Shown here piece by piece: positions 1 to 64,000 of a stretch of 64,000 nt of DNA. The position numbers were made by a program, and so were the translations under genes. Within the stretch, counting starts at the first letter, position 1, and every line of letters starts with the position of its first letter. The stretch covers positions 1,612,001-1,676,000 of the forward strand of contig NZ_AP023180.1 in assembly GCF_013426915.1 (NCBI RefSeq). The letters run 5' to 3'. The notes under the pieces are model-generated. The model did no database searches. It saw nothing but the letters and a program-made list of their open reading frames with translations, and was not told the DNA's origin. Source of the DNA: Paraburkholderia sp. PGU19 (GTDB taxonomy: Bacteria > Pseudomonadota > Gammaproteobacteria > Burkholderiales > Burkholderiaceae).

Positions 1-689
1 TAGCTCGCCGCAGCCGCGAACTGGGCGATGAACCCCGTCCACGCAAAGCCGAGCGGCACGGGTGGCGTCGAGCCCGGTGCGACAGCCGGCAATGGCGCGT
101 CATGCACCCAATGCAGCAAGACGGCCGCCGTCACGATGCCATACAGCGGCAGCGACAGATACAGCGCCCACTTGAAGCTGCGATGCATCCAGTCATGGCC
201 GAGAATCGCAAGAATGGCGGCGGGAATCGTGACCACCAGTGCAACCTTGACGGGGTCCCAGCTGTAGAGGGTTTTCAAGCCCTGCATCATCAGCACGAGA
301 TTGACGATGTTGAAACCCGCAAAGACGAACAACGTTGCCATCAGAACCAGCACGACGCCACGATAGCCGAACTGCGCTCTCGACTGGATCATCTGCGGAA
401 GGCCGAGATGCGGCCCCTGCGAACCGTGAAACGCCATGAACAACGTGCCGAACATGATGCCCAGCGTGCCGGCTATCGTCGTCCACAACGAACTGAGACC
501 CACGCTCGGGCCGACGAACCCGATGGTCATCGTAAAGAACGTGAAGTTGCCGAGAAACCAGAACGGTCCCTGCCGTGAAAGCCGGTCCGTTCTTTCGTGT
601 TCTGGAATGAAGTCAATGGAGTGACCTTCAATCGATCCATGCTCGCTGTCGGCTGCGAAGCTTGTCGCAACCCTGTCCTGTGCTTTCAT
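1..689 (-). CDS. NCS1-family nucleobase/cation symporter, partial (C-terminus outside window)
   Basis: The reading frame is open from an ATG at 687-689 to the window edge, giving the first 229 residues of a polytopic membrane protein. A hydrophilic N-terminus (about 40 residues) precedes a GPFWFLGNFTFFT segment and alternating hydrophobic helices, the layout of the purine-cytosine permease/NCS1 family, which imports nucleobases, hydantoins or related nitrogen compounds with a cation. A GGTGGA ribosome binding site lies 8 bases before the ATG. The gene follows the aldehyde dehydrogenase by 85 bases on the same strand, so it is probably the uptake component of that operon. The family call is fairly safe; a guanidino compound as substrate is only inferred from the neighbours. 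Confidence 0.8.
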   Translation of the reverse strand, partial: MKAQDRVATSFAADSEHGSIEGHSIDFIPEHERTDRLSRQGPFWFLGNFTFFTMTIGFVGPSVGLSSLWTTIAGTLGIMFGTLFMAFHGSQGPHLGLPQMIQSRAQFGYRGVVLVLMATLFVFAGFNIVNLVLMMQGLKTLYSWDPVKVALVVTIPAAILAILGHDWMHRSFKWALYLSLPLYGIVTAAVLLHWVHDAPLPAVAPGSTPPVPLGFAWTGFIAQFAAAAS

Positions 690-774
690 CGTCTGATCCA
701 CCCGGTACGGAAGGTTGATGCAATGAGGATTGGCGTCGCACACACCGCGCAAGCGCGCGGCGGCGCGGTATCCC

Positions 775-2283
775 TTAGTCCAGCGTGATCCACACGGCCT
801 TGGTCTCCGTGAGAGCGTCGAGCTGCTCCGGGCCCAGGTCCTTGCCGAAACCCGACTCCTTGACGCCGCCGAACGGCATCGATGGATCGATCGTGCTGTG
901 GGCGTTGACGTAGACCGTGCCGGCATGCAGTTGCGGGATCAGCGCATGCACACGCTTCAGATCGTTCGAATAGATCGCGGCCGCGAGGCCATAGGGTGAG
1001 TCGTTGGCGAGCGTCAGCGCTTCGCTGACGTCGTCGAACGGCGCGGTCACCAGCACAGGGCCGAAGATTTCTTCGCGGACGATCTTCATGTCGCTGCGGC
1101 AATGCGCGAAGATGGTCGGCTGAACGAAAAAGCCCGGCCCGTCCAGCTGGCGCCCGCCATAAAGCACTTCCGCACCTTCGCGGCGCCCTGTTTCAATGTA
1201 GGTCATCACGCGGTCCTTCTGTGCCGCCGACACCAGCGGACTGATGAAGCAGTCGCGATCCAGCCCCGGCGCAATCTTCAGCGTTCGCGTGTAATCGACC
1301 AGCGCGGCATGAAACCGGTCGTGAAGTTTGCGCTGCACATAGACACGGCTGCCGGCGTCGCACACCTGCCCGGCGTTGAAGAACATGCCGTTCGCCACCG
1401 CGCGTGCCGCTGCATCGACATCCGCGTCGTCGAGCACGAGTACGGGCGATTTTCCGCCGAGTTCCAGCGTGACTCGCCGGATGCCGCCGGCAGCCGTGCG
1501 GCCAACCGTACGCCCCACCTCCGTGGAGCCCGTGAAGGTCACCTTGTCGATGCCCGGATGGCTGGCCATGGCCGCACCCACCACGCTGCCGTGCCCCGTC
1601 ACGACGTTGACGACGCCATCGGGAAAGCCAGCCTCCTGAACCAGTTCTGCAAAACGCAGTGTCGACAGCGAGGTGAGTTCCGCTGGCTTGATCACGACGG
1701 TGCAGCCTGCCGCGAGCGCGGCCGCCACCTTCCATGCCATCGTCTGAAGCGGAAAATTCCATGGCACGATCACACCGACCACGCCGACTGGCTCCTTGCG
1801 CGTGTAGGCCACATAGTTGCCCGGCAGCGATGGCTCGACAGTCCGTCCTTGAAGCTTCGACGGCCAGCCCGCGAAATAGCGGAAGGTATCGACGGTGCCC
1901 TGAATGTCGACATCCCGTGCCTGGGAAACCGATTTGCCGACGTCGATCGATTCGATTTCGGCAAGCTCGGTCGCGTGCGTTTCGATCAGGTCCGCGAGCC
2001 GGTGAAGTAGCCGCTCACGCTCCAGCGGCTTGAGGCGTCGCCACGTTCCGCCATCGAACTGCCGGCGTGCAGCGGCAACGGCGCGATCCAGATCGCCCGT
2101 GGTCGCCAGTGGAATCTGCGCGATCACGCCTGCCGTGGACGGCTCGATTGCGTCGAGGTATTCGCCGCCCTCGCCAGCCACAAATGCGCCGTCGATCAGC
2201 ATTCTGTGCGGCCTGTCGAGGAAGTGTCGCGTGGCCTCGCACGCGCCGAACTGCTCCAGATAATTTCGTACGATGGTATCCAC
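775..2283 (-). CDS. NAD(P)-dependent aldehyde dehydrogenase (betaine/guanidinobutyraldehyde type)
   Basis: This 502-residue protein is a full-length aldehyde dehydrogenase that oxidises an aldehyde to its acid in the cytoplasm. The substrate-tunnel motif PWNFPL is at 174-179, the catalytic Glu274 lies in VTLELGGKSP and the nucleophile Cys308 in FFNAGQVCDAG. The start is GTG at 2281-2283, supported by AAGGAG six bases upstream; the next in-frame ATG (residue 28) would cut into the conserved N-terminus. It lies between the ureohydrolase and the NCS1 permease on one strand. That pairing suggests conversion of 4-guanidinobutyraldehyde (or another omega-amino aldehyde) to the acid the ureohydrolase cleaves, as KauB and GbuA do in Pseudomonas arginine catabolism. 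The family is certain; the substrate is inferred. Confidence 0.93.
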   Translation of the reverse strand: MDTIVRNYLEQFGACEATRHFLDRPHRMLIDGAFVAGEGGEYLDAIEPSTAGVIAQIPLATTGDLDRAVAAARRQFDGGTWRRLKPLERERLLHRLADLIETHATELAEIESIDVGKSVSQARDVDIQGTVDTFRYFAGWPSKLQGRTVEPSLPGNYVAYTRKEPVGVVGVIVPWNFPLQTMAWKVAAALAAGCTVVIKPAELTSLSTLRFAELVQEAGFPDGVVNVVTGHGSVVGAAMASHPGIDKVTFTGSTEVGRTVGRTAAGGIRRVTLELGGKSPVLVLDDADVDAAARAVANGMFFNAGQVCDAGSRVYVQRKLHDRFHAALVDYTRTLKIAPGLDRDCFISPLVSAAQKDRVMTYIETGRREGAEVLYGGRQLDGPGFFVQPTIFAHCRSDMKIVREEIFGPVLVTAPFDDVSEALTLANDSPYGLAAAIYSNDLKRVHALIPQLHAGTVYVNAHSTIDPSMPFGGVKESGFGKDLGPEQLDALTETKAVWITLD

Positions 2284-2355
2284 CGTTGTCTCCTTGTTCG
2301 GTGGGTCGTGCCAATGACACGCCCACGGGTGTTGTCATGGTGTGTTGCGCATACC

Positions 2356-2438
2356 GCGGTTCAGCGGTTGAGCGGTTCAGCGGTTTAGCGGTTCAGCGGT
2401 TCAGCGGTTCAGCGGTTCAGGGTTTAGCGGTTCAGCGG
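2356..2438. repeat. Tandem array of an 8-bp repeat (GCGGTTCA)
   Basis: About ten head-to-tail copies of GCGGTTCA (TGAACCGC on the coding strand of the operon) fill the gap between the ureohydrolase stop and the dehydrogenase start. Two copies are GCGGTTTA or GCGGTTGA, one copy has lost a base, and the array ends in a GCGGCGCGG run. Its octamer period makes it a simple-sequence tract prone to slippage. It lies inside the presumed transcript. Confidence 0.95.
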
Positions 2439-2469
2439 CGCGGCGGCGCGGCGGACGCAGGCGGGCCGC

Positions 2470-3456
2470 CTATCGCGCGTGTTTGCCGCGCTCGTGGAAA
2501 ATGAAGCCGATGGAGTTCAGCAGCAGTTGTGCAGCAAGAATCGATGTCACGTCGGCCGGGTCATAAGCGGGCGCCACCTCGACAAGGTCGATTCCGCAGA
2601 TGTTTCCGTGGCTGCGTCGCGCAAGGCCCTGGATGATTTCGAGCACCTCGTAGTACGTGAAGCCGCCGTGACTCGGCGTGCCCGTGCCGGGCGCTATCGA
2701 CGGATCGAAGCCGTCAATGTCGATCGTGATGTAGTAGGCCGCGCCTTCAGGGATGCGGGCCAGCACGGCTTCGGGACCGAGCCGGCGTACATCGCGCACC
2801 GACAGGATGTCGGAGCCCGCCTCGCGAGCGGCATCGTAGTCGGCGCGGTTCGACGACGACACGTTGCGAATGCCGAGCTGCGTCATGCCAACGATGTGGT
2901 CCATCTCCGACGCGCGCCGGAGCGGATTGCCGTGACCGTAGCGCACGCCATGTCGCTCATCGACGAAATCCAGATGCGCGTCGAAATGAACGATATGAAT
3001 CGGACCCCGGCCTTCGAAAGCCTTGATGACTGGCGCATGGATCGAATGATCGCCACCCAGCGTCACGGGCATTGCTCCGCTCTCGAGTATCTTGCGCACG
3101 GCAAATTCGATGTTCGCGTTGCTCGCTGCCATATCGGTATGGACGATATCGGCATCGCCCACATCCACCATGCGCACCTGATCGCGGCTCAGGTAGAGAA
3201 CGTCGTCCTCGTGATCGTATGCACCCGAATGACCGAACGCGAAAAGCGTCGACGCTTCGCGAATGCTGCGCGGACCAAAGCGCGCTCCCGAGCGCCACTG
3301 CGTGCCCATGTCGTTCGGTGCGCCGAGAATCGCGACGTCCGCGTCGATCTTGTCCCAGTCGACGCAAACGGGCGACTTCGCAAATGTGCAGTGGCCCACG
3401 AACGGCAGATTGAGCCGCCCCGTCTCGTACGTATTGCTCTGCATCCTTGTCTCCAT
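2470..3456 (-). CDS. Ureohydrolase: agmatinase/guanidinobutyrase-type
   Basis: The 328-residue protein is a manganese-dependent ureohydrolase that splits a guanidino compound into an amine and urea. The metal-binding motifs are all present: GGDHS at 134-138, DAHLD at 159-163 and DIDGFDPSIAPGTGTP at 246-261. The length matches agmatinase, guanidinobutyrase and guanidinopropionase, and motifs alone do not separate them. Adjacency to an aldehyde dehydrogenase, an NCS1 permease and a divergent LysR gene resembles the gbu/gpu gene sets of Pseudomonas, so guanidinobutyrate is my preferred substrate, with agmatine as the alternative. The first ATG (3456) is used; a second lies at codon 5. Confidence 0.9.
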   Translation of the reverse strand: METRMQSNTYETGRLNLPFVGHCTFAKSPVCVDWDKIDADVAILGAPNDMGTQWRSGARFGPRSIREASTLFAFGHSGAYDHEDDVLYLSRDQVRMVDVGDADIVHTDMAASNANIEFAVRKILESGAMPVTLGGDHSIHAPVIKAFEGRGPIHIVHFDAHLDFVDERHGVRYGHGNPLRRASEMDHIVGMTQLGIRNVSSSNRADYDAAREAGSDILSVRDVRRLGPEAVLARIPEGAAYYITIDIDGFDPSIAPGTGTPSHGGFTYYEVLEIIQGLARRSHGNICGIDLVEVAPAYDPADVTSILAAQLLLNSIGFIFHERGKHAR

Positions 3457-3593
3457 GTGTCATTCGGTAGAAAACGCGGTTTCATTACAGCCGCCGTTCG
3501 AAGACACTATCGGTGGAATTTTTTTGTATAAAAATCCCAAGTATCAAATGTTCATATCGGGATTTCCGAAGCGACGAGGGAGAGGCGCGAGCC
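3457..3593. promoter_or_regulatory. Divergent control region between ureohydrolase operon and LysR gene
   Basis: The 137-bp gap is AT-richer than its surroundings and must hold both divergent promoters. A perfect 7-bp inverted repeat, AAATCCC at 3532-3538 and GGGATTT at 3559-3565, is separated by 20 bases and is a candidate LysR operator. TATAAA at 3527-3532 could be a -10 element of the regulator gene, although no convincing -35 is visible. Confidence 0.5.
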
Positions 3594-4499
3594 ATGGTTC
3601 AGTTGCAGGATGTAGATCTGAAGCTACTTAGGGTTTTCATGAATGTGGTGCGCTGCGGGGGATTCTCGGCGGCGCAGGCAAGCCTGAACGTCAGTCAGTC
3701 GACGATCAGCGAACAGATGACAACACTCGAAACGCGGCTCGGACTCAAGCTCTGCGAGCGAGGCAGGGGCGGCTTCAGGCTGACAGAACATGGGACGGCA
3801 ACGTACGAAGCAGCGCAAAGGCTGCAGGTTGCGGTCGAGGCCTTCTGCATGGATACCGATGCGCTAAAGCAGCACATCTCGGGAAAGCTCTATCTCGGCA
3901 TCATCGACAACACGATCACGCATACGACTTCACCGCTGCCCAAGGCGCTGCAGAAGTTCGTCTCGCGTGGACACGACGTGCATGTCGATGTCTACGTGGG
4001 CACACCAGCCGAACTCGAAGAACGCGTGCTCGATGGGCGTTTGCACGTGGCCGTCGGCCATTTTCCGATTCACGTACCGGGGCTGGCTTATAACGAGCTT
4101 TATCTGGAACCCGACGGACTGTATTGCGGCAGACGGCACGCGCTCTTTGCGGGCGCGGCTGGCGGCAACGTGCCGAATGACGCTGTCGCGGCGAGCCGCA
4201 TCGTGGCGCGCGGCTATCTGCAAGAAAACGATCTGCGCATGCTGAGCGCAAGCAAAGCAGCGGCGACCGTCGACAACGTCGAGGCACAGGCGATACTCGT
4301 GTTATCCGGCGCCTATATCGGGTTTCTGCCGAATCACTATGCTGCCCGCTGGGTGGAACGCGACGAGATGCGACGCATCAATCCCGATCAGTTCGGCGCG
4401 CAATGGCCGTTCTGTGCGGCCATACGCAGAGGATCGACAATACCGTCGATCCTGAAGGTATTCATGGCCGATCTGAACGAATGTTGCGAAAGCCGGTAG
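3594..4499 (+). CDS. LysR-family transcriptional regulator (probable regulator of the ureohydrolase operon)
   Basis: The 301-residue protein begins with a typical LysR winged helix-turn-helix (residues about 6-65, with FSAAQASLNVSQSTISEQM as the recognition region) followed by a periplasmic-binding-like effector domain. The frame is open further upstream to 3513, but ATG 3594 gives the usual LysR N-terminus and lies after GAGGCGCGAG, so I chose it. The gene is divergent from the ureohydrolase/dehydrogenase/permease operon, the usual arrangement for a LysR regulator and its target. The effector is not evident from sequence. Confidence 0.88.
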   Translation: MVQLQDVDLKLLRVFMNVVRCGGFSAAQASLNVSQSTISEQMTTLETRLGLKLCERGRGGFRLTEHGTATYEAAQRLQVAVEAFCMDTDALKQHISGKLYLGIIDNTITHTTSPLPKALQKFVSRGHDVHVDVYVGTPAELEERVLDGRLHVAVGHFPIHVPGLAYNELYLEPDGLYCGRRHALFAGAAGGNVPNDAVAASRIVARGYLQENDLRMLSASKAAATVDNVEAQAILVLSGAYIGFLPNHYAARWVERDEMRRINPDQFGAQWPFCAAIRRGSTIPSILKVFMADLNECCESR

Positions 4500-4725
4500 A
4501 CACGCATCGCGAAGTGCCTGCCGATCCCCTCGCCCGCCAGCAGCCGGTGCGGGCCATACGGCGTGTATCGCAACGAACAGGGCGATAATGACGTAAAGGC
4601 TTAGTCCGGCAATGCGCATTGACGGGAAGTGGTGCGTCGCCAACGGCACGTCGGCGCAGCGGCAGAGCGCAATCGTGACAGAAGTGGCAGGCAATACGTG
4701 CGTCCGATGCCAAGAGGGAGGATGG

Positions 4726-5700
4726 ATGCAACTGCAAAAGAAGTTGACCTTGCTCGCTCGTGCAGGCGTGCTATACGCGTTGCTGGCACTGCTTTGCGTC
4801 GACTTGACGGTCGTTGCGAAGCAGGATCGCGTGCGATGGCCACTGCATTTGCAACAGGCATCTGAGCGCGTACCACGTACGCCACGCAGTGCGGCTGTCC
4901 TGATCGAGCGTGTGAATTTCGTTCTCGACCAGGATGCCCAGACGCAAGACGAAGAGGCACAAAATAAGCACAAGGCTGAGCAGCGCCGCTCCGCAGCAGC
5001 CAAAACAAAGTCCGGTCCAAAGGCTGCTTCCACCGCCGCAGCGTCGGGCACGCGGCCGACAGCGAATCAGTCACACGCGCCCGCTAGCTCGGCCGCCGCG
5101 CGGACAGACCATGGTGTGAAATCAGCTGCGTCCGAAGCTTCGTCATCACAGGGCGCCGCATCCGCGACGCCTGCTGCCAGACTTGCGCCTGCGTCGTCCG
5201 CTGTCACTTCGTCTTCCGCCGCTGCGACCGCACCAGCACCGGCATCGTCGCCTGACGGGAAGCAGGGTGCATCGACAGGCGGGAATTCCGTGGCAGCGCT
5301 CAACCCGGCCGGCCCAGGTAATGCGCCGCGCCCGGGAGGCGACCGCCCTCCGCGGCTGACCTGGGAGCAACTGACCGCGTTGATGCCGGGCGCCACCCTA
5401 AAAAGGACGAACACTGCGGGCGCCCTGAGACAATGGGTCAATGGCGCAGACGGTTCACTGACTGTCTACTGGGGGGGTGGTGGCTTGCTTCAGACACACA
5501 GCGCGAGCGGCAAGTGGAGCGTGACGAAGGATGGCCACTTTTGTCTTCAAATCGACTGGCCCGACATGCCAGAAAATTGGTGCCGCTTTCTGGAACCGAC
5601 AGGCAACGGCGCGTATCAACCGGTCCCGGACGTCGCTGATGCGGGCTGGACGCCCCCGAAGGATAAAACCGAGTGGCGGCCCCTGACCATTCGCCGCTAG
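4726..5700 (+). CDS. Membrane-anchored Ala/Ser-rich protein with small C-terminal domain, unknown function
   Basis: The 324-residue protein has an N-terminal hydrophobic segment (about residues 10-30) acting as signal or anchor, then a long low-complexity Ala/Ser/Pro/Lys linker (about 75-205). A globular C-terminal domain of about 110 residues carries Trp-, Gly- and Cys-containing motifs (WEQL, YWGGGG, GKWSV, FCLQIDWP, ENWCRF). The pattern of a G-x-W strand followed by two spaced Cys resembles DUF995-like lipocalin-type domains, but that is a weak resemblance. The frame opens at 4612; ATG 4726 follows GAGGGAGG and begins just before the hydrophobic segment, so it is preferred. It stands alone between two LysR genes. 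Location is probably periplasmic, anchored to the inner membrane. Confidence 0.65.
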   Translation: MQLQKKLTLLARAGVLYALLALLCVDLTVVAKQDRVRWPLHLQQASERVPRTPRSAAVLIERVNFVLDQDAQTQDEEAQNKHKAEQRRSAAAKTKSGPKAASTAAASGTRPTANQSHAPASSAAARTDHGVKSAASEASSSQGAASATPAARLAPASSAVTSSSAAATAPAPASSPDGKQGASTGGNSVAALNPAGPGNAPRPGGDRPPRLTWEQLTALMPGATLKRTNTAGALRQWVNGADGSLTVYWGGGGLLQTHSASGKWSVTKDGHFCLQIDWPDMPENWCRFLEPTGNGAYQPVPDVADAGWTPPKDKTEWRPLTIRR

Positions 5701-5795
5701 CGCAACCGGCGAATCCAGCTGGACCGGGCTCGAACCGGAGAGCAGCGTTCGCATCTCCGATGCCACTCACGGCAGTGCCCAGTGCTTGCGGCGGT

Positions 5796-6731
5796 CTACA
5801 CGGACTTCGTTTTACGCGTTGGCATTGCCGAGTCCGCGAACAGGTCGATCACCACCTTGCGCAGCCAGCGATTGCCTTCGTCCTGCTGGACTCGCGCGTG
5901 CCAGAGCAAATGGATCGGCGCAGCGGGCAATTTCGAGGGCAATGCGCGCAGGCTCAGTGAAAACGGCGCTGCCAGTTGCAAGGCCAGTCGCTCCGGCACC
6001 GTGGCAATCAGATCGGTGCGTTGCAGGATAAAGCCTACGCTCATGAAGTGAGGCACCGTCAATCGCACCTGGCGCTGCACGCCCCGTCGTTTCAGCCAGT
6101 CGTCGACCTGACCGTGTCCGGTGCCGGCGGACACCACCACCAGATGCTCGGCTTCACGCCAGGCAGCGAGCGTAAGCGGCGCATCTTCGAGCGTATGGCC
6201 GCGCCTGAACAGGCAGACATACGGCTGATTGAACAGGCGGCGCTGATAGAAACCACCCTTGAGCTGCGGCAGTAGTCCGATAGCGAGATCGACCCTACCC
6301 TCGGCCATCTCGTTGCCCAGATTGACGCTCGTGTCGCGAACGGTATTGAGCGCGATGCCCGGCGCCTCGCGCGACAGTCGTTCGACAAGCGCGGGCAGAA
6401 AGACGACCTCGCCGATGTCGGTCATGCCGATCGTTATCGTGCGCGTGACACGCAGCGGATCGAACCCCGTCTCGGGATTGAGCGCGGCGTGCAGCGTGGC
6501 GAGCGCCTGAGAAACCGGCTCTGCGAGGCGCAACGCGAACGGCGTGGGCACGACGCCGCCCGGCGCACGCACGAACAGCGGGTCACCGAGCCGTCGACGC
6601 AGTTTGGCAAGCGCGTTGCTGACGCCCGGCTGACTCATGTTCATCTGCTCGGCCACGGTCGCTACGCGCCGCTCCCGCATCAACCGTTGGAAAAGCAGCA
6701 GCAGATTGAGATCAACTTCACTCAGTTCCAT
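5796..6731 (-). CDS. LysR-family regulator, NahR/NagR-like
   Basis: The protein (311 residues from ATG 6731) starts MELSEVDLNLLLLFQRLMRERRV, with the helix-turn-helix at about residues 20-45 (VATVAEQMNMSQPGVSNAL) and a C-terminal ligand-binding fold. The DLNLL and GVSNALAKLRR pattern is that of the NahR/NodD-like branch, which senses aromatic acids. The frame extends upstream to 6872, but GAGGGA lies seven bases before ATG 6731. It is divergent from the flavoprotein monooxygenase at 6902, so it is likely that gene's activator, with a salicylate-type compound as plausible effector. Confidence 0.87.
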   Translation of the reverse strand: MELSEVDLNLLLLFQRLMRERRVATVAEQMNMSQPGVSNALAKLRRRLGDPLFVRAPGGVVPTPFALRLAEPVSQALATLHAALNPETGFDPLRVTRTITIGMTDIGEVVFLPALVERLSREAPGIALNTVRDTSVNLGNEMAEGRVDLAIGLLPQLKGGFYQRRLFNQPYVCLFRRGHTLEDAPLTLAAWREAEHLVVVSAGTGHGQVDDWLKRRGVQRQVRLTVPHFMSVGFILQRTDLIATVPERLALQLAAPFSLSLRALPSKLPAAPIHLLWHARVQQDEGNRWLRKVVIDLFADSAMPTRKTKSV

Positions 6732-6901
6732 GATCGGGTCCCTCGTCATCATTGATTTCAGTGATGAAGCAGATTTCCCCCATTTTATTGTGGAATGTCT
6801 GGTCAGTGACGAGAATTCAGACAAGGCGCACGCATCCCACTTCAGCACAGTACGCATGCCGTGCCGACTCAATCACATAGTCTGAATATCGGAGACACCC
6901 C
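6732..6901. promoter_or_regulatory. Divergent LysR/monooxygenase control region with two inverted repeats
   Basis: This 170-bp gap holds two interrupted palindromes: TCATCA at 6746-6751 with TGATGA at 6762-6767, and TGTCTG at 6796-6801 with CAGACA at 6818-6823. Two dyads spaced about 50 bp apart fit the recognition plus activation site layout of LysR-controlled promoters. GGAG at 6890-6893 is the ribosome binding site for the monooxygenase. Confidence 0.45.
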
Positions 6902-8119
6902 ATGGAACAGCTGGATATGAAGATCGCAATCGTCGGTGCTGGCATCGGCGGCCTCACGCTCGCGCTCGCACTGCGAGAACATGGCATCGACGTGCAACTC
7001 TACGAGCAGACCGACGAGCTTCGCGAGGTCGGAGCGGCCGTCGCGCTGTCGGCGAATGCGACGCGATTTTATGAGCGCATGGGACTGCGTGCAGCGTTCG
7101 ACGCAGTGTGCGCTGAAATACCCGCGCTGATCTATCGGGACGGGCGCAGCGGCGAAGTGATTGGACAGCATCGTGGCGAGCCGAGCTATCGACAGCAGTT
7201 CGGCGGTTCGTATTGGGGCGTGCATCGCGCGGATCTCCAGGCCGTGCTGTCGCGGGCGGTCGGCCTCGAGCGCATCAATCTCGGCCATCGGCTGACCGAT
7301 CTCGTGCAGCATCCGGATCGCGTGAGTCTGAGTTTCGCCAACGGTCGGCACATCGACGCCGATCTGGTGATCGGCGCGGACGGCGCACGCTCGATCACGC
7401 GGCGCTGGATGCTCGGCTACGACGATGCCCTGTATTCCGGCTGCTCAGGTTTTCGTGGCGTGGTGCCCGCCGGACGCATGGATCTCCTGCCCGATCCCGA
7501 GGCCATTCAGTTCTGGGTCGGACCGCAGGGACATCTGCTTCACTACCCGATCGGCGACAAAGGCGACCAGAACTTTCTGCTTGTCGAGCGCCATCCCTCG
7601 CCTTGGCCATCGCGCGACTGGGTCACGTCGGCGACCGAGGGTGAGCAGCTGCGCCTGTTCAAGGACTGGCATCCCGCCGTGGTGCAGATGATCACCGCCG
7701 TGCCCATCAGCCAGCGCTGGGGTCTGTTCCATCGTCCCCCGCTCGGGCGCTGGAGCAAGGGCCGCGTGACGCTCATCGGCGATGCAGCGCATGCGCTTGT
7801 GCCGCATCATGGCCAGGGCGCCAATCAGTCGATCGAAGATGCCGTGGTGCTGGCCGCGCAGTTGGCCAAGGCTGGACCGGGTCGCTGGCGCGAGGCACAG
7901 GAGGCTTACGAGCGGTTACGGCGGGGCCGCACGCGCAAGGTGCAATACGCCTCGATATCGACGGCCGACGTGTTGCATCTGCCGGACGGACCCGAGGCGC
8001 AGGCGCGCAACGCCCGCCTTCGAGCACGCGACAGCCTGCTGCATCATCTGGACTGGATTCACGATTTCGACGCTCTTGCGCAAGAGCCGACGGAACGCCA
8101 GGGTGGCACCTGGCTTTAA
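6902..8119 (+). CDS. FAD-dependent aromatic monooxygenase, salicylate-hydroxylase-like
   Basis: The 405-residue protein is a class A flavoprotein hydroxylase. The FAD-binding GAGIGG is at 12-17, the DG motif (VIGADGARS) at 156-164 and the ribityl-binding GDAAHA at 293-298. Length and the HRPPLGRWSKGRVTLIG region match the salicylate/6-hydroxynicotinate/3-hydroxybenzoate hydroxylase group, which uses NAD(P)H and O2 to hydroxylate an aromatic acid in the cytoplasm. No ring-cleavage dioxygenase gene is nearby, so the product must be handled elsewhere in the genome. The divergent NahR-like regulator supports an aromatic-acid substrate. Exact substrate is uncertain. Confidence 0.87.
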   Translation: MEQLDMKIAIVGAGIGGLTLALALREHGIDVQLYEQTDELREVGAAVALSANATRFYERMGLRAAFDAVCAEIPALIYRDGRSGEVIGQHRGEPSYRQQFGGSYWGVHRADLQAVLSRAVGLERINLGHRLTDLVQHPDRVSLSFANGRHIDADLVIGADGARSITRRWMLGYDDALYSGCSGFRGVVPAGRMDLLPDPEAIQFWVGPQGHLLHYPIGDKGDQNFLLVERHPSPWPSRDWVTSATEGEQLRLFKDWHPAVVQMITAVPISQRWGLFHRPPLGRWSKGRVTLIGDAAHALVPHHGQGANQSIEDAVVLAAQLAKAGPGRWREAQEAYERLRRGRTRKVQYASISTADVLHLPDGPEAQARNARLRARDSLLHHLDWIHDFDALAQEPTERQGGTWL

Positions 8120-8481
8120 ACTCCGCTCCTCTGGTCGACAAATGCCCCTTCGTGGAGGAACGGTGCCCGATCCGGACAACAAGTTGATCTACCAAGCCGT
8201 GCTACGCGCAGAGGACCGTTGCCGACCTCATTGCCGCCGCTCGCCCCGTCTGGGGTTCAACGGCGGTCAATTGAGTCATGCGGTCCTCCACGTCAGCTTT
8301 TCGCGGGAGCGGTTCGGCCGTTGCCGACATTGAGGCAGCTCTACTGACTTGGCCGCTCAGTTCGATTCCGGCATGCCGATGTCCAGCAGCACAAGAGCCA
8401 GCCAGTACTCAAACAACAAACGCGCGCGTGTCGGACTAAGGTCGTATTGCGTCTATTGAGCCGCGTGACAAAATAAAACCA
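8120..8481. other. Intergenic region without recognisable gene
   Basis: About 360 bp between the monooxygenase and nhaA. Short open frames here have no family features. The part just before nhaA (about 8440-8480) is AT-rich and probably holds the nhaA promoter, but no clear -35/-10 pair can be named. Confidence 0.5.
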
Positions 8482-9809
8482 ATGCTCCGAGCTGGCGTTC
8501 GCCCGCCAGGTGCCGATTTTTCATCGCACATCACAATTCACCCACAATCGCTGCACCCGAGCGAGTGCACCAACACCGGAACGCGTATTGTGATCGGCAA
8601 TGCGGTTCGCAAGACGACCGAGCGCATTTCCGACTTCCTCAGGCTGGAGTCGGCGGGTGGCTTGTTGCTTGCGGCTGCGGCCGTGTTCGCATTGATCTGC
8701 AGCAATACACCGCTTCGCGTCGCATACGACGAACTGCTAAAGACTCCGGTGGAAGTTCGGTTCGGATCGTTCGCGCTGGCAAAGCCGCTTTTGCTATGGA
8801 TCAACGACGGCCTGATGGCCATCTTCTTTCTCCTCATCGGCCTGGAGGTCAAGCGCGAGGTGGTCGAAGGTGAGTTGTCCACGCCTGCGCAGATCGTGCT
8901 TCCTGTCGTCGGCGGAGTGGGCGGGATGCTGGTCCCCGCGCTCCTCTTTGTTATCACCAACCGTCACGGCGGCGCGTTGAATGGCTGGGCCATTCCCACC
9001 GCCACCGACATCGCCTTTGCGCTGGGCATTCTGTCGCTGCTCGGCGACCGCGTGCCGTTGTCGCTCAAAGTCTTCCTGACAGCCGTGGCGATTGCCGACG
9101 ATCTGGGCGCGATCGTCATCATTGCGCTGTTTTATACCGCCGACCTCTCGCTCTCGATGCTGATTTTCTCGGCTATTCCCATCGCACTGCTGGTTGCCTT
9201 GAATCGTCTCAAAGTCACGCGAATTGCACCTTACATGATTGTGGGTGTGATCCTTTGGGTACTCGTTCTGAAGTCGGGCGTCCACGCCACGCTCGCCGGG
9301 GTAGCCGCCGCTTTCGCCGTGCCGCTCAAGGCAACAGATGCCGAAGGACACGCCCCCTGCATCGGCTTGAACACAACCTCCACCCCTGGGTGGCATTCGC
9401 GATCCTGCCTGTCTTTGCTTTCGCCAATGCCGGAGTCTCCTTCACCGGCATCACCTTCGCCGCCTTTGCTGATCCGCTGACGCTCGGTATCGCCGTCGGC
9501 CTTTTCGTCGGTAAATCCGTAGGCGTCTGTGGGGCGTGCGGCGCGCTGATCGCCCTGGGGGCGGCCAGACTTCCTGACGGCGCGAGCTGGCCGCAGTTCG
9601 CAGGCGTTGCCGCACTGTGTGGCGTCGGCTTCACCATGAGCCTGTTCATCGGCTCCCTTGCATTCGAGGGACCGGAATATTTCACACCGATCCGCCTGGG
9701 CGTGATTGCCGGGTCGTTGCTCTCGGGGATCATGGGCTATCTGCTGCTCAGGTTCGCGCCCCGACATGCCAGCTCAACCTCACGCCCCGGTCGAACTGTC
9801 GAACCATAA
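8482..9809 (+). pseudogene. nhaA: Na+/H+ antiporter NhaA, split by a one-base frameshift
   Basis: Two overlapping frames together encode a complete NhaA. The first carries the N-terminal two thirds ([27 protein letters not shown], the Na+-site region [11 protein letters not shown] and [10 protein letters not shown]). The second continues with [26 protein letters not shown] and CGVGFTMSLFIGSLAF. The frame breaks at the run of five C at 9353-9357; adding one C there would restore [17 protein letters not shown], the normal NhaA sequence. As written, translation stops at 9480 after a garbled tail. Either the gene is a recent pseudogene, or a base is missing in the assembly, or slippage at the run yields some full protein. 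NhaA exchanges Na+ for H+ at the inner membrane. The start could also be GTG 8590; ATG 8482 lacks a clear ribosome binding site. Confidence 0.85.
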
Positions 9810-9822
9810 ACGGGAGAAGAAC

Positions 9823-11028
9823 ATGGTGAGCCTCGACACGCAGGAAACGCTGATGGCAGCGTGCCTCGTGCTGCTGCTCGGGCGGCAGATCCTTGCTCGA
9901 ATACGCGTACTGCGCACCTACAGCATTCCAGAACCCGTCGCAGGCGGGCTGCTCGTCGCATTGCTGGTCTTTGCGATGCGCAGCCTCTCGCACATCGAGG
10001 TGCGTTTCGATACTGGACTTCAAACGCCGTTGATGTTCGCTTTCTTTGCCACTATCGGGCTGAACGCCGACCTGTCAGCGCTGAAATCCGGCGGGCGCGC
10101 CATGGTCATCTTTCTATGCGTCGTGGCGGGCTTGCTCATCATGCAGGATGCGCTCGGCATTACCCTCGCCTGGATGCTGGGGCAAGAACACATTCTCGGC
10201 CTGCTTGGGGCATCCGTGACCCTCTCGGGCGGTCATGGCACGGGCGCAGCTTGGGCCAAGGTGTTCGCGGAGCGTCACGGGCTTGCAGCCGCGACGGAAA
10301 TCGCCATTGCGTGCGCCACCTTCGGGCTGATACTCGGCGGATTGATTGGAGGGCCGGTCGCGCGTTTTCTGATTACGCGCTATGGTCTCACCCCGAGGCC
10401 GGAGCCCGGGGATACCGCAGACACGACGGCATTCGAGCAGCCGAAGGCTGTTCGCCCGATTACACCAGACGCCGTCATCGAAACCGTCGCGTTGATTGCA
10501 ATTTGCCTCGCGGTCGGCTCGTTGCTCGCTTCCTGGTCGAATGGCAAAGCGTTCGAACTGCCCGCCTTCGTGTGGGTGCTGTTCGTCGGTGTCATGCTCC
10601 GCAACGTCCTCACCATACGAGGCTGGTACGAGGTTTCCGGACTCGCCGTATCGATGCTGGGCAATGTCAGCCTCAGTCTCTTTCTCGCCATGGCGCTGAT
10701 GAGCCTCCGCCTATGGGATCTAGCCTCGCTGGCGCTGCCGCTGGTTGTGATCCTCGCCGTACAGGCGATTGCGATGGCCGCGTATGCGATGTTCGTTACT
10801 TTCAGGGTGATGGGCCGCAACTATGACGCGGCGGTCCTGGCCGCTGGTCATTGCGGTTTCGGCCTTGGGGCCACGCCGACGGCGATCGCGAACATGCAGG
10901 CCATCACCGAGCGGTTTGGTCCGTCCCATCTGGCCTTTCTGGTCGTGCCGATGGTAGGCGCATTTTTCATCGATATCGCAAACGCAATCGTCATCAAACT
11001 GTTCCTGCTGTTGCCGATTTACGGGTAA
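9823..11028 (+). CDS. gltS: Sodium/glutamate symporter GltS
   Basis: The 401-residue polytopic protein matches GltS, which imports glutamate with Na+. Hallmarks are the first-half re-entrant loop SVTLSGGHGTGAAW and the second-half counterpart AGHCGFGLGATPTAIANM, each between hydrophobic helices, plus the ending GAFFIDIANAIVI. The frame opens at 9706 but ATG 9823 follows GGGAGAAG and gives the usual N-terminus. It starts 13 bases after the nhaA stop, so the two Na+-coupled transporters probably share a transcript. Confidence 0.92.
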   Translation: MVSLDTQETLMAACLVLLLGRQILARIRVLRTYSIPEPVAGGLLVALLVFAMRSLSHIEVRFDTGLQTPLMFAFFATIGLNADLSALKSGGRAMVIFLCVVAGLLIMQDALGITLAWMLGQEHILGLLGASVTLSGGHGTGAAWAKVFAERHGLAAATEIAIACATFGLILGGLIGGPVARFLITRYGLTPRPEPGDTADTTAFEQPKAVRPITPDAVIETVALIAICLAVGSLLASWSNGKAFELPAFVWVLFVGVMLRNVLTIRGWYEVSGLAVSMLGNVSLSLFLAMALMSLRLWDLASLALPLVVILAVQAIAMAAYAMFVTFRVMGRNYDAAVLAAGHCGFGLGATPTAIANMQAITERFGPSHLAFLVVPMVGAFFIDIANAIVIKLFLLLPIYG

Positions 11029-11059
11029 CGCTTATCCAGTTGAGCGCCGGAGAGCCATC

Positions 11060-11326
11060 ATGTCGTCGCTTTTGCACCGGGAGATTGATGTACCGCCGTA
11101 TCGAATCGTCATCAACGCCCGACCAGAGTATCGACCCCGATCACCCAGCGAGATTGCAGGCTACGTGGCGCGAGCCACCATCACTAGGCTGGACGGATCG
11201 CCGGTCTATGAAGGCTGCCTCGCCTATCAGATCTACGAAGGTGAAACCTTCCTGGACCCTCAAGCCGCAATGCGCGATGGCGAACAGCGAGCGCGAGAGG
11301 ACATCAGCACGGGATTCCCGCATTAG
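11060..11326 (+). CDS. Small conserved-looking cytoplasmic protein, unknown function
   Basis: The 88-residue protein has no signal peptide or membrane segment. It alternates charged and aromatic residues (VPPYRIVINARPEYRP, GYVARATITRLDGSPVYEG, YEGETFLDPQAAMRDGEQRARE), which is protein-like rather than shadow-like. CGGAGAG lies eight bases before the ATG, and the gene follows gltS by 31 bases on the same strand. No function can be assigned. Confidence 0.65.
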   Translation: MSSLLHREIDVPPYRIVINARPEYRPRSPSEIAGYVARATITRLDGSPVYEGCLAYQIYEGETFLDPQAAMRDGEQRAREDISTGFPH

Positions 11327-11503
11327 CGTTATCGGAATTGCGCCTTGATGAAAAGCGCCAGCATTTGTGAGCGGCAAAGTAGCTGCGTGCGGGAGGCTTT
11401 TCCGTGCGCTTTGTCCGTACGTGTGGTTCGCCTCGGCCTGCAAGGCCAGACGATCCCCGCGTTGCCGGATTCGCGGCAGGACCGTTCAGTGCGCGCGGTA
11501 ACG

Positions 11504-12823
11504 TCAACGGGCAGGTCTCACAACCTGCGAAGCTTTGTGAGGAAGCCGTTCGCCCAGCGAATCATAGATGGGTGGACAGTGCAGCATGACGGGAACGACC
11601 ATCGCCGTGAAGCACGCGGTAAGCATCGGCAAGAGTAGCGTAAAGCCTCCTGTCATTTCGGTGACCAGGACGATCCCGGTCACGGGCGCGCGCACGACAG
11701 CCGCAAAAAAAGCAGTCATTCCAACCGCGGCAAACGCGCCCGGATCTGCCGCGAAGCCGGGAAACCAGAGCAAGCCGATTCTGCCGAAGCTCAGGCCAGC
11801 TTGCGCGCCAAGTACGAGCATGGGCGCAAACAGGCCACCCGGCGTGCCGGCAGCGTATGAGAGAGCACCGAATCCGAAGCGGATGACGAACGCCACTGCG
11901 ACGCCTGAAAGTTCGCCCGCCCCCAGGAGCGCGCGCTGCGTGAGCGGATCTCCACCGCCAGCGAGATCTGGCGCATACCACGCGAGCACCCCCGCCGCCG
12001 CGCCGATCAGCGCGCCCCGGACATATACCGGCCAGTGCGAGAGCCAGTCGGCAATAGCCAGCGCCCACAGTATCGCGCGGCAATAGGCCGCGCCTAAAAG
12101 ACCAGTGACGGCGCCAAGCAGGAGATAGACCGGCACTGTCCCGAAGCCGGGATGCGGGGGAACACCAAACTGGAAGTCCGGCGCGTCACCATGCATCAGG
12201 CGCGCCACGGCAATCGCTCCCGCCGATGCACCGAGCGCCGCGACGGCCGTACGCATATCGAAGCGGCGCAGCAGTTCCTCGAGCACGAACACGGCGCCCG
12301 CAATCGGGGCGTTGAACGCCGTGGCGAGCCCCGCCCCAGCGCCGGCGGCGATCAGGATCCGGCAGTCGTCCGCGTTCCGGCGGAGAAGCGTGCCAATCCA
12401 GTTTGAGATCGTGGAGGCCATCTGAACGGTCGGACCTTCACGACCGAGCGCGAGCCCGGCACCGATGGCGATCACGCCGCCGACGAACTTCACTGGAACG
12501 AGCGCAAGGGGCGCCGGGGGCAGGTCACCGCTCACCACGGCCTCGACGTGAGGAATCCCGCTGCCGATCGCGTGGGGGGCGCGGCGCCTGACGAGGTTCG
12601 CAGCAAATGCGGTCGCAGCCGACGTGGCAAGGAGAACACCCATGAAGCCAACAAGGTGCTCTGTGTGCGCCCATCCGATGAATACATTGCGCACTCTGTC
12701 CGCGCTCTCGAGCGAGAACCGGAAAAGCGTTCCTATCAAGCCACAGGCCGTTCCCGCGAGGAGGGCACTAGCGGCTAGCATGACCAGTCCGTGACTGTGC
12801 TTCCCCGCTCCCGTATCGTCCAT
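11504..12823 (-). CDS. ClC-family chloride channel/antiporter
   Basis: The 439-residue protein (from ATG 12823) is a ClC transporter of the inner membrane. The three anion-filter motifs are visible: GSGIPH at 87-92, GREGP at 127-131 with the gating Glu129, and GGLFAPML near two thirds of the length. An acidic pair in AVFVLEELLRRF corresponds to the internal proton-transfer glutamate of E. coli ClcA, which favours a Cl-/H+ antiporter over a passive channel. An upstream in-frame TTG at 12865 is possible, but the added residues look non-conserved. No CBS domains follow. It converges with the gltS transcript. Confidence 0.9.
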   Translation of the reverse strand: MDDTGAGKHSHGLVMLAASALLAGTACGLIGTLFRFSLESADRVRNVFIGWAHTEHLVGFMGVLLATSAATAFAANLVRRRAPHAIGSGIPHVEAVVSGDLPPAPLALVPVKFVGGVIAIGAGLALGREGPTVQMASTISNWIGTLLRRNADDCRILIAAGAGAGLATAFNAPIAGAVFVLEELLRRFDMRTAVAALGASAGAIAVARLMHGDAPDFQFGVPPHPGFGTVPVYLLLGAVTGLLGAAYCRAILWALAIADWLSHWPVYVRGALIGAAAGVLAWYAPDLAGGGDPLTQRALLGAGELSGVAVAFVIRFGFGALSYAAGTPGGLFAPMLVLGAQAGLSFGRIGLLWFPGFAADPGAFAAVGMTAFFAAVVRAPVTGIVLVTEMTGGFTLLLPMLTACFTAMVVPVMLHCPPIYDSLGERLPHKASQVVRPAR

Positions 12824-12981
12824 GATCCTTTCGCGTCCGCTATTGGACCCGTGCAATACAGGCAAGGCGAAAGCCTCCTGCAGTGCGTTGATCTCCAGTC
12901 ATGGCGCCTGCATTGCAGCTCGTTGCAATACCCAGGCACAGCGCCCGGCACGAGTCACGCACATGAAACAGGTCTGGCAAG

Positions 12982-13380
12982 CTACGACGGCGTGCAGGTC
13001 CCGAACAGCACAAATACGTCGTCGCGATTCACCAGCGTCGCGGACATCCCGCCCGTTTTCGTGTCGAGCACAATGCTCCAGCCATAGCCCAACTCGGTAC
13101 CCTGCAGCAGCAACTGGCCGTCACCCGATTCCATGTACCGGATCGGAGTGCTGCGCTGCGAATTGATTACCAGTTTCCTGGCGAAGTTGAGGCGTACGAA
13201 GTCAGGCGCGCCGAGGATCCCCGGCAGCGTCCGGAAACAAACCTCTCCGATGTCGCAAAAGTGCGCATCGATCGTCGCGCACAGCAGTGGCTTGCTGCCA
13301 TCGAAGTCCGCACCCGACACCCATGTCGGTGTCGAGCAGACCAGGATTGCGACGGCAGTCGTCCGCAATGACTTCAACAT
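12982..13380 (-). CDS. Small exported protein, unknown function
   Basis: The 132-residue protein starts with a classical signal peptide (MLKSLRTTAVAILVCSTPTW, predicted cleavage after VSGA). The mature part is about 110 residues with five Cys, four of them early (LLCATIDAHFCDIGEVCF) and one near the end. It contains strand-like stretches such as GWSIVLDTKTGGMSATLV. CTGGAGG precedes the ATG by seven bases. It probably folds in the periplasm with disulphides. I do not recognise the family. Confidence 0.7.
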   Translation of the reverse strand: MLKSLRTTAVAILVCSTPTWVSGADFDGSKPLLCATIDAHFCDIGEVCFRTLPGILGAPDFVRLNFARKLVINSQRSTPIRYMESGDGQLLLQGTELGYGWSIVLDTKTGGMSATLVNRDDVFVLFGTCTPS

Positions 13381-13471
13381 GGCTTATCCTCCAGCTTCCC
13401 GTGAACCAGTCGGGGAGGCCCGCTCATGGCGGACTGACCGTCCGGCGCAGAGGGGCGCGTTGACCCGATAC

Positions 13472-13951
13472 CTACTCGACCGTGTAGCCGCGTCCCGTCA
13501 TGCACGCGGCGACCGCGCGGTTATAGGTCGCAAGCTGCCCTGATGCCTGCTGCTGCATGCCTTCCTGTTGCATGGCGGCCTGCTGGCGCTCGCGCCGCAT
13601 TCGCATGCCCATGCCCATCGAGCCGACCAGCGCGCCGATGCCCGCGCCCTCGCCCCAATGGCCGCCGGCCACGCCGCCGATCAAGGTCCCGAACAACGCG
13701 CCGCCGCCGGCACCGCGCAACAATCCGCCTCGCTGCTGCTCCGGTGGCGGCGCATTCGCCATCTGCTCGGCAAGAGCGACGGGATCGACACCCGTGGTTC
13801 TCTGGGCCCATGTATGACATTCCTGCGTGTCGATCTGCTGCCTTTCCGCACTCTGGCCACGGGCGGGATAGATGATCGGCTGCGCACCGAACGCTACAAG
13901 CGATAACGACGAAACCAGCACCCCACCAAGAAGTCGAACAGTCCGTAACAT
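13472..13951 (-). CDS. Exported glycine-zipper protein
   Basis: The 159-residue protein has a signal peptide (MLRTVRLLGGVLVSSLSLVAFGA) and then a polar region with one Cys. A glycine-zipper hairpin (GGALFGTLIGGVAGGHWGEGAGIGALVGSMGMGM) follows, then a Gln/Met-rich helix and a C-terminal AACMTGRGYTV. Such proteins are periplasmic or outer-membrane-associated in many Burkholderiales. GGAG lies eight bases before ATG 13951; the open frame continues upstream to 13984 but would spoil the signal peptide. The role is not known. Confidence 0.75.
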   Translation of the reverse strand: MLRTVRLLGGVLVSSLSLVAFGAQPIIYPARGQSAERQQIDTQECHTWAQRTTGVDPVALAEQMANAPPPEQQRGGLLRGAGGGALFGTLIGGVAGGHWGEGAGIGALVGSMGMGMRMRRERQQAAMQQEGMQQQASGQLATYNRAVAACMTGRGYTVE

Positions 13952-14045
13952 GGCGTGTACTCCAAAATTTCCCCGATCAGTCACTCCGGGCCCGAAAGAA
14001 TGTCGCTTGACGTGCCAGTGTCAATAGCTGTTTTGCCTTGCAGCT

Positions 14046-14801
14046 CTACGATACGAGCTCTCGATCCGACAGATAGTCGTGAACAACCGTACCGAGACCG
14101 AGCGTCAGGTCAGTCAGAATATGTACTCCGGAAAGTACTTCGAGAACCGGGAGTTCCGCGACAGGAGCGAGAGCATGATGGAATAGCTCGAGCGCTGCGG
14201 GACCTTCCCACGCGCCCTTGACTGTGATCTCCTCGCAGAAATAGCGCACCAGTTCGCAGATTCGTGGGGAGCCATCCACGTGTGGAATGATCTTGAGCAG
14301 GTAATTGGGCGCAGACAGTGATGCGAGGATCCTGTCATGAGGCACCGGACGATGCTTGTAGCCCATCGTAGCGACTGCAATTGGAATCGGCCCATATCGC
14401 AACACGCCACCAATCGTGTCCTTTTCGACGCGGAGTTGGGGACTCGCCAGTTTTTTCGGGAATCCCCATATTTCCCGGCCGCCGGCAATTGGCGCCATGT
14501 CGTCAAGGAACATGGCATGTACATACCCGCCAGCCTGCCCCTGAAAACTCACAGGAATCACCTGTCCACTTTCGGTGTAATCCCCGAACCCCGTTGAGTT
14601 CGGCATACGGATGAACTCAAATTTGACGATCGGTTCGATCATCTCGAGCGGGCCCGGTATTACTTTTCTCAGTAGGTCTGGATCGGTTCGATAGGTGATG
14701 ATCAGAAATTCCCGATCAACGAATCGATAAGGTCCCGGTGGAAAAGCGGGACTCGTAAGTGGCATGGCGAAGGCGCGCTCTCTTACGTCAGATTCAGTCA
14801 T
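14046..14801 (-). CDS. adc: Acetoacetate decarboxylase
   Basis: The 251-residue protein is an acetoacetate decarboxylase family member, converting acetoacetate to acetone and CO2 through a Schiff-base lysine. The active-site segment [15 protein letters not shown] is at 108-121, with Lys116 as the likely nucleophile, and the N-terminal [18 protein letters not shown] is typical. GGAGAGAA precedes ATG 14801. The start overlaps the stop of the patatin-like gene (ATGA), so it is translationally coupled as the last gene of the long RND-pqi-lipase operon. Link to ketone-body or polyhydroxybutyrate breakdown is plausible but not shown by the sequence. Confidence 0.9.
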
Positions 14802-16000
14802 GGTGTTCTCTCCTGCTGCCCTGGATCGAGCGGTGTGAACTCGTAGACATGAATTCCCTGTGCAAGCTCGACTACGCTCTGCCACGCTTGCCGTGAGATA
14901 GCGTTGCGCACATCATCGAGCCCCCCTTGCCAGAGTTCGTCAATGGTGGCCCGCGAAAACTCATAGTCCTTGAACTCTGATGAGCGGGTGTTATGACGGT
15001 TGGTCAGGCGGACAAGCGCAACCGCTCCCCGTGTGCTCACTGCCGCCAGCCGCTGTACGTCCGGATCGGAGCGCATCGCCTCAGGAAGCTTGTCCAGCAG
15101 GCGACGCAGCGCGTCCCGCAGCTCTTCGGTTTCTCTGACGCGGGTCGCACTGAAGCGCGTCTTGCTCGCATATTGAAGGTCCTTGAGGCGCTCCTGAACC
15201 TGTTGCAGGTTCTTGGGCAATTCACCCGCACCGGCAAACACATCGACCTGCAAGACAAGAGCACTTTCCCGATAGGCCTCATCGACGACGTACCACATCG
15301 GTGTATTGGATGAAATTCCACCGTCCCAGTACCACTGCCCATCGATCTGAACGGGTGGAAACCCCGGAGGCAGTGCACCGCTCGCCATGACATGCTCTGC
15401 GCCAATTCTTGTTCTGGTGTTGTCAAAGTAGACAGACTCTCCCGAGCACACGTTGACTGCGCCTAACGAAAGACGCGTTTCCTGACCGTTGATCAGATCA
15501 AAGTCGACAAGCTCCTCGAGCGTCGCCTTGAGCGGCTGGGTATCATAAAAACTCAGGGCGCCGACACTGCCCTGAACCGCGAGGAATGGCGGTGGCACAC
15601 GCGGCACGAAAAATCCGGGCACGCCGAACGTGACAACGGACGCCGCACTCCACGCGTTGAACCATGGTCGTGCGGTGTCATACAACGTGTGCGGCAAAAA
15701 GGACGTCCGCGCTGATGCGCGTTTCCAGAACTCACGTAGTCGTTCAACCCGTTTTTCTGGAGGGTTTCCTGCGATGAGCGCGGCATTGATCGCGCCAATC
15801 GAGATGCCTGCAATCCAGTCCGGGACAATACCGACCTCCGCGATGCCCGTGAACACGCCGGCCTGATATGCGCCCAGCGCGCCCCCGCCTTGCAGCACAA
15901 GAACGGTGTGGTCAAATTTCGCAAGGTTTTCGGCCACGCGCGGAGGCAGTTCCTTCGTTTCGGCTTCCTTTGAAACGCCTTGTGACGGGTCCGTTTTCAT
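14798..16000 (-). CDS. Patatin-like phospholipase (DUF3734-type)
   Basis: The 400-residue protein has the patatin catalytic set: the oxyanion loop [12 protein letters not shown] at 37-48, the nucleophile Ser67 in GISIGAINA and Asp226 in [11 protein letters not shown]-terminal extension of about 150 residues, with [15 protein letters not shown] and [11 protein letters not shown], corresponds to the DUF3734 region of bacterial patatins. It should hydrolyse acyl esters of phospholipids or a similar lipid. No signal peptide is seen, so it acts in the cytoplasm or at the inner membrane face. Its ATG overlaps the pqiC stop and its stop overlaps the adc start. Adjacency to MCE-type lipid transport genes suggests a role in membrane lipid turnover. 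Confidence 0.88.
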
Positions 16001-16587
16001 TTCTTCATCCCTGAGACGATCGCGTTCGAGATCTCCCGGCTAAGCGCCGCGAGCGCCCGGCTGTGTGCGTCAACCAGTGCGTCGTAACCCGGACCGCTAA
16101 CCTGTTCATGCACGACGAACTTCCCGTCTGTCGCTCCCTTAACATCGGGATAACGTACTGACCACAAGGCGACCAGGACGGCACCCTCTGCTGCAGAGGA
16201 GTCGAATACCTGCACATCGACCGAGAGCCGGACGGCAGGCTTGCCAGCCAATTGTGGAAAAATGAAAACGCGGGAGTCGGGGAAAAGCTCGCCCAGGTCG
16301 GCCGCAAGGACACCCGCAATCTGATCCTTTAGCGGTCCGGCCCACCGCGCAAATTCGTCCACCCTCACCTGCGACTGGCTCACGCGCAGCACAAGCTGCG
16401 GACGGTCAACCATATCCGGCACGGTTACGGTGTCGATAACAATCGCTGCTGGCGTCACGGGCGCAACCAGCCGGGCCATGGGTTCAGCGCTCAAGGTATA
16501 GAAATCCGCTTGTGGGGACCTTGCGCAGGCCCCCGCAATGACCAGCAAGTGGACCGTTACAATAAGAAGGCAGAGGCGGCGAATCAT
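15997..16587 (-). CDS. pqiC: PqiC-like outer-membrane lipoprotein (ABC-type transport auxiliary component)
   Basis: The 196-residue protein has a lipoprotein-like signal (LLVIAGAC, Cys21), followed by FYTLSAEP, a hallmark of the PqiC/DUF330 family, and VPDMVDRPQLVLRVSQSQV, where these proteins form the conserved core. In the Pqi system PqiC is the outer-membrane partner of the MCE tube PqiB. The ATG overlaps the pqiB stop and the stop overlaps the next ATG, so it is coupled on both sides. Confidence 0.87.
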   Translation of the reverse strand: MIRRLCLLIVTVHLLVIAGACARSPQADFYTLSAEPMARLVAPVTPAAIVIDTVTVPDMVDRPQLVLRVSQSQVRVDEFARWAGPLKDQIAGVLAADLGELFPDSRVFIFPQLAGKPAVRLSVDVQVFDSSAAEGAVLVALWSVRYPDVKGATDGKFVVHEQVSGPGYDALVDAHSRALAALSREISNAIVSGMKK

Positions 16588-18224
16588 TTTTCGACCTCCG
16601 TCTTGCCTCTGATGAGCGCCTCCGGATGCCGTTCGAGATAATCAGCGAGCGTGCGCAATGCGGCAGCCGCACGCGACATTTCTCGCATCGTCTCGACCGT
16701 GTTTTGCGTCAGTGCGCTATCCGGCTGTAACGCGCCATTGGCCGAATCGATCGCGTTGCGGGCCGCAGCAAGCGTAGCGCGAGCCTCCGGCGCGACCTCG
16801 GAGTCAAGGGACTTAACCAGCTTGTCTGCGTCTGCCAACGTCTGGTGCGCCTTGTTTCCGATTCCTTCGAACGGCACCTTGTTCAGTTTCGCAATCAGAC
16901 TGGAGACAGAATCCTGTAACGACTGAAGACCACCTGGTATGGTTGGCAATTCCGGCGGATTCGCGCTCAGATCAAGAGAGGCCTTTGGCGCGCCGGGGAA
17001 AAAATCCAGGGCGATGTATCGCTGGCCAGTCAGCAGGCTGCCTGTTCTCAACTGCGCGCGCAACCCCCGCTCCACGAGTAGCTGGGCGAGTCTGTGGGGT
17101 TCCGTAGTGAGCCTGCCCCCCTTCTCACCTGACGCGTAACGCGATGTGAAGCGTTCGGGAAAAAGTTGGACTTCGACGGGTATGGTGAACGACATCGTGG
17201 TGCGATCAAACCGTGTGTATATCGCTGTCACTTCACCGACCGGGATCCCCCAGAATTCCACTGGCGCGCCAACGACCAGACCCCGCACGGACTCCTTGAA
17301 GTTGAAGACGTATGTCACGACAATGCGATCCGGATGCTTCATCGCTTCTTCGCGGTCGTGGTACAGGACGAATTCGCTCCGCGCGGCAGCCGGCTCGGTG
17401 CTGGTTGTTTCCTTTGGTGTCTGGAATGCGAGACCGCCTATAAGAATGGACACAAGCGACTGGGTGTTGACCCGAACACCCGCCGCGTCAAGCGATACAT
17501 CGATGCCGCTTGCCTGCCAGAACCGCGTACCCTTAGTCACATACCTGTCGTAAGGCGCGTTGACGAATACGTGCATCGTGACGCCGTTTCCATCAGGGTC
17601 GAGCGCGTATGAAGTCACCTGTCCGACTTGCAGCCGACGGAAGAAGACGGGAGAGCCGACATCGAGCGACCCCATGTCTTCGCCCTTAAGCACGAATTCG
17701 CTCCCGGGCTCACCGGTTGCGATAACCGGCGGAGTCTCAAGGCCGATAAAGTCGTGTCGCCCGACCTTCGACTTTCCAGGATCCATGCTGACAAACGAGC
17801 CGGATAACAACGTCCCCAGACCGGAGATAGTGCCGCCAGAGATGCGGGGCCGAACGACCCAGAACCGGGAATCATCGACGAGCATGTCGGACGCGTTTTT
17901 GGTCATCTCGGCTGTCGCGATGACACGGGTGTGGTCACTCGATAACACGACCTTCCTGACGGTCCCGATTTCAACGTTCTTGAACTTGATTTTGGTCTTC
18001 CCTGCCTCCAGGCCGTCCCCCGTCTTGAAACTGATCGTGACGGTCGGTCCCTGCTCAAGTACAGCCTTGACCGCAAGCCAGCCTCCGATCAATACGGCAA
18101 CGAGAGGTACCAGCCAGACCAGTTGCAGGCGCCAGCGGGCGCGACGGACCGTAGCGACTTCAGGGAAGTCCGGTCCACCAGGATCCTGCGGCTCATTGGC
18201 TTGAGCCGGTGGTGGCTTGTCCAT
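16584..18224 (-). CDS. pqiB: PqiB-like MCE-domain protein
   Basis: The 546-residue protein has one N-terminal membrane helix (about 32-52, LQLVWLVPLVAVLIGGWLAV) followed by three MCE domains, starting near residues 55, 170 and 290 (for example GDGLEAGKTKIKFKNVEIGTV and VVGAPVEFWGIPVGEV). A long C-terminal helical region follows. PqiB of E. coli forms a periplasmic syringe bridging the inner and outer membranes for lipid movement. ATG 18224 is chosen over an upstream frame opening at 18278. It overlaps the end of pqiA by about 32 bases. Confidence 0.92.
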   Translation of the reverse strand: MDKPPPAQANEPQDPGGPDFPEVATVRRARWRLQLVWLVPLVAVLIGGWLAVKAVLEQGPTVTISFKTGDGLEAGKTKIKFKNVEIGTVRKVVLSSDHTRVIATAEMTKNASDMLVDDSRFWVVRPRISGGTISGLGTLLSGSFVSMDPGKSKVGRHDFIGLETPPVIATGEPGSEFVLKGEDMGSLDVGSPVFFRRLQVGQVTSYALDPDGNGVTMHVFVNAPYDRYVTKGTRFWQASGIDVSLDAAGVRVNTQSLVSILIGGLAFQTPKETTSTEPAAARSEFVLYHDREEAMKHPDRIVVTYVFNFKESVRGLVVGAPVEFWGIPVGEVTAIYTRFDRTTMSFTIPVEVQLFPERFTSRYASGEKGGRLTTEPHRLAQLLVERGLRAQLRTGSLLTGQRYIALDFFPGAPKASLDLSANPPELPTIPGGLQSLQDSVSSLIAKLNKVPFEGIGNKAHQTLADADKLVKSLDSEVAPEARATLAAARNAIDSANGALQPDSALTQNTVETMREMSRAAAALRTLADYLERHPEALIRGKTEVEK

Positions 18225-19482
18225 GATGTGCCTCTGCCGTATCCCAGGTGAGCCGCGGGTCGAATGACATCGCGGCAAACATTGTCAGTACGACAACGGC
18301 GCCGAATGCGATTGCAGCGGGACCTGCCTCGATTGTTGCCAATGCGTTGAACTGGACCAGCGCAACCAGCATGGTGATGACATAGATATCGAGCATCGAC
18401 CAGCGTCCAACCAGTTCGACGAGGCGATAAATGCGGGCTCTGCGCCTTGGCACCCATCGCGAGCGACGCTGTGCCGTCACGACAAGAAATACCAGCGCGA
18501 TGATTTTCAGCATCGGCACCGCGATACTCGCGATGAACACGACAATCGCAAGCGGCCATGACCCGGATGTCCACAGGTAGACCACGCCGCTCAGTATCGT
18601 GTCTTTCTCGGCACCGAACAGCGAGCTTGTATTCATCACCGGCAGCACGTTGGCAGGAACGTACAGGAACGCAGCGGCCACCACGAACGCCCACGTGCGG
18701 CTGATGCTACCCGGCGTCCGGAAGTGCAGATGGGCACGGCAGCGGGGACAGTGCGCGTCGTGTAGCTGGGCAGCAACCGAAAGCAGACCACAGTGATGGC
18801 ATACGTATAAGCCAGCGCGAGCGGCTGTTGGTGCTGAAGCCGTACATGGCGCCGGATACGCATTCAGGTTGGACCTGTTCACGGCACCGATTCGCGCCCA
18901 GATATCACGTGGTTCGAAACCTGACGATATCGCGGCCAGGAGCAACATCTGGACACCGAATGCATACAGTCCGATACCCGGCACGACTGTCGCGATAACC
19001 GATAGCTTGACCAGCGCCACAAGCAATCCAAGGATCAGCACTTCCGTCATGCACCAGGGTTCGACCAGATGTAATACGCGAAATGCCAGATCCGGTCTGT
19101 ATGGCGCCAATCCGACACGCAACGGCAGCAGCAGGTACACCAACGCCAGCATGTCGAGCAAGGGCACGAAAAGCGTTGTCAGAAAAACAAGACCCGCAAT
19201 TGGCCAGACACCATCGTGATAGAGGTCGAGAACGGCACCGAGCAACGTGGTGTCGACCAGATTCCCGCTGACTGACAGGCCGACGACCGGGAACGCGTTC
19301 GCGGCGGCAAACGTCACCAACGCGGCCACCGTACACGCGAGCGTCTGGTCGAGTCCTCCGGGACGGCTACGATACAGCGGCGCACCACAGCGCGTGCAAC
19401 GCGCCGTTGCGTTATCGCCGAGAGGCGATTCGCGCTGGAGCAGGTCGCACTGATGACAGGCGATGAGGGTCCCGCGCGTCAT
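18193..19482 (-). CDS. pqiA: PqiA-like inner-membrane protein, two-module form
   Basis: The 429-residue protein consists of two tandem PqiA modules. Each begins with a zinc-ribbon-like Cys set (CHQC with CTRC near the N-terminus, CHHC with CPRC near residue 225) and continues into four hydrophobic helices (for example ANAFPVVGLSVSG and ANVLPVMNTSSL). E. coli PqiA has the same doubled layout and works with PqiB and PqiC; paraquat/SoxRS induction is known there, not shown here. The start overlaps the stop of the efflux outer-membrane gene by the ATGA arrangement, joining the pump and pqi genes in one operon. Confidence 0.92.
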   Translation of the reverse strand: MTRGTLIACHQCDLLQRESPLGDNATARCTRCGAPLYRSRPGGLDQTLACTVAALVTFAAANAFPVVGLSVSGNLVDTTLLGAVLDLYHDGVWPIAGLVFLTTLFVPLLDMLALVYLLLPLRVGLAPYRPDLAFRVLHLVEPWCMTEVLILGLLVALVKLSVIATVVPGIGLYAFGVQMLLLAAISSGFEPRDIWARIGAVNRSNLNAYPAPCTASAPTAARAGLYVCHHCGLLSVAAQLHDAHCPRCRAHLHFRTPGSISRTWAFVVAAAFLYVPANVLPVMNTSSLFGAEKDTILSGVVYLWTSGSWPLAIVVFIASIAVPMLKIIALVFLVVTAQRRSRWVPRRRARIYRLVELVGRWSMLDIYVITMLVALVQFNALATIEAGPAAIAFGAVVVLTMFAAMSFDPRLTWDTAEAHHGQATTGSSQ

Positions 19483-20981
19483 TGCGGCACCTCTGCGACG
19501 GGTTGCGGCGCGGCGGGAGGCACCTGCGGCGGCTGCGGCTGTCCGCCTGCCGGCGGGGGCGCCGTCATCTTTTCCGCCTCCACGACCCAGCCGCCGCCCA
19601 TCGCCATGTACAGGCTGACCACGTTGGTCAGCGTCGCGGCCTGCGTTTGCGTGTACTGGAGCTGCGCGTTGAACAGGTTGCGCTCCGCGTCGAGCACCTC
19701 CAGGTAGCTCGTATAGCCCGCATCGTAACGCTGTCGCGCGAGACGCAGATAGGTGCTCAGCGAGTCGACCTGCCGGCCCTGGATAACCAGCTGCTCGCCT
19801 GACTTTTGCACGGCGATCAGCGCGTCGTCGACCTGCTGGAACGCCACCTGGATTGCGTTTTCGTACGCGAACAGCGCCTCCTGCTGACGCGCCTCCGCCT
19901 GCTTGTTCTGGCCGTAGATGTTGCCCCCGGTGAAGATCGGCACCGTGATCGATCCAGCGTACGCCCAGACCCGGGTGGGTCCGGTGAAGAGGTTCGAGAA
20001 CCGGGTGCTGACCGAGCCGAACAGCCCCGTGAGCGAAATGTCCGGAAAGTACAGCGCGCGCGCCGCGCCGATCAGGGCGTTTTGCGCGATCAGGTTCTGC
20101 TCGGCCTGGAGAACATCCGGCCGGCGATCCAGCAGCTCCGAGGGCAGGCCCGCGGGCACGGCGGGCGCTGCAAGCGCGTCCAGCGCGCGGCCGCGCAGGA
20201 TGGGCTCCGGATTGCTGCCGAGCAGCACGGACAGCGCGTCTTCCTGTTGCGCGATCTGCTGCTCGAGCTGCGGTATCGTCGCCGCGCTCGCCTCATAGTC
20301 GGACTGGCTCTGCGCGAGCTCCATCTGCGAGGTCTGCCCAAACTGCTGGCGCAGCGTGAACACGTGAACCGAATCGGCGCGACTCGCGGTCGTGCTTTGC
20401 GCGATCTCGAGCTGCCTGTCGAGGCTGCGCAGTACGATATACGATGATGCAACCGACGACACCAGCGTCAGGATCGTGGCCCGGTGCCCCTGCTCCGCCG
20501 CGCCCACGTTCGCGCGCGCCGCTTCCGTCTCGCGCCGCACCTTGCCGAACAGGTCGATGTCCCAGAATCCGGACACGCTCGGCTGGAACTCGTTGAAGAC
20601 GGGCGAAACGCCAGGGGGGATCGGCGTCGGCCCGCTCTGCGACGCGCGCTGGCGCGATGCCTGGAACCCTGCGCTGACCTGCGGGAACAGCGCCGAGCGC
20701 GTGCTGACGAACTGCCCCATGAATTCGTCGACGCGCGCAGACGCCTCCTTGACGTTGAGGTTGTTCGCGAGCGCGGTCTTGATGAGTTCGTTCAGCACCG
20801 GGTCCTGGAACTGCTCCCACCACGTCGTGTTGGCGACGTCCTCCGCTTGCGCCTGCGCAAAGCGGTATGTCGCGGGCGTTTCCACCCTCGGCCGCTCGTA
20901 GTTTGGGCCGAGCAGGCAGCCGCCCAGGGCACCGGTCACGAGGAGAGGCGCGGCCACGCGCGCAAGAGAGGCGGTGCGCAT
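19479..20981 (-). CDS. RND efflux outer-membrane channel lipoprotein (NodT/OprM type)
   Basis: From ATG 20981 the protein has 500 residues. A lipoprotein signal ends in GALGGC (Cys22), followed by LLGPNYERPRVETPATY, the canonical OprM/NodT start. Two repeats of the outer membrane efflux fold follow, with PELLDRRPDVLQAEQNLIAQN-type motif, and a Pro/Gln-rich tail (about 30 residues) ends the protein. It forms the trimeric channel for the pump encoded upstream. The open frame reaches 21134, but only ATG 20981 gives a signal peptide. It starts one base after the pump gene's stop. Confidence 0.93.
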   Translation of the reverse strand: MRTASLARVAAPLLVTGALGGCLLGPNYERPRVETPATYRFAQAQAEDVANTTWWEQFQDPVLNELIKTALANNLNVKEASARVDEFMGQFVSTRSALFPQVSAGFQASRQRASQSGPTPIPPGVSPVFNEFQPSVSGFWDIDLFGKVRRETEAARANVGAAEQGHRATILTLVSSVASSYIVLRSLDRQLEIAQSTTASRADSVHVFTLRQQFGQTSQMELAQSQSDYEASAATIPQLEQQIAQQEDALSVLLGSNPEPILRGRALDALAAPAVPAGLPSELLDRRPDVLQAEQNLIAQNALIGAARALYFPDISLTGLFGSVSTRFSNLFTGPTRVWAYAGSITVPIFTGGNIYGQNKQAEARQQEALFAYENAIQVAFQQVDDALIAVQKSGEQLVIQGRQVDSLSTYLRLARQRYDAGYTSYLEVLDAERNLFNAQLQYTQTQAATLTNVVSLYMAMGGGWVVEAEKMTAPPPAGGQPQPPQVPPAAPQPVAEVPQ

Positions 20982-20982
20982 G

Positions 20983-23900
20983 TCAGTCGTCCTCGTGCCG
21001 CGCGGACGGCGTGACGTGCGGCGAGCCCGGGCCGCCCGACGCAGGCGTTTCCTTGCTGCCCTTGCCGCGCGACGACAGCGACTCGATCGCCCAGTAGAAC
21101 ATCGGAATGAAGAACACGGCGATCGCCGTCGCACCCAGCATCCCGCCGATCACGCCCGTGCCGATCGAATGGCGGCTATTCTGCGATGCGCCGAGCGCGA
21201 TCGCGAGCGGCACGCAGCCGAGGATGAACGCGAGCGAGGTCATAACGATCGGGCGCAGGCGCTCTTCGGCAGCGGTCAGCGCGGCGTCGTACGGCGACTT
21301 GCCCTCCTCACGGTTCAGCACCGCGAACTCGAAGATCAGGATCGCGTTCTTCGCGGCAAGCGCGATCAGCATCGTCAGGCCGATCTGGAAGTAGACGTCG
21401 TTGTTGAGCCCGCGCAGCAGGATGGCAAGGAGGGCGCCGAACAGTGCGAACGGCACCGCCATCAGCACGCCGAACGGCAGCGACCACTTCTCATATTGCG
21501 CGGCGAGAATCAGGAACACCATGATGATCCCGAACACGAACACGAGGTTCCCGGTGCTGCCCGCCTTGAGCTCTTCGAATGCCTCGCCGCTCCAGCCGGC
21601 CGCATAGCCGGCCGGCATCTGCGCGGCGAGTTCCTGCAGCGTCGAGATGACCTGCCCCGAGCTGTGGCCGGGCGCCGCGTTTACGGTGATCTTCACCGCG
21701 GGGAAGTTGTTGAAACGCGTGATCAGGGCGGGACCGGTCACGTACCTGTAGGTCATCACGGCCTTGATCGGCACCATGTTGTTGGTCTTGCTGCGCACGT
21801 ATATCTGGTCGAGGTCCTTCGGCGTGAGCCGGTAGCGCGGATCGGCCTGCACGATGACCTGCCAGAGCCGCGCGTCCTTGTTGAACTGCGATACGTAGAG
21901 CGAGCCGAACATCGTCTGCATCGCGCTGTACACCTCTTCGACCGGCACGCCGAGCGTTTCCGCCTGGTCGCGATCGACCTCGACGAGCAGTTGCTGCGAT
22001 GCCGCGGTGAAAGTATTCGTCACCCCGGACAGTTCCGGCCGCGCCTTGGCCTTCTTGACGAAGTCGTCGACGACGCCCGCGAGCTGCTGAATCGACCCGT
22101 CGCCCTGGCTCTCGATCCACATCTCGGTGCCGCCCGTCGTGCCGAGGCCCGGAATGGACGGCGGATTGACCGGCACCACGATGCCCTCCTGCACCTTTGA
22201 GAGCGTCTCGTAAGCCTTGATCAGCACGGCGCGCGCGTTGTCCTCCTTGATGTTCGAGAACTTGTAGCGCTCGTCGAACCCCTTGAAGCCGACGAAGAAC
22301 GTGCCCGCGTTGTTCTTGTTCTGGCTGTCGAGCAGGCTGAAGCCGTTCACGACCGTGACGCTGCTGACGGCCGGCTGCTTCATGAAGTACTCGGTGACCT
22401 TGTCGCCGACGTCCGCGGTGCGGTCGAGGCTCGCCGCGTCCGGCATGATGATCGCCCCGAGCAGGTAGCCCTGGTCTTCCGGCGGCAGGAACGAGCCCGG
22501 AATCGACTTCGCCATCAACACCGCGAACACGATCATGCCCACGAATACGAAGAGGCCGATGACGTAGCGCCTGATGATGAACCGGACCGCGCGCCCGTAG
22601 CCGGCCGTCATCTGCGTGAACTTGTTCTCGAACCACCGGAAGAAGCCTTTCTTCTCGTGGTGCGTGGCCTTGAGCAGGATGGCGGCGAGCGCCGGCGACA
22701 GCGTCAGCGCGACGATGCCCGAGAACACCACCGAGATCGCGATCGTGATGGCGAACTGCTTGTAGAGCTGCCCGGTGATTCCGCCGAGGAACGCCACCGG
22801 CACGAACACGGCGCACATCACGAGCACGATCGCCACGACCGGACCCGACACCTCGTCCATGGCGCGCTTGGCCGCGTCCTTCGGGCTGAGCTTGTGGACG
22901 GTCATGTTGCGCTCGACGTTCTCGATCACGACGATCGCGTCGTCCACCACGATGCCGATCGCGAGCACCATCCCGAACAGCGTCAGCATGTTGATCGAGA
23001 AGCCGAGGAGGGACATCCCCATCGCGGTGCCGACGATCGACACCGGCACCGCCAGCACCGGGATGATCGTCGCGCGCAGGTTTTGCAGGAACACGAACAC
23101 GACGATCACGACCAGCACGAGCGCTTCGAAGAACGTGTGGACCACGTCGGCGATCGACGCGCGCGTGAAGTCGGTCGTGTCCAACGCGATCTGGTATTCG
23201 AGCCCCTGCGGAAACGATTTCTTCAGCTCGGCGAGCGTCGCGCGCACCTGCTTCGACACGTCGAGCGCGTTCGCGCCCGGCTGCTGGTAGACCGCGAGGA
23301 CCGTGGCCGGCTTGCCCTGGAAGGTGGTGCGGTTCGAATAGCTCTTCTGCCCCAGCTCGGTCCGGCCGACATCCTTCAGGCGGACGATCGCCGCGCCATT
23401 GCTCGCCGCGCGGATGATGATGTTGTCGAACTGCTCGGGCGTCGCGAGCCGCCCGGTCGTCGTCACCGCGAACGACTGCGCGACGGGGCTGCCGGTCGGC
23501 GACTGGCCGACCGTGCCGACGGCGAACTGCTGGTTCTGCGCGCGCACCGCGTTCTGCACGTCGCCCGCGGTGATGCCGAGCTGCGCCATGCGATCCGGCT
23601 TCAGCCAGATCCGCATCGCGTAGTCAGGCGTGCCGAAGATCGCCGACTGGTTCGCACCCGAAATTCGCTTGATCGTGTCGAGCACATAGACGTTCGCGTA
23701 GTTCGCGATATACGTCGAGTTGAAGCGCTGGTCCGGCGAGTAGATCGCAATGACCATCATGAACGCGTTCGACTTCTTCTGGACCTGCACGCCCTGCGCC
23801 TGCACCGATTGCGGCAGCTGTGGCAGCGCGAGGTTCACGCGGTTCTGCACGTCGACCTGCGCGAGCTCCGGGTTGGTGCCGATCTCGAAGAAGGCGTTGA

Positions 23901-24174
23901 GCGTGAAGTCGCCGGTCGACGAGTTCGATGAGTACATGTAGATCATGTTGTCCGCGCCGTTGACCTGCTGCTCAATCGGTGCGGCCACGTTGTTGGCGAC
24001 GACGTCCGCGCTCGCCCCCGGGTAAGACGTGGAGACCGTGACCTGCGGTGGCGTGACGTCCGGGTACTGCGCGATCGGCAGCGAGAACAGGGTCAACGCG
24101 CCGCCGAGCGTGATGACGATCGAGATGACCGACGCGAAGATTGGACGGTCGATGCAGAAGTGCGAGATGTTCAT
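20983..24174 (-). CDS. RND multidrug efflux pump, HAE1 family (AcrB/MexB-like)
   Basis: The 1063-residue protein is a full-length RND inner-membrane pump. It starts MNISHFCIDRPIFASV, has the proton-relay aspartates 411-412 in GIVVDDAIVVIENVERNM, and shows the usual two sets of six helices with large periplasmic loops. It should export hydrophobic drugs, solvents or lipophilic compounds using the proton gradient. It follows the adaptor gene by 12 bases and precedes the channel gene. No regulator gene of the TetR, MarR or LysR type adjoins this pump, which is unusual. Confidence 0.95.
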   Translation of the reverse strand: MNISHFCIDRPIFASVISIVITLGGALTLFSLPIAQYPDVTPPQVTVSTSYPGASADVVANNVAAPIEQQVNGADNMIYMYSSNSSTGDFTLNAFFEIGTNPELAQVDVQNRVNLALPQLPQSVQAQGVQVQKKSNAFMMVIAIYSPDQRFNSTYIANYANVYVLDTIKRISGANQSAIFGTPDYAMRIWLKPDRMAQLGITAGDVQNAVRAQNQQFAVGTVGQSPTGSPVAQSFAVTTTGRLATPEQFDNIIIRAASNGAAIVRLKDVGRTELGQKSYSNRTTFQGKPATVLAVYQQPGANALDVSKQVRATLAELKKSFPQGLEYQIALDTTDFTRASIADVVHTFFEALVLVVIVVFVFLQNLRATIIPVLAVPVSIVGTAMGMSLLGFSINMLTLFGMVLAIGIVVDDAIVVIENVERNMTVHKLSPKDAAKRAMDEVSGPVVAIVLVMCAVFVPVAFLGGITGQLYKQFAITIAISVVFSGIVALTLSPALAAILLKATHHEKKGFFRWFENKFTQMTAGYGRAVRFIIRRYVIGLFVFVGMIVFAVLMAKSIPGSFLPPEDQGYLLGAIIMPDAASLDRTADVGDKVTEYFMKQPAVSSVTVVNGFSLLDSQNKNNAGTFFVGFKGFDERYKFSNIKEDNARAVLIKAYETLSKVQEGIVVPVNPPSIPGLGTTGGTEMWIESQGDGSIQQLAGVVDDFVKKAKARPELSGVTNTFTAASQQLLVEVDRDQAETLGVPVEEVYSAMQTMFGSLYVSQFNKDARLWQVIVQADPRYRLTPKDLDQIYVRSKTNNMVPIKAVMTYRYVTGPALITRFNNFPAVKITVNAAPGHSSGQVISTLQELAAQMPAGYAAGWSGEAFEELKAGSTGNLVFVFGIIMVFLILAAQYEKWSLPFGVLMAVPFALFGALLAILLRGLNNDVYFQIGLTMLIALAAKNAILIFEFAVLNREEGKSPYDAALTAAEERLRPIVMTSLAFILGCVPLAIALGASQNSRHSIGTGVIGGMLGATAIAVFFIPMFYWAIESLSSRGKGSKETPASGGPGSPHVTPSARHEDD

Positions 24175-24186
24175 CGCGTTCGCCCC

Positions 24187-25470
24187 TTACTGCGATGCGC
24201 CGCCGGGCGCGCCCGGCGCCGCCGGTTGGGTTGGGGCAGACGCTTGCGTATCCGAGGCGCCGCCTTTCTCGACGACCGTCTTCCCTCCCGTGTCCGTCGA
24301 CGCCAGCGTGCCGACGATCTTGAGCGGCACATCGGGCGCGACGCGGATCGCGCCGTCCACGACGACGCGTTCGCCGGCCTTCAGGCCGTCGTTGATGAAC
24401 CAGTTGTCGCCGTTCCATTCGCCGACCTCGACGACACGCTGATGCGCCTTCGACTCGCCGTCGACGACCCACACGAAATGGCTCCTCGCGCCCTGCAGCA
24501 CCGCGCGCTGCGGCACGAGGATCGCATTGGGCCGCATTGCCCCCGAGATGCGCGCGCGCACGAACTGCCCCGGGCGCAGGGTCCCCTTCGGGTTGGCGAG
24601 CACCGCCCGCACGAGGAAGGTCCCGGTATCGGTACTGAACGCCGGGTTCGCGAAGCTGATCTTGCCGTGCTGCGGAAATTCGGTGCCGTCGGCAAGCTCG
24701 ACCGCCACGACGAACTCACTGTTGGGCGGAAAGACCAGCTTGCCCGCCGCGATCTGGTCCTGGAACCGAAGCATTTCATTTTGCGAAACGCTGAAGTTCA
24801 CCCACATCGGGTCAAGTTGATAGACGTAGGTGAGAAGCCCTGTCGAGTTCGCGATCAGATAGCTGCCGTCCTGTTGCCGCGCGTAGCTCGCGAGGCCGTT
24901 CAGCGGCGACCTGATCGTCGTGTAGCCGAGATTAAGATCTGCGGTCTCGACCTGCCCTTGCGCGGCGATCACCGCGGCTTGTGCCTGCTTCTCGTTGCCG
25001 ATCGCGTCGTCGAGATCCTTCTGACTCAATGCCTGCTGTGCCGCGAGCGGCTTCACTCGCGCGAGGTTCTGCTGCGTGACGAGGAGCCGGGCCTGCTGCT
25101 GCGCGAGTTGCCCCTTCGCCGTTTGCAGCAACGCCTGAAACGGCTTCGGGTCCATCTGGAACAACGTCTGACCGGCTTTCACCTGCTCGCCTTCGGAGTA
25201 CGTCCGCCTGTCAAGAAAGCCGTCCACGCGCGCACGGATCTCAACTTCCCGCGAGCTCTGCGTCTGCGCAGTGAACTCCATATCGACCGGCGTATCGCGC
25301 GCGGTGACCGTCATCACCGTCACCTCCGGCGCGCCGAGCGCGGGCGGCCCCGCCGGCTTCTTGCAACCGCCAAGGAGCGCAAGCGCGACAACGAGCAGCA
25401 GCGGCAGGCCGCTTCGGCGTGCCGCAAACCCGGCTGATGGTCGACGGATTGGAAAGAACAGACCGCTCAT
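24187..25470 (-). CDS. RND efflux periplasmic adaptor lipoprotein (AcrA/MexA-like)
   Basis: From ATG 25470 the protein has 427 residues. A lipobox LALLGGC (Cys36) follows the hydrophobic signal. The biotinyl-lipoyl and hairpin regions (IRARVDGFLDRRTYSEGEQVKAGQTLFQMD, then a Gln/Ala-rich coiled coil) and the beta-barrel part (LRPGQFVRARISG) are in order, and a Thr/Ala/Gly-rich tail ends it. GGGAGG precedes the ATG. The frame runs upstream to 25608 without a signal, so that start is rejected. It is the first gene of the eight-gene operon. Confidence 0.93.
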   Translation of the reverse strand: MSGLFFPIRRPSAGFAARRSGLPLLLVVALALLGGCKKPAGPPALGAPEVTVMTVTARDTPVDMEFTAQTQSSREVEIRARVDGFLDRRTYSEGEQVKAGQTLFQMDPKPFQALLQTAKGQLAQQQARLLVTQQNLARVKPLAAQQALSQKDLDDAIGNEKQAQAAVIAAQGQVETADLNLGYTTIRSPLNGLASYARQQDGSYLIANSTGLLTYVYQLDPMWVNFSVSQNEMLRFQDQIAAGKLVFPPNSEFVVAVELADGTEFPQHGKISFANPAFSTDTGTFLVRAVLANPKGTLRPGQFVRARISGAMRPNAILVPQRAVLQGARSHFVWVVDGESKAHQRVVEVGEWNGDNWFINDGLKAGERVVVDGAIRVAPDVPLKIVGTLASTDTGGKTVVEKGGASDTQASAPTQPAAPGAPGGASQ

Positions 25471-25928
25471 GTCAGACCTCCCACATCGCACCGGCAAACG
25501 TGCGGCGCATGCATCCTGCGACTGGCGGCCACATGCGGCCAGCCGGGCCTCGCACGGCCGGCGCGTGGGCACACGCCACCGGCTGCCGCGAGCGAATGCT
25601 GGGTTCATCGGAAGCTCGTCGCCGTTGCATCGCCGTGCTTCATAGCCGCGTTCCTCCGGTCGGATTCGCTGCTACTGGGGTAACCATAAATGCGGAGGCA
25701 TTGTAGTAGCCAAGTACTTTTCCGGATGAATCGAACGTGACTCCATTTCATCCCTGTGCGCCAACGAGGAAGCCAGCCTTATAGATCGTCGGAAACACCA
25801 GTACTGCCTTGGAAACACAAATGTCGTCAAAAGATTCAAAGGTATTCAGTGGTGAATTCGCCCGACCCGGCACGCGGACATTGACATCCTTCAAGCTTTC
25901 ACCGTCCACTTCCCATCCTGCAATGTCG
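25471..25928. other. Upstream region of the RND-pqi operon
   Basis: About 460 bp separate the adaptor gene start from the stop of the next gene to the right. The promoter of the eight-gene operon should lie here, most likely in the AT-richer part around 25680-25740. No palindrome or known operator was identified, and no divergent regulator gene is present. Confidence 0.45.
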
Positions 25929-26315
25929 CTATTCCCGCGGTACCAGGTCGATTGCTGCGCGTACCGCCTTGATAAACAGCTCATCATCAAACGGCCTTCT
26001 GATGTAGGCAATGGCACCTGCAGCCAACGCCCTGTCACGTTCAACGACACCTTCGTGAGCCGTTGTGAAAATGACAGGAACGCCATAGTCAGCCAGCCCC
26101 TTCTGAACTTCCAGACCATTGGACACTGGCGTCTGGACGTCAAGAATCACGCAGGCCGGGCGATACGATGGAATCGAACGCATTGTCTCCAGCAGTTCAT
26201 CTCCCGTTCCAAATCTGTCTGCCGCGACACCGATTGACCGCAGCAGTCTTCGGATCGCACGATTTACCGAGGTATCGTCGTCGACTACCGCAACGAACGG
26301 CTTCACTCTGGTCAT
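25929..26315 (-). CDS. Stand-alone receiver-domain protein with altered active site
   Basis: From ATG 26315 the protein has 128 residues and is a receiver domain without an output domain. The acidic cluster Asp12-14 and the phospho-acceptor Asp59 (CVILDVQTP) are present, as is the switch Thr85. The conserved Lys normally found in the KPF motif is Arg107 here (YIRRPF), which may alter phosphotransfer or dephosphorylation. It is closely similar in layout to the receiver at 26684-27079, so the two probably arose by duplication. It lies downstream of a FixLJ-like pair on the same strand. Confidence 0.85.
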   Translation of the reverse strand: MTRVKPFVAVVDDDTSVNRAIRRLLRSIGVAADRFGTGDELLETMRSIPSYRPACVILDVQTPVSNGLEVQKGLADYGVPVIFTTAHEGVVERDRALAAGAIAYIRRPFDDELFIKAVRAAIDLVPRE

Positions 26316-26683
26316 GGCGAAAGATCCAGTGCAAGTGCACCATGGCATCCAACTGTTTGGGTACTCGATTAACACTAGGACGTCAGAATCCCATTTGATA
26401 TAAGACTTTGGTGAGATGCCTCGCGACGAAGATCACAGCACACAGTCACGATCCACCGCTCGCGGGAAGTGGGATAGTGAAACGCTTTTCAGACTGATCT
26501 GGATAACGAACTGGCAGGACCGTGACAGTGTCAACGGTGCGTTCCGACGAAGCGAAGAGGGAGACCTACATCTGCTAGCAAAGGACATGAAGCGCTGACG
26601 CGTTGGCGTATCCAGGTCAACTTCTCAAACGAGTGCGATTCGCGTTCGACACTACACGGCTTGAGCGACGCCAATTTTTCTAT
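26316..26683. other. Intergenic region between two receiver genes
   Basis: This 368-bp stretch has a 60-codon open frame on the plus strand (26416-26598) with no recognisable features, which I do not accept as a gene. The length suggests that the downstream receiver gene has its own promoter. Confidence 0.4.
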
Positions 26684-27079
26684 TTATTCCGGGTCAGAAG
26701 AAGATGCGCCCTGCAGTGCCATTTCTACTGTGCTTAAAAGTATCGAGTCCGTGAATGGTTTGCGAAGATAACCAGCCGCGCCAGAAGCCAATGCCTGTTG
26801 TCGAAGGTCGATTTCGTCAAACGCCGTGATAATAATGATGGGTATCCCATAGCCTGATAATTGACGCTGTACCTCGAGGCCATTCGTACCTGGCATATGA
26901 ATGTCGAGAATGACGCAACCCGGGCGACGCACCGAAACGTCAGACCATGCGCTCAGAAACTCGTCCCCACTCTGGAATGTGTCAGCGTCAATTCCGATCG
27001 ACAGAAGCAGGCGCCTGATCGCCCTGCATACCGACGCATCGTCATCTACTATCGCAACATATGGTTTGGCGTTTTCCAT
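26684..27079 (-). CDS. Stand-alone receiver-domain protein
   Basis: The 131-residue protein is a single CheY/FixJ-type receiver with an intact active site: Asp12-14, phospho-acceptor Asp59 (CVILDIHMP), switch Thr85 and Lys107 (LRKPF). There is no DNA-binding or enzymatic output domain. It follows the FixJ-like gene by about 100 bases on the same strand. It may act as a phosphate sink, a connector or a protein-protein regulator for the neighbouring kinase, which is an inference from position only. Confidence 0.88.
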   Translation of the reverse strand: MENAKPYVAIVDDDASVCRAIRRLLLSIGIDADTFQSGDEFLSAWSDVSVRRPGCVILDIHMPGTNGLEVQRQLSGYGIPIIIITAFDEIDLRQQALASGAAGYLRKPFTDSILLSTVEMALQGASSSDPE

Positions 27080-27181
27080 TGATAGCAGATCGACTTTTGA
27101 ACCGACCTCTCACGACGGCGATAAAGATTTGTGGGACTTTACCCGAACACCCTTCGATTACAATTCTGTCAATCTACAGAT

Positions 27182-27814
27182 TCACCCCGGCGATTCACGA
27201 TTCGCCAACACTCCATTTCCAGCCTTGTCTACAAGGTGAATCAGGTCAGCCAGTGATTCCGCCTGCATCTTGGTCATCACTCGCGCGCGATGTATCTTGA
27301 TCGTCGCCTCTGCAATCCCCAGATTGTCCGCCACCTGTTTGTTTAAACGTCCGGCGACGACATGAGTCATCACCTCGCGTTCTCTGGGAGTCAGACTTGC
27401 CATCCGCGATTGAATGTTCTCCTGCTCTCGGCGCCGTTCGTAATCTTCCATTGCACGGTGAAGTGCGCGATCTATCGCTTCAAGCAAAACTTCCTCAACG
27501 ATTGGTTTGGTCATAAAGTCGAGGGCGCCCGCCTTCATCGCATCCACGCTTGCATCGACGTCACCGTGTCCAGTAATGAAGATGACTGGAAATTTCATGT
27601 GCAATCGACGTTGAACTTCGAGCCCACTCAGATCAGGTAGCTGCAGATCGAGCACAACGCAGGCGGGCCGATCAGCGAGGTCCGCATTATCCAGAAACGA
27701 CTGCGCACTTTCGAAGGCTTCCGCCTGATAACCGACCGAGCAAAGAAGCCGGCAAAGAGCGCGACGAACCGATCCGTCATCGTCAACGATGAAAACCCGC
27801 TTTTCGTAGTTCAC
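27182..27814 (-). CDS. FixJ-family response regulator with LuxR-type DNA-binding domain
   Basis: The 210-residue protein has an N-terminal receiver (Asp11-13, phospho-acceptor Asp56 in CVVLDLQLP, Thr81, Lys103) and a C-terminal LuxR/FixJ helix-turn-helix at about 140-200 (LTPREREVMTHVVAGRLNKQVADNLGIAEATIKIH). The kinase gene ends 21 bases upstream on the same strand, so the two form a two-component system. Confidence 0.92.
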   Translation of the reverse strand: MNYEKRVFIVDDDGSVRRALCRLLCSVGYQAEAFESAQSFLDNADLADRPACVVLDLQLPDLSGLEVQRRLHMKFPVIFITGHGDVDASVDAMKAGALDFMTKPIVEEVLLEAIDRALHRAMEDYERRREQENIQSRMASLTPREREVMTHVVAGRLNKQVADNLGIAEATIKIHRARVMTKMQAESLADLIHLVDKAGNGVLANRESPG

Positions 27815-27835
27815 GATTCACCGCTCACAGCGGGA

Positions 27836-29230
27836 TTAACCCGCCGTGCCCTCAGCTGGAAGATTGACATAGAACGTCGCACCGCAGTCCGGATTATTCA
27901 ATGCCCAGATTGATCCACCGTGCTTCAGCACGATTGTGCGACTGATTGAGAGACCGAGCCCCAGGCCGTGTGGTTTCGACGTGAAATAGGGTTTGAAGAT
28001 CATGTCGAGCTGCTCCACCGTCACGCCGGGTCCACGGTCTCGCACCGCGATCTGCACGGAGCCTCCTCTATCTGAAGTAACGTCTACTTCCACTGTGCGA
28101 CCGGGACTCCCGGGATCACAAACAGCCTCGAACGCATTTAAAAGCAGATTGAGTACAACCTGCTGCAACTGCACCCTGTCACCGCATACGGGTGGAAGAT
28201 CATCGTCGACATGGACTTTCGTTTGAATACCGCGAATGATTGCATCGCTGTGGACCAGCGACACGACGTCGTGAATCAGACTGGCCAGATCAAGCCTCTG
28301 AACTTCAATTTCTCCCTTTCTAACCAGTGTCCGGATCCGCCGTATGATTTCACTCGCACGACAGTCATCGGCGACGACGTCCTTCAAGGTTTCACGAACT
28401 TCTCGAAGATTGATGGGCGTGCTTTCGATGAAGTGCTGCACTGCCTGTACGTTACTCAATATCGCCGTAAGCGGCTGATTCAGTTCGTGTGCGAGCGACC
28501 CTGCCATTTCGCCCAATGATGAAACTCGAGCGAGATGAGCAAGTTCCTGCGCATTGCGTTGAAGCTCATACCGTTCACTCCGGTCGACGATGATGGCCAG
28601 GCGTATATCGATTCCGCTGATTCTGCATACGTTCGTTGATACTTCCGCCAGAAATTCTGTGCCGTCGGCTTTTCTGGCCACGACCGTCATTGTCCTGGAC
28701 TGCCGGTCATCGCTCACAACGAGCGGATCGGGGATCGAATGGTCTCCCTGATTCCGCGGTTCGGGGAATAGAACACTTGCCGGCATGCCTTGCATGCACT
28801 TTCCCCTATAACCAAACAGCTCAATGGCGCTAGGGTTCGCAAATGAAATCGCTTCGCGTTCGCCAAACCCAACTATGGGTATCGGAAGGCTCTCCAGCAG
28901 GTCGCTCGTCACGGGCGCAGTGTCGGGTTTTTTGCGGCTCCTTCCCCGTTCCAGCCATTGAGATTGTGCCAATGGTCGGTGCAACGTCTTTCCAGTCGTC
29001 CCTTCGGAAGACAAGAAAATTTGGGCTGCAACCGTGTTCGTGGCACACACAGTTTGCGTAACTCCAGCTTTAACCAGTCTGCTAATAACATCGAGGTCAA
29101 AGATTCGCCTCACCCTGATCATTCCAGGATCGACAACCGCGCGCGCATCGAACAGGTGTCGTTTCTGAACAAGAATTTTTGACACCATGAGCATGGTCGC
29201 GCCATAGAAGTTCGCTGACGTGGTGACCAT
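27836..29230 (-). CDS. PAS-domain sensor histidine kinase, FixL-like, with unassigned N-terminal region
   Basis: From ATG 29230 (AAGGAG five bases upstream) the protein has 464 residues. Residues 1-110 match no family I know and contain no membrane helix. A PAS domain follows at about 111-225 (LPIPIVGFGEREAISFANPSAIELFGY), then a HisKA region with phospho-acceptor His248 in SLAHELNQPLTAIL and the ATPase boxes NLLLNAFEA, DRGPGV, FKPYFTSKPHGLGLGLSIS. The kinase is soluble, so it probably senses a cytoplasmic cue. The N-terminal segment has Cys residues (QTVCATN) and could be an extra sensory module. Confidence 0.9.
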   Translation of the reverse strand: MVTTSANFYGATMLMVSKILVQKRHLFDARAVVDPGMIRVRRIFDLDVISRLVKAGVTQTVCATNTVAAQIFLSSEGTTGKTLHRPLAQSQWLERGRSRKKPDTAPVTSDLLESLPIPIVGFGEREAISFANPSAIELFGYRGKCMQGMPASVLFPEPRNQGDHSIPDPLVVSDDRQSRTMTVVARKADGTEFLAEVSTNVCRISGIDIRLAIIVDRSERYELQRNAQELAHLARVSSLGEMAGSLAHELNQPLTAILSNVQAVQHFIESTPINLREVRETLKDVVADDCRASEIIRRIRTLVRKGEIEVQRLDLASLIHDVVSLVHSDAIIRGIQTKVHVDDDLPPVCGDRVQLQQVVLNLLLNAFEAVCDPGSPGRTVEVDVTSDRGGSVQIAVRDRGPGVTVEQLDMIFKPYFTSKPHGLGLGLSISRTIVLKHGGSIWALNNPDCGATFYVNLPAEGTAG

Positions 29231-29394
29231 TACCGGTCTCCTTGCCGCCGAACCCACACATAGTCGATGGGTTCCCGAAGGGTGGTCGATATCAACCGTC
29301 GAGGCAGTCTTTCGACCTCTTTGATAGTCGTCAATGAGGAACTGCTGCGTGCGTCATACAGGATTATTCTTGCTTGATAATAGGTCGATTTCAT
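29230..29394 (-). CDS. Candidate small protein translationally coupled to the sensor kinase
   Basis: A 54-codon frame starts at ATG 29394 and ends in TAATG, its stop sharing a base with the kinase start. The sequence (ARIILYDARSSSSLTTIKEV, RLPRRLISTTLREPIDYVWV) looks protein-like. The frame also continues upstream to a TTG at 29469. There is no strong ribosome binding site before ATG 29394. It could be a genuine small partner, a leader that couples translation, or chance. Confidence 0.35.
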   Translation of the reverse strand: MKSTYYQARIILYDARSSSSLTTIKEVERLPRRLISTTLREPIDYVWVRRQGDR

Positions 29395-29933
29395 GAACTT
29401 TTCGGTATTGTTTTCCTTGGTGTCATCACAAGGAAAGTTGTTAGATTGATGAAAAAATGAAGCCTTCAACTCTCTTAAGCTTCCCTTAAGAAATGTGGTT
29501 TTTATCGGCTGCGATAGTGAGCGTGCTTAACTTAGTGATCTAGTTACTAAACCCGGTCAGCGTTGACGCGGAGCGGAGACGACACCCGCGACGCTTCCTT
29601 GGGTTATTAGCAAACGGTCGGACCAGCGTGCGGGAGAGATCGGTCCGTCAGCTGAATCGTTGCGTGCCGAAGTTCAACTGTGTCGGACCGACATGGTTTC
29701 ACGCGGGTCAAATAGCCGGTTTCCCATTTGGCATTTGCCACCTTCCGTTCTTCGTTTCCTGATCGATTGCCTTAGCGGCCATCTCCACGCGCGCGGTGAT
29801 TAATTCGTCGTACTTCAACCGTATAAGACTAAAGATCAATAGTGTTCTCGCTAAAGAAATACCACACTGGAACTTGTCGTACTGACGGATCGCGGCACGA
29901 CGCGCCCATGGCTAACAGGAAGGAGTGTGTACC
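29395..29933. promoter_or_regulatory. AT-richer divergent control region with a CTTAAG hairpin
   Basis: This 540-bp gap separates the kinase operon (leftward) from the SYLF lipoprotein gene (rightward). A perfect 7-bp inverted repeat, TCTTAAG at 29473-29479 and CTTAAGA at 29485-29491, with a five-base loop, lies upstream of the kinase and could be an operator. The remainder up to 29900 shows no gene. GGAAGGAG at 29919-29926 is the ribosome binding site for the lipoprotein. Confidence 0.45.
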
Positions 29934-30557
29934 ATGTCGAAAATTGTTACTGCGCTCGCCATCATTTCGGCTATGACGTTCGTGGCAGCGTGCACAACTA
30001 CCGGTTCTATGGACAACACCGCAATGTCGTCGATCCCGGCACAACCAATAGCAGTTGCGCCACCTCCAAACATACAACCGACAAGTGCCACCAAGGTTCT
30101 GGACGCGGACGCCCGAGCTGCAATGTTTACTCTGGTCTCCGCGAATCCCAAGATGGATGATCTGGCTCACCATGCCAAAGCAATCCTGGTGTTTCCAAAC
30201 GTCGTGAGGGCAGGTTTCCTTGCAGGGGTATCTCATGGCGCCGGTGAGCTGATCGAAAACGGGAAGGTGACCGGGTACTACGCAACCACTTCGCTTTCTT
30301 ACGGTTTCCAGGCGGGCGTGCAGCAATACGCGTATGTCATGCTCTTCATGACAGACGCGGCACTCAATAACCTGAAAACGAGTAGCGATTTCGAGATCGG
30401 GGTTGGACCGACCGTGGTTGTGGTTGACCAGGGGATGGCGAAAAATCTGAATACCGAAACTGCGAAGTCGGATGTCTACGCCATCGTCTTTGATCAGCGC
30501 GGCTTGATGGCCGGGTCAGCACTAAGAGGGACAAAGATCAGTCGTATCAGCAGATAA
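29934..30557 (+). CDS. SYLF/Ysc84-domain lipoprotein
   Basis: The 207-residue protein has a lipoprotein signal ending MTFVAAC (Cys20) and a polar linker. A SYLF (Ysc84) domain follows from about residue 55 to the end, with KAILVFPNVVRAGFLAGVSHGAGEL and SLSYGFQAGVQQYAYVMLFM as typical strands. Eukaryotic SYLF domains bind phosphoinositides; the bacterial lipoproteins are thought to be envelope-associated. AAGGAG precedes ATG 29934. It is divergent from the two-component operon and may be a target of it, which is inference. Confidence 0.88.
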   Translation: MSKIVTALAIISAMTFVAACTTTGSMDNTAMSSIPAQPIAVAPPPNIQPTSATKVLDADARAAMFTLVSANPKMDDLAHHAKAILVFPNVVRAGFLAGVSHGAGELIENGKVTGYYATTSLSYGFQAGVQQYAYVMLFMTDAALNNLKTSSDFEIGVGPTVVVVDQGMAKNLNTETAKSDVYAIVFDQRGLMAGSALRGTKISRISR

Positions 30558-31074
30558 ATGTAATGTCGTGGAATCGGCAACCAATGAGGCACCAGTTCAT
30601 TTGCGTGGTCGGGCGGGACATTGCGATTTCAACCGCGCCGGCCCCACCCTTGTCTGCCAGCAATGCCGGCTCGCACATGGACAAGCTTCATCAATATGGA
30701 AGCTATGCAGTTATCTTATGTGTTAGCAGATATCAAGGAACATCGGAAATGTCACACGACTAGAACCGTCAATTCACTAAGTGACACGCCATAAGCGATC
30801 TTCTCTTGATCGCATTTTCGTTAGTGCTGACTGCCAGCCTTCATCGAGTAGTTGTACAACATCTACACGAAGTGGCTACCGACGCTTCGACGCAAACAAT
30901 TCCGATTCAACCCGCGTAATTCAGGCGCTTATATGAGCGCCGCGCAGGCAGCTGTCTATCGCACAATTGATTCGCTTTCTCAGAACAAAAGCGGGGGCTT
31001 CTTCCAGCGAAAACTCATTGCGCCGCTCGTTCCGTATCGGGCGGCCGTTGCTATCAGCGCGCAGGCGTTTGTCT
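30558..31074. other. Intergenic region, no convincing gene
   Basis: About 520 bp. Short frames at 30563-30763 and 30852-31091 show no family features. A 6-bp stem, GCGATC at 30795-30800 and GATCGC at 30808-30813, followed by ATTTTCGTT is a weak terminator candidate for the SYLF gene, although it is 240 bp past the stop. Confidence 0.4.
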
Positions 31075-31410
31075 TCACGCCATCGGCATAGCAGCTACAT
31101 GCGGGCCAACCGGGCTTTGCGCCTCACCGGGCGCCACCGGACAGTAAAGGCCATCGTGCGGCCCTGGTGCGCTCATGAAGCGCTCTGCATGGTGCCCGGT
31201 CAGATAGTGATAGTCGCTGTGCGCGTGGAAATATGCCAGCGACGTCAGCATTGCTGCCCGCTCGGTACGGCAGATTCTGCGCGTCTGAGTCTCGTTCCGC
31301 CAAGCAACGGGATCAAACCGCCAACCGTCTGGTGTCTGCACGAGCGGAATCGGCGGTGTCCAGCCCGCCGTTGACAGGCATTGACAGTGGAGGTCCCGGC
31401 TAACGGCAAC
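31075..31410 (-). pseudogene. Remnant of a DUF2950-family exported protein gene
   Basis: The minus strand is open from about 31410 to a stop at 31075 and carries scattered DUF2950 signatures. GWTPPIPLVQTPDGWRFDP is followed by ETQTRRICRTERAAM (family: RRIGRNEL) and then a stretch where the family has AYVDAQ-type residues. It ends HDGLYCPVAPGEAQSPVGP, close to the family's DGLYWPA-GEPESPLGP motif. The N-terminal half and the signal peptide are missing, and the central part is shortened, so this is a deletion relic. The identification rests on remembered family motifs. Confidence 0.6.
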
Positions 31411-31571
31411 GCCCGGTAGCTGCCGGATAACCTCGGAACCGAACCCACGCTGCGTCCTGACAGAAACGCCCTATACTTTTCTGGCAAGACATTCGCAACC
31501 AGGGTGCGGCAACGCTCTGTGTGAAGCATTCCAGACGTATCCCGTCGCTCGGTATTAGCTGGAGCAAACAC

Positions 31572-32750
31572 ATGAAAAAGTGCCTCGTGGCTGGTGCTGC
31601 GGTCGTCACCCTGACGGGGACGGCGCATGCCCAGAGCAGTGTGACGCTGTATGGCCTGATTGACGCAGGGCTGACCTACACGAATAGCCAGATTTCCGGA
31701 ACGGGTTCGGGTGGCCACAGCAACTGGCAGATGACCAGCGGTTCAGTCCAGTACAGTCGCTGGGGACTACGTGGTGCCGAAGATCTGGGTGGAGGGTTGA
31801 AGGCCATCTTTACTCTGGAAAGTGGCTTTAACGTCAACAACGGACAACTCTCATCGAACAATCGTCTCTTTAACCGTCAGGCTTTTGTTGGTCTGACCAC
31901 CCGCGAATATGGCACGATCACACTCGGTCGCCAGACCGACGACATGGTCGACTTCGTGGCACCGCTTTCGCTGACGGGAACAGAGTATGGCGGTGTGCAC
32001 TTTGCTCACCCATTCGACGTCGACAACCTGAACGACTCATTCCAGATCAACAACTCGGTCAAGTATGAGAGTCCGGAATACTACGGATTCAAGATCGGCG
32101 GGCTGTATGGTTTCTCGAATCAAGCCGGTGGCTTTGCAAACAATCGCGCCTATAGTGTGGGCATGTCCTACCTCTGGGGGCCCCTGAACTTTGGGGCGGG
32201 CTATCTGCATCTGAATAGCGCTGCCAGGACACCTGGCCAGGTCAATACGGGCGGCGCAGTGACCGATACGACGGGCGCTTCGCTTCAGGGACTACTGGCG
32301 CCAACCGCTGTTCCGTTAGGCGCGCTTGCCGCGCGCCAGCAAACCTGGGGCGCGGGCGTGAATTACACGTTCGGCCCAGCTGTTGCCGGCTTCGTCTACA
32401 CGCAGACCAATCTGACGGGTCTGTTTCAGACTGGCTTTAGCACGCACTTCCAGAACTTCGAAGGTAACTTCCGATATGCGCTGAACCCAGCCGTTGAACT
32501 CTCGGCCGCCTATACGTATTCGCGCGCAGGTGGAAACTCAGGCAGTGGCAGTCCGCACTGGAACCAGGTGAGCGCGATGGCAGACTACAGTTTCTCGCGC
32601 CGAACGGATGCATACATACAGGGAACCTGGCAAGGACTGAGCGCGGGCAGCAACTCCCCATTGGGGGTCGCCTGGATCAACGGCGTGAGTGCGCCGTCGT
32701 CCACGAGCAATCAGGTCGAAGCGACCGTCGGCCTGCGTCACCGTTTCTAA
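31572..32750 (+). CDS. Gram-negative trimeric porin (OmpC/Opc-like)
   Basis: From ATG 31572 the 392-residue protein has a signal peptide cleaved after TAHA, then the standard betaproteobacterial porin opening QSSVTLYGLIDAGLTY. SRWGLRGAEDLGGGLKAIFTLESGFN and FNRQAFVGLTTREYGTITLGRQ follow, and it ends with VEATVGLRHRF, whose terminal Phe is the beta-barrel assembly signal. It forms a 16-strand outer-membrane diffusion pore. GGAG lies seven bases before the ATG; the upstream open frame to 31521 would hide the signal peptide. Confidence 0.95.
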   Translation: MKKCLVAGAAVVTLTGTAHAQSSVTLYGLIDAGLTYTNSQISGTGSGGHSNWQMTSGSVQYSRWGLRGAEDLGGGLKAIFTLESGFNVNNGQLSSNNRLFNRQAFVGLTTREYGTITLGRQTDDMVDFVAPLSLTGTEYGGVHFAHPFDVDNLNDSFQINNSVKYESPEYYGFKIGGLYGFSNQAGGFANNRAYSVGMSYLWGPLNFGAGYLHLNSAARTPGQVNTGGAVTDTTGASLQGLLAPTAVPLGALAARQQTWGAGVNYTFGPAVAGFVYTQTNLTGLFQTGFSTHFQNFEGNFRYALNPAVELSAAYTYSRAGGNSGSGSPHWNQVSAMADYSFSRRTDAYIQGTWQGLSAGSNSPLGVAWINGVSAPSSTSNQVEATVGLRHRF

Positions 32751-33051
32751 GGCCCGCCGCGCTGGACCCCGAGAAGAGTGGGGGCATCGCGGGCATTCCC
32801 GTCTCAGCGGCGGCCGTCCTCCCATGCACCACGCGAGAGACGCCGGCCGCGGCGCGCATATATAGAACCAAGGTCTACTATCGGCATCGCCCGCGGTCTC
32901 CTACGCTGTCGATGAGCAGGCGAATGCGGCCCGCCGCGCATCGCCCGGCCATGTCGTCCCACGGAATCCACCCTCACGCCACGGTCCGGGAAGCGCGAAT
33001 GCCCGGAGGCGCCTCGCCGCCCTTCTCTTCCCCGACCCCTAAGGGCAGATC
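32751..33051. other. Intergenic region, nothing recognised
   Basis: About 300 GC-rich bases between the porin and a small exported protein. AAGGGCAG at 33041-33048 serves as ribosome binding site for the next gene. No terminator-like hairpin with a T tract or promoter could be assigned. Confidence 0.4.
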
Positions 33052-33351
33052 ATGAAGAAGCACAGTCTGTTTTTTGCAATGGCGCCCGCGCTGCTTTTCG
33101 TGAACGTCGCTGTCGCCCAGCAATACCCGATTCTCGACGCCGTCGCGAACCGGATCGTGCAGAAATACCAGAACTCGAGTTGCGAGCAATTGTGGCAGGA
33201 GCGCGCCGAGAAGAAAGGCAGACCGAAGCCCCAGGGCGAGGACATGGCGATCCAGGCGATGCGCAACGACCCGCAGATGCGCGCCGCGTTCATCGACCGC
33301 GTGGCCGCGCCGATAGCCAACAAGATGTTCGAGTGCGGGATGATCCCCTGA
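33052..33351 (+). CDS. Small exported protein, unknown function
   Basis: The 99-residue protein has a signal peptide (MKKHSLFFAMAPALLFVNVAVA) and a short helical mature part of about 75 residues. Two Cys (SSCEQLW and FECGMIP) could form a disulphide. It is the first gene of a rightward group with the DUF2092 gene (46 bases downstream) and the repeat protein. Family not recognised. Confidence 0.75.
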   Translation: MKKHSLFFAMAPALLFVNVAVAQQYPILDAVANRIVQKYQNSSCEQLWQERAEKKGRPKPQGEDMAIQAMRNDPQMRAAFIDRVAAPIANKMFECGMIP

Positions 33352-33397
33352 TCGCCGCTGGGCGTGCCGTCACGCTGGCTTGATCACGGAGGCTGCG

Positions 33398-34267
33398 ATG
33401 ACTTTATGGAACCAGGCCCTGTGCGCAGCGGTCGTCGCTCTGAGCGTGTGCCTTGCCTCGAGCGGCAACGCGCAGCAACACGCGAACGCGCCCTCGAACG
33501 TTGCGGCGAAACATGTGCGCAAGGCCGCCGCGCCCGACTTTCAGCCGGGGCTCGACCAGCACGCGCTCGACGTCATCAAGGCCGCATGCGAGCGCCTCGC
33601 GGCCGCGAAGTCGATGGCGTTCATGGCCATCGTCTCGTACGAGAGCCCGAGCCGACTCGGCCCGCCCCTCATCTACTCGACCAAGTCGGAAGTCATCATG
33701 CAGCGGCCCGACAAGCTGCGCGTGATCACGCTCAGCGACGGTCCGCGCTCGGAGTTCTACTACGACGGCAAGACGATGACGGCCTTCTCGCCGGCCGAGA
33801 ACCTGGTGGCCGTGACCGACGCGCCGCCGACGATCGACGACGCGCTCAAGAAAGCCTATGACATCGGCGCGATCTATTTCCCGTTCACCGACGTGATCGT
33901 CGCGGACCCGTACAAGGACATCGCCGATGCGTTGAAGATCGCCTTCTATATTGGCCAGTCGAGCGTCGTCGACAACACGACAACGGACATGGTCGCGTAC
34001 GTGACGGGTGACGTGTTCGTGCAGGCCTGGATCGGCACGGAGGACAAGCTGCCGCGCCGCATCGATGCCGTCTACCTGAACGATCCCGCGCGGCTGCGCC
34101 ACGTGGTGGCGCTCACGAACTGGGTGCTGGACCCGCCGTTTGCACCTGACGCGTTCGTGTCGTCCGACGCGTCCGGCGCGGCGCACATCGCATTCGAGCG
34201 CCCCGACGCCGTCAACGCGCCCGGTATGAAGCCGCCGCCGAAGGCCAGGCCCGCCAATCCTCAATGA
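33398..34267 (+). CDS. Exported DUF2092-family protein
   Basis: The 289-residue protein has a signal peptide cleaved after SGNA. The DUF2092 core follows, with LAAAKSMAFMAIVSYESPS, then SEVIMQRPDKLRVITLSDG and FYYDGKTMTAFSP. This layout resembles the LolA/LolB-like fold of outer-membrane lipid or lipoprotein carriers, so a periplasmic carrier role is possible. ATG 33398 follows GGAGG. Its stop overlaps the start of the repeat protein (ATGA), so the two are coupled and probably act together. A Pro/Lys-rich tail ends the protein. Confidence 0.82.
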   Translation: MTLWNQALCAAVVALSVCLASSGNAQQHANAPSNVAAKHVRKAAAPDFQPGLDQHALDVIKAACERLAAAKSMAFMAIVSYESPSRLGPPLIYSTKSEVIMQRPDKLRVITLSDGPRSEFYYDGKTMTAFSPAENLVAVTDAPPTIDDALKKAYDIGAIYFPFTDVIVADPYKDIADALKIAFYIGQSSVVDNTTTDMVAYVTGDVFVQAWIGTEDKLPRRIDAVYLNDPARLRHVVALTNWVLDPPFAPDAFVSSDASGAAHIAFERPDAVNAPGMKPPPKARPANPQ

Positions 34268-35241
34268 GGAGGCGCATCGTGAAGACAATCGTGATCTACG
34301 TGGCCGCGTGCGTGATTCCCGCTTTCGCGTCGGGCCCCGCCGGCGCCTGGGGACATGCGGATGCCTGGGGACGCGCGGGCGGTTGGGGACATGCCGGCGG
34401 CTGGTCGCGCCCGTACGGCTCGGACTCGATGACGCGCAGCAATGTCTGGGGCGGCAGCGAAACGCACACGCCCGGGCAGGGCACCACCGCGACCAACCGC
34501 TACGGCGATACGGCCACGCACGCTGCGGGCTCCAACCAGACCACCTACAGCAACAGGTACGGCGCAAGCGCGACCCACACTTACGGCCAGGGCACCACGG
34601 CCACCGGTGCGTATGGTGGCACGGCCACGCACGTCGCGGGCTCCGGGCAGACCACCTACTCGAATCGGTACGGCGCAAGCGCGACCCACACCTACGGCCA
34701 GGGAACCACAGCGACCAACGCCTATGGCGGCTCCGCGACGCACGTCGAGGGATCGGGCTACACGACCTACACGAACGCATCGGGCGCGACCGCATATCAC
34801 AGCACATACTACGGCGCGGCCTACCCCGCCTACCATCCGCCGACCACGGTGAACGTCTACGGATCGGGTTGCTACAACTGCGGCGGCTGGTCAACGGCGG
34901 GAGCGGCCGCAGCGGGTGCGGTCGTCGGCGTCGCGGCCGGCGCGGCGATCGCCTCCGCGAACACGGCGGCGGTCGCCTCGAACGCGTATAACAGCGGCTA
35001 TGCGGCCGCGAATACGGTGAACACGTACAACGCCGGCTACGTGGCCGGCGCGACGACCGCAGCGCCCCCGCCCGCCCCTGTCAGCGGGTACTTCGCGATG
35101 GGCGCAATCTACGCGACGCTACCCGCCCGTTGCATCACGCCCGCCGGCCTGGGCGGCACCTATTACCTGTGTGGCAATTCGTGGTTCAAGCCCTCGTATG
35201 GCGCGAACGGCGTCTACTACCGCGTCGTGCCCGCGCCCTGA
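34264..35241 (+). CDS. Exported repeat protein with Gly/Thr/Tyr-rich tandem 37-mers
   Basis: The 325-residue protein has a signal peptide (IVKTIVIYVAACVIPAFASG), a Trp/Gly/Ala-rich stretch (about 28-50) and three tandem 37-residue repeats (about 63-173). A Gly/Ala-rich glycine-zipper-like segment (about 210-250) and a C-terminal domain with a Cys pair (ARCITPAGLGGTYYLCGNSWFKP) complete it. The repeats carry THTYGQGTTAT and ATHVAGSG motifs suited to stacked beta strands. It is coupled by ATGA overlap to the DUF2092 gene. The C-terminal domain resembles that of short exported proteins found beside DUF2092. The function is unknown; a surface or matrix role is a guess. Confidence 0.8.
   Translation: MRRRIVKTIVIYVAACVIPAFASGPAGAWGHADAWGRAGGWGHAGGWSRPYGSDSMTRSNVWGGSETHTPGQGTTATNRYGDTATHAAGSNQTTYSNRYGASATHTYGQGTTATGAYGGTATHVAGSGQTTYSNRYGASATHTYGQGTTATNAYGGSATHVEGSGYTTYTNASGATAYHSTYYGAAYPAYHPPTTVNVYGSGCYNCGGWSTAGAAAAGAVVGVAAGAAIASANTAAVASNAYNSGYAAANTVNTYNAGYVAGATTAAPPPAPVSGYFAMGAIYATLPARCITPAGLGGTYYLCGNSWFKPSYGANGVYYRVVPAP
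34450..34782 (+). repeat. Three in-frame tandem copies of a 111-bp unit
   Basis: Units start at 34450, 34561 and 34672, each 111 bp (37 codons), and a decayed fourth start appears at 34783. The last two units are closest to each other at DNA level (GGCGCAAGCGCGACCCACAC starts both), so the array probably grew by unequal recombination. Confidence 0.9.
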
Positions 35242-35560
35242 GGGACGCGAGGCGCACGGCGTCGGGCGGCGTCCGCGCCGACACGACATCTGACGGAGGA
35301 CTGAACGGTGCACCATCGTCACAATCGACCCGTAGACCGTGATACCCGACAGCGGCCACTCGACGGTGTCAATGTCCATTGATAGAACTCCATACGTGCA
35401 GTTGACTCTGCACGTGTCCGCCGATGCGTGCGTCGGGGTCAATCAGCCAATCGGGGATCATTGGCGGCACGACATCAGACCGGGTAGCGTACGTCACGGC
35501 GATATCGCGGGAATCTGGATCGGTTCGTGTTGATCGAGCCTTGCAGCAAGGAGAGCAACC
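35242..35560. other. Intergenic region with an 8-bp perfect hairpin
   Basis: No gene is seen. ACGTGCAG at 35394-35401 and CTGCACGT at 35408-35415 form a perfect 8-bp stem with a six-base loop but no T tract, so it is either an operator or an RNA hairpin upstream of the Cys-rich protein gene. AAGGAGAG at 35548-35555 is that gene's ribosome binding site. Confidence 0.5.
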
Positions 35561-35773
35561 ATGAAGAACATTTTGATGGGCGTTTTAGCGGGTCTCTCAT
35601 TCGGGTGTCTTGCCGCCCAGAATTGCAACGACATAAAGACCAATTGCATCGACAACTACAATCGGGACATCGGAGGGTGTGGAAATTACTCCGACAGACG
35701 AGCAGAACTTTGCAAGGCGGACGCACAAAATCGATATCTGTCATGCATTCAGGCTGGTGGCTGCGGGGGCTGA
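35561..35773 (+). CDS. Small Cys-rich exported protein
   Basis: The 70-residue protein has a short signal peptide (MKNILMGVLAGLSFG, cleavage probably after CLAA). Its roughly 50-residue mature part holds six Cys at positions 22, 29, 40, 51, 62 and 68, evenly spaced 6-11 residues apart. Three disulphides would make a compact, stable fold. A strong AAGGAGAG precedes the ATG. The family is not recognised. It ends one base before the IS1182 relic begins, so its native downstream context was probably lost. Confidence 0.7.
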   Translation: MKNILMGVLAGLSFGCLAAQNCNDIKTNCIDNYNRDIGGCGNYSDRRAELCKADAQNRYLSCIQAGGCGG

Positions 35774-36240
35774 CGGCGCCAGATAATCATCGTGGGCGCC
35801 TGAAGGTCCCCGCAACCGGAGACGACCCAGCTTCATGACGCGTTTGAGATGAGCAATCAGGATTTCAACCTTCTTGCGGTCCTTGCGCGACTGCCTGTAT
35901 GCCGGTGTTTTTTCGCAATAGCCCTTGCCTTATCACGTGCAGATTCGTGGATGCTCCGCGCTATCTTTCGTAGTGGCGTGTTCGGACAGCATTGATCCTT
36001 TAATACACATCCAGCGCAGTCCAACTGGCTTGATCGATAGACGACTATCTTGGCCTTGGTGATATGCGTGCGAGGATTCCTGAATGGACGACGTTCGCTA
36101 CGTAGTGCATGTCTGGCGGGGCACCGATATTCATTGCTCTGCTCGAGCCATTGGAAATCGCTGTTCGAGAACGTCTTGTCGTTATGCGCCCCTTTCTCCC
36201 AGACCGGAACATGCGGCTCGATCGTCTTGTCATTGCACGA
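35774..36240 (-). mobile_element. IS1182-type transposase remnant (C-terminal part, frameshifted)
   Basis: The minus strand encodes the C-terminal third of an IS1182-family DDE transposase: IEPHVPVWEKGA, SDFQWLEQSNEYRCPA, SQLDCAGCVLKDQCCPNTPLRK and HESARDKARAI. The frame then breaks at an A6 run near 35910, beyond which another frame continues YRQSRKDRKKVE and LIAHLKRVMKLGRLRLRG up to 35774. The N-terminal catalytic part and both inverted repeats are missing, so the element is dead. Its left end abuts the Cys-rich gene, suggesting a deletion or recombination scar. Confidence 0.8.
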
Positions 36241-36363
36241 ACGCCTCTGAAGCAGCCTCAAAGGTGCATTGCATGTTTCTTGCTTCTTCACCTTTGCGGC
36301 CTGTTATCGCCTGGCGACATTGGGCCAACCGGGCGTATCGTCCGTCGAGCAGGGAGGATGCTG

Positions 36364-37386
36364 ATGCCAGCAATTGCCAAAAGGGTGTGCGTTGCAATTT
36401 TCGCCATGGTATTTGCAACGCTTGCCGCGTGCGGTGGAGGCGGTGGAAATGGCGGCGGTAGCAGTGCGTCGAATAATCCGGCGGGCGGCATCCATCTGCA
36501 AACGGTGTCGTTCGGAGACAGCCTGTCGGACGTCGGAACCTATGCGCCACTCGCCAGCGCGGTGGGCGGGGGGCGTTTCACGACAAATCCCGGGCAGGTT
36601 TGGACTCAGCTTGTCGCGCAGTACTATGGCGACACGCTAGGTGCTGCCTTCACGATCGGCTTCGATCATCAATTGAGTCCGCAAGGCGGCTTTGGCTATG
36701 CCGAAGGTGGATCCACGGTCGCGACACCAGCCAACCTGAACGACTTCCTTGTCGATGTGATCGGCAACATTGAAATGCCAGTCAATCAGCAGGTGTCGAG
36801 CTATCTCGCGGCTCACGGCAGCTTCAACGCGGGACAACTCGTGCTCGTGTGGGCTGGGGCGAACGATGTGCTCCGCGCGGGCTCGCTGCCAGCCGCCGCG
36901 CCGACTGTACAGACTGCGGCGACCACTCTGGCGCAGATTATCGGGCAGATTGTCCAGAACGGCGCCACACACGTCGTGGTCGTCAATCTTCCGAACGTCG
37001 GTCTGTCGCCCACAGGGCATGCGTCGGCCGACGGCGGGGCGAATCTGACCCAGTTGTCGCAACTCTTCAACGATACGCTGAACGCCGCGCTGCAAACCAA
37101 TGGATTGCAGGGAAAGGTCATTCAGGTCGATGCATACAGCTGGATAAACCAGATCTTCGCGAACTTTCAGGCCAATGGGTTCACGGTGTCCAACACGAGC
37201 CAGGCGTGCGATCCATCCAAAACGCCGCATGACACAGCACTGCTATGCTCGCCGGCTACCTACACTACGCCCAACGCTGATCAGACGTACATGTTCGCTG
37301 ACGATCTTCATCCGTCCACGCACATGCATGCGCTTTTCGCACAGTTCGTAGAACGGCAGATTGCGAGCACGGGTTTCGGGCACTGA
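36364..37386 (+). CDS. GDSL/SGNH-family lipase/esterase lipoprotein
   Basis: The 340-residue protein has a lipoprotein signal ending TLAAC (Cys23) followed by a Gly/Ser linker. An SGNH hydrolase domain follows: block I FGDSLSDVG with nucleophile Ser53, block III GANDV and block V DDLHPSTH supplying Asp and His. It should hydrolyse acyl esters at the cell surface or in the periplasm, as related outer-membrane esterases do. ATG 36364 has AGGGAGG six bases upstream; the ATG at 36358 abuts that site and is less likely. Confidence 0.9.
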   Translation: MPAIAKRVCVAIFAMVFATLAACGGGGGNGGGSSASNNPAGGIHLQTVSFGDSLSDVGTYAPLASAVGGGRFTTNPGQVWTQLVAQYYGDTLGAAFTIGFDHQLSPQGGFGYAEGGSTVATPANLNDFLVDVIGNIEMPVNQQVSSYLAAHGSFNAGQLVLVWAGANDVLRAGSLPAAAPTVQTAATTLAQIIGQIVQNGATHVVVVNLPNVGLSPTGHASADGGANLTQLSQLFNDTLNAALQTNGLQGKVIQVDAYSWINQIFANFQANGFTVSNTSQACDPSKTPHDTALLCSPATYTTPNADQTYMFADDLHPSTHMHALFAQFVERQIASTGFGH

Positions 37387-37486
37387 ACACGGTTCGATGG
37401 TCGTCTGGGCCGACATTGACCAGCGTCTGCCCGATTCGACCGACGGTGATACACGCTAGCCAGCGCGCTCCAAACTTCTGGCGTTG

Positions 37487-38455
37487 CTACTCGTCCCGCA
37501 CGCCCCGCCTGTCGGTCGCACTCGATCTGCGTCGAAAAGCGGTCGGATCCATGTCGTGCATGGCGTGAAACGCCTGAGAGAAGTTACTTCGGCTCGAAAA
37601 GCCGACCATTCTTGCGACCTCGGCGACGGGAACATCAGTCGTCGCCAACAATTCCGCAGCCTTGCGCAGACGCACGACTTTCAACATGGCCATCGGCGGT
37701 TGCCCGAACGCCTTCATGAATTGGGCAGCAAATGCCGAACGGCTCATTCCGGCGATATCGGCTAGCCGCTCCACTGACAACGGCGATGCCAGGCGCTCGA
37801 AGATCGCTTCGAGTGCCCCGGCTAGTCGTTTGTCGGCAAAGCCCGCGGCCCAAGGAAGGTCGGCGCCGCCATTATCGATTTGCCGCCGCATTACCATGAT
37901 CAGACACTGCTTGAGCAGTGCTTCGACCAATGCGCGCGAACCCAGCCCCGGGCGAGCGCATTCCGCGAGCAGCAATACGAATTGATCCTTTAAGCCTGAC
38001 TGCGTGTCGAACTGTGCGATCAGCGGCCGGCGCATCGTCCTGAACGGGTCGCCGCCATAGTTGGTATCCAGCTTGACTTCACCGCACGCCGTCGCGATGC
38101 CTGCTTTGCCTCCACCGACCAGGATCGTCGGGATCGTTTCCCGCGAAGGCCATTCACAAAGACGCCCGTGATTCGTCTCACCAACGGGCGACGTACTGTC
38201 GCTTTCGATCCGATAGCCGATTCCCGGCGGCAACAGCACGAAGCTGTGCGGAATCAAAGCCACGCGCTCGCCGTCTTGCGTCACCAACGCACCACGCCCT
38301 TCCATGCAGTAGTGAAGACTGGCCGTCGCGCAAGCGTCGAAGCGGGCACTCCAGCCATCGCGTATATCGCAAAGCGTGAAATTAGCCACGCCAATGTCGA
38401 GCGCTGCCAGAAAGCGTTCCAGCACTGGAAGCCCGAAGAGAAGATGGTTAGTCAT
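37487..38455 (-). CDS. AraC-family transcriptional regulator with cupin domain
   Basis: The 322-residue protein has an N-terminal cupin-like sensor (LHYCMEGRGALVTQDGERVALIPHSFVLLPPG) and a C-terminal AraC double helix-turn-helix (about 205-305, SVERLADIAGMSRSAFAAQF and VAEVARMVGFSSRSNFSQAF). It is divergent from the AhpD-like gene at 38541, an arrangement common for AraC regulators that control carboxymuconolactone decarboxylase-type or oxidoreductase genes. ATG 38455 is chosen; upstream residues are not conserved-looking. Confidence 0.88.
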   Translation of the reverse strand: MTNHLLFGLPVLERFLAALDIGVANFTLCDIRDGWSARFDACATASLHYCMEGRGALVTQDGERVALIPHSFVLLPPGIGYRIESDSTSPVGETNHGRLCEWPSRETIPTILVGGGKAGIATACGEVKLDTNYGGDPFRTMRRPLIAQFDTQSGLKDQFVLLLAECARPGLGSRALVEALLKQCLIMVMRRQIDNGGADLPWAAGFADKRLAGALEAIFERLASPLSVERLADIAGMSRSAFAAQFMKAFGQPPMAMLKVVRLRKAAELLATTDVPVAEVARMVGFSSRSNFSQAFHAMHDMDPTAFRRRSSATDRRGVRDE

Positions 38456-38540
38456 GGACGAATTCGAACCAAATCGAGACCACATGGAACATGGACTTCT
38501 CTACTATTTGCCTGTAGACCTTTGATAACTGGAGAAACTC

Positions 38541-38846
38541 ATGTTCGATATGAAACATCTTACCCGACTGAAGAAGCTGGACGAAAACGCACCGGAAGCC
38601 ATGAAAACTTTCTGGACATTTGAGAAGCAGGTCTTTGAAGACGGCGCTTTGAGCGCGCAACAGAAGCAACTCATTGCGGTTGCCGTCGCGTTGACGACGC
38701 AATGCCCCTACTGCATTGAACTGCACACTAAAGCTGCTCGCGACGCCGGCGCTAACGATGCTCAACTGACCGAAGCTACGCTTGTAGCTGCGGCCATCCG
38801 TGCGGGCGGTGCCGTGACCCACGCTTCGCATCTCTTCAAAAACTAA
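38541..38846 (+). CDS. Carboxymuconolactone decarboxylase/AhpD-like small protein
   Basis: The 101-residue protein is a CMD-family member with the AhpD-type redox motif CPYCIELH (Cys55, Cys58, His62). Proteins of this type act as peroxidase-like thiol enzymes or in gamma-carboxymucono-lactone metabolism; the CxxCxxxH favours an alkylhydroperoxidase-like role. CTGGAG precedes the ATG. It is divergent from the AraC gene and followed by a perfect hairpin at 38891-38916. Confidence 0.88.
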   Translation: MFDMKHLTRLKKLDENAPEAMKTFWTFEKQVFEDGALSAQQKQLIAVAVALTTQCPYCIELHTKAARDAGANDAQLTEATLVAAAIRAGGAVTHASHLFKN

Positions 38847-38890
38847 GCCCGTACGAGAGTCCGGCGTACTGACTCGTCAACAGATCGTCT

Positions 38891-38916
38891 TCGAGGAAAG
38901 CGTCGGCTTTCCTCGA
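38891..38916. terminator. Perfect 11-bp hairpin between convergent genes
   Basis: TCGAGGAAAGC at 38891-38901 pairs fully with GCTTTCCTCGA at 38906-38916 across a GTCG loop. It lies between the convergent AhpD-like and DUF1993 genes, where a bidirectional terminator is expected. A T tract is poor (TTCGCATTTC follows), so efficiency is uncertain. Confidence 0.65.
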
Positions 38917-38951
38917 TTCGCATTTCAGCAACGACCTGGGTTGCCTGCCAA

Positions 38952-39473
38952 TCAGGCATCGAAGGCATTGACCGGCCCAATGAAGTCCAGCTTCCCGACG
39001 TCGACGCCATTCGTGCGCAAGATTGCGTAAGCCATGGATACATGGAAGTAGACATTCGGAATCACAATCTGCAGCAGATAGTTTTCGCCAGTTAGCTTAC
39101 CTGCCACCCAGGATACTTTTACGATCTGATCGGCTGCGTCAGCGTACTGGTCTACCGCCACGCCTTCGACGAAATCAATCGTCTTGCGGATGCGCGCACG
39201 CGCTTCGTCAAGCGTTTGCTCATTGTCTTCATGTCGCGGTGGCTGCTGCCCTGAAAGAAAGGCCGCGCCGCCCTTCAAATAGTCGCAAGCGCTTTGTATC
39301 TGATAGAGCAACCCGCCCATGTCGGGAGCGAGGCGGGTCGATAATAGAACGGCAACGTCGAACTTCTTCGCATTCGCGAAGCGCTCCGCCTTGTCGAGAT
39401 AGGCATCCATTGTTTTTACTGCTTGCACGCATTGCGCGATAGCTTGTGCATACATCGGACGCTCCAGGGACAT
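38952..39473 (-). CDS. DUF1993-family protein
   Basis: The protein (173 residues from ATG 39473; ATG 39455 with GGAG seven bases upstream is equally possible) is all-helical. DUF1993 features include MYAQAIAQCVQAVKTMDAYLDKAE at the start, DMGGLLYQIQSACDYLKGGAAFLSG in the middle and the C-terminal ENYLLQIVIPNVYFHVSMAYAILRTNGVDVGK, which ends with the family's NFYFH-like motif. The domain resembles DinB-type four-helix bundles. It is divergent from the LysR gene at 39662, its likely regulator. Biochemical role unknown. Confidence 0.82.
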   Translation of the reverse strand: MSLERPMYAQAIAQCVQAVKTMDAYLDKAERFANAKKFDVAVLLSTRLAPDMGGLLYQIQSACDYLKGGAAFLSGQQPPRHEDNEQTLDEARARIRKTIDFVEGVAVDQYADAADQIVKVSWVAGKLTGENYLLQIVIPNVYFHVSMAYAILRTNGVDVGKLDFIGPVNAFDA

Positions 39474-39661
39474 GTGTTTTCTTGAAGTCACGCTCTGACA
39501 CGACACCGCGAAGGCGTAGGCCGGAAAAACTTTTATCTCGCTTTCCAGCAGATTGCCCAACGAGACCGCACTGCGCAGGACCCGCAGGCACCCGACGTTC
39601 CAGCTTTTGGGTGGCAACTTCCCCTACAATACTGCGACCTAATCCCACGTGAGCGAACGCG

Positions 39662-40582
39662 TTGGACCGACTAGAAGCCATGGAAATGTTGCTGACCGCT
39701 GTGGACAGAGGAAGCCTGTCGGCGGCGGCGCGCGAACTGAAAATACCTGCCAGCACGCTCACTCGCAAAGTAGCCGACCTCGAGGAGTTGCTTGGAACCC
39801 GGTTGCTGATACGAACCACGCGAAAACTGACACTGACCGACGCGGGCATGTCATACGTCGCGGCGGCTCGACGCATCCTCGATCTCGTTCGCGAACAGGA
39901 GCGCGAGGCCACGGGCGAGTTCGCGACAGCAAAAGGAGAACTGGTCGTCACTGCGCCCGTCCAGCTCGGTCGCCTGCATATCTTGCCCGTCATCAATCAG
40001 TTCCTCGCGCAGTATCCGGACATCGCCGTTAGGCTCCTTCTCTCCGATCGAAATCTTGACCTCATCGATTCGCACGCCGATCTCGCGTTGCGGATCGGAG
40101 AACTTGCGGACAGCAGCATGATCGCCACGCGCATCGGTTCGTTGCGGCCGATCGTCTGCGCGAGTCCAGCCTTCCTTGCCAACCATGCGCCGCCGCGCGA
40201 ACCCGACGACCTCGTGAAGTATTCGTGCGTCGTGTTCAATAGCCCGTATCTGTCGCCATGGCGCTTCCGCCTTCCCACGACGAATAAAACCTATGTGCTC
40301 GGCGTGAAACCCCGGCTCGAGGTCACGACACCCGACGCCGCAGTCAGCGCCGCCGTGGACGGCGCGGGCATCACCTACGTATTCGAGCACGATGCCGACG
40401 AAGCCATCCGCAGCGGGCAGCTCGAGATCCTCCTTCCGCAGTTTGAGATCGAGCCCGTGCCCGTCCATCTGGTTCATGTGTCCAGAAATCTCATGGCCAT
40501 CAAACTGCGTCATTTCATCGACTTTGCGGCGCCCAAACTCAGGCAATCGCTGTCCAGGTTCGGCAAGCACAAGCGGCACTAG
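39662..40582 (+). CDS. LysR-family transcriptional regulator
   Basis: The 306-residue protein starts at TTG 39662 with DRLEAMEMLLTAVDRGSLSAAARELKIPASTLTRKVADLEELLG, the usual CrgA-like LysR N-terminus; ATG 39680 is an alternative. The effector domain has LVVTAPVQLGRLHILPVINQFLAQYPDI and ADLALRIGEL, typical for regulators of oxidoreductase or efflux genes. It is divergent from the DUF1993 gene across about 190 bases and probably regulates it. Confidence 0.88.
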   Translation: MDRLEAMEMLLTAVDRGSLSAAARELKIPASTLTRKVADLEELLGTRLLIRTTRKLTLTDAGMSYVAAARRILDLVREQEREATGEFATAKGELVVTAPVQLGRLHILPVINQFLAQYPDIAVRLLLSDRNLDLIDSHADLALRIGELADSSMIATRIGSLRPIVCASPAFLANHAPPREPDDLVKYSCVVFNSPYLSPWRFRLPTTNKTYVLGVKPRLEVTTPDAAVSAAVDGAGITYVFEHDADEAIRSGQLEILLPQFEIEPVPVHLVHVSRNLMAIKLRHFIDFAAPKLRQSLSRFGKHKRH

Positions 40583-40673
40583 CGCTCCTTCGCTTCGCGC
40601 CGCACACCGTCACGCCCCGACCGCATGTCCTCGGCTGCCCGGCTGCCCGGCTAAGGCTGGCAGCCTTCAAAGC

Positions 40674-41192
40674 TCACGACTCCTCGCTCTGGTCACCGAG
40701 TACCCGGTCATTCCGGTTCTCGATGACATCCCGCGTCGCCTTCGTCGCGCCCGGACCAGCAGCAAATCGAACGTCCCGATACGTCAGCGCCTGCCCGCCC
40801 ATCGTGCGAACTTCCACGGCCTCTACGGGGCTCCCACTCGCATGCTCCACCAATGCGATCGGCGGCTTGCCATTTGGCCTTAGCCACTTGTCTCCCCATT
40901 GCATCAGCGCGACCAGCACCGGGTATAAGTCCGCCCCCTTCGACGTCAACCTGTAACCGAACGTGTTTGCGCGTTCTGCGATCGGGAAGCGTTCGAGTAT
41001 GTCCAGTTCGATCAAACGTTCCAGCCGTGCAGTGAGGACATTGCGGGCAATACCGAGCCCGCTCTGAAATTCGTCGAAGCGCCTGCTGCCTTGCGTGCAC
41101 TCGCGAACGATCAGAAGCGTCCACCACTCGCCAACCTCATCGAGGGCGCGAGCGATCGAACAGTCCATTCCATCGAAGCGTTTTCTATACAT
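40674..41192 (-). CDS. HxlR-family transcriptional regulator (candidate repressor of the RND and MFS genes)
   Basis: The 172-residue protein is an HxlR-type winged-helix regulator: CSIARALDEVGEWWTLLIVREC, then FDEFQSGLGIARNVLTARLERLIELDILERF and YRLTSKGADLYPVLVALMQWGDKW. Cys11 lies where redox-sensing members such as YodB carry their reactive Cys, and Cys32 is a second candidate. A C-terminal extension of about 55 residues follows. The gene is divergent from the RND operon, and a GTTTCGTCACGCAAC site lies 23-37 bases upstream of its start, so autoregulation is likely. ATG 41192 gives the usual N-terminus. Confidence 0.88.
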   Translation of the reverse strand: MYRKRFDGMDCSIARALDEVGEWWTLLIVRECTQGSRRFDEFQSGLGIARNVLTARLERLIELDILERFPIAERANTFGYRLTSKGADLYPVLVALMQWGDKWLRPNGKPPIALVEHASGSPVEAVEVRTMGGQALTYRDVRFAAGPGATKATRDVIENRNDRVLGDQSEES

Positions 41193-41214
41193 GATGGAAC
41201 GTATCGTAGCCCAG

Positions 41215-41313
41215 GTTTCGTCACGCAACTTAACCAGATTGCGGGGAACAGCTTCCCGGTTTCGGCCAGTAGTGTGACGCAACGGTGTTGCCTATAGTTG
41301 CGTCACGAAACTT
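41215..41313. promoter_or_regulatory. hxlR/RND control region with putative HxlR operators
   Basis: Three related sites lie here: GTTTCGTCACGCAAC at 41215-41229, GTGACGCAAC at 41274-41283 and GTTGCGTCACGAAAC at 41297-41311. The last two make a perfect 10-bp inverted repeat (GTGACGCAAC with GTTGCGTCAC) around a 13-base spacer containing CCTATAG, whose TATAGT could be a -10 element for the RND operon. The stretch 41231-41313 is about 81% identical, without gaps, to 47392-47474 upstream of the MFS gene. The palindrome GGGAAGCTTCCC at 41332-41343 lies just downstream. Confidence 0.7.
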
Positions 41314-41466
41314 AGCCGGTCGTCGTTCAGGGGGAAGCTTCCCGGCATAGCGGCCTGGTTCTGGACTAACCCGCTTTCTTCATACCAGAAAGCAAAGATT
41401 GATCATCTAACGGCGAGCTGGACATGACTCTCTGTCATACAGCCTGTCAACATACTTAGAAATGCC

Positions 41467-42717
41467 ATGAATAACCGTATTGATCAGGCCGAGGTGGGAG
41501 TCGCCGCTCCAGCCAACCCGGCGACGTCCGGCTCCGTCCGATGGGTCGGTAAAGGTGTGGCAGCCGCTGTGATCGTCGCCGTGGCGGCGACGGCGGCTCA
41601 CATGCACTGGTCGAGTGCAGCACCCGTTGCCGTGCCGCCGCCTCCGTCGGTCGCCATCAGCGCGCCGTTGCAGCGCGATATTGAAGGCCGGCTCGGGTTC
41701 CTCGGCCAGTTCTCTGCCGTGAACCGTGTCGAATTGCGCGCTCAGGTCGGCGGCACGCTCACGCAGATCAACTTCAAGGACGGCGACATCGTGCATAAAG
41801 GCGACGTGCTCTTCGAGATCGACCCGGAACCGTATCAGATCAAGTTGAGCCAGGCGACGGCTGGACTCGAATCCGCGAATGCCCGACTGGCGCTCGCCAC
41901 GCGAGAGCTTGCCCGCGCGCAGGAACTGCAGCGTTCGGAGGCGGGAACGGTCGAGAACGTCGACCAGAAAGTCGCTGAACAACGCGCGGCTCAAGCGGCT
42001 GTCGACAACGCCAATGCTCTGGTTCGCGATGCCAGGTTCGACCTGGATCGGTGCAAGATCACAGCACCATTTACCGGGCGCATCGGCACACACCTCGTTT
42101 CGACGGGCAATCTGGTATCTGGCAGCCGGGCCGGCAGCGGCCCGACCACGCTACTCGCGACCATCGTTTCGCTGGACCCGATCTATCTGGACTTCGACAT
42201 CAGCGAAAACGACTATGCCGCCTTCCAGCACTCTCGTGAAAACCAGAAAGGACCGTTGGCAGACGCGGTGAATATTTCACCGACAGGCGACAGTAACTAT
42301 GCACGCACAGGCACGCTCAACTTTATCGACAATACACTCGACCGTTCGAGCGGAACCATCCACGCGCGCGCAACGATTCCCAATAGCGACCTGTCGTTGA
42401 CACCCGGCGGCTTCGCACGCCTGCGACTGGCAACGACCGCACCGCAACCGGCCTTGCTCGTCCCCGATGCCGCCGTACTCCAGGATCAAACCGACCACAT
42501 GGTGTACGTCGTGGGAGAAGACAACGTCGCCACCCCGCGAAAGGTCGAGGTTGGCGACCTTCGCGGCGGCCTCCGAGTCATTCGATCTGGACTTGCCCTG
42601 ACCGACCGCATCGTGATCGACGGTATTCCGGCTGTGCGTCCTGGCTCGAAGATTTCTCCACACGCCGGAACGATCCAGTTCTCAGCTGAGCACGGCGACG
42701 AAGGAGCAAGATCATGA
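41467..42717 (+). CDS. RND efflux periplasmic adaptor subunit
   Basis: The 416-residue protein has one N-terminal membrane helix (about 27-46, VGKGVAAAVIVAVAATAA) instead of a lipobox. The lipoyl-type domain follows (VNRVELRAQVGGTLTQINFKDGDIVHKGDVLFEID), then a coiled-coil hairpin (about 130-200) and the beta-barrel domain (LTPGGFARLRLATTAP). It links the pump encoded next with the outer-membrane channel. Its stop overlaps the pump's start (ATGA). No clear ribosome binding site precedes ATG 41467. Confidence 0.92.
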   Translation: MNNRIDQAEVGVAAPANPATSGSVRWVGKGVAAAVIVAVAATAAHMHWSSAAPVAVPPPPSVAISAPLQRDIEGRLGFLGQFSAVNRVELRAQVGGTLTQINFKDGDIVHKGDVLFEIDPEPYQIKLSQATAGLESANARLALATRELARAQELQRSEAGTVENVDQKVAEQRAAQAAVDNANALVRDARFDLDRCKITAPFTGRIGTHLVSTGNLVSGSRAGSGPTTLLATIVSLDPIYLDFDISENDYAAFQHSRENQKGPLADAVNISPTGDSNYARTGTLNFIDNTLDRSSGTIHARATIPNSDLSLTPGGFARLRLATTAPQPALLVPDAAVLQDQTDHMVYVVGEDNVATPRKVEVGDLRGGLRVIRSGLALTDRIVIDGIPAVRPGSKISPHAGTIQFSAEHGDEGARS

Positions 42718-45700
42718 AACTGACTCACTTCTTTATCGAGCACCCGCGCTTCGCAGCGGTGCTCAATATATTCGCTGTGCTCATCGGCCTCGCAACCATG
42801 ATGAAGCTGCCGGTGGCCCAGTATCCGAACATCGTTCCCACGACCATCCAGATCACGACCTCGTATCCGGGTGCGTCGGCGGATACGATTGCGCGCACGG
42901 TCGCAACGCCGCTCGAACAGTCCGTCAATGGCGTCGAGAATATGGATTACATTTCGAGCCAATCGACCAGCAACGGTCAGTTGACGATCACTGTGATCTT
43001 CAAGGTCGGCACAGACCCGAACACAGCGCTTCTGCTCACGCGCAGCCGCGTGGAGGACACACTGTCGCGCCTGCCCGCAGAAGTGCAATTGCAAGGCGTG
43101 CAGGTGAAAAAGACCATCCAGGCGCTGCTGCTCGGCGTTCATGTCTATTCGCCCGATGGTTCCCGTAGTCCCGAATACCTGTCGAACTACATGCTCAAGG
43201 TGCGCGATCAGATCGCGCGTTTACCGGGCGTGTCTGACTTTCAGCTGTTCGGTGAGCGGCAGTACGCGATGCGAATCTGGGTCGATCCGGACAAGGCGGC
43301 TTCGTACAACATCAGCGCCAGCGAAATACTGGCCGCGCTTCGTGCGCAGAACGCCGCCGTGTCGGCGGGTGTGCTCAATCAGCCGCCTGTATCGAACAAT
43401 GGGACGGGTGCCTACCAGATCAACATCGACGCGCTTGGCCGTCTTACCACGCCCGAACAGTTTGGCGATGTCGTCGTCAAGTCCGATACGCAGGGACGCG
43501 TGACACGCATACGCGATATCGGCCGTGTCGAGCTTGGTTCGGTCGACTACGGCTCGAAGGCTTACGCGGACCGGTATGCAGCAACGCCGTGGTTCGTGAT
43601 TGCCACGCCCGATGCGAACGTGGTACAGGTCGAGCATGACGTATGGGCCAAAATGTCCGAACTGAAGAAGAGCTTCCCGCCCGGCGTCGACTACATCAAG
43701 ATCTACGACCCGACTACGTTTGTTTCCCAGTCGATCCATGAGGTCGCCATCACCATCGGCATCGCCATTCTGCTGGTGGTCGGTGTGGTGTATCTGTTCC
43801 TGCAGAACTGGCGTGCCACGATCATCCCGGTCGTTGCGATTCCCGTGTCGCTGGTCGGAACCTTCACCGTCCTTTCGCTGTTCGGCGCGTCGATCAATAA
43901 CCTGTCGTTGTTCGGACTGGTTCTGGCCGTCGGGATCGTCGTGGACGATGCAATCGTGGTGGTCGAGAATGTCGAACGGAACATGGCGCTCGGCATGTCG
44001 CCGAAAGAGGCCGCTCATCGAACGATGAACGAGGTCTCGACGGCCATTATTGCCATCGCGCTCACGTTGTGCGCGGTGTTCGGACCCACTGCGTTGATGT
44101 CCGGCATCTCGGGGCTGTTCTTCAAGCAGTTCGCGATCACGATTGCTGCGTCCACCGTCATCTCATGTTTCGTCTCGCTGACACTGAGCCCGGCTCTGTG
44201 CGCGGTGCTTCTCAAGCCGCACGAAATGGAGAAGTCTCACGGCGGAACGACCGCTCTGGGCCGCGTCCATCATGCGATTTTCGGCCGGTTCAACTCGTCG
44301 TTTGAATGGCTGTCGTCGCGCTACGGAAAGATGACGGGCCGCGCGGTTCGCGCGACGACCGTCATGCTGATCGTCTACGCAGGTCTGATTGGCGCGACTG
44401 CCTTGCAGATGTCGAAAATGCCCACCGGTTTTATTCCGGATCAGGACATCGGCTATCAGGCTGTGATCGCGTTCCTGCCTCCGGGGTCCAGTCTCGAACG
44501 CACCGACAAGGTGATACGCGAGATCAACGACATCGTGCTCGATACGCCCGGACTCAAAGGCGTGACTCATACGTCGCCCGTGTCGGGCCTCGACGTGACG
44601 ACGGGCACGATTGCGCCCAACGTGGGGACGCTTTTCTACGGGCTGCCCTCGCTGTATGGCAAACATGTCCCCGGCGTCAATGCGGCGTCGATGCTGGTCG
44701 AACTCCGTAAGCGGGTCGCGGGTGTCAAGGATGCGGTGGTCGTGGTAATCAATCCGCCGCCCGTGCAGGGGCTGGGCGCGGCGGGTGGCTTCAAGCTGAT
44801 GCTGGAAGACCGCGGCGGACTCGGGCCGCAGGCACTCGCCGACGCGGCGCGTGCACTCGTGGCTGCAGCGAACAAGGACAAGGTGTTCGGCGGCGTATTC
44901 ACGCTTTACAACGCGGGCGCGCCATCTGTCTATGCGGACATCGACCGCCTGAAGGCAGAGAAGATCGGTCTCACGCCAGCGGATGTGTTTTCCACGATGG
45001 ATCTCTACCTTGGCTCGCAGTACGTGAACGACTTCAACTTCATGGGACGTACGTATCAGGTGCGGGTTCAGGGCGATGAAGCATTCCGGCGGACACCGGA
45101 AGACATCGGCCGACTCAAGGTGCGCAACTCGACGGGTGACATGGTGCCGATCAGCAGTGTGGCAACGTTCAGAAACACGACACAGCCGTATCGCGTACCG
45201 CGCTACAACATGTATCCCGCAGCGGAAATCATGGGTGCGGCGGGCCCTGGATACTCGTCCGGCGATGCCATTCAACACATGGAACAGCTCGCAGCGCAGG
45301 TTCTTCCAAACGGCATCACGTACGAATGGACGGATCTCGCTCATCAGCAAAAAGAGCAGACCATGTCTCCCCTCGTGATCTTCGCTGCTTCGGCGCTGTT
45401 CGTGTTCCTCGTGCTCGCTGCGCAGTATGAAAGCTGGAAGACACCTCTCGCGATCGTGCTGATCGTGCCGATGTGTCTGCTCGCAGCGGCGGTCGGTCTG
45501 AACATGCGAGGCATGCCGATCGACATCCTTGCGCAGATTGGCTTTGTGGTGCTCGTTGGACTGGCCGCCAAGAACGCGATTCTCATCGTCGAGTTCGCCA
45601 GACAGCGCCAGGAGGAAGACGGCGTCGATGCGGAGGACGCCGCCACCCATGCGGCACACGTGCGGCTGCGGCCCATCCTGATGACGTCATTCGCCTTTAT

Positions 45701-45896
45701 CGCGGGTGTGGCGCCCCTCGCCATTGCCAGCGGCGCCGGCTCGGAAATGCGGCAATCACTCGGCACGACGGTGTTCTTCGGCATGCTCGGCGTGACGCTC
45801 TTCGGGCTCGCATTCACCCCGGCGTTTTACGCCTTCGTTCGCAAGCTCGGCGTCAAGGGCGCGCTTGCCGTGCGGCAACCCGTAGTGGAGAAGTGA
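42714..45896 (+). CDS. RND multidrug efflux pump, HAE1 family
   Basis: The 1060-residue protein is a complete RND transporter with the N-terminal FFIEHPRFAAVLNIF, periplasmic pore domains, proton-relay aspartates in GIVVDDAIVVVENVERNM and the C-terminal GLAAKNAILIVEFARQRQ and LRPILMTSFAFIAGVAPLAI. It is clearly diverged from the pump at 20983-24174 (different N-terminal and loop sequences), so the two probably differ in substrates and control. It is part of a complete tripartite system under probable HxlR control. Confidence 0.95.
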   Translation: MKLTHFFIEHPRFAAVLNIFAVLIGLATMMKLPVAQYPNIVPTTIQITTSYPGASADTIARTVATPLEQSVNGVENMDYISSQSTSNGQLTITVIFKVGTDPNTALLLTRSRVEDTLSRLPAEVQLQGVQVKKTIQALLLGVHVYSPDGSRSPEYLSNYMLKVRDQIARLPGVSDFQLFGERQYAMRIWVDPDKAASYNISASEILAALRAQNAAVSAGVLNQPPVSNNGTGAYQINIDALGRLTTPEQFGDVVVKSDTQGRVTRIRDIGRVELGSVDYGSKAYADRYAATPWFVIATPDANVVQVEHDVWAKMSELKKSFPPGVDYIKIYDPTTFVSQSIHEVAITIGIAILLVVGVVYLFLQNWRATIIPVVAIPVSLVGTFTVLSLFGASINNLSLFGLVLAVGIVVDDAIVVVENVERNMALGMSPKEAAHRTMNEVSTAIIAIALTLCAVFGPTALMSGISGLFFKQFAITIAASTVISCFVSLTLSPALCAVLLKPHEMEKSHGGTTALGRVHHAIFGRFNSSFEWLSSRYGKMTGRAVRATTVMLIVYAGLIGATALQMSKMPTGFIPDQDIGYQAVIAFLPPGSSLERTDKVIREINDIVLDTPGLKGVTHTSPVSGLDVTTGTIAPNVGTLFYGLPSLYGKHVPGVNAASMLVELRKRVAGVKDAVVVVINPPPVQGLGAAGGFKLMLEDRGGLGPQALADAARALVAAANKDKVFGGVFTLYNAGAPSVYADIDRLKAEKIGLTPADVFSTMDLYLGSQYVNDFNFMGRTYQVRVQGDEAFRRTPEDIGRLKVRNSTGDMVPISSVATFRNTTQPYRVPRYNMYPAAEIMGAAGPGYSSGDAIQHMEQLAAQVLPNGITYEWTDLAHQQKEQTMSPLVIFAASALFVFLVLAAQYESWKTPLAIVLIVPMCLLAAAVGLNMRGMPIDILAQIGFVVLVGLAAKNAILIVEFARQRQEEDGVDAEDAATHAAHVRLRPILMTSFAFIAGVAPLAIASGAGSEMRQSLGTTVFFGMLGVTLFGLAFTPAFYAFVRKLGVKGALAVRQPVVEK

Positions 45897-45897
45897 A

Positions 45898-47376
45898 ATG
45901 AACGGCTTCGTATCCAGAACTTCGAAAGCGATCGTCGGTAGTCTGATCGTCAGCGCCTTGCTTGCAGCCTGTGCCGTCGGGCCAGATTATGTTGCGCCCG
46001 ACACGCAGATGACGCCGTTTCACAACGCGAAGGTCGTCGCCGACCGGCAAACGACGCTGCCCGCTCCGAAGCTCGATAGCTGGTGGACTGGGTTCAATGA
46101 TCCTGAGCTGGTCAAGGTGGTGCAACGGGCGCTCGATCAGAACCTGAGTCTCCAGGCTGCGATTGCACGGGTCGCCCAGTCGCGTGCAGCGGCTCAGGCG
46201 GCTGGCGCCCGCCTGCTTCCGACGGTCGATGCCAATGCGTCGTACACGGCAACACACCAGAGCGTGCAGAGTCCGCTTGGCACGATCGCGAGCGCGTTTC
46301 CCAACTACAGCCGCGACCAGAAGGAGTACGTCGCTGGCGCGACGGCAAGCTGGGAAATCGATCTGGCCGGTGGTCTGCGGCGCGCACACGCGGCAGCCAC
46401 CGATGAAGAGCAGGCCGCCGAGGCCGCTCAAATGGGAACGCGCGTGACAGTTGCCGCCGACGCTGCTGACGCATACCTGCAAATCAGGGGGTTGCAGGCA
46501 CAGCTCGCCGTCACACAGGATCAGGTGGATACCGATGCGCGTCTGCTGGAGCTCGTGAAAGCGCGCAAACAGGCCGGTGCATCCGACGAACGCGAGGTGG
46601 CTCAGGCCGAAGCCTTGCTGCGTCAGGCACGCGCCACCGTTCCGAGCTTGCGCGTGTCGCTCGAAGCGCAACTGAACCGGCTCGATGTGCTGATGGGCGC
46701 GCAGCCGGGGACCTATGCGGCAGAACTCGGCGCGAACGCTGGTGTCATTCCGGACGTGCCGGCCATCGGCAGCGCGGATCAGCCCGTCGACGTTCTACGG
46801 CGCCGCCCTGACATCATTGCTGCCGAACGCCACCTGGCGGCTTCCAACGAAGCGATCGGCATGGCACTCGCCGACTACTACCCGAAGATTTCGCTCGCGG
46901 GCGCACTCGGATTCGACAGCATCTCAGCCAGTCACTTCCTGAGCGCGAAGTCGTTCCAGCCAATCGGGACAGGTGCGCTGCAGTGGCGTCTGTTCGATTT
47001 CGGCAAGGTTGACGCCGAGGTCAAGAGTGCACGCGGATCGTACGCGGAGGCATTGGCGCAGTATCGGGAGGCTGCTCTCAAAGCGACCGAAGACGTCGAA
47101 GACGCCTTGATGACGCTTTCGCAAACGGAGATTCGTGCGCAGGAAATTCAACAGGAAGTGAACGCACTAACGAAGGCGCGAGACCTTTCAGAGAAAGCGT
47201 ATCGCGCGGGATCGATCACGCTCACCGATGTGCTCGACGCAGACCGGCAACTCCTGGTCTCACGCGACGATCTCGATGCAACGAAAGCAGACGCTGCCCG
47301 CGCTGCGGTGAGAACGTTCCGTTCGCTGGGTGGAGGATGGGATGCCCCGCATCAGCAGTTCGCCCAGACGAAGTGA
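45898..47376 (+). CDS. RND efflux outer-membrane channel lipoprotein (NodT/OprM type)
   Basis: The 492-residue protein has a lipoprotein signal ending LLAAC (Cys25) and the conserved AVGPDYVAPDTQM start, then two outer-membrane efflux repeats, including VLRRRPDIIAAERHLAASNEAIGMALADYYP. It starts one base after the pump's stop, completing a three-gene tripartite efflux operon at 41467-47376. Confidence 0.93.
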   Translation: MNGFVSRTSKAIVGSLIVSALLAACAVGPDYVAPDTQMTPFHNAKVVADRQTTLPAPKLDSWWTGFNDPELVKVVQRALDQNLSLQAAIARVAQSRAAAQAAGARLLPTVDANASYTATHQSVQSPLGTIASAFPNYSRDQKEYVAGATASWEIDLAGGLRRAHAAATDEEQAAEAAQMGTRVTVAADAADAYLQIRGLQAQLAVTQDQVDTDARLLELVKARKQAGASDEREVAQAEALLRQARATVPSLRVSLEAQLNRLDVLMGAQPGTYAAELGANAGVIPDVPAIGSADQPVDVLRRRPDIIAAERHLAASNEAIGMALADYYPKISLAGALGFDSISASHFLSAKSFQPIGTGALQWRLFDFGKVDAEVKSARGSYAEALAQYREAALKATEDVEDALMTLSQTEIRAQEIQQEVNALTKARDLSEKAYRAGSITLTDVLDADRQLLVSRDDLDATKADAARAAVRTFRSLGGGWDAPHQQFAQTK

Positions 47377-47391
47377 CTCCCACGCACGACT

Positions 47392-47474
47392 TAACCGGTT
47401 TATGGGGAACAGCTTCCTGCTTTCGGCCCGTAGTGCGACGCAGGCGGCTTCCCTATAGTTTCGTCACGAGACTT
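47392..47474. promoter_or_regulatory. MFS-gene control region duplicating the RND promoter block
   Basis: This block matches 41231-41313 at about 67 of 83 positions without gaps. GGGGAACAGCTTCC (47404-47417), CCTATAG and the site GTTTCGTCACGAGAC (47458-47472) sit at exactly the same spacing as in the first copy; the last is a nearly perfect palindrome. It lies between the RND channel stop and the MFS start, so the MFS gene probably has its own HxlR-controlled promoter. Confidence 0.7.
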
Positions 47475-47502
47475 TATTCGCAATCTTTCTGGAGAAGCCG
47501 AC

Positions 47503-48678
47503 ATGGATCGCCGCCTTCTAACACTCTCACTCGGTATGTTCGCGCTGGGTACTGACAGCTTTGTCTTCGCGGGCATCCTGCCTGAAATCGCGCACTCGTT
47601 TGGCGTCAGCATCGGCGCTGCCGGCCAGTTGATCAGTGTGTATGCACTGAGCTATGCGCTGCTCGGTCCGACCATCGCAGCGCTTGCTGCGAACATTCCA
47701 CGAAAGCGTCTGCTGCTCAGCGGCATCGGATTGTTTGTCATCGCCAATCTCGGCACGATCGTGGCGCCGAATCTCGGCATCGCCCTGGCCACACGCGCTT
47801 TCGCAGGTCTTGGCGCAGCGATGTTCTCGCCGACTGCCAGCGGAACAGGTGCGTCACTCGTCCCGCCAGAGCGTCGCGGGTACGCGTTGTCCATCATCGT
47901 CGCGGGATTGACGACCGCTACCGCGCTGGGCTCGCCCATCGGTGCCGTGATCGGCGGACTCGCAAGCTGGCACTGGACGCTGGTGCTCGTTGCCGCGCTT
48001 GGTGCAGCCGCGTTCGCCGGTATTCTCGCGTTCCTGCCTGAGGTGCCGCTGCCGCCCGCCATCTCGCTGCGCGAACGCCTGTCGCCCCTCACCGATTCCC
48101 GCGTCGGACTCACACTCACGACGACGGTGCTTGCCCAGATCGGCACATTCATCATCTTCAGCTACTTCTCCGTTGTGTTCGATCGTGCGATCGGCCACAG
48201 CGCCCCCGTGCTGGGTGGATTGCTCGTGCTATGGGGACTGGCTGGAACCTTCTCGAATCTGCTGACGGGACGAATCCTCGACAAGATCGGTTCGCACAAA
48301 GTCGTTCTGATCAAACTCTCTATCGTTGCAATCGTCATCCTCACGATGCCGATCACGGGCGCACATCTTTGGAGTGCAGCGATCGCGGTGACGATCTGGG
48401 GTGCCTGTGCATGGGGTGTGCTGGTGCCGCAACAGTTCCGCCTCGCGAGCCTGAATCCGCCGATGACGGCTGTGCTGGTCGGTCTCAACACTTCAGCGAC
48501 CTATGTAGGTGTGTCCATTGCTGGGGCTCTCGGTGCTGCTGTGATCCCGGTCATCGGCAGCCATAACCTGGGGTACCTCTCCAGCATTCCCGTGGTCATC
48601 GCGATCCTTGTCTCCGGGCTCGCGACGCGTCGCATCGCATCGTTTGCAAAAACAGCAAAAGGCGCCGTAGCGGCTTGA
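47503..48678 (+). CDS. MFS exporter, DHA1 (AraJ/YdhP-like) family
   Basis: The 391-residue protein has 12 predicted membrane helices and the family start LTLSLGMFALGTDSFVFAGILPEIA. The cytoplasmic loop LAANIPRKRLLL fits the MFS motif A region, and SLVPPERRGYALSI follows helix 4. Members export drugs, sugars or amino-acid derivatives by proton antiport. GGAG lies eight bases before the ATG. Its promoter duplicates that of the RND operon, so it is likely co-induced with it. Confidence 0.9.
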   Translation: MDRRLLTLSLGMFALGTDSFVFAGILPEIAHSFGVSIGAAGQLISVYALSYALLGPTIAALAANIPRKRLLLSGIGLFVIANLGTIVAPNLGIALATRAFAGLGAAMFSPTASGTGASLVPPERRGYALSIIVAGLTTATALGSPIGAVIGGLASWHWTLVLVAALGAAAFAGILAFLPEVPLPPAISLRERLSPLTDSRVGLTLTTTVLAQIGTFIIFSYFSVVFDRAIGHSAPVLGGLLVLWGLAGTFSNLLTGRILDKIGSHKVVLIKLSIVAIVILTMPITGAHLWSAAIAVTIWGACAWGVLVPQQFRLASLNPPMTAVLVGLNTSATYVGVSIAGALGAAVIPVIGSHNLGYLSSIPVVIAILVSGLATRRIASFAKTAKGAVAA

Positions 48679-48707
48679 GTTTCAATCCCTTTACGAGGAA
48701 AAAAGCA

Positions 48708-49520
48708 ATGTCCAATGCAAGCACATTTCGTCAGTTGCACGACAATTCGATCCCGCTCCGCTTGCCGAATGTCTGGGATGCCGGTAGTGCACGTCTCGTT
48801 GAGGCGTTGGGTGCACCCGCAATCGCTACGACAAGCGCCGGCTTTGCGTGGGCATTGGGATATCCAGACGGCCGCATACTCCCTTTCGATGAGGTGATCG
48901 CTTCAGTTCGGCGTATCGTCCGCGTGCTGAACGTGCCCTTGTCGGTCGATATCGAGAATGGCTATTCCGACAATCCGAAGACCGTTGCAGACCATGTCAT
49001 GCGACTGGTGGATCTCGGCATCGCCGGCATCAATATCGAAGATGGCTCAGACCCGGCATCGCTTCTCGCCTTGAAGATCGAGGCGATCAGGGATGCGCTT
49101 GTGAAGTCGGGTTCGGATCTCTTCGTCAACGCGCGCTCCGACGTCTTTCTTGCAGGCCTCGCTGAAAAATCGAAGCAGCCGGAAGAGTCGATTGCTCGCG
49201 GCAATCTGTATGCATCAGCCGGTGCGGACGGTCTTTTCCTTCCGGCTCTCGTGCAGTCGTCGGATATCGAGACGATTGCCGGCGCAACCCGACTGCCTCT
49301 TAACGTCATGGCTGTACCAGGGCTGGCCGACGCAGCGACGCTCGGAAAGCTGGGCGTGCGGCGGTTAAGTGCGGGTAGCGGCATCTCGCAAGTGGTGTTG
49401 GGCAAAGCGAAGGCCATCGCGCAAAACTTTCTGGAGGGTGGTCGTTCTGAAGCGCTCGACAGCAATCCCTTGCCGTACTCCGAGATCCAGAACCTTTTCA
49501 CCGGACTAACGAATCCGTGA
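48708..49520 (+). CDS. Isocitrate lyase/PEP mutase family protein
   Basis: The 270-residue protein is a (beta/alpha)8-barrel of the isocitrate lyase/phosphoenolpyruvate mutase superfamily: LRLPNVWDAGSARLVEALGAPAIATTSAG at the start, the metal-binding region SVDIENGYSDNP, GINIEDGS and NARSDVFL. Members cleave or form C-C or C-P bonds in small carboxylic acids; the actual substrate is unknown. GAGGAAAA precedes ATG 48708. It lies 29 bases after the MFS gene, so it probably shares its transcript. Confidence 0.87.
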   Translation: MSNASTFRQLHDNSIPLRLPNVWDAGSARLVEALGAPAIATTSAGFAWALGYPDGRILPFDEVIASVRRIVRVLNVPLSVDIENGYSDNPKTVADHVMRLVDLGIAGINIEDGSDPASLLALKIEAIRDALVKSGSDLFVNARSDVFLAGLAEKSKQPEESIARGNLYASAGADGLFLPALVQSSDIETIAGATRLPLNVMAVPGLADAATLGKLGVRRLSAGSGISQVVLGKAKAIAQNFLEGGRSEALDSNPLPYSEIQNLFTGLTNP

Positions 49521-49599
49521 GCGGCAGACGCATCGCGAAGCTTCGATGGTTGACGTCCGCTCAAACTTTCCTCACCACTCAACACCCAAGGAGATTTAT

Positions 49600-50337
49600 A
49601 TGAACCTTACAGGCAAACGCGCTCTCGTCACCGGGGCGAGTCGAGGCATCGGCGCTGCAATCGCGAAGGCTTTAGCAGCCGCTGGCGCAGATGTGGCGAT
49701 CACATATGAAAAGTCCACCGAGCAGGCCGACAGCGTCGTGAAGGCGATCGAAGCTGAGGGCCGGCGTAGTATCGCAATCCAGGCGGATAGCGCGGATGCA
49801 TCGGCCGTTCAGGCGTCTGTACAGAAGACGGTCGAAGCATTGGGTGGGCTCGATATTCTGGTGAACAACGCCGGCATTCTCCGGATGGGCGATGTAAAGG
49901 ATATTTCCGTCGAAGACATCGACGCGACGCTCAACGTCAATGTGCGTGCGCCGATCGTGGCCGCAAAAGCCGCAATCCCTCACTTGGGGACAGGAGGGCG
50001 CATCATTTCGATCGGTAGTTACTTTGCCGACCGCGTCCCGGCGTCGATGCTCGGTGTCTATGCTGGCTCCAAGTCCGCTCTCGTTGCGTTCACACAGGGC
50101 CTGGCGCGAGAACTCGGCACGCAAGGCATTACGGCAAATCTCGTCCAGCCTGGTTCCATCAACACAGATATGAATCCCGTCGACGGGCCGTTCGCGTCGA
50201 CGATGAAATCGCTCACGGCCACAGGAGACTACGGCACAGGCGAAGACATAGCACAAGCAGTGGTCTTCCTCGCGAGCGCCAGCGCCAGTTACATCACCGG
50301 CGCGACGCTCACCGTCGACGGTGGCGCCAACGCCTAA
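49600..50337 (+). CDS. Short-chain dehydrogenase/reductase (FabG-like)
   Basis: The 245-residue protein is a classical SDR. The cofactor loop TGASRGIG is near residue 12, NNAG near 89, the catalytic Ser lies in ISIGSYFADR and the Tyr-Lys pair in YAGSKSALVAF. The C-terminus has GATLTVDGGANA. It reduces or oxidises a carbonyl with NAD(P)(H). AAGGAG lies six bases before ATG 49600. With the preceding three genes it completes a probable efflux-plus-detoxification gene set. Confidence 0.92.
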   Translation: MNLTGKRALVTGASRGIGAAIAKALAAAGADVAITYEKSTEQADSVVKAIEAEGRRSIAIQADSADASAVQASVQKTVEALGGLDILVNNAGILRMGDVKDISVEDIDATLNVNVRAPIVAAKAAIPHLGTGGRIISIGSYFADRVPASMLGVYAGSKSALVAFTQGLARELGTQGITANLVQPGSINTDMNPVDGPFASTMKSLTATGDYGTGEDIAQAVVFLASASASYITGATLTVDGGANA

Positions 50338-50340
50338 GGG

Positions 50341-50814
50341 TCAACACAGGTGTCGGCGTGGGCGGCATGCGCAAGCAGGGCCACGCCCCCACCACCCCCC
50401 TTCAACCCTTTTTCCAACCTGGTCCACTTTCCAATTCTTCGCCGGATACTCCGGAATGCCAAGCGAGGTTCCCGCTTCCTTGAATCTCCGAGTCAGTTGA
50501 TCACGGATCAATTCAGCGGGATCGCCAATTGTCAGCGACGACTTCGAGCCATCCCATGTGTGGCTCCAGTCGATCTTCTGATTCATGCGCGGAATCAGCG
50601 GCAGCGGGCCGATAGTCTTGTCCGGCGGGTTCAACACGAACGGCAGGATCTTGCCTTTTGCGCAGGTAAGCTGTGCCTTTGGCGTTATCTCATCGGTTGC
50701 CTTACCGATGACATAGTGCGTCGAAAGGATCTGGAATATCTCGCGTACGTAAATCGCGTCGGATTTTTTGTCAACGCCGCCGACCAGATCCTCACGCGGA
50801 TCAGTGTGTGACAT
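50341..50814 (-). CDS. Hypothetical protein, possibly disrupted
   Basis: The 157-codon frame has a plausible interior (YVREIFQILSTHYVIGKATDEITP, IGPLPLIPRMNQKIDWSHTWDG, PAELIRDQLTRRFKEAG). The C-terminus past VEGG turns into WWGRGPACACRPRRHLC, unlike normal protein, right after a run of six C (50395-50400) that could hide a frameshift. It lacks a ribosome binding site and starts 10 bases after the stop of 50825-51091. The AT-richer composition sets it apart from the neighbours. Function unknown. It converges with the SDR gene with only three bases between stops. Confidence 0.5.
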   Translation of the reverse strand: MSHTDPREDLVGGVDKKSDAIYVREIFQILSTHYVIGKATDEITPKAQLTCAKGKILPFVLNPPDKTIGPLPLIPRMNQKIDWSHTWDGSKSSLTIGDPAELIRDQLTRRFKEAGTSLGIPEYPAKNWKVDQVGKRVEGGWWGRGPACACRPRRHLC

Positions 50815-50824
50815 GCGGAAGTGG

Positions 50825-51091
50825 TCACGGTCGGGACACCAGAACCGGTCGCGTGGTGGGTAGTCTCAGGCCGGACTGATCCAGTGCCGTTGTCGGAGCC
50901 AGCGCTCGGAGCTCGTTCAGATTGCTCGCTTTTTCTTGATCTTCGTTAGCAATCAGATCAACTATCGCATTCCTGGTCGTCACATCCTGCTGCGGTGTCG
51001 ACCTGAAAAACGGCGATGTCGATTGTGCATGCGCAGCCGGGGCGATGCCAGCGACAGATAATACTAATAATGCTAAGGCTAGGCATCGCAT
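50825..51091 (-). CDS. Small exported protein, unknown function
   Basis: The 88-residue protein has a textbook signal peptide (MRCLALALLVLSVAGIAPAAHA, cleavage before QSTSPFF) and a polar mature part with TRNAIVDLIANEDQEKAS. It may be the exported partner of the gene that begins 10 bases downstream. A frameshift between the two cannot be excluded, since they are in different frames. No family recognised. Confidence 0.55.
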   Translation of the reverse strand: MRCLALALLVLSVAGIAPAAHAQSTSPFFRSTPQQDVTTRNAIVDLIANEDQEKASNLNELRALAPTTALDQSGLRLPTTRPVLVSRP

Positions 51092-51200
51092 CTCGCCCTC
51101 TATCGCCGCCTATTTGATAGAAGATTAGATAGCCGACCAAGACAAGTAAAGCGTGCAAACCTGCCGTCCTGATAACACGAGCGACGGCGTCCGGTTCGGG

Positions 51201-52454
51201 TCACTGACGTGCATCGCCGGTTGCTCCAGGTTGACGGGTATCCGGCTCGTCCAGATAGGGCACCCAGTCGAGAAACTCCACATCCGACAGGCTGCGCGGC
51301 CGGGTCGCGAAGAACACGACCGCGCGCAATCCGTCCGTATGGTAGGTCGCGCCATCGAGCGTTGTACGGGGATGGGCAGCCGATGCCACGCCAACACCGT
51401 TCACGTATCCGAGCTTGTCAAGACCACCCGAGTACATCAGGTCCTGGGTGAGAAAGTTGCGTGCCTCGTCAACGTTCTCGTGCGGGGTGAGCTGCGTTTC
51501 GCCGCGTGGCGCAAAGCGCCCGCCGACAGGGCGGCCAACTTCCGCGACGTAGACCAGTTGCCCCTGGAAGCGGATCGGGGCGAGCCATCCCCGTATCCAC
51601 GTCGCAGGCGCGCCCGCCTGCGCCTGCTTGCGCATGACAAAGTCCGGCTCCCGCCCGAAGACCCGCTGCGCGAGGTCGGACTCGCGCGCGTCACGCCGAT
51701 AGTCTCGCCGCACCAACGCCGCCCCGATGTCGGTGAGCTGGCCGATCCCAACGGCGTTCAGGGGGTCGGCCTGAACCGTCCCGCTCGCGTCGGTGGCGCA
51801 GCATGGCAACCGTTCGAGTGCAGCACGCAGTGACGCGAGGTCCTGGTAGTCCGTGATCGCGGTTTCGGGGAACGGGAAAGGGATCTGCGCGAGCTGCGGA
51901 TCCACCGTGCCGCCGGGTACGCGCAGAAAAAGCGAGAAGGGAATCAGCGTCTGGTTTCCCAACAGATCGACATTGACGAGCTTGATGCCCTGATCGGGGT
52001 TGGTGAACAGGATGCCCGACCGTGTCGCGCCCGGTGGGATCGGGTTGCTGAATCCGAGGTCGTGGAAATAATCGTCCATGCGCGTATTGGTTGCACCGCC
52101 AAACGGTGTATGCATGGACCATGCTACTTCGTGAGGAGAAAAGTAGTCCGGGTCCGTACCCGAGCGCAACAGCCACAGCGCCTGCGATGTCCCGTTCTGC
52201 ACTTCGAGCCATAGCGGCTGGACTCCCGTCCTGTTGACGTCGGCGCCATACATCAGCTTGCTGTCTTCACTGCCGAGCACCGTTGCACTCACGCGCACGT
52301 TGTGACTGGTGGCACTGACCTCACGCTGACGCAGCGGCCCATCGTCGGCCTCAGGCGGGGCATCCCATGTCGCACAGCTGGCCAGCGCAAGCGCGAGGCA
52401 GAGCGCGTGCCCCGCATGGAGCAGTGCACGATGCAAGGTCTGCAAAATCCTCAT
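51201..52454 (-). CDS. Exported lipoprotein with LssY-C-like domain (paralogue 2)
   Basis: The 417-residue protein has a lipoprotein signal ending LALASC (Cys27). An N-terminal half follows with a beta-rich domain (VRVSATVLGSEDSKLMYGADV, PLWLEVQNGTSQALWLL). A C-terminal half holds ALERLPCCATDASG, a Cys pair, then DPLNAVGIGQLTDIGAALVRRDY and the ending TDGLRAVVFFATRPRSLSDVEFLDW. The second half matches the LssY C-terminal family pattern as I recall it. It is a clear paralogue of the gene just upstream (52451-53740), which it overlaps by ATGA. The role is unknown; an envelope location is likely. Confidence 0.78.
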   Translation of the reverse strand: MRILQTLHRALLHAGHALCLALALASCATWDAPPEADDGPLRQREVSATSHNVRVSATVLGSEDSKLMYGADVNRTGVQPLWLEVQNGTSQALWLLRSGTDPDYFSPHEVAWSMHTPFGGATNTRMDDYFHDLGFSNPIPPGATRSGILFTNPDQGIKLVNVDLLGNQTLIPFSLFLRVPGGTVDPQLAQIPFPFPETAITDYQDLASLRAALERLPCCATDASGTVQADPLNAVGIGQLTDIGAALVRRDYRRDARESDLAQRVFGREPDFVMRKQAQAGAPATWIRGWLAPIRFQGQLVYVAEVGRPVGGRFAPRGETQLTPHENVDEARNFLTQDLMYSGGLDKLGYVNGVGVASAAHPRTTLDGATYHTDGLRAVVFFATRPRSLSDVEFLDWVPYLDEPDTRQPGATGDARQ

Positions 52455-53740
52455 GGCTTCGCTCCGGGACTGACGTGCATGACCCTGTGCGGCGTGATCC
52501 ATGGAAAGACCTCGATGTCCGACAGCGACCTCGGCGTGCGGTCGAAGACCAGGACGACGCGATAGCCATCGGTGTAATACGGATCGGTCGTCAGGTTCTC
52601 GCGTGGCGCGCTTTCCAGCGCGGCACCCACGCCCGTCACGAGACCCATCTTCATGAGAGTCTGCGAATACGCCATGTCCTCGGTCAGCGCGGTGCGTGCT
52701 TCATCCACGTCCGGGTCGATCTTGTGTGTGGTGAACGTTGACGAGTGCCAGGTCAGACGGATACCGATATCGCGGCTGATCTGTCCTACCCAGACGGGTT
52801 TGTCGTGGTAACGCATGTTGCTGAGCCACAGGCGCATATGGTTACGCTGGTGGATGTCGCCCCGCGCCTTTTGCAAGGCGAGGTCCTGTGCGCGCCCGAA
52901 GAGGTAAAGGTCGCTCACGGGTGCGTTGACATACGGTTCGCCGGACAGTGCCGCGCTGATCATCCGGCTGATCGCGCCGGACCATTTCTGCTCCGTGAGG
53001 CTCCAGCCCCGCCGGACAAGTGCGGGGAAGGCGTCGTCGAGGCTGCCGACGATCACCAGGTTGAGCGGGTCGCCATTCTTCGAGCCGTCCTCGTTTGTCG
53101 CGCAGCATGGCAGAGCTTCGAGCGCTGCGCGGAAATTCGCGTCATCCGTGTAGTTCACGGTGGGCTCTTGCGGATCGACAATGCGTTTGAATACCTGGCT
53201 GCGCTTGTAGTCGGCCTCAAACCCGGGTACGGCTACGAAAACGGAAAACGTCCGGGCGCGCTCCTTTGCGACGAGGTCAATCTGTACGAGCTTCGCACCT
53301 TCGTTGAGATTGGTCAGGACAAAACCCGCGACTTTCTCTCCTGGACGGACGGGGTTATGAAAAGCGAGATCACGGAAGCGGCGGTCGAGGTCGGCCCGCT
53401 GGTCGTGTGAAGCAGTGCCAGCAAACGCCTCGGCCGCCTCCGACGCAGGAAAGAAGTTCGGATCCATGCCGGGCGACAGGAGAAAGTAGTTGCGGTCCTC
53501 GCGGTTTTCGACCTCGATCCAGACGGGCTGGATTTTCCTGTCGGCAAGCGGGACACCGTACACCGCTGCGCTTTCCTCTGGCGACAGCACGGCGGTCGAA
53601 ACCTGGATGCCGCCCTCGGCGCGTGTCATGGCGCGATTCCGGTATCCGGGTACGGAAGCCGTTGACGAGACTGCGGTACAGCCCGCCAGTACACAGCTGA
53701 CGAAGATGACGGCCAGCATCTGCATCACGATGCGGTTCAT
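52451..53740 (-). CDS. Exported lipoprotein with LssY-C-like domain (paralogue 1)
   Basis: The 429-residue protein has a lipoprotein signal ending SCVLAGC (Cys21). The two-part architecture is the same as in the downstream gene: VSTAVLSPEESAAVYGVPLADRK and QPVWIEVENREDRNYFLLSPGMDPNFF, then ALEALPCCATNEDG, DPLNLVIVGSLDDAFPALVRRGW and TDGYRVVLVFDRTPRSLSDIEVF. ATG 53740 follows GAAGAGG. The two genes are a tandem duplication kept in one operon, so their products may form a heteromer or differ in substrate. Confidence 0.8.
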   Translation of the reverse strand: MNRIVMQMLAVIFVSCVLAGCTAVSSTASVPGYRNRAMTRAEGGIQVSTAVLSPEESAAVYGVPLADRKIQPVWIEVENREDRNYFLLSPGMDPNFFPASEAAEAFAGTASHDQRADLDRRFRDLAFHNPVRPGEKVAGFVLTNLNEGAKLVQIDLVAKERARTFSVFVAVPGFEADYKRSQVFKRIVDPQEPTVNYTDDANFRAALEALPCCATNEDGSKNGDPLNLVIVGSLDDAFPALVRRGWSLTEQKWSGAISRMISAALSGEPYVNAPVSDLYLFGRAQDLALQKARGDIHQRNHMRLWLSNMRYHDKPVWVGQISRDIGIRLTWHSSTFTTHKIDPDVDEARTALTEDMAYSQTLMKMGLVTGVGAALESAPRENLTTDPYYTDGYRVVLVFDRTPRSLSDIEVFPWITPHRVMHVSPGAKP

Positions 53741-54284
53741 CAAGACACCTCTTCGCGGGGATCCCGGGGTGCAGTGGTATCGATGGGACGATCGCGCGCC
53801 TCCTGATGTCACAGGCAAACAGGCCTTTCGCAGCGCGCGCACAGAAATGCGCCAAATCTACGGTCCAGTTTAGTTGATTGGGGGCCGCACCAGCCATGTT
53901 TCGCCTGACGTCACGCGAGTCTCACTGACAGATGAAACGTCAGTAATCTGCGCCCATGAAAGGCCGAATCCTGCCCCGAAAGAGACCCACGAGTGTCCGT
54001 CGAAGTGAAAGCATGAAAGACTGCAACTGCCCGGACACGGTCCCACGCCGGGCCGCGGACACGATACCCCCAGCGTGGCAACGCACGTCCGACGCGATCG
54101 CGTCAACGACGAAGAGACGACCTGCAAAGCATCAGGGACAATGCGTCTCGCCGGCAACAAGCAAATGCCGATTCAGAATGGCTGTGGCCTGCATTGCACT
54201 CGTTCATCGAGCGGCTTCCCCGTATGTTCGCGTCGTCGAACGACGATTACTGAAGGTCGCGACGGACTCGCACGCTGAATTCCC
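53741..54284. other. Intergenic region, no gene accepted
   Basis: The 544 bp contain frames on both strands (53956-54624 plus, 53870-54160 minus) rich in Arg, Ser and Cys, without family features, and the first runs into the kinase gene antisense. The promoter of the lipoprotein pair should lie near 53760-53950. Confidence 0.45.
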
Positions 54285-55667
54285 TCATGGCCGGATGGGC
54301 CCGTTATCCGACAATCGCAGCGCCGCCTGCTCCGCTAAAACGCTCAACGCAGACAGCCGCTCGACAATCTCATCGAAGGAAGGCCGCATCTCGACGCGCT
54401 CGCGGAAACAGTCTTCGATCAGCCCATCGAACCCGGTAGCGAGGTCATCGGCCTCTCCGGCCAAACGTTGCGCGAGTTCTTCAAGGAGGCAGCCAAACGC
54501 GCGCACCTCAATCCGCTGGAGCGCCAGCGCCATTGCGCGATCATCGATATCGTGGCGCGACGCCGCGCCGAAGTCGCCGAGCAATACGTGCCCTGCGCCG
54601 TCATGCAGGATGTTGTGCGCGTAGAGATCACCATGCATGATCCCGCGCCGATGCAGATGCTGCGCCGCCGATGCGATTCCGCGCGCGATATGCAACGCAA
54701 CCGGCTTGTCGAACCGTACTTCGTCCGCATAGACGTCTCGTGTACAGGAGTCGAGGCTCGGAGGCCCCGCGAGATTGCCGAACGACGGATGGATCAACTT
54801 CATCACGAGGCCGTGCTCGTCGAGCGGATGCCCCGTGATCTTGCCAAGCACCGGGATGAGATTCGGGTGCTGGCCGGCTTGCAGGCAGGCGGACATTTCG
54901 AGCTCCGGCAAACCGTCGCTCGTCACCGCGCCCTTGAAAAGCTTGACGGCGACCGCCTCGACGGGATGCCCGTCGCTCAGGAGACGCGTCGCGCGATGCG
55001 TCACGCCGGATGCCCCTTCCCCGAGCGTTTGTCCAAGCGCGAGCGTATGCCAGTCGATTTCCGGCACCGGCGCATCGGCGAGCGCCACCTGCTCGCGCGC
55101 TGCGTTCAGCGGATTGCCTGCGTAGGCGAGCCACGCGAGCCGCGGCAGGCGCAACAGCCAGTCGGGCAAGGCGTCGAGCCGGTTCGCCGAAATGCGCAGC
55201 AGTTCGAGGCGGCTGCAAGCGGCCATCGTCTCGGGCAGCGACCGCAGCCGGTTGCCGGCAAGCATCAGCTTCTGCAGATTCGGACGCTCGCCGATTTCCG
55301 CAGGCAGCGTTTCGATATCGTTATCGGTCAGGATGAGCCAGCGCAATTGGGGCGGCAGCGCGCGCCCCGAAACGTGCCGGATGCGATTCGCCTTGAAGCC
55401 GACCATGCTCAGCGATTCGCAATCGCCGAGCACGGCCGGCAACTCGGTGAACTGGTTATCCGAGGCGAACAGGATGCGCAGGTGGCGCAGCTTCGCCAGA
55501 TCATCCGGCAGCGATGTGAGCGCATTGCCCGACAGGTCGAGCACCTCCAGGGTGTCGGCGAGATCGAAGATTTCGCGTGGCATGTCGGTCAACCCGCAAG
55601 CGAGCTTGATCTGTCGTGCACCGGCGAGTTGCCCGTCACGCAGTTCTTCGAGGGTAGCAGTCTTCAC
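54285..55667 (-). CDS. Leucine-rich-repeat protein with C-terminal protein kinase domain
   Basis: From GTG 55667 the protein has 460 residues. Leucine-rich repeats fill about residues 20-200 (LEVLDLSGNALTSLPDDLAKLRHL and LRWLILTDNDIETLPAEIG show the 23-residue period). A protein-kinase-like domain follows with a Gly loop (LGEGASG), the VAVKLF lysine, the catalytic loop HGDLYAHNIL and the metal-binding GDFGA. The HGD form is typical of bacterial and small kinases. No signal peptide or membrane helix is seen, so it is cytoplasmic. Start choice is uncertain (TTG at 55718 also in frame; no strong ribosome binding site). Substrates unknown. Confidence 0.87.
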   Translation of the reverse strand: MKTATLEELRDGQLAGARQIKLACGLTDMPREIFDLADTLEVLDLSGNALTSLPDDLAKLRHLRILFASDNQFTELPAVLGDCESLSMVGFKANRIRHVSGRALPPQLRWLILTDNDIETLPAEIGERPNLQKLMLAGNRLRSLPETMAACSRLELLRISANRLDALPDWLLRLPRLAWLAYAGNPLNAAREQVALADAPVPEIDWHTLALGQTLGEGASGVTHRATRLLSDGHPVEAVAVKLFKGAVTSDGLPELEMSACLQAGQHPNLIPVLGKITGHPLDEHGLVMKLIHPSFGNLAGPPSLDSCTRDVYADEVRFDKPVALHIARGIASAAQHLHRRGIMHGDLYAHNILHDGAGHVLLGDFGAASRHDIDDRAMALALQRIEVRAFGCLLEELAQRLAGEADDLATGFDGLIEDCFRERVEMRPSFDEIVERLSALSVLAEQAALRLSDNGPIRP

Positions 55668-55874
55668 ATGTAGATTGAATCGGAGAATGGCAAGGAGGTC
55701 GCAAGCGCCGGCGCGCAATGCGGCCAGTGGAGCATCGGTTGGTCACCGGTCTTTATCCGGCCTCTATTCTATCGGGCGAACCGCACGATCAGGCATCCGC
55801 ACTCCGCCAGAGAATGACCGGTTGTGGCCGCACGCGCTCCATCAAACTCTTCGTGTCGCCGCTCATTAAAGCAA

Positions 55875-56237
55875 CTAGTCCCCGGCCCGCTTCGCGCTGT
55901 GGCCGTCCTTTCTGAGCGCTTCGATGATCCGCTCGCAATGATCACCCTGTACTTCAATCACGCCATCCTTGACCGTTCCACCAGAACCGCAGGCCGTGCG
56001 CAACTGCTTGCCTAGCAACGCCAGGGCAAGAGGATCGAGCGCCAGTCCTTTAACGATGGTCACGCTTTTCCCGCCCCGGCCCTTGGTCACATGAGTCACT
56101 CGTACCACGCCATCACCTACCGGCTGCGTCCTGGCAACCGCCTTGCACACACATTCCGCGAGCACCTGTCTGCATTCGGGACACATCCGCCCGCCATCGG
56201 TGGAGTAGACAAGGCCACCTTTTGAACCACTCTTCAT
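55875..56237 (-). CDS. yciH: Translation initiation factor SUI1/eIF1 family protein (YciH-like)
   Basis: From ATG 56237 the protein has 120 residues: an N-terminal Cys-rich ribbon (CPECRQVLAECVC) and a SUI1 domain (TKGRGGKSVTIVKGL, LLGKQLRTACGSGGTVKDGVIEVQGDH, IIEALRKDGHSAK). E. coli YciH affects start-site fidelity, so a role at the ribosome is expected. An in-frame TTG at 56252 is an alternative start. It is apparently monocistronic. Confidence 0.92.
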   Translation of the reverse strand: MKSGSKGGLVYSTDGGRMCPECRQVLAECVCKAVARTQPVGDGVVRVTHVTKGRGGKSVTIVKGLALDPLALALLGKQLRTACGSGGTVKDGVIEVQGDHCERIIEALRKDGHSAKRAGD

Positions 56238-56522
56238 GATTGGCTTACTCAAGGAATAATCGGGACGAGTTTAGCAGGGGCGCATTCCGCTGGGCGTGTC
56301 AAACAATGCGACGGGAGCGTGCGATTGCGATTGGAAATTCACTATTCCGGCAGATCTTGAATAAACGCTACGACAAGCTGTTGTTCCAGAAATCGTCGAC
56401 CGTCACGGCGAAGCCCCCGACGGAAGATCTTGTTGTGTCAGCGTGCTTGAGTAGTGCATTTCACGTTGAAGTTGTGGAAGGTCCATCCGTCGTGAGGCCC
56501 GACGGCTGCGGTACCTCGCCCG

Positions 56523-56939
56523 TCAATGCAGCACCGTGATGGGCGTGGGACTCAGGCGCCACAATTTCGCTAGCATGCCCCATCTTCGGAAGAAGCCGAG
56601 ACTGCTTGCGTCGAGCACGACGACATCAGCGCGGTTCGTCGCGGCATACGCGGCAATGGTCTTTTCAGGGGGGCCAAAAACACGCTTCCACGTATAGGGC
56701 ACGCCGGCATCATCGAGTACCGCGCAAGTCCGGATCAGAGCATCGCGCATCGACAGCTTCTCACGCCGTCGCAATGTCGAGCGCGACTGAAACGCGACCG
56801 TGCGCCCCTCTCCCACTTCTTCCAGCACCTCGATCAGTTCGACCTGCGCCACGCATTTTTCGGCAAAGAGAAACGCTGCGTGGCGCGCAGCTTCAAGTGC
56901 GCCCGTCTGGCAAAGCACTGGAATGAGCAGCCTCAACAT
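56523..56939 (-). CDS. Universal-stress-protein-like protein
   Basis: The 138-residue protein starts MLRLLIPVLCQTGALEAARHAAFL, a UspA-like first strand and helix, and ends RADVVVLDASSLGFFRRWGMLAKLWRLSPTPITVLH. In place of the ATP-binding GxxGxS seen in UspA, the loop reads ASSLGFF, so it may be a non-nucleotide-binding variant. ATG 56939 follows GAGG; an upstream TTG at 56954 is in frame. It is separated from kdpE by about 180 bases on the same strand and may respond to similar stress. Confidence 0.75.
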   Translation of the reverse strand: MLRLLIPVLCQTGALEAARHAAFLFAEKCVAQVELIEVLEEVGEGRTVAFQSRSTLRRREKLSMRDALIRTCAVLDDAGVPYTWKRVFGPPEKTIAAYAATNRADVVVLDASSLGFFRRWGMLAKLWRLSPTPITVLH

Positions 56940-57116
56940 CTTCAACCTCGACAAGATGATAATCCCCTGCTATCCATTGCAGCACGCAGCACGTCAAGAC
57001 ACCGAAAAGCTTTGGACCACGGGCATAAAAATGCCGTCAAAATCCAGCGGCGTCAGGTTCCCGCCGCGTACGTCGACATTGGACAACAATCGCCTGGGGC
57101 GTTGGCGGCCTGTCGA

Positions 57117-57815
57117 CTACCTGACGCCCACAAGCCGATACCCCACCCCTAGCTCGGTGACGATATAGACGGGTTGCGCCGGATCACGCTCCAGCTTCTG
57201 ACGCAGATGTCCCATGTAGATGCGCAGATAGTGCGCGTTCTCCGCATGCGCAGGTCCCCAGACTTCCTGCAGCAATTGCCGGTGCGTCAACACGCGGCCG
57301 GCGTGATGCGCCAGCGCTGAAAGCAGCCTGTACTCGATCGGCGTGAGATGGATCGTGTGGCCGTCGCGTTCCACCAGCCGTGCATCGAAGTCGACCAGCA
57401 CCTCGCCGAAGGAAATCTTCGACGTTTCGCGCGTGACGCCGCCACGCTGACGACGCAACTGCGCGTGGATACGCGCAATCAGTTCAGGCGCGCCAAACGG
57501 CTTGGTCAGGTAGTCGTCGGCCCCAGCATTGAGCGCGCCAACCTTGTCTTCTTCACGGGTACGCGCCGAGAGAACGATCACAGGTACAGCGGACCAGTCC
57601 CTCAACACACGGATCACCTCGATCCCGTCGATGTCCGGCAGCCCGAGGTCGACGATCACCAGGTCGGGCCGGGAACTGGCCGCCATCGCGAGGCCCTCGC
57701 GCCCCGTCCCGGCTTCGACAACGCGCATGCCCTCACCTTCCAGCGATGCGTGCACAAAGCGCCGAATGAGTTTTTCGTCTTCAATCAGGACGATGGTAAC
57801 GGTGGGCTCTGCCAT
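57117..57815 (-). CDS. kdpE: KdpE response regulator of the potassium-uptake operon
   Basis: The 232-residue protein has a receiver domain (phospho-acceptor Asp56, Lys in YLTKPF) and an OmpR-type winged helix (about 130-230, RLLSALAHHAGRVLTHRQLLQEVWG). It starts eight bases after kdpD and closes the kdp operon. KdpE activates kdpFABC when K+ is limiting. Confidence 0.96.
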   Translation of the reverse strand: MAEPTVTIVLIEDEKLIRRFVHASLEGEGMRVVEAGTGREGLAMAASSRPDLVIVDLGLPDIDGIEVIRVLRDWSAVPVIVLSARTREEDKVGALNAGADDYLTKPFGAPELIARIHAQLRRQRGGVTRETSKISFGEVLVDFDARLVERDGHTIHLTPIEYRLLSALAHHAGRVLTHRQLLQEVWGPAHAENAHYLRIYMGHLRQKLERDPAQPVYIVTELGVGYRLVGVR

Positions 57816-57823
57816 GACCTGTG

Positions 57824-60631
57824 CTATGCACGCTCCTGCGACGTGTTCGCAGGCAGCGCAGCCGCCACTGCCGCGCTCGCCGGCTCTGGCTGCTCGCCTT
57901 CGACGGGCGGGTTGTCGTCTGCGGGCAGCACGAACCAGAATGTCGCGCCCAGCACATGCCCATTCGGGTCCGTCCTGTTCGACGCGCCGATCCGGCCTCC
58001 GTGCGCCTCGACAATCGCACGGCAGATCGCAAGACCCAGCCCGATCCCTGGCTTGGCCGACTCCTTTTCTCCGCGGGTGAACTTGTCGAACACACGCGCT
58101 TCCATCCCAGTCGGCAAACCCGGACCACTATCGGAGACCTCGACCCGCACGTATCGATGCGCCTCTTCCTGCAACACGGATGCATCGATACTCAACGGCG
58201 TACCAGCGGGCGTATATTTGGCCGCGTTCTCGAGCAGGTTCGCGAAGAGCCGCTCCACCAGAACGGCGTCGAGTTGCACGAGCGGGAGGTCGGGCGGCAC
58301 GCGTGCCTGAACCTCGCGATCCCCGAGGATGCGCCTGCAGCCGGCCAGCGCAGAGCCGACTACCTCTTCGATCGACGACCACTGCCGGTTCAGCCGCATG
58401 CTGCCTTCCTGCAGACGCGCCATGTCGAGCAGATTCACGACCAGTCCATTCATCCTCAGCGCCTCGTCCCGGATCGCCTCCGCGAGTTCCAGCGCCTTCG
58501 GGCCGCCCGACACAGCGGCGCCCTGTTCGGCAAGCACCGATGCGAAACCCACAATCGCGGTAAGCGGCGTGCGCAAGTCGTGGGAAATCGCAGACAGCAG
58601 CGAATTGCGCAGACGCTCCGATTCCATGCTGACGAGCGCATCCTGCGCGATCTCGACGTAGTGCACCCGTTCGAGCGCAAGCGCGATCTGCGCGACGAAC
58701 GTATCCAGCATGCGACGCTGCTCTGGCACCGCAAACTCCTCCATCCGTGCGGACACCAGCGCGATCACACCGCGTGTGCGCATCGGCGCCTTGAGCGGCA
58801 AGTACAGCGCCGATGCGGCCGGCAGCGTGTCCGTCCCATGACCGGCGGCCTTCTGCTGGTCATAGACCCATTGGGCAATATCGCGATCGAGATCGGCGTC
58901 GTTGAGCGTGATCGCTGGATCGGGATTTTCGACCTTGGGCCGCACCTTCTCCGCGCTGTCCGGCAGCAGAATGGCCATGCGCGCCTGGAACACGTCGCTC
59001 ACATGGCGTGTGCCGATCTCGATGATCTGGTCGGTCATCAGCGCACCACCCAGTTCGCGCGTCATCGCGAACATCGCACCTGTGCGGCGTTCTCGCAGCG
59101 TCGCAAGGTGTGCCTGACGCTTTAGGCTCGCCGTCAGGTGGCTGATCGTCAGCGACGTCATCAGCATCACCGCAAATGTGAGCAGATATTGCGTATCCGA
59201 GACCGAGAACGACATGCGCGGTGGCACGAAAAAGAAGTCGAAGGCCGCCACGCCGAGAAACGAAAACATCACGCCCGGCCCTCGCCCCAGGCGCGCAGCC
59301 GTGAAGACGGCGCCGAGCAGATACAGCATCACGAGATTGGTCAGCGCGATGTGGCTGAGCAGCACGCTTGAGATTGCCGTAATGACCGCGCAGATCGCGA
59401 CTGCATAGGCGTAAGAAGCGGGCGGCGAGCCACGCGCTTCTGTGCCTGTGCCAGCAAACCCGCGCATGGCATCGTGCCGTTCGGCGGCTTCGCGCACCGC
59501 GCCGGAATTGACCAGCGTGACATCGATATCGCGAGCCGACCACACCATTTGCTGCGCGACAGACGGATTGAGGCGCGCGCGCCACCCGCTCACAGAAGAC
59601 GCGCCCACCACGAGCTTCGATACGTTGCGCATGCGCGCATAGGCGATGATGGTCTGCGCGGCGTCGTCGCCTTGCAGCGTCACGGTCTCCGCACCTAGTT
59701 CGGATGCCAGCTTGAGTGCGTCCAGCGTGCGCTTGCGAATCGAATCAGGCAGCCGCGCAAGCTTCGGTGTCTCGACATAGACGGCAAGCCAGTCCGCTTT
59801 CTGGCTTGACGCGAGGCGCGCTGCCGCGCGCACGAGGTTGCTGCTCTCCGGGCCGGCGCCAACGCAGACGATGATGCGTTCGCGCGCCTGCCAGATCCGC
59901 TCGATCGACTGGTCGGCACGGTACTCGCGCATCTGCGCATCGACGCGGTCGGCCGTGCGGCGCAACGCCAGCTCGCGCAGCGCGATCAGATTGCCCTTGC
60001 GGAAAAAGTTGCGCACGGCATGTTCCGCCTGCTTCGGCATATAGACCTTGCCGTCGCGCAGGCGGTCGAGCAGTTCTTCCGGCGGCAGGTCGACCAGCGT
60101 CACCTCGTCGGCGAGATCGAATACGCGGTCAGGGACGGTTTCCCACACGCGGATGCCCGTTATCTGTCCGACCACGTCGTTCAGGCTCTCGAGATGCTGG
60201 ACGTTGACCGTGGTGTAAACGTCGATGCCGGCATCCAGCAGTTCCTGAACATCCTGCCAACGCTTCACATGCCGGGAACCCTGGACGTTCGAATGCGCAA
60301 GCTCGTCGACGAGAATCAGTTGCGGCTTGCGCGCGAGCGCGGCATCGAGATCGAACTCGGCGAGCAGCCGCCCGCGATATTCGATCCGTGCCGGCGCAAT
60401 GACCTCCAGGCCTTCGATCAGTGCGAGCGTCTCCTTGCGTCCATGCGTTTCGACGATCCCTACCGCGACGTCGACGCCTTCTTCCTTGCGGCGCCTCGCG
60501 GCCTGCAGCATCGCAAACGTCTTGCCGACTCCGGCCGATGCGCCAAAGAAGATCTTGAGCCGGCCACGCTGGCTTTTTTCTTCGTCGCGCTGGATCCTGT
60601 CGAGCAGTTCGTCGGGATCGGGTCGGTTCAT
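57824..60631 (-). CDS. kdpD: KdpD sensor histidine kinase
   Basis: The 935-residue protein has the N-terminal KdpD domain with Walker-like FFGASAGVGKTFAML (about 28-42) and DELAHSNVQGSRH, a UspA-like domain (IIVCVGAGPESSNLVRAAARLAS) and four membrane helices around residue 410-510. A GAF-like region, HisKA with His in LLSAISHDLRTPLTAIVG and an ATPase domain (GLGLAICRAIVEAHGG) follow. It senses K+ and turgor at the inner membrane. GGGAG precedes ATG 60631. Confidence 0.96.
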   Translation of the reverse strand: MNRPDPDELLDRIQRDEEKSQRGRLKIFFGASAGVGKTFAMLQAARRRKEEGVDVAVGIVETHGRKETLALIEGLEVIAPARIEYRGRLLAEFDLDAALARKPQLILVDELAHSNVQGSRHVKRWQDVQELLDAGIDVYTTVNVQHLESLNDVVGQITGIRVWETVPDRVFDLADEVTLVDLPPEELLDRLRDGKVYMPKQAEHAVRNFFRKGNLIALRELALRRTADRVDAQMREYRADQSIERIWQARERIIVCVGAGPESSNLVRAAARLASSQKADWLAVYVETPKLARLPDSIRKRTLDALKLASELGAETVTLQGDDAAQTIIAYARMRNVSKLVVGASSVSGWRARLNPSVAQQMVWSARDIDVTLVNSGAVREAAERHDAMRGFAGTGTEARGSPPASYAYAVAICAVITAISSVLLSHIALTNLVMLYLLGAVFTAARLGRGPGVMFSFLGVAAFDFFFVPPRMSFSVSDTQYLLTFAVMLMTSLTISHLTASLKRQAHLATLRERRTGAMFAMTRELGGALMTDQIIEIGTRHVSDVFQARMAILLPDSAEKVRPKVENPDPAITLNDADLDRDIAQWVYDQQKAAGHGTDTLPAASALYLPLKAPMRTRGVIALVSARMEEFAVPEQRRMLDTFVAQIALALERVHYVEIAQDALVSMESERLRNSLLSAISHDLRTPLTAIVGFASVLAEQGAAVSGGPKALELAEAIRDEALRMNGLVVNLLDMARLQEGSMRLNRQWSSIEEVVGSALAGCRRILGDREVQARVPPDLPLVQLDAVLVERLFANLLENAAKYTPAGTPLSIDASVLQEEAHRYVRVEVSDSGPGLPTGMEARVFDKFTRGEKESAKPGIGLGLAICRAIVEAHGGRIGASNRTDPNGHVLGATFWFVLPADDNPPVEGEQPEPASAAVAAALPANTSQERA

Positions 60632-60708
60632 CGCGCGTCTCCCCTGCGATTTATCCCGTCATTGCAGCCGTGCTGCACGCGTGGAATGCGTGCGACCCTC
60701 CGTGAAAC

Positions 60709-61290
60709 TCAGTGCATCGGCTTGACGTCGTCGAGCGCGAGATTGAGCTTCAGTACATTCACGCGACGCTCGCCCAATATGCCGAGCTGCCGCCCCGACG
60801 TGTTCTGCGCGATCAACCCGTCGACCTGCTCGCGGGACAGGCCGCGCGCCTTGGCGACGCGTGCTGCCTGATACGCTGCCGCTGCCGGCGTGATCTCCGG
60901 ATCAAGACCACTGCCCGACGACGTGACGAGATCGACGGGCACGGGCGCAGTATTCGCCGGGTCCGCGTCGTGCAGCGCGGCGAGACGCCCTTTGACCTCG
61001 TCGGCGAGCGCCGGGTTCGTCGGGCCGAGATTCGAGCCGCTCGAGCCTTGCGCGTTATAGGGGTTCGGCGTCGTGGCCGACAGCCGTCCCCAGAAGTAGT
61101 ACGGCGCATCGAACTGCTGCCCGATGATTTCCGAGCCCACAGCCTTGCCGCCCGTCTCGATGAGACTGCCGTTCGCCTGATGTGAAAACACCGCCTGGCC
61201 AACAGCCGTCACGACGGCGGGATAAACGATGCCCGTGACCACCGTCAATGCGACAAACAGCACCAGCACGGGTCGCAATGCGTTCTTCAT
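60709..61290 (-). CDS. kdpC: KdpC subunit of the K+-transporting ATPase
   Basis: The 193-residue protein has one N-terminal membrane helix ([24 protein letters not shown]) and the KdpC core ([69 protein letters not shown]). It is a regulatory subunit of the KdpFABC complex. ATG 61290 is used; the frame to 61368 adds unconserved residues. The kdpC-kdpB spacing is 85 bases. Confidence 0.95.
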
Positions 61291-61375
61291 GATCGTTGAC
61301 TCACAAAGCCATATCGGTTGAGAAAGGCCGGACGGGCTATACGCAACGCCCATCCGGCAAGGTCGCACGGGTCAA

Positions 61376-63523
61376 TCATGACCAGCCCATCGCGTTGATG
61401 AACATGTCGATCAGCTTGATGAACGGGAACGGCAACAGAATGCCGCCCAGCCCGTAGATCAGCAGATTGCGGCGCAATAGCGAAGCAGCACCGAGCGGGC
61501 GATACTTCACACCCTTCAATGCCAGCGGGATCAGCGCCACGATGATCAGCGCGTTGAAGATCACGGCCGAAAGGATCGCCGACGATGGCGACGTGAGGTG
61601 CATCACGTCGAGCACGCGCAACTGCGGATAGGTCGTCGCGAACGCGGCCGGAATGATCGCGAAATACTTGGCGACGTCATTCGCAATCGAGAACGTCGTC
61701 AACGATCCGCGCGTCATCAGCATCTGCTTGCCGATCTCGACGATCTCGATCAGCTTGGTCGGATTCGAATCGAGGTCGACCATGTTGCCCGCTTCCTTTG
61801 CTGCCTGCGTGCCCGTGTTCATCGCCACGGCGACGTCGGCCTGCGCGAGCGCGGGCGCATCGTTGGTGCCGTCGCCCGTCATCGCAACAAGGCGGCCTTC
61901 GGCCTGGTGCGAGCGGATCGTCGTCAGCTTCGCTTCCGGGGTAGCTTCGGCGAGGAAATCGTCGACACCTGCCTCGGCTGCAATCGCGGCTGCCGTCAGA
62001 CGGTTGTCGCCCGTCACCATTACGGTCTTGATGCCCATCTTGCGCAGTTCGGCAAAACGTTCCTTGATGCCGCCCTTGACGATGTCCTTCAGTTCGATCA
62101 CGCCCAGAACACGCGCGGCGCCGCTTTCGTCGTCATGGCCGCCAGCTTTCTCGGCCACCACCAGCGGCGTGCTGCCGCGGCGCGCGACATCGTCGACCGC
62201 TTTCTGGACTTCCTGAGGGAAGCGCCCACGATGATCTTCGACGTACTTGCGCACCGCGTCGGCAGCGCCCTTGCGGATCTCGCGGTTTGGCAGATCGACG
62301 CCGCTCATCCGCGTCTGCGCGGTAAAGCCGAGGAACGTCGCGTGCAGCGACGCCATGTCGCGCTCACGGATATTGAAACGCTGCTTCGCAAGCACGACGA
62401 TGCTGCGCCCTTCGGGCGTCTCGTCGGCGAGCGAAGCGAGCTGGGCCGCATCGGCAAGGTCATGCTCTGACACGTCCGGAGCGGGAACGAAGGCGGACGC
62501 CTGCCGGTTGCCGAGCGTGATCGTACCCGTCTTGTCCAGCAGCAACACATCGACGTCGCCCGCTGCCTCGACGGCGCGGCCCGACGTTGCGATCACGTTC
62601 GCCTGCATCATCCGGCTCATGCCCGCCACGCCGATGGCGGACAGCAGCCCGCCAATCGTCGTGGGAATCAGGCACACGAGCAACGCGACAAGCGCCGTGA
62701 TCGTCACCACATGGCCCGCCTTCATCGCGTCGACGGCGAAGATCGAAAACGGCAGCAGGGTCGCCGTCGCGAACAGCAGCACGAGCGTCAGCGCGACAAG
62801 CAGAATGGTCAACGCGATCTCGTTCGGGGTCTTCTGACGCTTCGCGCCTTCGACCATCGCGATCATCCGGTCGAGAAACGCCTCGCCGGGGTTGACGCTC
62901 ACGCGCACGACGATCCAGTCCGACAGCACACGCGTGCCGCCCGTCACCGACGAAAAATCGCCGCCCGATTCGCGGATCACAGGCGCGGATTCGCCCGTAA
63001 TCGCCGATTCGTCGACGGACGCGACGCCTTCGATCACGTCGCCGTCAGCGGGAATGACGTCACCCGATTCGACCAGCACGACATCGCCCTTGCGCAGATC
63101 CGTCGACGTCGTGATCCGGATGGGCGCCTTCGGATGCGGCTCGTTGAGCTTCTTCGCCATCACGTTGTGCTTGGCGCTGCGCAGAGACGCAGCCTGCGCT
63201 TTCGAACGGCCTTCCGCGAGCGCCTCTGCGAAGTTCGCGAACAGCACGGTGAACCACAGCCATAGCGCAATGGCGAGAATGAAGCCGGCGGGCGCTTCCG
63301 CCTGGCCGGCAAGCGCGGCAAGCCACAGGATCGTCGTCAGGATGCTGCCGATATAGACGCAGAACATCACCGGGTTGCGCAACTGCGTGCGAGGCGCGAA
63401 CTTCCTGAACGAATCGATGATCGCCGGTTTGACCAGCGCGGGATCGAACATCGAACGCGCCGCCGTGCGTGCCTGTCCGAGATTGTCCGGACGGTGGGCA
63501 GGCGGTTGTCTGGCAGTAGTCAT
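61376..63523 (-). CDS. kdpB: KdpB catalytic subunit of the K+-transporting P-type ATPase
   Basis: The 715-residue protein shows all P-type ATPase marks: the actuator TGESAP, the phosphorylation motif DKTGTITLG and the hinge [16 protein letters not shown], with the N-terminal region [22 protein letters not shown]. It hydrolyses ATP to drive K+ uptake through KdpA. GAGGTAAGC precedes ATG 63523. It follows kdpA by 13 bases. Confidence 0.97.
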
Positions 63524-63536
63524 GCTTACCTCGAAA

Positions 63537-64000
63537 TCAGTGACCGGCGATCATCAGCAGATGTTCGACGACGGGACCGAGCGCGAGCGCGGGCACATAG
63601 GTGAGCGCGCCGACGAGCACCAGTGTGCCGAGCAGCAATACAACGAAGAGCGGCCCATGTGTCGGCAAGGTGCCGGAGGTCGCGGCGATGCGCTTCTTGT
63701 TCGCCAGCGAGCCGGCAATGGCGAGCACGGGGACGATCGTGCCGAAACGGCCGAACCACATCGCGATGCCAAGCAGCGAGTTATAGAACGGCGTATTCAC
63801 CGAGAGCCCTGCAAACGCACTGCCGTTGTTGTTGGCGGCAGAGCTGAACGCGTACAGGATCTCGGAGAAGCCATGCGGCCCAGGGTTCGCGATGCCGCCA
63901 GTACCCAGCGGCGACAGCACGCCGATCGACGTGCCGACCAGCACGAGAAACGGCGTCAGGAGGATCGCGACCGACACCATCTTCATTTCGAACGATTCGA
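63537..64000 (-). CDS. kdpA: KdpA K+-translocating subunit, partial (N-terminus outside window)
   Basis: The frame is open from the right edge to the stop at 63537, giving about 153 C-terminal residues with the selectivity-filter region [27 protein letters not shown] and the last helices. The [13 protein letters not shown] motif is typical of the fourth pore repeat of KdpA. kdpF, if present, and the operon promoter lie beyond the window. Confidence 0.96.

What the first reader, a model, noticed from the sequence alone, without database searches (positions are those of the whole stretch)
41215..47474. Duplicated promoter blocks suggest one HxlR regulator controls an RND operon and an MFS gene
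83 bp at 41231-41313 match 47392-47474 at about 81% with no gaps, far beyond chance for non-coding DNA. Both keep GGGGAACAGCTTCC, CCTATAG and a 15-bp near-palindrome (GTTGCGTCACGAAAC and GTTTCGTCACGAGAC) at identical spacing, and a third copy (GTTTCGTCACGCAAC, 41215-41229) lies just before hxlR itself. The MFS gene, PEP-mutase-like enzyme and SDR would then be a second transcript under the same control. The HxlR protein carries Cys11 at a position used for redox sensing in YodB-type regulators.
Basis: partly seen in the sequence, partly recalled or inferred. Interest (0 to 1): 0.75.

Follow-up and report, generated by a model that had tools for sequence, protein, structure and literature searches.

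The report
Efflux operon captured by neighbour's promoter
A soil bacterium carries two copies of one promoter, each with a likely binding site for the same HxlR-type repressor, and comparison with relatives indicates that a drug-efflux operon which once had its own repressor came under the neighbour's control, and was lost again in one species by recombination between the two promoter copies.

Summary
The duplicated blocks are real (70/86 identical, ungapped); a search of the 11.2-Mb genome finds only these two. Each carries a palindrome, AGTT-N9-AACT, running out of a TATAGT -10 box; a third copy lies before hxlR. With at most one mismatch to AGTTKCRTSAYGMAACT these three are the only sites in the genome. 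The palindrome sits beside hxlR in 48 of 51 related loci, so it is very probably the HxlR operator; binding is untested.

Relatives give a series. In L076/L081 the blocks stand before MFS and the PEP-mutase-like gene, and the RND operon has its own divergent tetR. In the window and 12 relatives block 1 stands before RND and block 2 before MFS-PEPM, tetR is gone from the locus, and the window keeps a decayed remnant of the old RND promoter. In Caballeronia calidae RND is absent, the species nests among RND carriers (AU p = 0.001), and its single block is a chimera: excision between the repeats.

A second shared element, GGGGAACAG, co-occurs with the neighbouring LysR gene across 299 genomes, suggesting two inputs. 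Cys11 is present in all 92 HxlR relatives examined, so it is no specific evidence for redox sensing.

The parts
39662..40582 (+). LysR-type regulator gene, convergent with hxlR; candidate ligand of the GGGGAACAG element
   Evidence: Pfam LysR; co-occurrence with the element over 299 family genomes
40674..41192 (-). hxlR, 172 aa, HxlR/DUF24 winged-helix regulator; cysteines 11 and 32 only
   Evidence: PF01638 69.6 bits; matches to solved chains 4gcv, 2f2e, YodB, HxlR, YybR; Cys
41213..41231 (.). operator O1 (probable autoregulation of hxlR)
   Evidence: palindrome about 20 nt from the hxlR start codon; 48 of 51 loci have one within 60 nt
41228..41313 (+). promoter block 1 (now before the RND operon)
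41243..41256 (+). GGGGAACAGCTTCC element, possible site of a second regulator (LysR?)
   Evidence: exact only in the two blocks of this genome; co-occurs with LysR
41268..41284 (.). operator-like site Om (6 of 8 fixed letters), 28 bp before O2, covers the -35 position
41293..41298 (+). -10 box TATAGT of the RND promoter, runs into O2
   Evidence: sequence; present in 13 of 13 RND blocks
41295..41313 (.). operator O2 of block 1 (8 of 8 fixed letters)
41359..41412 (+). decayed remnant of a former tetR-type RND promoter; palindrome 41373-41393
   Evidence: local alignment score 48 to the L081 tetR|RND promoter, shuffles 15.3 +/- 2.1, max 24
41467..42717 (+). RND periplasmic adaptor
   Evidence: TIGR01730
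42714..45896 (+). RND permease (AcrB type)
   Evidence: PF00873, TIGR00915
45898..47376 (+). outer membrane efflux channel
   Evidence: TIGR01845
47389..47474 (+). promoter block 2 (before MFS-PEPM-SDR)
47404..47417 (+). GGGGAACAGCTTCC element of block 2
   Evidence: mean pairwise identity 0.95 in 13 species
47456..47474 (.). operator O2 of block 2 (7 of 8 fixed letters), overlaps -10 TATAGT 47454-47459
47503..48678 (+). MFS exporter
   Evidence: PF07690
48708..49520 (+). PEP-mutase-like enzyme (PEPM)
   Evidence: PF13714
49603..50337 (+). SDR oxidoreductase
   Evidence: PF13561

Best explanation
HxlR is a local repressor. It binds the palindrome AGTT-N9-AACT beside its own gene (autoregulation) and the palindrome that overlaps the -10 box in each of the two promoter blocks, so one inducer signal releases both the RND operon (block 1) and MFS-PEPM-SDR (block 2). 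The arrangement is a captured promoter. In relatives L076 and L081 block 1 stands before MFS, a second block before PEPM, and the RND operon has its own TetR-type gene. In the lineage of the window MFS came to stand behind block 2, tetR was lost from the locus and block 1 was fused to the RND leader. The blocks are also recombination substrates: in Caballeronia calidae RND has been excised between them. Shown: sequence conservation, operator distribution, the gene orders, the promoter remnant, the chimeric junction. Inferred: binding, repression, the inducer, and the order of the rearrangements.
For: Operator beside hxlR in 48 of 51 loci, shuffles mean 0.7, max 3. AGTTKCRTSAYGMAACT with up to 1 mismatch occurs only at the three sites here in 11.2 Mb; in 15 relatives exact 16-mer matches lie beside hxlR or in the MFS block except five places not followed up, and one genome has none. 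O2 kept in 13 of 13 RND blocks (8/8) and 13 of 13 MFS blocks (7-8/8); O1 and Om kept only in block 1. -10+O2 mean identity 0.98 against 0.66-0.70 in the leader. tetR beside RND in L081, L076 (79%) and L058 (70%); no tetR match at E <= 1e-20 above 48% identity in eight genomes, seven of them carriers of the derived order. Remnant of the old RND promoter. Block before PEPM in L076, L077 and L081, scores 56, 47 and 36, shuffle maxima 28, 23 and 24. C. calidae: best RND match 49% against 94% in its close relative C. pedi, nested among carriers (AU p = 0.00105), chimeric block.
Against: No DNA-binding or expression data. The generic sigma-70 scan found no promoter in either stretch: the -35 (TAGTGT / TAGTGC) is poor, so the promoters may need an activator. 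B. subtilis HxlR is an activator (titles seen), so repression is inferred from operator position only. The MFS-block operator of the window has AGACT where AAACT or CAACT is usual. Three of 51 loci lack the operator. L077 and L049 carry an RND operon without this tetR in the fetched stretch, and the leader of L077 does not match the window's above shuffles, so tetR control is shown for one sister lineage only. L058 as an intermediate is one genome with a decayed hxlR, and could be an independent rearrangement.
Confidence: 0.78

Rival explanations
1. The operator in one of the two blocks is a non-functional leftover of a duplication, so only one transcript responds to HxlR.
For: O1 and Om have decayed in the MFS block in the 13 species scored, showing that parts of a copied block do decay; the MFS-block O2 of the window departs from the palindrome.
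Against: O2 and GGGGAACAG are retained in both blocks of 13 species while neighbouring bases drift. Blocks within a genome are 0.75 identical on average against 0.89 and 0.83 between orthologous blocks, so they are not homogenised but held separately.
Confidence: 0.1
2. The shared regulator of both blocks is mainly the neighbouring LysR protein, binding GGGGAACAGCTTCC; HxlR acts mainly on its own gene.
For: Element exact only in the two blocks of this genome; in 299 family genomes the exact pattern is present in 9, all among the 10 with a LysR orthologue of 76% or more, the tenth having a one-mismatch form; in block 2 it is the best conserved segment; weak -35 boxes.
Against: The carriers are one clade and LysR is adjacent to hxlR in 9 of 10, so co-inheritance is confounded; no copy (up to 1 mismatch) lies before the lysR gene itself; 34 of 51 hxlR loci lack the element, most of them with the operator.
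Confidence: 0.2
3. The direct repeats are a recombination or mobile-element signature with no regulatory meaning.
For: Recombination between them very probably happened in C. calidae.
Against: Two copies only in the genome; the conserved positions are promoter-like and operator positions; the same operator occurs in hxlR loci with a single block.
Confidence: 0.03
4. C. calidae shows the state before RND entered, not a loss.
For: Its gene order hxlR|MFS-PEPM resembles the order hxlR|MFS of 23 other loci; many columns where it is RND type on the left are also the outgroup state.
Against: AU test p = 0.00105 against placing it outside the 13 RND carriers (I had seen a quick tree before naming the group); its block shares block-2 states that at least five of six outgroup blocks lack at columns 81, 86, 92 and 95.
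Confidence: 0.05

Closest known systems
HxlR/DUF24 regulators (B. subtilis HxlR, YodB, HypR; Campylobacter RrpA/RrpB)
   Same: PF01638 family, N-terminal Cys11, conserved palindrome beside own gene (negative autoregulation reported for RrpB, passages of PMC4508579)
   Different: Predicted targets are an RND operon and MFS-PEPM-SDR; no Lys13, so the Cys11-Lys13 formaldehyde crosslink of HxlR (passages of PMC7835342) is not available; second Cys is at 32
TetR|RND local repressor pairs (AcrR, MtrR type)
   Same: The RND operons of L076, L081 and L058 have a divergent tetR gene with a palindrome at the promoter
   Different: In the window locus the tetR gene is absent and the promoter replaced. 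The tetR gene meets no NCBIfam cut-off, so AcrR/MtrR is resemblance only
Promoter capture / promoter propagation / regulatory rewiring
   Same: A gene is fused to a neighbouring promoter through deletion or tandem duplication (passages of PMC11111574; Matus-Garcia 2012 seen only as its reference)
   Different: Here a natural series across species, with a remnant of the replaced promoter and a later excision by recombination
LysR-controlled RND operons (MexT, CeoR, BpeT; recalled, not tested)
   Same: A LysR gene lies near an RND operon
   Different: This LysR is closest to the YafC and AaeR models, below their cut-offs, and its role here is only a co-occurrence inference

Membership tests
HxlR/DUF24 (PF01638) regulator | HxlR winged-helix domain above the gathering score | tested here: met
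   69.6 bits, cut-off 20.8
HxlR/DUF24 (PF01638) regulator | conserved N-terminal cysteine | tested here: met
   Cys11, present in 92 of 92 relatives examined
HxlR/DUF24 (PF01638) regulator | binds a palindrome at its own promoter | not testable with these tools
   palindrome conserved in 48 of 51 loci, binding not tested
Formaldehyde-sensing HxlR subtype | Cys11 and Lys13 on helix 1 | tested here: not met
   position 13 is Ile here and not Lys in any of 92 relatives
YodB/HypR two-cysteine redox switch | second cysteine able to form an intersubunit disulfide | tested here: inconclusive
   only Cys11 and Cys32 present; the place of the second Cys of YodB and HypR is recalled and differs; geometry not modelled (not accepted)
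AcrB-type RND tripartite pump | adaptor, AcrB-type permease and outer channel encoded together | tested here: met
Promoter capture | gene behind a promoter homologous to that of another gene, with trace of its former promoter | tested here: met

The most novel reading that the evidence does not exclude
The two promoter blocks work as exchange sites of a small modular regulon: recombination between similar, doubly controlled promoters (HxlR repressor plus LysR activator) shuffles efflux and metabolic genes in and out of one control unit, moving MFS, capturing RND from TetR and excising RND again, while co-regulation is kept throughout.
Probability: 0.35. Interest if true: 0.75.

Novelty: new variant of a known kind. 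Interest (0 to 1): 0.6.

Why it matters
It gives a natural case of how an efflux operon changes its regulator, with an order like the earlier one, a possible intermediate, the present state and a later excision all visible in living species, and it yields a precise candidate operator that makes the HxlR regulon of this clade testable by one gel shift. It also predicts that two pumps of different classes and a metabolic enzyme answer one signal, which would help to find the unknown substrate.

Tried and rejected
Rejected: a genome-wide repeat family (block found twice only); a known RNA element (no Rfam match at gathering scores over 41100-47600); a notable RNA structure in the RND leader (z = -0.11); homogenisation of the two blocks; GGGGAACAG as an HxlR site (absent from 34 of 51 hxlR loci); Cys11 as evidence for a redox regulator; my first idea that the block was copied when RND was inserted, because L076, L077 and L081 already have a second block before PEPM. 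Led nowhere: sigma-70 scans; literature: HxlR with RND efflux and Burkholderia, and HxlR family with binding motif and MFS transporter, both 0 papers; HxlR alone 84 papers, 40 listed; HxlR with Burkholderia 15 papers; HxlR with efflux pump 16 papers, 15 listed; of these I saw titles and the starts of abstracts, none on this subject. One search gave no paper with the HxlR term among the 8 listed. A first operator scoring was off by one base and was redone. In one search the MFS blocks of the 12 relatives were located by the string CTATAGTTTCGTCA, which includes half of O2; each locus had exactly one hit and none was missed, so this does not create the conservation.
Full report
THE OBSERVATION. 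Positions 41231-41313 and 47392-47474 are identical at 67 of 83 ungapped bases; in 60 shuffles of the second intergenic stretch the best 83-mer reached at most 40. The repeat extends to 86 nt (70 of 86). A DNA search of the window's own assembly (11.2 Mb, 5 contigs) with the block finds these two places only. The motif GTTKCGTCACGMRAC occurs exactly at the three claimed places and nowhere else.

THE GENES. hxlR (40674-41192, minus) is a PF01638 protein. Divergent to it are the genes of a complete RND tripartite pump (41467-47376), then MFS, a PEP-mutase-like enzyme (PEPM) and an SDR (47503-50337). A LysR gene (39662-40582) is convergent with hxlR.

THE OPERATOR. In the 51 loci L059-L109, 48 have a palindrome AGTT-N9-AACT with at most one mismatch in its eight fixed letters starting within 60 nt of the hxlR start codon; 200 rounds of shuffling gave a mean of 0.7 and a maximum of 3. 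L070, L093 and L109 lack it. In the more distant loci L110-L136 it is 9 of 27. In L097 (HxlR 60% identical) the two sites read AAGTTGCGTCACGCAACTT and CAGTTGCGTCACGCAACTT. In the window's genome AGTTKCRTSAYGMAACT with up to one mismatch is found at 41214, 41296 and 47457 only; with two mismatches there are 14 further places. In 15 relatives, exact matches to a 16-mer form lie beside an hxlR or in the MFS block, except for four places in G209 and one in G016 that I did not follow up; one genome (G061) has none. This makes the palindrome the operator of this HxlR with high probability; no binding was tested.

PROMOTER ARCHITECTURE. In whole loci L059-L109, neighbouring operators within 120 bp form 60 pairs; 20 are exactly 28 bp apart and 11 are 82 bp apart. 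Seven of the 20 come from two related loci (L085, L087). At a 28-bp spacing the left operator lies over the -35 position and the right one starts inside the -10 (TATAGT in the window), with a 17-bp spacer. The window's RND block has O1 (7 of 8 letters), Om (6 of 8, 41268-41284) and O2 (8 of 8). In 13 species (window, L059-L062, L064-L069, L071, L080) the RND block keeps O1 at 7-8, Om at 6-7 and O2 at 8, while the MFS block keeps O2 (7-8) but has lost O1 (3-5) and Om (3-4) (the window's O1 place, 4 of 8). So the RND promoter may be held more tightly than the MFS promoter (inference). Generic sigma-70 scans find nothing in either stretch, because the -35 is poor; an activator may be needed.

CONSERVATION. 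In the 13 RND blocks -10+O2 has mean pairwise identity 0.98 and O1 0.92, against 0.70 and 0.66 in the two parts of the leader (these identities leave out L067 and L068, whose leaders are short). In the 13 MFS blocks GGGGAACAGCTTCC has 0.95 and -10+O2 0.88, against 0.56 for the O1 remnant and 0.72 for the leader. Blocks of one genome are on average 0.75 identical; orthologous RND blocks 0.89 and MFS blocks 0.83. The two blocks are kept apart, and each appears constrained.

THE NATURAL SERIES. (1) Of the 51 loci, 24 have hxlR directly divergent to MFS, 12 have it divergent to the RND adaptor, and 15 have another neighbour. (2) L076 and L081 have hxlR|MFS, then a tetR gene divergent to the RND operon (L081:8022-8621; the L076 copy is 79% identical; called TetR from NCBIfam matches below cut-off), then PEPM. 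PEPM there has its own copy of the block: scores 56 (L076) and 36 (L081), also 47 in L077, against maxima of 28, 24 and 23 in 300 shuffles; no such block within 300 nt of PEPM in L049, L073 or L079. (3) L058 has block 1, tetR (70%), RND, outer channel, block 2, a remnant of MFS (residues 307-353, E = 4e-6) and PEPM; its hxlR is decayed. (4) The window and 12 relatives have block 1 - RND - block 2 - MFS - PEPM; an SDR orthologue of full length follows in the window and 8 of these 12 in the stretches held. The leader of the window's RND operon (41359-41412) aligns with the tetR|RND promoter of L081 (score 48; 1000 shuffles 15.3 +/- 2.1, maximum 24), L058 (34, maximum 27) and L076 (32, maximum 27), but not above shuffles with the RND leader of L077 (23, maximum 29). 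The old TTGACA is gone. The palindrome of that promoter survives in changed form (41373-41393; 7 of 7 pairs in five species, 5-6 in four) and is missing in L066-L069. No close tetR match was found in eight genomes, seven of them with the derived order (best 48% identity at E <= 1e-20). L077 and L049 carry RND without this tetR in the stretch held. The path from (2) to (4) is inferred; unequal exchange between the blocks followed by deletions would do it.

THE REVERSAL. Caballeronia calidae (L063) has hxlR|MFS-PEPM-SDR. Its best RND match is 49% identical, against 94% in its close relative C. pedi. A tree of HxlR, LysR, MFS, PEPM and SDR puts it inside the RND carriers (support 99/99 for the five Caballeronia L063, L066-L069, and 99/96 for three), and holding the 13 RND carriers together without it is rejected (AU p = 0.00105; a quick tree had been seen before). 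Its single block is a chimera: of 11 columns that separate all four nearest RND blocks from all four MFS blocks, the first 3 are RND type and the other 8 MFS type. With a 3-of-4 rule and flanks, 11 of 11 columns on the left are RND type and 13 of 14 on the right MFS type; at columns 81, 86, 92 and 95 it shares MFS-block states that at least five of six outgroup blocks lack. The left columns are weaker evidence, since several lie in O1, which the MFS blocks lack, or show the outgroup state. The simplest reading is deletion of about 6 kb between the repeats. It is a draft assembly, so a missing contig is not fully excluded.

A SECOND INPUT. GGGGAACAG with TATAGT 38-44 nt downstream occurs in 9 of 299 family genomes. 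A LysR orthologue of 76% or more occurs in 10 of 299: the same nine and G095, whose element has one mismatch in GGGGAACAG. In the loci L059-L109 the element (12 or more of 14 letters) is present in 17: the 16 with this LysR adjacent, and L077, whose genome holds it (83%) outside the locus. In G244 the LysR is some 200 kb from the blocks. This suggests that LysR binds the element in both blocks. Against: one clade, usually adjacent genes, and no element before lysR in the window's genome.

THE SENSOR. The only cysteines are 11 and 32. Cys11 is present in 92 of 92 relatives examined, so it cannot single out a redox sensor; Cys32 is present in 29 of 29 relatives at 70% or more, 20 of 37 at 50-70% and 1 of 26 below 50%. 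The decayed HxlR of L058, not among these, has Ser at 11. Lys13, needed for formaldehyde sensing by B. subtilis HxlR (passages of PMC7835342), is absent. The inducer is unknown; a thiol switch through Cys11 and Cys32 is possible but untested.

KNOWN OR NEW. HxlR regulators, RND pumps, TetR|RND pairs and promoter capture are known kinds (for the last, passages of PMC11111574). I found no paper on an HxlR regulator of an RND operon in the searches; most subscription papers are not in that library. I file it as a new variant of a known kind.

Noticed in passing
41243-41256 and 47404-47417: GGGGAACAGCTTCC in both blocks tracks a neighbouring LysR orthologue across 299 genomes (9 of the 10 LysR carriers have the exact pattern, the tenth a one-mismatch form, no other genome has it)
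   Followed up: yes
loci L059-L109: HxlR operators recur as tandem pairs exactly 28 bp apart (20 of 60 pairs), which puts a 17-bp spacer promoter between them
   Followed up: partly
41373-41393: GCTTTCTTCATACCAGAAAGC, counterpart of the tetR|RND palindrome of L081, changed symmetrically in both arms; missing in L066-L069
   Followed up: partly
L085 and L087 (Caenimonas soli): hxlR is directly divergent to a PEPM relative (50-51%) with an operator pair; two such clusters in the assembly
   Followed up: partly
L088, L090, L092 (Methylobacterium and kin): hxlR|MFS with RND permease relatives (75-76%) on the other side of hxlR; PEPM relatives (42%) in L088 and L090 and an SDR relative (69%) in L090. 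The operator scan found sites only at hxlR|MFS there
   Followed up: partly
hxlR residue 32: Cys32 marks this subfamily: 29 of 29 relatives at 70% identity or more, 1 of 26 below 50%
   Followed up: partly
41330-41345: palindrome-like GGGGGAAGCTTCCCGG in the RND leader of the window, poorly conserved in relatives
   Followed up: no
L058 (G244): decayed hxlR (Ser at position 11) and an MFS remnant; the genome has another hxlR|MFS locus (L053)
   Followed up: partly
G112 hxlR (L080), L059 MFS: the hxlR match of G112 has one internal stop; the MFS match of L059 covers only about half of the protein
   Followed up: no
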